From: Treponema sp.
GTDB taxonomy: Bacteria > Spirochaetota > Spirochaetia > Treponematales > Breznakiellaceae
NCBI GenBank assembly: GCA_009780545.1
Contig: WQZW01000062.1
Span: forward strand, 1 to 7,708
DNA: 7,708 nt
Direction of reading: 5' to 3'
The translations under genes and the position numbers were made by a program. Shown here one piece after another: positions 1-7,708 of this stretch (the first letter of the stretch is position 1; the number at the start of each line of letters is the position of its first letter). Under the pieces are notes generated by a model. That model was not told where the DNA came from, did no database searches, and was given only the letters and a program-made list of their open reading frames with translations.

Positions 1-107
1 CCAGGCCTCTTCCCGCTACAGATCAAATTCCAATCCCAAAAGCGGTGCATGCTGGTCCAATCGGCATGGCCGATTGGACTTGGAGGTTTGCTCCGCAAAC
101 CTCCACC

Positions 108-135
108 CCGCCGATCTGCGACCGGCGGCTTTTTT
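108..135 (+). terminator. Terminator-like hairpin, array unit 1
   Basis: Arms CCGCCGATC (108-116) and GACCGGCGG (120-128) pair around a TGC triloop with one A-C mismatch, followed by C and six T residues. This is the layout of an intrinsic terminator for plus-strand transcription. No plus-strand gene is visible upstream in the window, so it may serve a convergent gene further left or simply be part of the repeat. Orientation is opposite to the operon. Confidence 0.45.
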
Positions 136-293
136 CGGCTCTGGGCTTATCCCGCTCTTGCAAAACCTTGGCCGCCAGGATTTGCCCCAGGCCTCTTCCC
201 ACTACAGATCAAATTCCAATCCCAAAAGCGGTGCATGCTGGTCCAATCGGCATGGCCGATTGGACTTGGAGGTTTGCTCCGCAAACCTCCACC

Positions 294-321
294 CCGCCAG
301 TCTGCGACCGGCGGCTTTTTT
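294..321 (+). terminator. Terminator-like hairpin, array unit 2
   Basis: Second copy of the array hairpin. Arms CCGCCAGTC and GACCGGCGG surround a TGC triloop with one A-C mismatch, followed by C and six T residues. Two substitutions relative to unit 1 move the mismatch one position, so stem strength is kept. It reads as an intrinsic terminator only on the plus strand. Confidence 0.45.
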
Positions 322-479
322 CGGCTCTGGGCTTATCCCGCTCTTGCAAAACCTTGGTCGCCAGGATTTGCCCCAGGCCTCTTCCCATTACAGATCAAAT
401 TCCAGTCCCAAAAGCGGTGCATGCTGGTCCAATCGGCATGGCCGATTGGACTTGGAGGTTTGCTCCGCAAACCTCCACC

Positions 480-506
480 CCGCCAGTCTGCGACCGGCGG
501 CTTTTT
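480..506 (+). terminator. Terminator-like hairpin, array unit 3
   Basis: Third copy of the array hairpin, with arms CCGCCAGTC and GACCGGCGG around TGC, followed by C and a T run shortened to five. It lies about 70 bp beyond the stop codon of the DUF4387 gene but on the strand opposite to that gene. It would therefore stop antisense transcription entering from the left rather than end the operon itself. Confidence 0.4.
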
Positions 507-573
507 CTGGCTCTGGGCTTATCCCGCTCTTGCAAAACCGTGGCCGCCAGGATTTGCCCCAGGCCTCTTCCCA

Positions 574-891
574 CTACAGATCAAACTCCAGCCCCAAAAG
601 CGGTGCGTGTTGTTGCGCCCCGTAAACATCGGTTTCCCCCAAATCCCCCGAACAAAGCGGGCGGACAATGGTCATCTTGATGGCCTTGGCCGGTTCGAAG
701 TTGACGATGGTGATCACTTCCTCGGGGCGGATGCCGTACAGGGAGCAGAGGAGCTTCTTGTCGATGAAGCCGCCGTTCTTGACGGCGTTGTAGGCGGCAT
801 AGTCCTTGAAGATGATGTCCAGGGTCAGTTCGTAGGGGCCGGAGTTCTTGCTGCGGATTACGTCGGTAATGTCGGTGAGTTTCGTTTTCAT
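574..891 (-). CDS. DUF4387 family protein, partner of AtuA-like protein
   Basis: A small protein of 105 residues that I assign to the DUF4387 family. It matches my recollection of the family at the N-terminal block IRSKNSGPYELTLDIIF (residues 12-28) and the C-terminal block GETDVYGAQQHAPLL (85-99), and it has the usual length of about 100 residues. No signal peptide or membrane segment is visible, so it is probably cytosolic. Members commonly sit beside AtuA/DUF1446 proteins, as here, and the two probably act together; the reaction is not established. Two adjacent ATG codons exist at 894 and 891. The Shine-Dalgarno sequence AGGAGG (902-897) is 2 nt from the first and 5 nt from the second, so I prefer 891. 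That Shine-Dalgarno overlaps the atuA stop codon, suggesting translational coupling. The final 13 codons including the stop are the segment copied throughout the left tandem array. Confidence 0.88.
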   Translation of the reverse strand: MKTKLTDITDVIRSKNSGPYELTLDIIFKDYAAYNAVKNGGFIDKKLLCSLYGIRPEEVITIVNFEPAKAIKMTIVRPLCSGDLGETDVYGAQQHAPLLGLEFDL

Positions 892-895
892 CATG

Positions 896-903
896 CCCTC
901 CTA
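896..903 (-). promoter_or_regulatory. Ribosome-binding site of DUF4387 gene, overlapping atuA stop
   Basis: TAGGAGGG on the minus strand. Its first three bases are the stop codon of the upstream AtuA-like gene. The spacing favours the second of two consecutive ATG codons as the start. Sharing bases between stop codon and ribosome-binding site predicts coupled translation of the two proteins. Confidence 0.8.
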
Positions 904-2259
904 AAGGTCCGTGTACTCGATGGGGAACAGCGCCGCCGGGTCCTCGACACGGAGCAGGTGGTAGACGCTGAACTGGTAAACCTCGCCGGCGTGGAAGTCG
1001 CTGGGGGAGTAGGGGAAGGCGAGGTTGCCGGCGGTGGCCTTGCGGCCGGGATAGCCGTAGTGAAGCATGGTCGAACGGGCCATGGCGCAGATCGTGTCGG
1101 CCATTTGCTGGCTGTCGGAGACGGCCTCGATCACGATGCCGAACTCGTGGGCCAGCGGTTTTGCCCGCAGCGGTTCGAGGCTTCCCATCACGCCGTCCCG
1201 TCCGTAGACGATGAAGTTCAGGTCGTAACGGAAGCCGCTTTCCTTGAAGTTGTCGGCAACCCGTTCCCGCACTCCGGCGATCACCTCGTCGATCTTCTCC
1301 ATCATCAGGGGGTCCCGGGTGCCGGCGATGGAAACCGTCCGGAAGCCGATCCTGCGGGAGCCTTCCAGCTTCACTTCGTAACCGTCCGAGGGCACGAACT
1401 TCGATCCGCTCACTTTCACCGCATTGTCCCCTACCTGCTCGAACTTCGCCTCGGTCAGGTCCAGGTGTCCGCCGGGACCGGGGAGGATGTAGGGATCGGT
1501 TTTTTCGTACAGGGTGTGGGCGGCCACCGAAAGGGTGGTGCATTTGCGCAGGGGATTCAGGGTTTGGACCCGGAAGTAATCCTTGCCGATGAAGCCGAAG
1601 ATGCAGTCCGAGCCGCTGCCCGGCGTGGCGCAGAGGGCGGCGCATTCCAGTATCTTGCCCAGGTGGGTGGCCAGCCCCATGTCGTAGCCGGACTTTACCG
1701 CCAGCGAGGAGAACACCGCCGGGTCGTAGGAGCGGCCGGCAAGGATCACCTGCGCCCCGCCCTTGTAGGCTTCGATGAAGGGCTCCACCCCCATCTGGGC
1801 GACGATGGCGGCGGTCGCTTCCAGGGCCTCGGCGGTCAGTTCCGGCGCCGGTTCCAGGGGGCGCACCTTGCCGGCGGCCAGGGCCTCGGCGATCAGGGGC
1901 TTGGGCAGTTCGGCCTGAATCACCGCAAGCCGAAAACTAAGGGATTCCTCCCTTGCGATCTCTTCGACGATCTCCCGATTCCACCGAACGTGGGCCTTGG
2001 CCCCGCTGCCCCCGGCCGTGCCGATGCAGACCGGAATGCCCTCCCTCACGCCGGCGCGGATCATAATCCGCAGGTCGCGCTTGACGGCCTCCCGGTCGGT
2101 GAAGGAAATGCCGGCACCCAGGTAGTAGGGGCCGGGATCGGTGGAGCCGGCGTCCACGGCGATCAGGTGGGGCTTCAGCTTCATCCCCTCCTCGAAAGAG
2201 GCGACCGGAAAGCCGTAGCCGAGGATCGCCGTGGTGGAAAGTATCCTGAATTCTTCCAT
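901..2259 (-). CDS. AtuA-family (DUF1446) protein
   Basis: A 452-residue protein of the acyclic terpene utilisation AtuA family (DUF1446). Visible family features are LGYGFP (residues 13-18), VDAGSTDPGPYYLG (35-48), the glycine-rich GTAGGSGA (80-87), AGRSYDPAVFSSLA (174-187) and a cysteine/glycine-rich stretch around 201-222. It looks full length and cytosolic. The family name comes from Pseudomonas genes for citronellol/geraniol breakdown, where the biochemical role is unclear; terpene use is unlikely here because the gene follows mal in a glutamate-fermentation locus and precedes its common partner DUF4387. A role in handling mesaconate, citramalate or a CoA ester downstream of methylaspartate is my inference only. 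The ATG at 2259 is set by a perfect Shine-Dalgarno, AAGGAGGT, 6 nt upstream. A hairpin-rich repeat lies directly before that site. Six bases separate its stop codon from the preferred start at 891. Confidence 0.87.
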   Translation of the reverse strand: MEEFRILSTTAILGYGFPVASFEEGMKLKPHLIAVDAGSTDPGPYYLGAGISFTDREAVKRDLRIMIRAGVREGIPVCIGTAGGSGAKAHVRWNREIVEEIAREESLSFRLAVIQAELPKPLIAEALAAGKVRPLEPAPELTAEALEATAAIVAQMGVEPFIEAYKGGAQVILAGRSYDPAVFSSLAVKSGYDMGLATHLGKILECAALCATPGSGSDCIFGFIGKDYFRVQTLNPLRKCTTLSVAAHTLYEKTDPYILPGPGGHLDLTEAKFEQVGDNAVKVSGSKFVPSDGYEVKLEGSRRIGFRTVSIAGTRDPLMMEKIDEVIAGVRERVADNFKESGFRYDLNFIVYGRDGVMGSLEPLRAKPLAHEFGIVIEAVSDSQQMADTICAMARSTMLHYGYPGRKATAGNLAFPYSPSDFHAGEVYQFSVYHLLRVEDPAALFPIEYTDL

Positions 2260-2265
2260 TAAAGA

Positions 2266-2273
2266 ACCTCCTT
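2266..2273 (-). promoter_or_regulatory. Ribosome-binding site of AtuA-like gene
   Basis: AAGGAGGT on the minus strand, 6 nt before the ATG at 2259. The base of a GC hairpin (2279-2293) ends only about 5 nt upstream of it, so the repeat element directly flanks the initiation region. Confidence 0.85.
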
Positions 2274-2277
2274 ATGT

Positions 2278-2462
2278 GGGGGGCCGAGCCCCCGATCCAA
2301 TCGGCCAGAGGCAGATTGGATTTAGGAGTTTTGCAAGGCAAAACTCCACCCGTTTACCCGATAAGCTCATGCGGGGGGCCAAGCCCCCCTTCGTTCCACC
2401 CCCGCTACCGCGGGGCTTCCACTACCCCCCGAGCGGGGTTCCACCCCGCAACGCCCCGCATT
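2278..2462. repeat. Composite hairpin element, copy A (between mal and atuA)
   Basis: This element fills nearly the whole gap between mal and the AtuA-like gene and has a second copy at 7114-7303 in the same orientation. It is a mosaic of hairpins: GGGGGC/GCCCCC with loop CGA (2279-2293); 12-bp arms with one mismatch around AGA (2295-2321); GGAGTTTTGC/GCAAAACTCC around AAG (2325-2347); GGGGGGC/GCCCCCC around CAA (2373-2389); and GCGGGGT/ACCCCGC around TCC (2433-2449). The right half is bounded by ATGCGGGG (2369) and CCCCGCAT (ending 2462), an inverted repeat. None of the hairpins is followed by a T run on the minus strand, so it is not a classical intrinsic terminator for mal. It encodes no transposase. 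It could act in mRNA processing or stability, or be a non-autonomous mobile element. Confidence 0.85.
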
Positions 2463-2474
2463 TACTGCGTGAGT

Positions 2475-3722
2475 TTACCTTTTACCTCTTGCCCGTAACA
2501 TCGCCAGAATTCGCTGCATCTCGTTGTGGACGATCATATATCCCTCGTCCACGCCCATTCCGGGCTTTGCCAGCACCTGGCAGGGACCGCAGGCCATGGC
2601 GATATGGACGCAGACCTGGGCCGAGCGGTCGGTCTCGTTGCAGGTACCGCCCTGGTAGGCGGCGATTCCCCGTTCCTTGCAGTACAGCACCGCCTCCACG
2701 ATGTCGCCGATGCCGCCGAGGTCCGGGGTCTTGATCTGCACCATGTGGCCGGCCTTGTTGTCGGCAAAGTACTTGATGTCATCCAGCGTGTTGCACCATT
2801 CGTCGGCGACGATCTGCACGTCCGAGCCCCGCCCGTCGATCATCCGGCTCAGGTCCCGCAGGGCGATCATCTGTTTTTCCCGTTCGCCGGCGTCGATCGG
2901 GCCCTCGATCCGCAGCTTGAAGGGGGCGGCGATCTTGCCCAGACCGACGATGTAGTCGGCCATCGCCGGCATGTCGTCGCCGAAGATCATCCCGATGGTG
3001 CCGTACACGTCCAGGTGCAGGGCCGGCTCGTACCCGGGATCGCCGCGCAGTTTGGTGATCCGTTCGGCAAGCCAGCGGACGTACTCGGCAAGCAGCTCGC
3101 CCTTTTTGCCCAGCTTGGTCTCCACGTGGTTGATCAGGCCGTGGGGAAGGACCGCCGCTCCCTTGATGATCATCTTGTCCACGTTGTCGTAGCGGTTGTC
3201 CCCGCTCTGGGTGAAGATCGGGATCATCTCGCGGCCGAGGAGGGTTTCGTATTCCTCGGCGATCACCTCGCACATCATCAGGTGCCGGCTTTTGGCCACC
3301 GCGTCCAGCAGTGCCTGGCTCAGGCCGTAGCGGATGGCGGTGTGCAGGCGCTTGCCCTCGACCTCGATCCCCTCAAGTTCGGCGGCCATCTGCCGGAACG
3401 TGCCGACGGTTTTGCCCGCGAGCAACGGCTTCAGGTGCCGGTCGATGAAGGGGATGAAATTCTCGGCCAGGAACAGCGGATCCCGGCCTCCGGTGCCGGA
3501 ATACTGGACCGCGGCGCAGTCCCCGAAGGCGACCTGGCCGTCCTCCAGAACCAGCATCACCGAAACCGATTCGCCCGCCTGCCGCACGGCGGTAAAGCCG
3601 GGCGTGACCGGGTTTCCCCGATAGGCCGCGCCGTCCGCTTCGGCGCCTTTTTTGATCGCGGCCTGGTCGTCGAAGAAAAAGCCCGTCCGACCGGGCGCGC
3701 ACACAACGTCGATAATTTTCAT
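2475..3722 (-). CDS. mal: Methylaspartate ammonia-lyase
   Basis: Methylaspartate ammonia-lyase (EC 4.3.1.2), 415 residues, a cytosolic Mg-dependent enzyme of the enolase superfamily. It removes ammonia from (2S,3S)-3-methylaspartate to give mesaconate, the second step of glutamate fermentation. The protein aligns by eye along its whole length with the Clostridium tetanomorphum enzyme (413 residues). Known key residues are present at the same numbers: His194 and Lys331 (acid/base pair), metal ligands Asp238, Glu273 and Asp307, Gln329, and Thr360-Cys361. The start is the ATG of MKIIDV; upstream in-frame ATGs would read back into glmE and are not needed. This ATG overlaps the glmE stop as ATGA, so the two are translationally coupled, helped by a modest AAAGGA site about 12 nt upstream. 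After its TAA, only 12 bp separate it from the composite hairpin element; there is no intrinsic terminator. Confidence 0.97.
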
Positions 3723-5212
3723 TTGTTCCCAAACCATCCTTTCTTTTTTTCCGGCACGGCGGCTTCCGGCGGCCTTCCGACCAGCCTGCCATGCCCTATC
3801 GCCGACACGTCGTCTATCACCATTTGAAACGAAGCCTTGCGTTTTTCCTGCTTGGCCCGCTCGTCGATCTTTCCTTCGTGGAAGGCCAGAAGGTCCCGAC
3901 TGAAGGGAACCGAACCCGGATTGAGGATGCGGATGGCCCCGTCGTTGTCCCGGGCCGGCAGCATCACCCCGGCATTGTGCCGGCTGGGGGCGAAGGGAAT
4001 GTCGATGACGCCGGCCTGGAAAGCCCGCACCGCACCGGTGGCGATGTCGCCGCCGCCCAGCTCGAAGCACTTGTCCACGATAGGCCGCGTCTCGGCAAGG
4101 ATGATCGACATCTCCTCCTCGAAACGGGCCCCCATCACCGTCTGATCCTCCAGCATGGAGATCGCCTGCTTGGTGCAACGCAGTCCCTGGGCATTGGCCT
4201 CCATCGTGGGAACGCCCATCGCCTCGTGCGGGGTCTTGACGATGACCTTGGTCGCCTTGGCAAGGGCCGCGACGGCGCTTCCCCAGGAGATCACGGCAAA
4301 GGCCTTGGATTCGTCCGGGGGGAAACCGCCCATCCACTGGTGCAGGACGGTGGTTACCACCACGTCATCGTAGCCGTACTTGGCAAGGTATTCCTCGGTG
4401 AGCTTTTCCAGGGCGCACACGGCGGCGACGTCCTGGATGAAGTTGCCGCACTGCCCGTAGCCGACGGTGATGCTCTTGACTCCCTGCTCGGCGGCCAGGA
4501 GGCTTTCGATGATGGCCACGCTGTGGGAGATGCAGGGCGGGACCAGCGTGCCGGTAAGCGGCCCGAAGGGTTCCCGGTTGATGCGGACTCCCCGCTCCTC
4601 GTACAGGCCGGTAAGGCGGTCCACATATTGCCAGTCCCGAATCGTGGTTTCCAGGGTAACGCTCTTGGCGTAGGGAATGTTGTAGGAAATGCCCCCGCCC
4701 TCGAAGCTCGTAAAGCCGCCGGAATAGGAAATCTCGGCAAGGAGCCGCGCGTCAGGCGTTCCATGGCGGATCTGCACCGGCACGTCCAGGCTTTCGACGA
4801 TCAGCCGGCACTTGTCCACGCCGTAATTCACCGCCGGAAACCCGTTCAGCATGGACTTCCCGGAGCGGACGCTCTCGTTGATGCCGTCCTCGGCCTCCTT
4901 GAACCGCTTCTGGCGGGTGTAGCTGTCGATCGTCGTCGGCAGCAGGTCGGCCTCGCCGACATTCTGCAGGTAGGTGAGCAGCTTGATGTGGTCGCCTACC
5001 AGGGCGACCCCGGCCCTCGGCTGGATCAGCGTGCGGTGCCCGGCCTTGGCCTCTTCGAGCTTCAGGGGGAAAAGCTTGTTCTTGGGGAGTTTTTTGTGGA
5101 ACTCCACCGCCTTCTTCATGTCAACCTGGGCACCGGTGGGCCATTGGGTGAGCACTCCCTCCCGGGAGCGGTTGAACTCACCCTCGTCTATCTTCCGGTT
5201 GCACAAATCCAT
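3719..5212 (-). CDS. glmE: Glutamate mutase epsilon subunit (methylaspartate mutase E)
   Basis: The catalytic large subunit of adenosylcobalamin-dependent glutamate mutase (EC 5.4.99.1), 497 residues. It forms the TIM-barrel chain that binds glutamate and, with GlmS and coenzyme B12, rearranges L-glutamate to (2S,3S)-3-methylaspartate by a radical mechanism. Alignment by eye to the clostridial protein (483 residues) is collinear. The arginine claw that holds the substrate carboxylates is intact (Arg66, Arg100, Arg149), as are Glu171, Tyr177 and Tyr181, all at the same numbers. Conserved blocks include [24 protein letters not shown] and HQWMGGFP. About 14 extra residues at the C terminus, after GRLVGRP, are lysine-rich ([11 protein letters not shown]) and appear lineage-specific. 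The start ATG has GGAGGT (5225-5220) 7 nt upstream, inside the 15-bp gap to glmL. Its stop overlaps the mal start. Confidence 0.97.
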
Positions 5213-5227
5213 CCTGCGTACCTCCGC

Positions 5228-6607
5228 TTAGCCGATTGGCGTTATCGATTGTTTCATTATCTTGAGTGCCGCCTGTCGGTCGTAACCGGCGAGCAGGCCC
5301 ATTGCCGAAAGAATGTAGTCCCCGTCGATGAGGGGCTCGGCCTTTTTTGGCCGGAGGGATTCCGGAACGGCCTCGCCGTACATGGCGAAACCGGCAAGTT
5401 CCGCCTGCCTCCGGGCATGGATCAGGGCTCCGCCCGTCAGCACGATCCGGTTCGTGTTCCGCAGGTCCTTGCCGTTCTGGAGGTAGAGCGCCCCGTCCGG
5501 GGTGTAGATTTTCTCCACGCTGCCGGCATGGCGGACCGTGGCGGTTTCGATGGCTCCGGCGGCAAGGGCGAAGTCCACGGCCTTTTCCCCGTCGCTCTCC
5601 GGCAGGGCTTCGGTATGTCGGCCAAAACGGTCCACGATTGCCTGCGCCTCCTCCTTCGGCAACCCCGACATCCGGCTTATCCTGTCTATGCCCACCGCTT
5701 CCAGTATCCCATGCACGGAGTACCTCATCCCGATGTCGCCTTCCACCGTCCGCATCGCGTAGGGCTCGGGAAGTCCCCGGTACACCGTGTCGGACTCGGT
5801 GGGCAGGCCGTCGGCTATGGAGTACACGTCCGTGGTCGCCCCGCCCAGGTCCACGGCCAAAAGTTCCCCGATGCCGGCCTCGTTCTCCGTCCCGGCGGCA
5901 AGCAGTTCCACGGCGGCAAGCACCGCCGCCGGAGTCGGCATCATGATTCCGTCCAAAAGCCCCGATTCCCTGCTCAACCCCTTCGCCCTGACGATCCTTT
6001 CAAGGAAGATGTCCCGTATCTTCAGCCGGACCGCCTCGATCTGGAGTTTGCCCAAGGTCGGCATCACGTTGGGGCAGAGGTGGGTTTCGTGCCCCTTCAG
6101 CAGCCGCAGCGCCCGTTCGGCGCAGCTTCGGTTGCAGGCGACCACGACCGGGCACCTGCCCTTCCTTCGGGCGAGCATGGCGGCGTTGTGCAGGGCGCAT
6201 TCGGTGTTGCCGCCGTCGGTGCCGCCGGTCAGAAGGAGTATGTCCGGGGAGATTTCGTCGATCTCGGCAAGGTCGTCCTTGGTGATCTGGAAGGAGCAGG
6301 TCTTCCGCACCTTGGCCCCCGCGCCGAACGAGGCGAGCCTGGCCGCCTTGGAGGTAAGCTCGGGAACCAGTCCGCAGACCACCATCTTCAGGCCGCCGGC
6401 CGCCGAGGAACAGGCGTAGCGCCTGCCGTAGGTTACCTTGCCGGTGAGCTTTTCCAGTTCGGCCACGGCCGACTCAAGGCCCTCGCCCACGTCGCTTTCC
6501 ACGGTGGTGTAGCTTGCCGCGCAGCCCAGGATGCGGGGAGTCTCCGTGTCCGCGGCGGTAACCTTGGTGTAGGTACTCCCGAAATCGATGAGCAGGACCG
6601 CTTCCAT
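5228..6607 (-). CDS. glmL: GlmL/MutL accessory protein of glutamate mutase
   Basis: A 459-residue protein of the MutL/GlmL family, encoded between the two glutamate mutase subunits as in clostridia. It has the ASKHA (actin/Hsp70-like) ATPase fold signature: phosphate-binding loop IDFGSTYTK (7-15), LLLTGGTDGG (124-133), second phosphate motif VDLGGATTDVYS (252-263) and the adenosine-site motif IVLTGG (388-393). No membrane segment is seen. The family is not the DNA-repair MutL. Its exact role is unproven; a chaperone-like or reactivating function for the B12 enzyme has been proposed by analogy with diol dehydratase reactivases. The ATG at 6607 lies 5 bp after the glmS stop, with AGAAGG (6623-6618) inside the end of glmS serving as ribosome-binding site, so the genes are probably coupled. 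Confidence 0.95.
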   Translation of the reverse strand: MEAVLLIDFGSTYTKVTAADTETPRILGCAASYTTVESDVGEGLESAVAELEKLTGKVTYGRRYACSSAAGGLKMVVCGLVPELTSKAARLASFGAGAKVRKTCSFQITKDDLAEIDEISPDILLLTGGTDGGNTECALHNAAMLARRKGRCPVVVACNRSCAERALRLLKGHETHLCPNVMPTLGKLQIEAVRLKIRDIFLERIVRAKGLSRESGLLDGIMMPTPAAVLAAVELLAAGTENEAGIGELLAVDLGGATTDVYSIADGLPTESDTVYRGLPEPYAMRTVEGDIGMRYSVHGILEAVGIDRISRMSGLPKEEAQAIVDRFGRHTEALPESDGEKAVDFALAAGAIETATVRHAGSVEKIYTPDGALYLQNGKDLRNTNRIVLTGGALIHARRQAELAGFAMYGEAVPESLRPKKAEPLIDGDYILSAMGLLAGYDRQAALKIMKQSITPIG

Positions 6608-6612
6608 AGGTA

Positions 6613-7077
6613 CTAGGCCTTCTTTGCCGGCTTGAAGGCGCTCTTGATCATCCTAAGCGGCGTGTTCCGCAGGTCGCCCCGCAACGAGCCGATCGCCGTC
6701 TCCGGCGTGGTTCCCGGCGGAAAAACCCGGTCGAAGCCCATCTGCTTGAAACGCTTTTCCACGTCCTCGAACGGCTGCTTGCCCACGACGAGGTTGCCCC
6801 CCACGTATATGAGGATGTCGCCGATGCCGCTTTCCCGGCACTTGTCCCGCATTCCGGGACAGTCCAGTTCGCCATGCCCGTACAGCGAGGACACGATGAT
6901 CGCGTCCGCCGCCGATTCGATGGCCGCCTCGATGAACTCCTCCTGCGAGACCATTACCCCGAGGTTCACCACCTCGAAGCCGGCCTCGGTAAAGGCATGA
7001 TTCAGGATGGTGTTCCCCACCGCATGAACGTCCGCCCCTATCACCCCGAGCACGAGCACATGTTTCTTTTCCGCCAC
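6613..7077 (-). CDS. glmS: Glutamate mutase sigma subunit (B12-binding, methylaspartate mutase S)
   Basis: The small cobalamin-binding subunit of glutamate mutase, 154 residues, against 137 in Clostridium tetanomorphum. It has the base-off/His-on B12 fingerprint: Asp16-x-His18-x-x-Gly21 (His18 ligates cobalt), Ser63-Ser64-Leu65, and Gly93-Gly94 in [10 protein letters not shown]. The Rossmann-like domain covers residues 6 to about 137. A basic tail of roughly 18 residues (ending SAFKPAKKA) follows the usual end. It is not the glucosamine synthase that shares this gene symbol. The start codon is GTG at 7077, chosen because AAGGAGGT lies 4 nt upstream and the next residues match the family start. 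It is the first gene of the tight glmS-glmL-glmE-mal cassette; a copy of the composite hairpin element lies 24 bp upstream of its ribosome-binding site. Confidence 0.97.
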
Positions 7078-7081
7078 AAGG

Positions 7082-7089
7082 ACCTCCTT
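7082..7089 (-). promoter_or_regulatory. glmS: Ribosome-binding site that fixes the GTG start of glmS
   Basis: AAGGAGGT on the minus strand, 4 nt before the GTG at 7077. It is a full anti-16S match and the main reason for choosing this non-ATG start. No convincing -10/-35 promoter pair could be recognised between it and the repeat element upstream. Confidence 0.85.
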
Positions 7090-7113
7090 GACTCAGAATC
7101 AATGCCTACGAGA

Positions 7114-7303
7114 GGGCCAAGCCCCCGATCCAATCGTCCGGAGGCCGATTGGATTTAGGAGATTTGCAAAGCAAATCTCCACCCTTTTGCCCATCATGCG
7201 GGGGGCCAAGCCCCCCTTCACTCCAGCCAAAAGTTGTCGCAAAGCGACAACCTTCGGCTTCCGTTACCCCCCGAACGGGGCGCTGCCCCGTAACGCCCCG
7301 CAT
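7114..7303. repeat. Composite hairpin element, copy B (upstream of glmS)
   Basis: Second copy of the element at 2278-2462, in the same orientation and with the same order of modules. Hairpins are GGGC/GCCC around CAA (7114-7124); 12-bp arms with one mismatch around GGA (7128-7154); GGAGATTTGC/GCAAATCTCC around AAA (7158-7180); GGGGGGC/GCCCCCC around CAA (7200-7216); GTTGTCGC/GCGACAAC around AAA (7233-7251), unique to this copy; and ACGGGGC/GCCCCGT around GCT (7275-7291). The right half is bounded by ATGCGGGG (7196) and CCCCGCAT (ending 7303). Together with the array to its right it occupies most of the 521-bp gene-free stretch upstream of glmS. On the minus strand it would form the glmS leader or an intercistronic region. 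Confidence 0.85.
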
Positions 7304-7325
7304 CGACCGCAAACGATCAACGTCC

Positions 7326-7646
7326 GGAGATTTGCTCCGCAAATCTCCATAGCTTATCCACATAGTGGATAAGCCTTCAGTCCCCGCGACAAACGCATGG
7401 AGATTTGCCCCGCAAATCTCCATAGCTTATCCACATGGTGGATAAGCCTTCCAGATAAGCCTTCCGTCCCCGCGACAACCGCATGGAGATTTGCTCCGCA
7501 AATCTCCATAGCTTATCCACATGGTGGATAAGCCTTCCAGATAAGCCTTCCGTCCCCACAACAACCGCATGGAGATTTGCTCCGCAAATCTCCATAGCTT
7601 ATCCACTCATAGTGGATAAGCCTTCCAGATATGCCTTCCGTCCCCG
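7326..7646. repeat. Double-hairpin tandem array, four copies (73/86-bp spacing)
   Basis: Four copies of a two-hairpin unit begin at 7326, 7399, 7485 and 7571 (spacings 73, 86 and 86 bp; the longer units contain 13 extra bp, TTCCAGATAAGCC). Hairpin one has arms GGAGATTTGC/GCAAATCTCC with loop TCC (CCC in copy 2). Two bases later comes hairpin two, arms GCTTATCCAC/GTGGATAAGC with loop ATA or ATG. In the last copy hairpin two has 11-bp arms around CAT (7597-7621). The rightmost copy overlaps the 3' end of the incoming coding region. Repeat modules resemble those of the other two gene-free regions. No T run makes any of them a minus-strand intrinsic terminator. Confidence 0.92.
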
Positions 7647-7708
7647 GACGTACAGGTCGTCGCCCAGGCTGTCCACGATCACCGTCAGGGGCATGTCCTG
7701 CACCCTCA
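7599..7708 (-). CDS. 3' end of probable Fe-S hydro-lyase beta subunit (fumarase/mesaconase type)
   Basis: Only the last 35 codons and the TAA stop are in the window; the gene begins beyond the right edge. The readable C terminus, RVQDMPLTVIVDSLGDDLYV, resembles from memory the end of class I fumarase/tartrate dehydratase beta domains, where a hydrophobic strand, an aspartate and a G-[DN]-x-[LF]-[YF] turn close the protein. In this locus a two-subunit Fe-S enzyme would most naturally be mesaconase, hydrating mesaconate to citramalate, but fumarate hydratase is equally compatible. The evidence is short and context-dependent. The final 15 codons (7646-7602), reading RGRKAYLEGLSTMSG, and the stop codon are array sequence, so the natural C terminus appears replaced or extended by the repeat, with the TAA formed inside the second hairpin of the last copy. 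Confidence 0.5.
   Translation of the reverse strand, partial: RVQDMPLTVIVDSLGDDLYVRGRKAYLEGLSTMSG

Follow-up and report, generated by a model that had tools for sequence, protein, structure and literature searches.

The window, by which we mean the whole stretch of DNA analysed, is a Treponema sp. contig of 7708 bases whose minus strand encodes the end of an Fe–S hydro-lyase, methylaspartate mutase S, GlmL, mutase E, methylaspartate ammonia-lyase, an AtuA-family protein and a DUF4387 protein. The six full-length genes are metabolic. The hydro-lyase is represented by a fragment of 35 residues that matches the model NF005310 with an E-value of 6.4e-6, far under the model cut-off, as expected of a fragment. 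Immediately 3' of the DUF4387 gene lies an array of 186-bp units (TRF score 1128, units 96% alike) that extends past the left end of the contig, which breaks off inside it, and a second, shorter-period array overlaps the hydro-lyase gene. The features discussed below are as follows.

574..894, minus strand: DUF4387 gene, 106 amino acids (Pfam PF14330, E 4.7e-38)
427..612, minus strand: unit A, the gene tail (612-574) plus a 147-bp spacer
241..426, minus strand: unit B, tail copy 426-388 with stop codon TAA, plus spacer
55..240, minus strand: unit C, tail copy 240-202 plus spacer
1..54, minus strand: incomplete unit D, tail copy 54-16 and a further 15 bp up to the contig end
427..451 (also 241-265, 55-79), no strand assigned: hairpin hp1, at the unit junction (inverted repeats, fold)
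453..477 (also 267-291, 81-105), no strand assigned: hairpin hp2, GGAGGTTTGC-N3-GCAAACCTCC, dispersed in the Treponema family (inverted repeats, fold)
480..500 (also 294-314, 108-128), no strand assigned: third hairpin (unit comparison, fold)
7368..7646, minus strand: second hairpin array, built of 86-bp units, with a gene-side end that overlaps the last codons of the hydro-lyase gene (stop 7601-7599)

Pieces of the operon are widespread at roughly 65–80% DNA identity, with matches in 61 of 300 genomes from the family of an Oscillospiraceae-titled locus (query 574-7080) and in 85 of 195 from the family of a Treponema sp.-titled locus (whole window as query). Intergenic stretches within 2371-2476, 7251-7315 or 2321-2355 recur in at least 30 genomes of the Treponema relative's family among the matches listed, and 2371-2459 has no match among the rows for the Oscillospiraceae-titled locus family (query 574-7080). 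These intergenic matches and the distribution of the hp2-type hairpin given below make a termite-gut treponeme the probable host; the Oscillospiraceae, suggested at first by DUF4387 identity, were rejected as host group once the hairpin proved so rare among them.

Copies of the DUF4387 gene tail

The last 12 codons and stop of the DUF4387 gene (574-612) form the opening 39 nt of unit A, and all three non-coding tail copies (388-426, 202-240 and 16-54) likewise encode QHAPLLGLEFDL followed by a stop. A unit-by-unit comparison bears out the preliminary description of this arrangement in both its coordinates and its codons. Across the 39 bp, tails A and B differ synonymously at unit positions 3, 6, 21 and 27 and by TAG versus TAA at position 39, the four synonymous differences and altered stop reported before. 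Tails C and D each show the five differences from the gene already described, at positions 3, 6, 21, 22 and 27, again all synonymous. The leucine difference at position 22 (CTG/TTG) is absent from copy B, which has CTG like the gene, and hence does not split gene from array; sites 22 and 39 are polymorphic within the array, leaving four fixed synonymous differences between the gene and all three copies.

All of the tail differences between units A to D are transitions. Of the 36 transitions possible in the 12 codons, 15 leave the amino acid unchanged, so that under random transitions four changes out of four are synonymous with P = 0.023 and five out of five with P = 0.008. Divergence is also higher in the tail than in the neighbouring spacer: 5/39 positions against 4/147 between units A and B (p = 0.02), 5/39 against 5/147 between A and C (p = 0.04). 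These synonymous-only and tail-versus-spacer tests were chosen post hoc and draw on few sites. Changes unique to the gene's own unit are distributed in the same way, with 4/39 in the tail and 3/147 in the spacer (p = 0.036), and four of these seven lie in the first 27 bp (p = 0.009, post hoc).

The sequence QHAPLLGLEFDL is the conserved C-terminus of DUF4387 proteins, being present exactly in 3 of 80 related loci and in 4 of 7 proteins inspected, with close variants in many others, which upholds the earlier proposal that the copies stem from the 3' end of a functional DUF4387 gene. The comparison with related loci that had been suggested was run on these 80, the closest of which has 73% protein identity and 79 of which have at least 300 bp of downstream sequence. 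None of the 80 has a tail copy 3' of DUF4387 (best match 21/36, cut 27). Similarly, no array-bearing relative was found in 190 genomes from the family of the Treponema relative, where there were short matches at most: the array query (1-573) matched in five, four of these being hp2 alone and one the gene tail alone (up to three candidates scored per genome). The breakpoints and the order of events are therefore not seen directly.

Hairpins and their relation to known repeats

Each full unit contains three strong hairpins (minus-strand fold z -5.6 to -5.7, equalled by 0 of 200 shuffles), with the junction between units sitting at the foot of hp1. In unit C the third hairpin (108-128) differs from the other two units at two adjacent bases, yet its predicted stem is fully paired in all three units. 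We make no claim that it is a terminator, a terminator scan of 1-700 having given no site. An Rfam search gave no match that reached gathering scores.

Hairpins of the hp2 type occur at nine places in the window and in 75 of the 190 genomes of the Treponema relative's family, with up to 49 copies, versus 1 of 300 genomes in the family of the Oscillospiraceae-titled locus; the control, in which the pattern was read backwards, was found in 1/190 and 1/300, respectively. This points to a hairpin dispersed among termite-gut Treponema relatives, a subject on which we found no open-licence paper combining the terms Treponema, termite and repetitive extragenic palindromic. Within the window, 2281-2359 and 7114-7192 are copies, 89% alike, of a dispersed two-hairpin element (CCAATC..GATTGG, then GGAG-TTTGC..GCAAA-CTCC) that also recurs within every unit of the first array. 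Four loci from other Treponema-family genomes (L085, L137, L138 and L139) have a near-constant hairpin of the GGAGKTTTGCG.AGCAAAACTCC type followed by a second hairpin whose sequence varies from one locus to the next.

Clusters of REP sequences are reported to be reiterated in tandem together with flanking DNA segments, and REPs to overlap the ends of ORFs (PMC3733652). The first array shares with REP clusters and BIMEs its intergenic hairpins, their dispersal in the family, the location at gene 3' ends, tandem reiteration with flank and ORF-end overlap (PMC3733652). The array shows two hallmarks of REPs and BIMEs, palindromic intergenic hairpins and tandem reiteration with flanking DNA. It differs from them in that roughly 12 codons belonging to a conserved gene are part of the flank that is reiterated. 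No link between a Y1 transposase (RAYT) and the hairpin was found: Y1_Tnp occurred in 4 of 8 hairpin-rich and in 4 of 8 hairpin-free genomes. We read the array as a probable REP-like cluster.

Two further systems invite comparison. The MIRU-type tandem repeats of mycobacteria overlap stop codons and so, like the first array, are tandem repeats at gene ends; by their description they are set apart from it, the array being hairpin-based, in another lineage and made of units that carry a conserved gene tail. Integrating elements can restore the 3' end of the gene that they enter, an example being e14 in icd, and share with the array gene-end copies that differ at synonymous sites. The units of the first array differ from e14-like elements in having a 186-bp period, a hairpin at the junction and neither integrase nor cargo, and nothing in the contig, which covers the array only as far as its left end, points to an integrating element.

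Origin of the first array

The reading that we favour, with a probability of about 0.68, is tandem amplification of a REP-like hairpin block together with flanking gene-tail DNA, followed by divergence of the tail on the gene side. A REP-like block 3' of DUF4387 would have been amplified along with its flank and, with one breakpoint 39 nt inside the gene, each unit would carry the last codons as passive, non-coding baggage. Because hp1 has its foot at the unit junction, the copies were probably made by slippage or unequal exchange aided by the hairpins. The allele of the gene may later have been swapped by homologous recombination, with one end of the exchanged tract close to the stop codon, which would leave synonymous differences in the tail, and/or the edge of the array may rarely have been homogenised, with selection passing only synonymous changes in the gene. 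The strong folding of the units, the dispersal of hp2, the 80 DUF4387 loci that have no tail copy, the second array and the two-hairpin array at L205 speak for this reading; the failure to find an array-bearing relative, the rarity of tail capture in the surveys described below and the even spread of Y1_Tnp between hairpin-rich and hairpin-free genomes speak against it.

Four histories were compared by simulation, using priors that we set ourselves and only 4–7 sites. Joint acceptance was 9.2e-4 for allele import, 3.0e-4 for unequal exchange, 9.4e-5 for duplication in two steps and 3.4e-5 for duplication in one. Plain duplication in tandem, whether completed in one step or in two, with independent drift thereafter, is the simplest history and agrees with units that are 96% alike, but the probability of the observed tail divergence given the spacer is 0.0016 under the one-step and 0.020 under the two-step model, compared with 0.047 for import. 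With a tail that has diverged more than the adjoining spacer, plain duplication fits badly, as the preliminary description had anticipated, and we consider it quite unlikely; allele exchange ending near the stop, or poor homogenisation of the edge, fits better. A related suggestion, that the copies preserve the ancestral form while the gene drifted, is not supported on its own, since the contrast in unit-unique changes between tail and spacer would require the gene tail to evolve far faster than the spacer.

It is possible, though we hold it with some reserve, that the edge effect suffices by itself: unequal crossing-over would homogenise the inner units and the gene-side spacer but seldom its outermost bases next to the gene, where the gene tail would diverge under protein selection with no need of a foreign allele. 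The clustering of four of the seven unit-unique changes in the first 27 bp argues for this, as does the probability of the tail divergence given the spacer, 0.20 and the highest of the four models (0.35 in a smaller first run that lacked the import model). Against it, the probability of a tail that is both this divergent and synonymous, given the spacer, is 0.0064 versus 0.0148 for allele import, a weak contrast that arises because array copies drift freely in the model, making synonymous-only differences rare. The sequences at hand do not separate allele import from the edge effect. Mixed-strain assembly would mimic import, and a chimera, in which gene and array come from different strains, is conceivable in a mixed metagenome; the contig is 7708 bases long and ends within the array, and a DUF4387 protein 95% identical to this one lies on another short contig, showing that close strains occur. 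We nevertheless regard such a join as unlikely. The least probable origin of all is repeated insertion at the gene end of an integrating element bearing a replacement 3' end, the kind of element proposed earlier. Gene-end copies with synonymous differences are the trace typical of such elements, and the synonymous-only copies here match that pattern; however, a 186-bp unit holds no gene and is too short for an integrase, the six complete genes of the contig have metabolic functions, the first array matched no phage or plasmid record and three exact patterns were absent from IMG/VR, while the second array carries the end of another gene.

Tandem amplification of the hairpin block with its flank reveals no new mechanism: an ordinary process accounts for the array. 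It does suggest that a hairpin cluster can carry a gene end along and leave a different allele beside the gene, so that the array preserves, on a small scale, a natural trace of exchanged alleles or of homogenisation that was uneven.

The second array and a survey of gene ends

The units of the second array copy the 3' end of the Fe–S hydro-lyase gene, and relatives share the GR..YL terminus that this gene encodes. Since this gene is unrelated to DUF4387, the design of the array recurs. Two of the copies depart from the gene at two synonymous sites and by a 2-base indel; the third combines the 2-base indel with one amino-acid change and a 13-base deletion. Copies elsewhere with non-synonymous changes at the same rate had been named as evidence that would refute the earlier interpretation, and the second array supplies this in part: its indels and amino-acid change, which stand beside two synonymous changes, indicate that copies are free to lose coding sense. 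A hairpin, GCTTATCCAC..GTGGATAAGC at 7589-7646, overlaps the hydro-lyase stop codon, and the repeat may supply the last codons and stop of that gene.

Two surveys asked how common such copying is. One took 3244 mechanically defined open frames from 86 loci and the window, and scored whether the final 36 nt of a frame recurred no more than 800 bp away; hits came from three frames in the window itself and, outside it, from one locus (L019), where the repeat lies inside the reading frame. The other covered 3096 frames in 94 records including the window, with two contigs present twice and a cut of 26/36. Of its 23 rows, 20 came from 18 distinct sites beyond the window, for the most part in frames that were short or repetitive, and the three of these 20 that were inspected (L200 once, L205 twice) held no clean gene-tail array. 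At L205, and likewise at L199, which was taken from a list of tandem repeats, the array starts at a stop codon and contains no copy of the gene end.

Both arrays of the contig capture a gene end, and this is rare elsewhere in the surveys, which leaves room for a further reading: that arrays in this treponeme lineage repeatedly capture the last 10–13 codons of the upstream gene, the copies serving as a recombining store of alternative 3' ends. Recombination with stored ends would then keep copies and gene matched at the protein level. We think this highly improbable. At L205 (140-372), in another genome of the Treponema family, a 109-bp array with a similar pair of hairpins starts just past the stop of an open frame.
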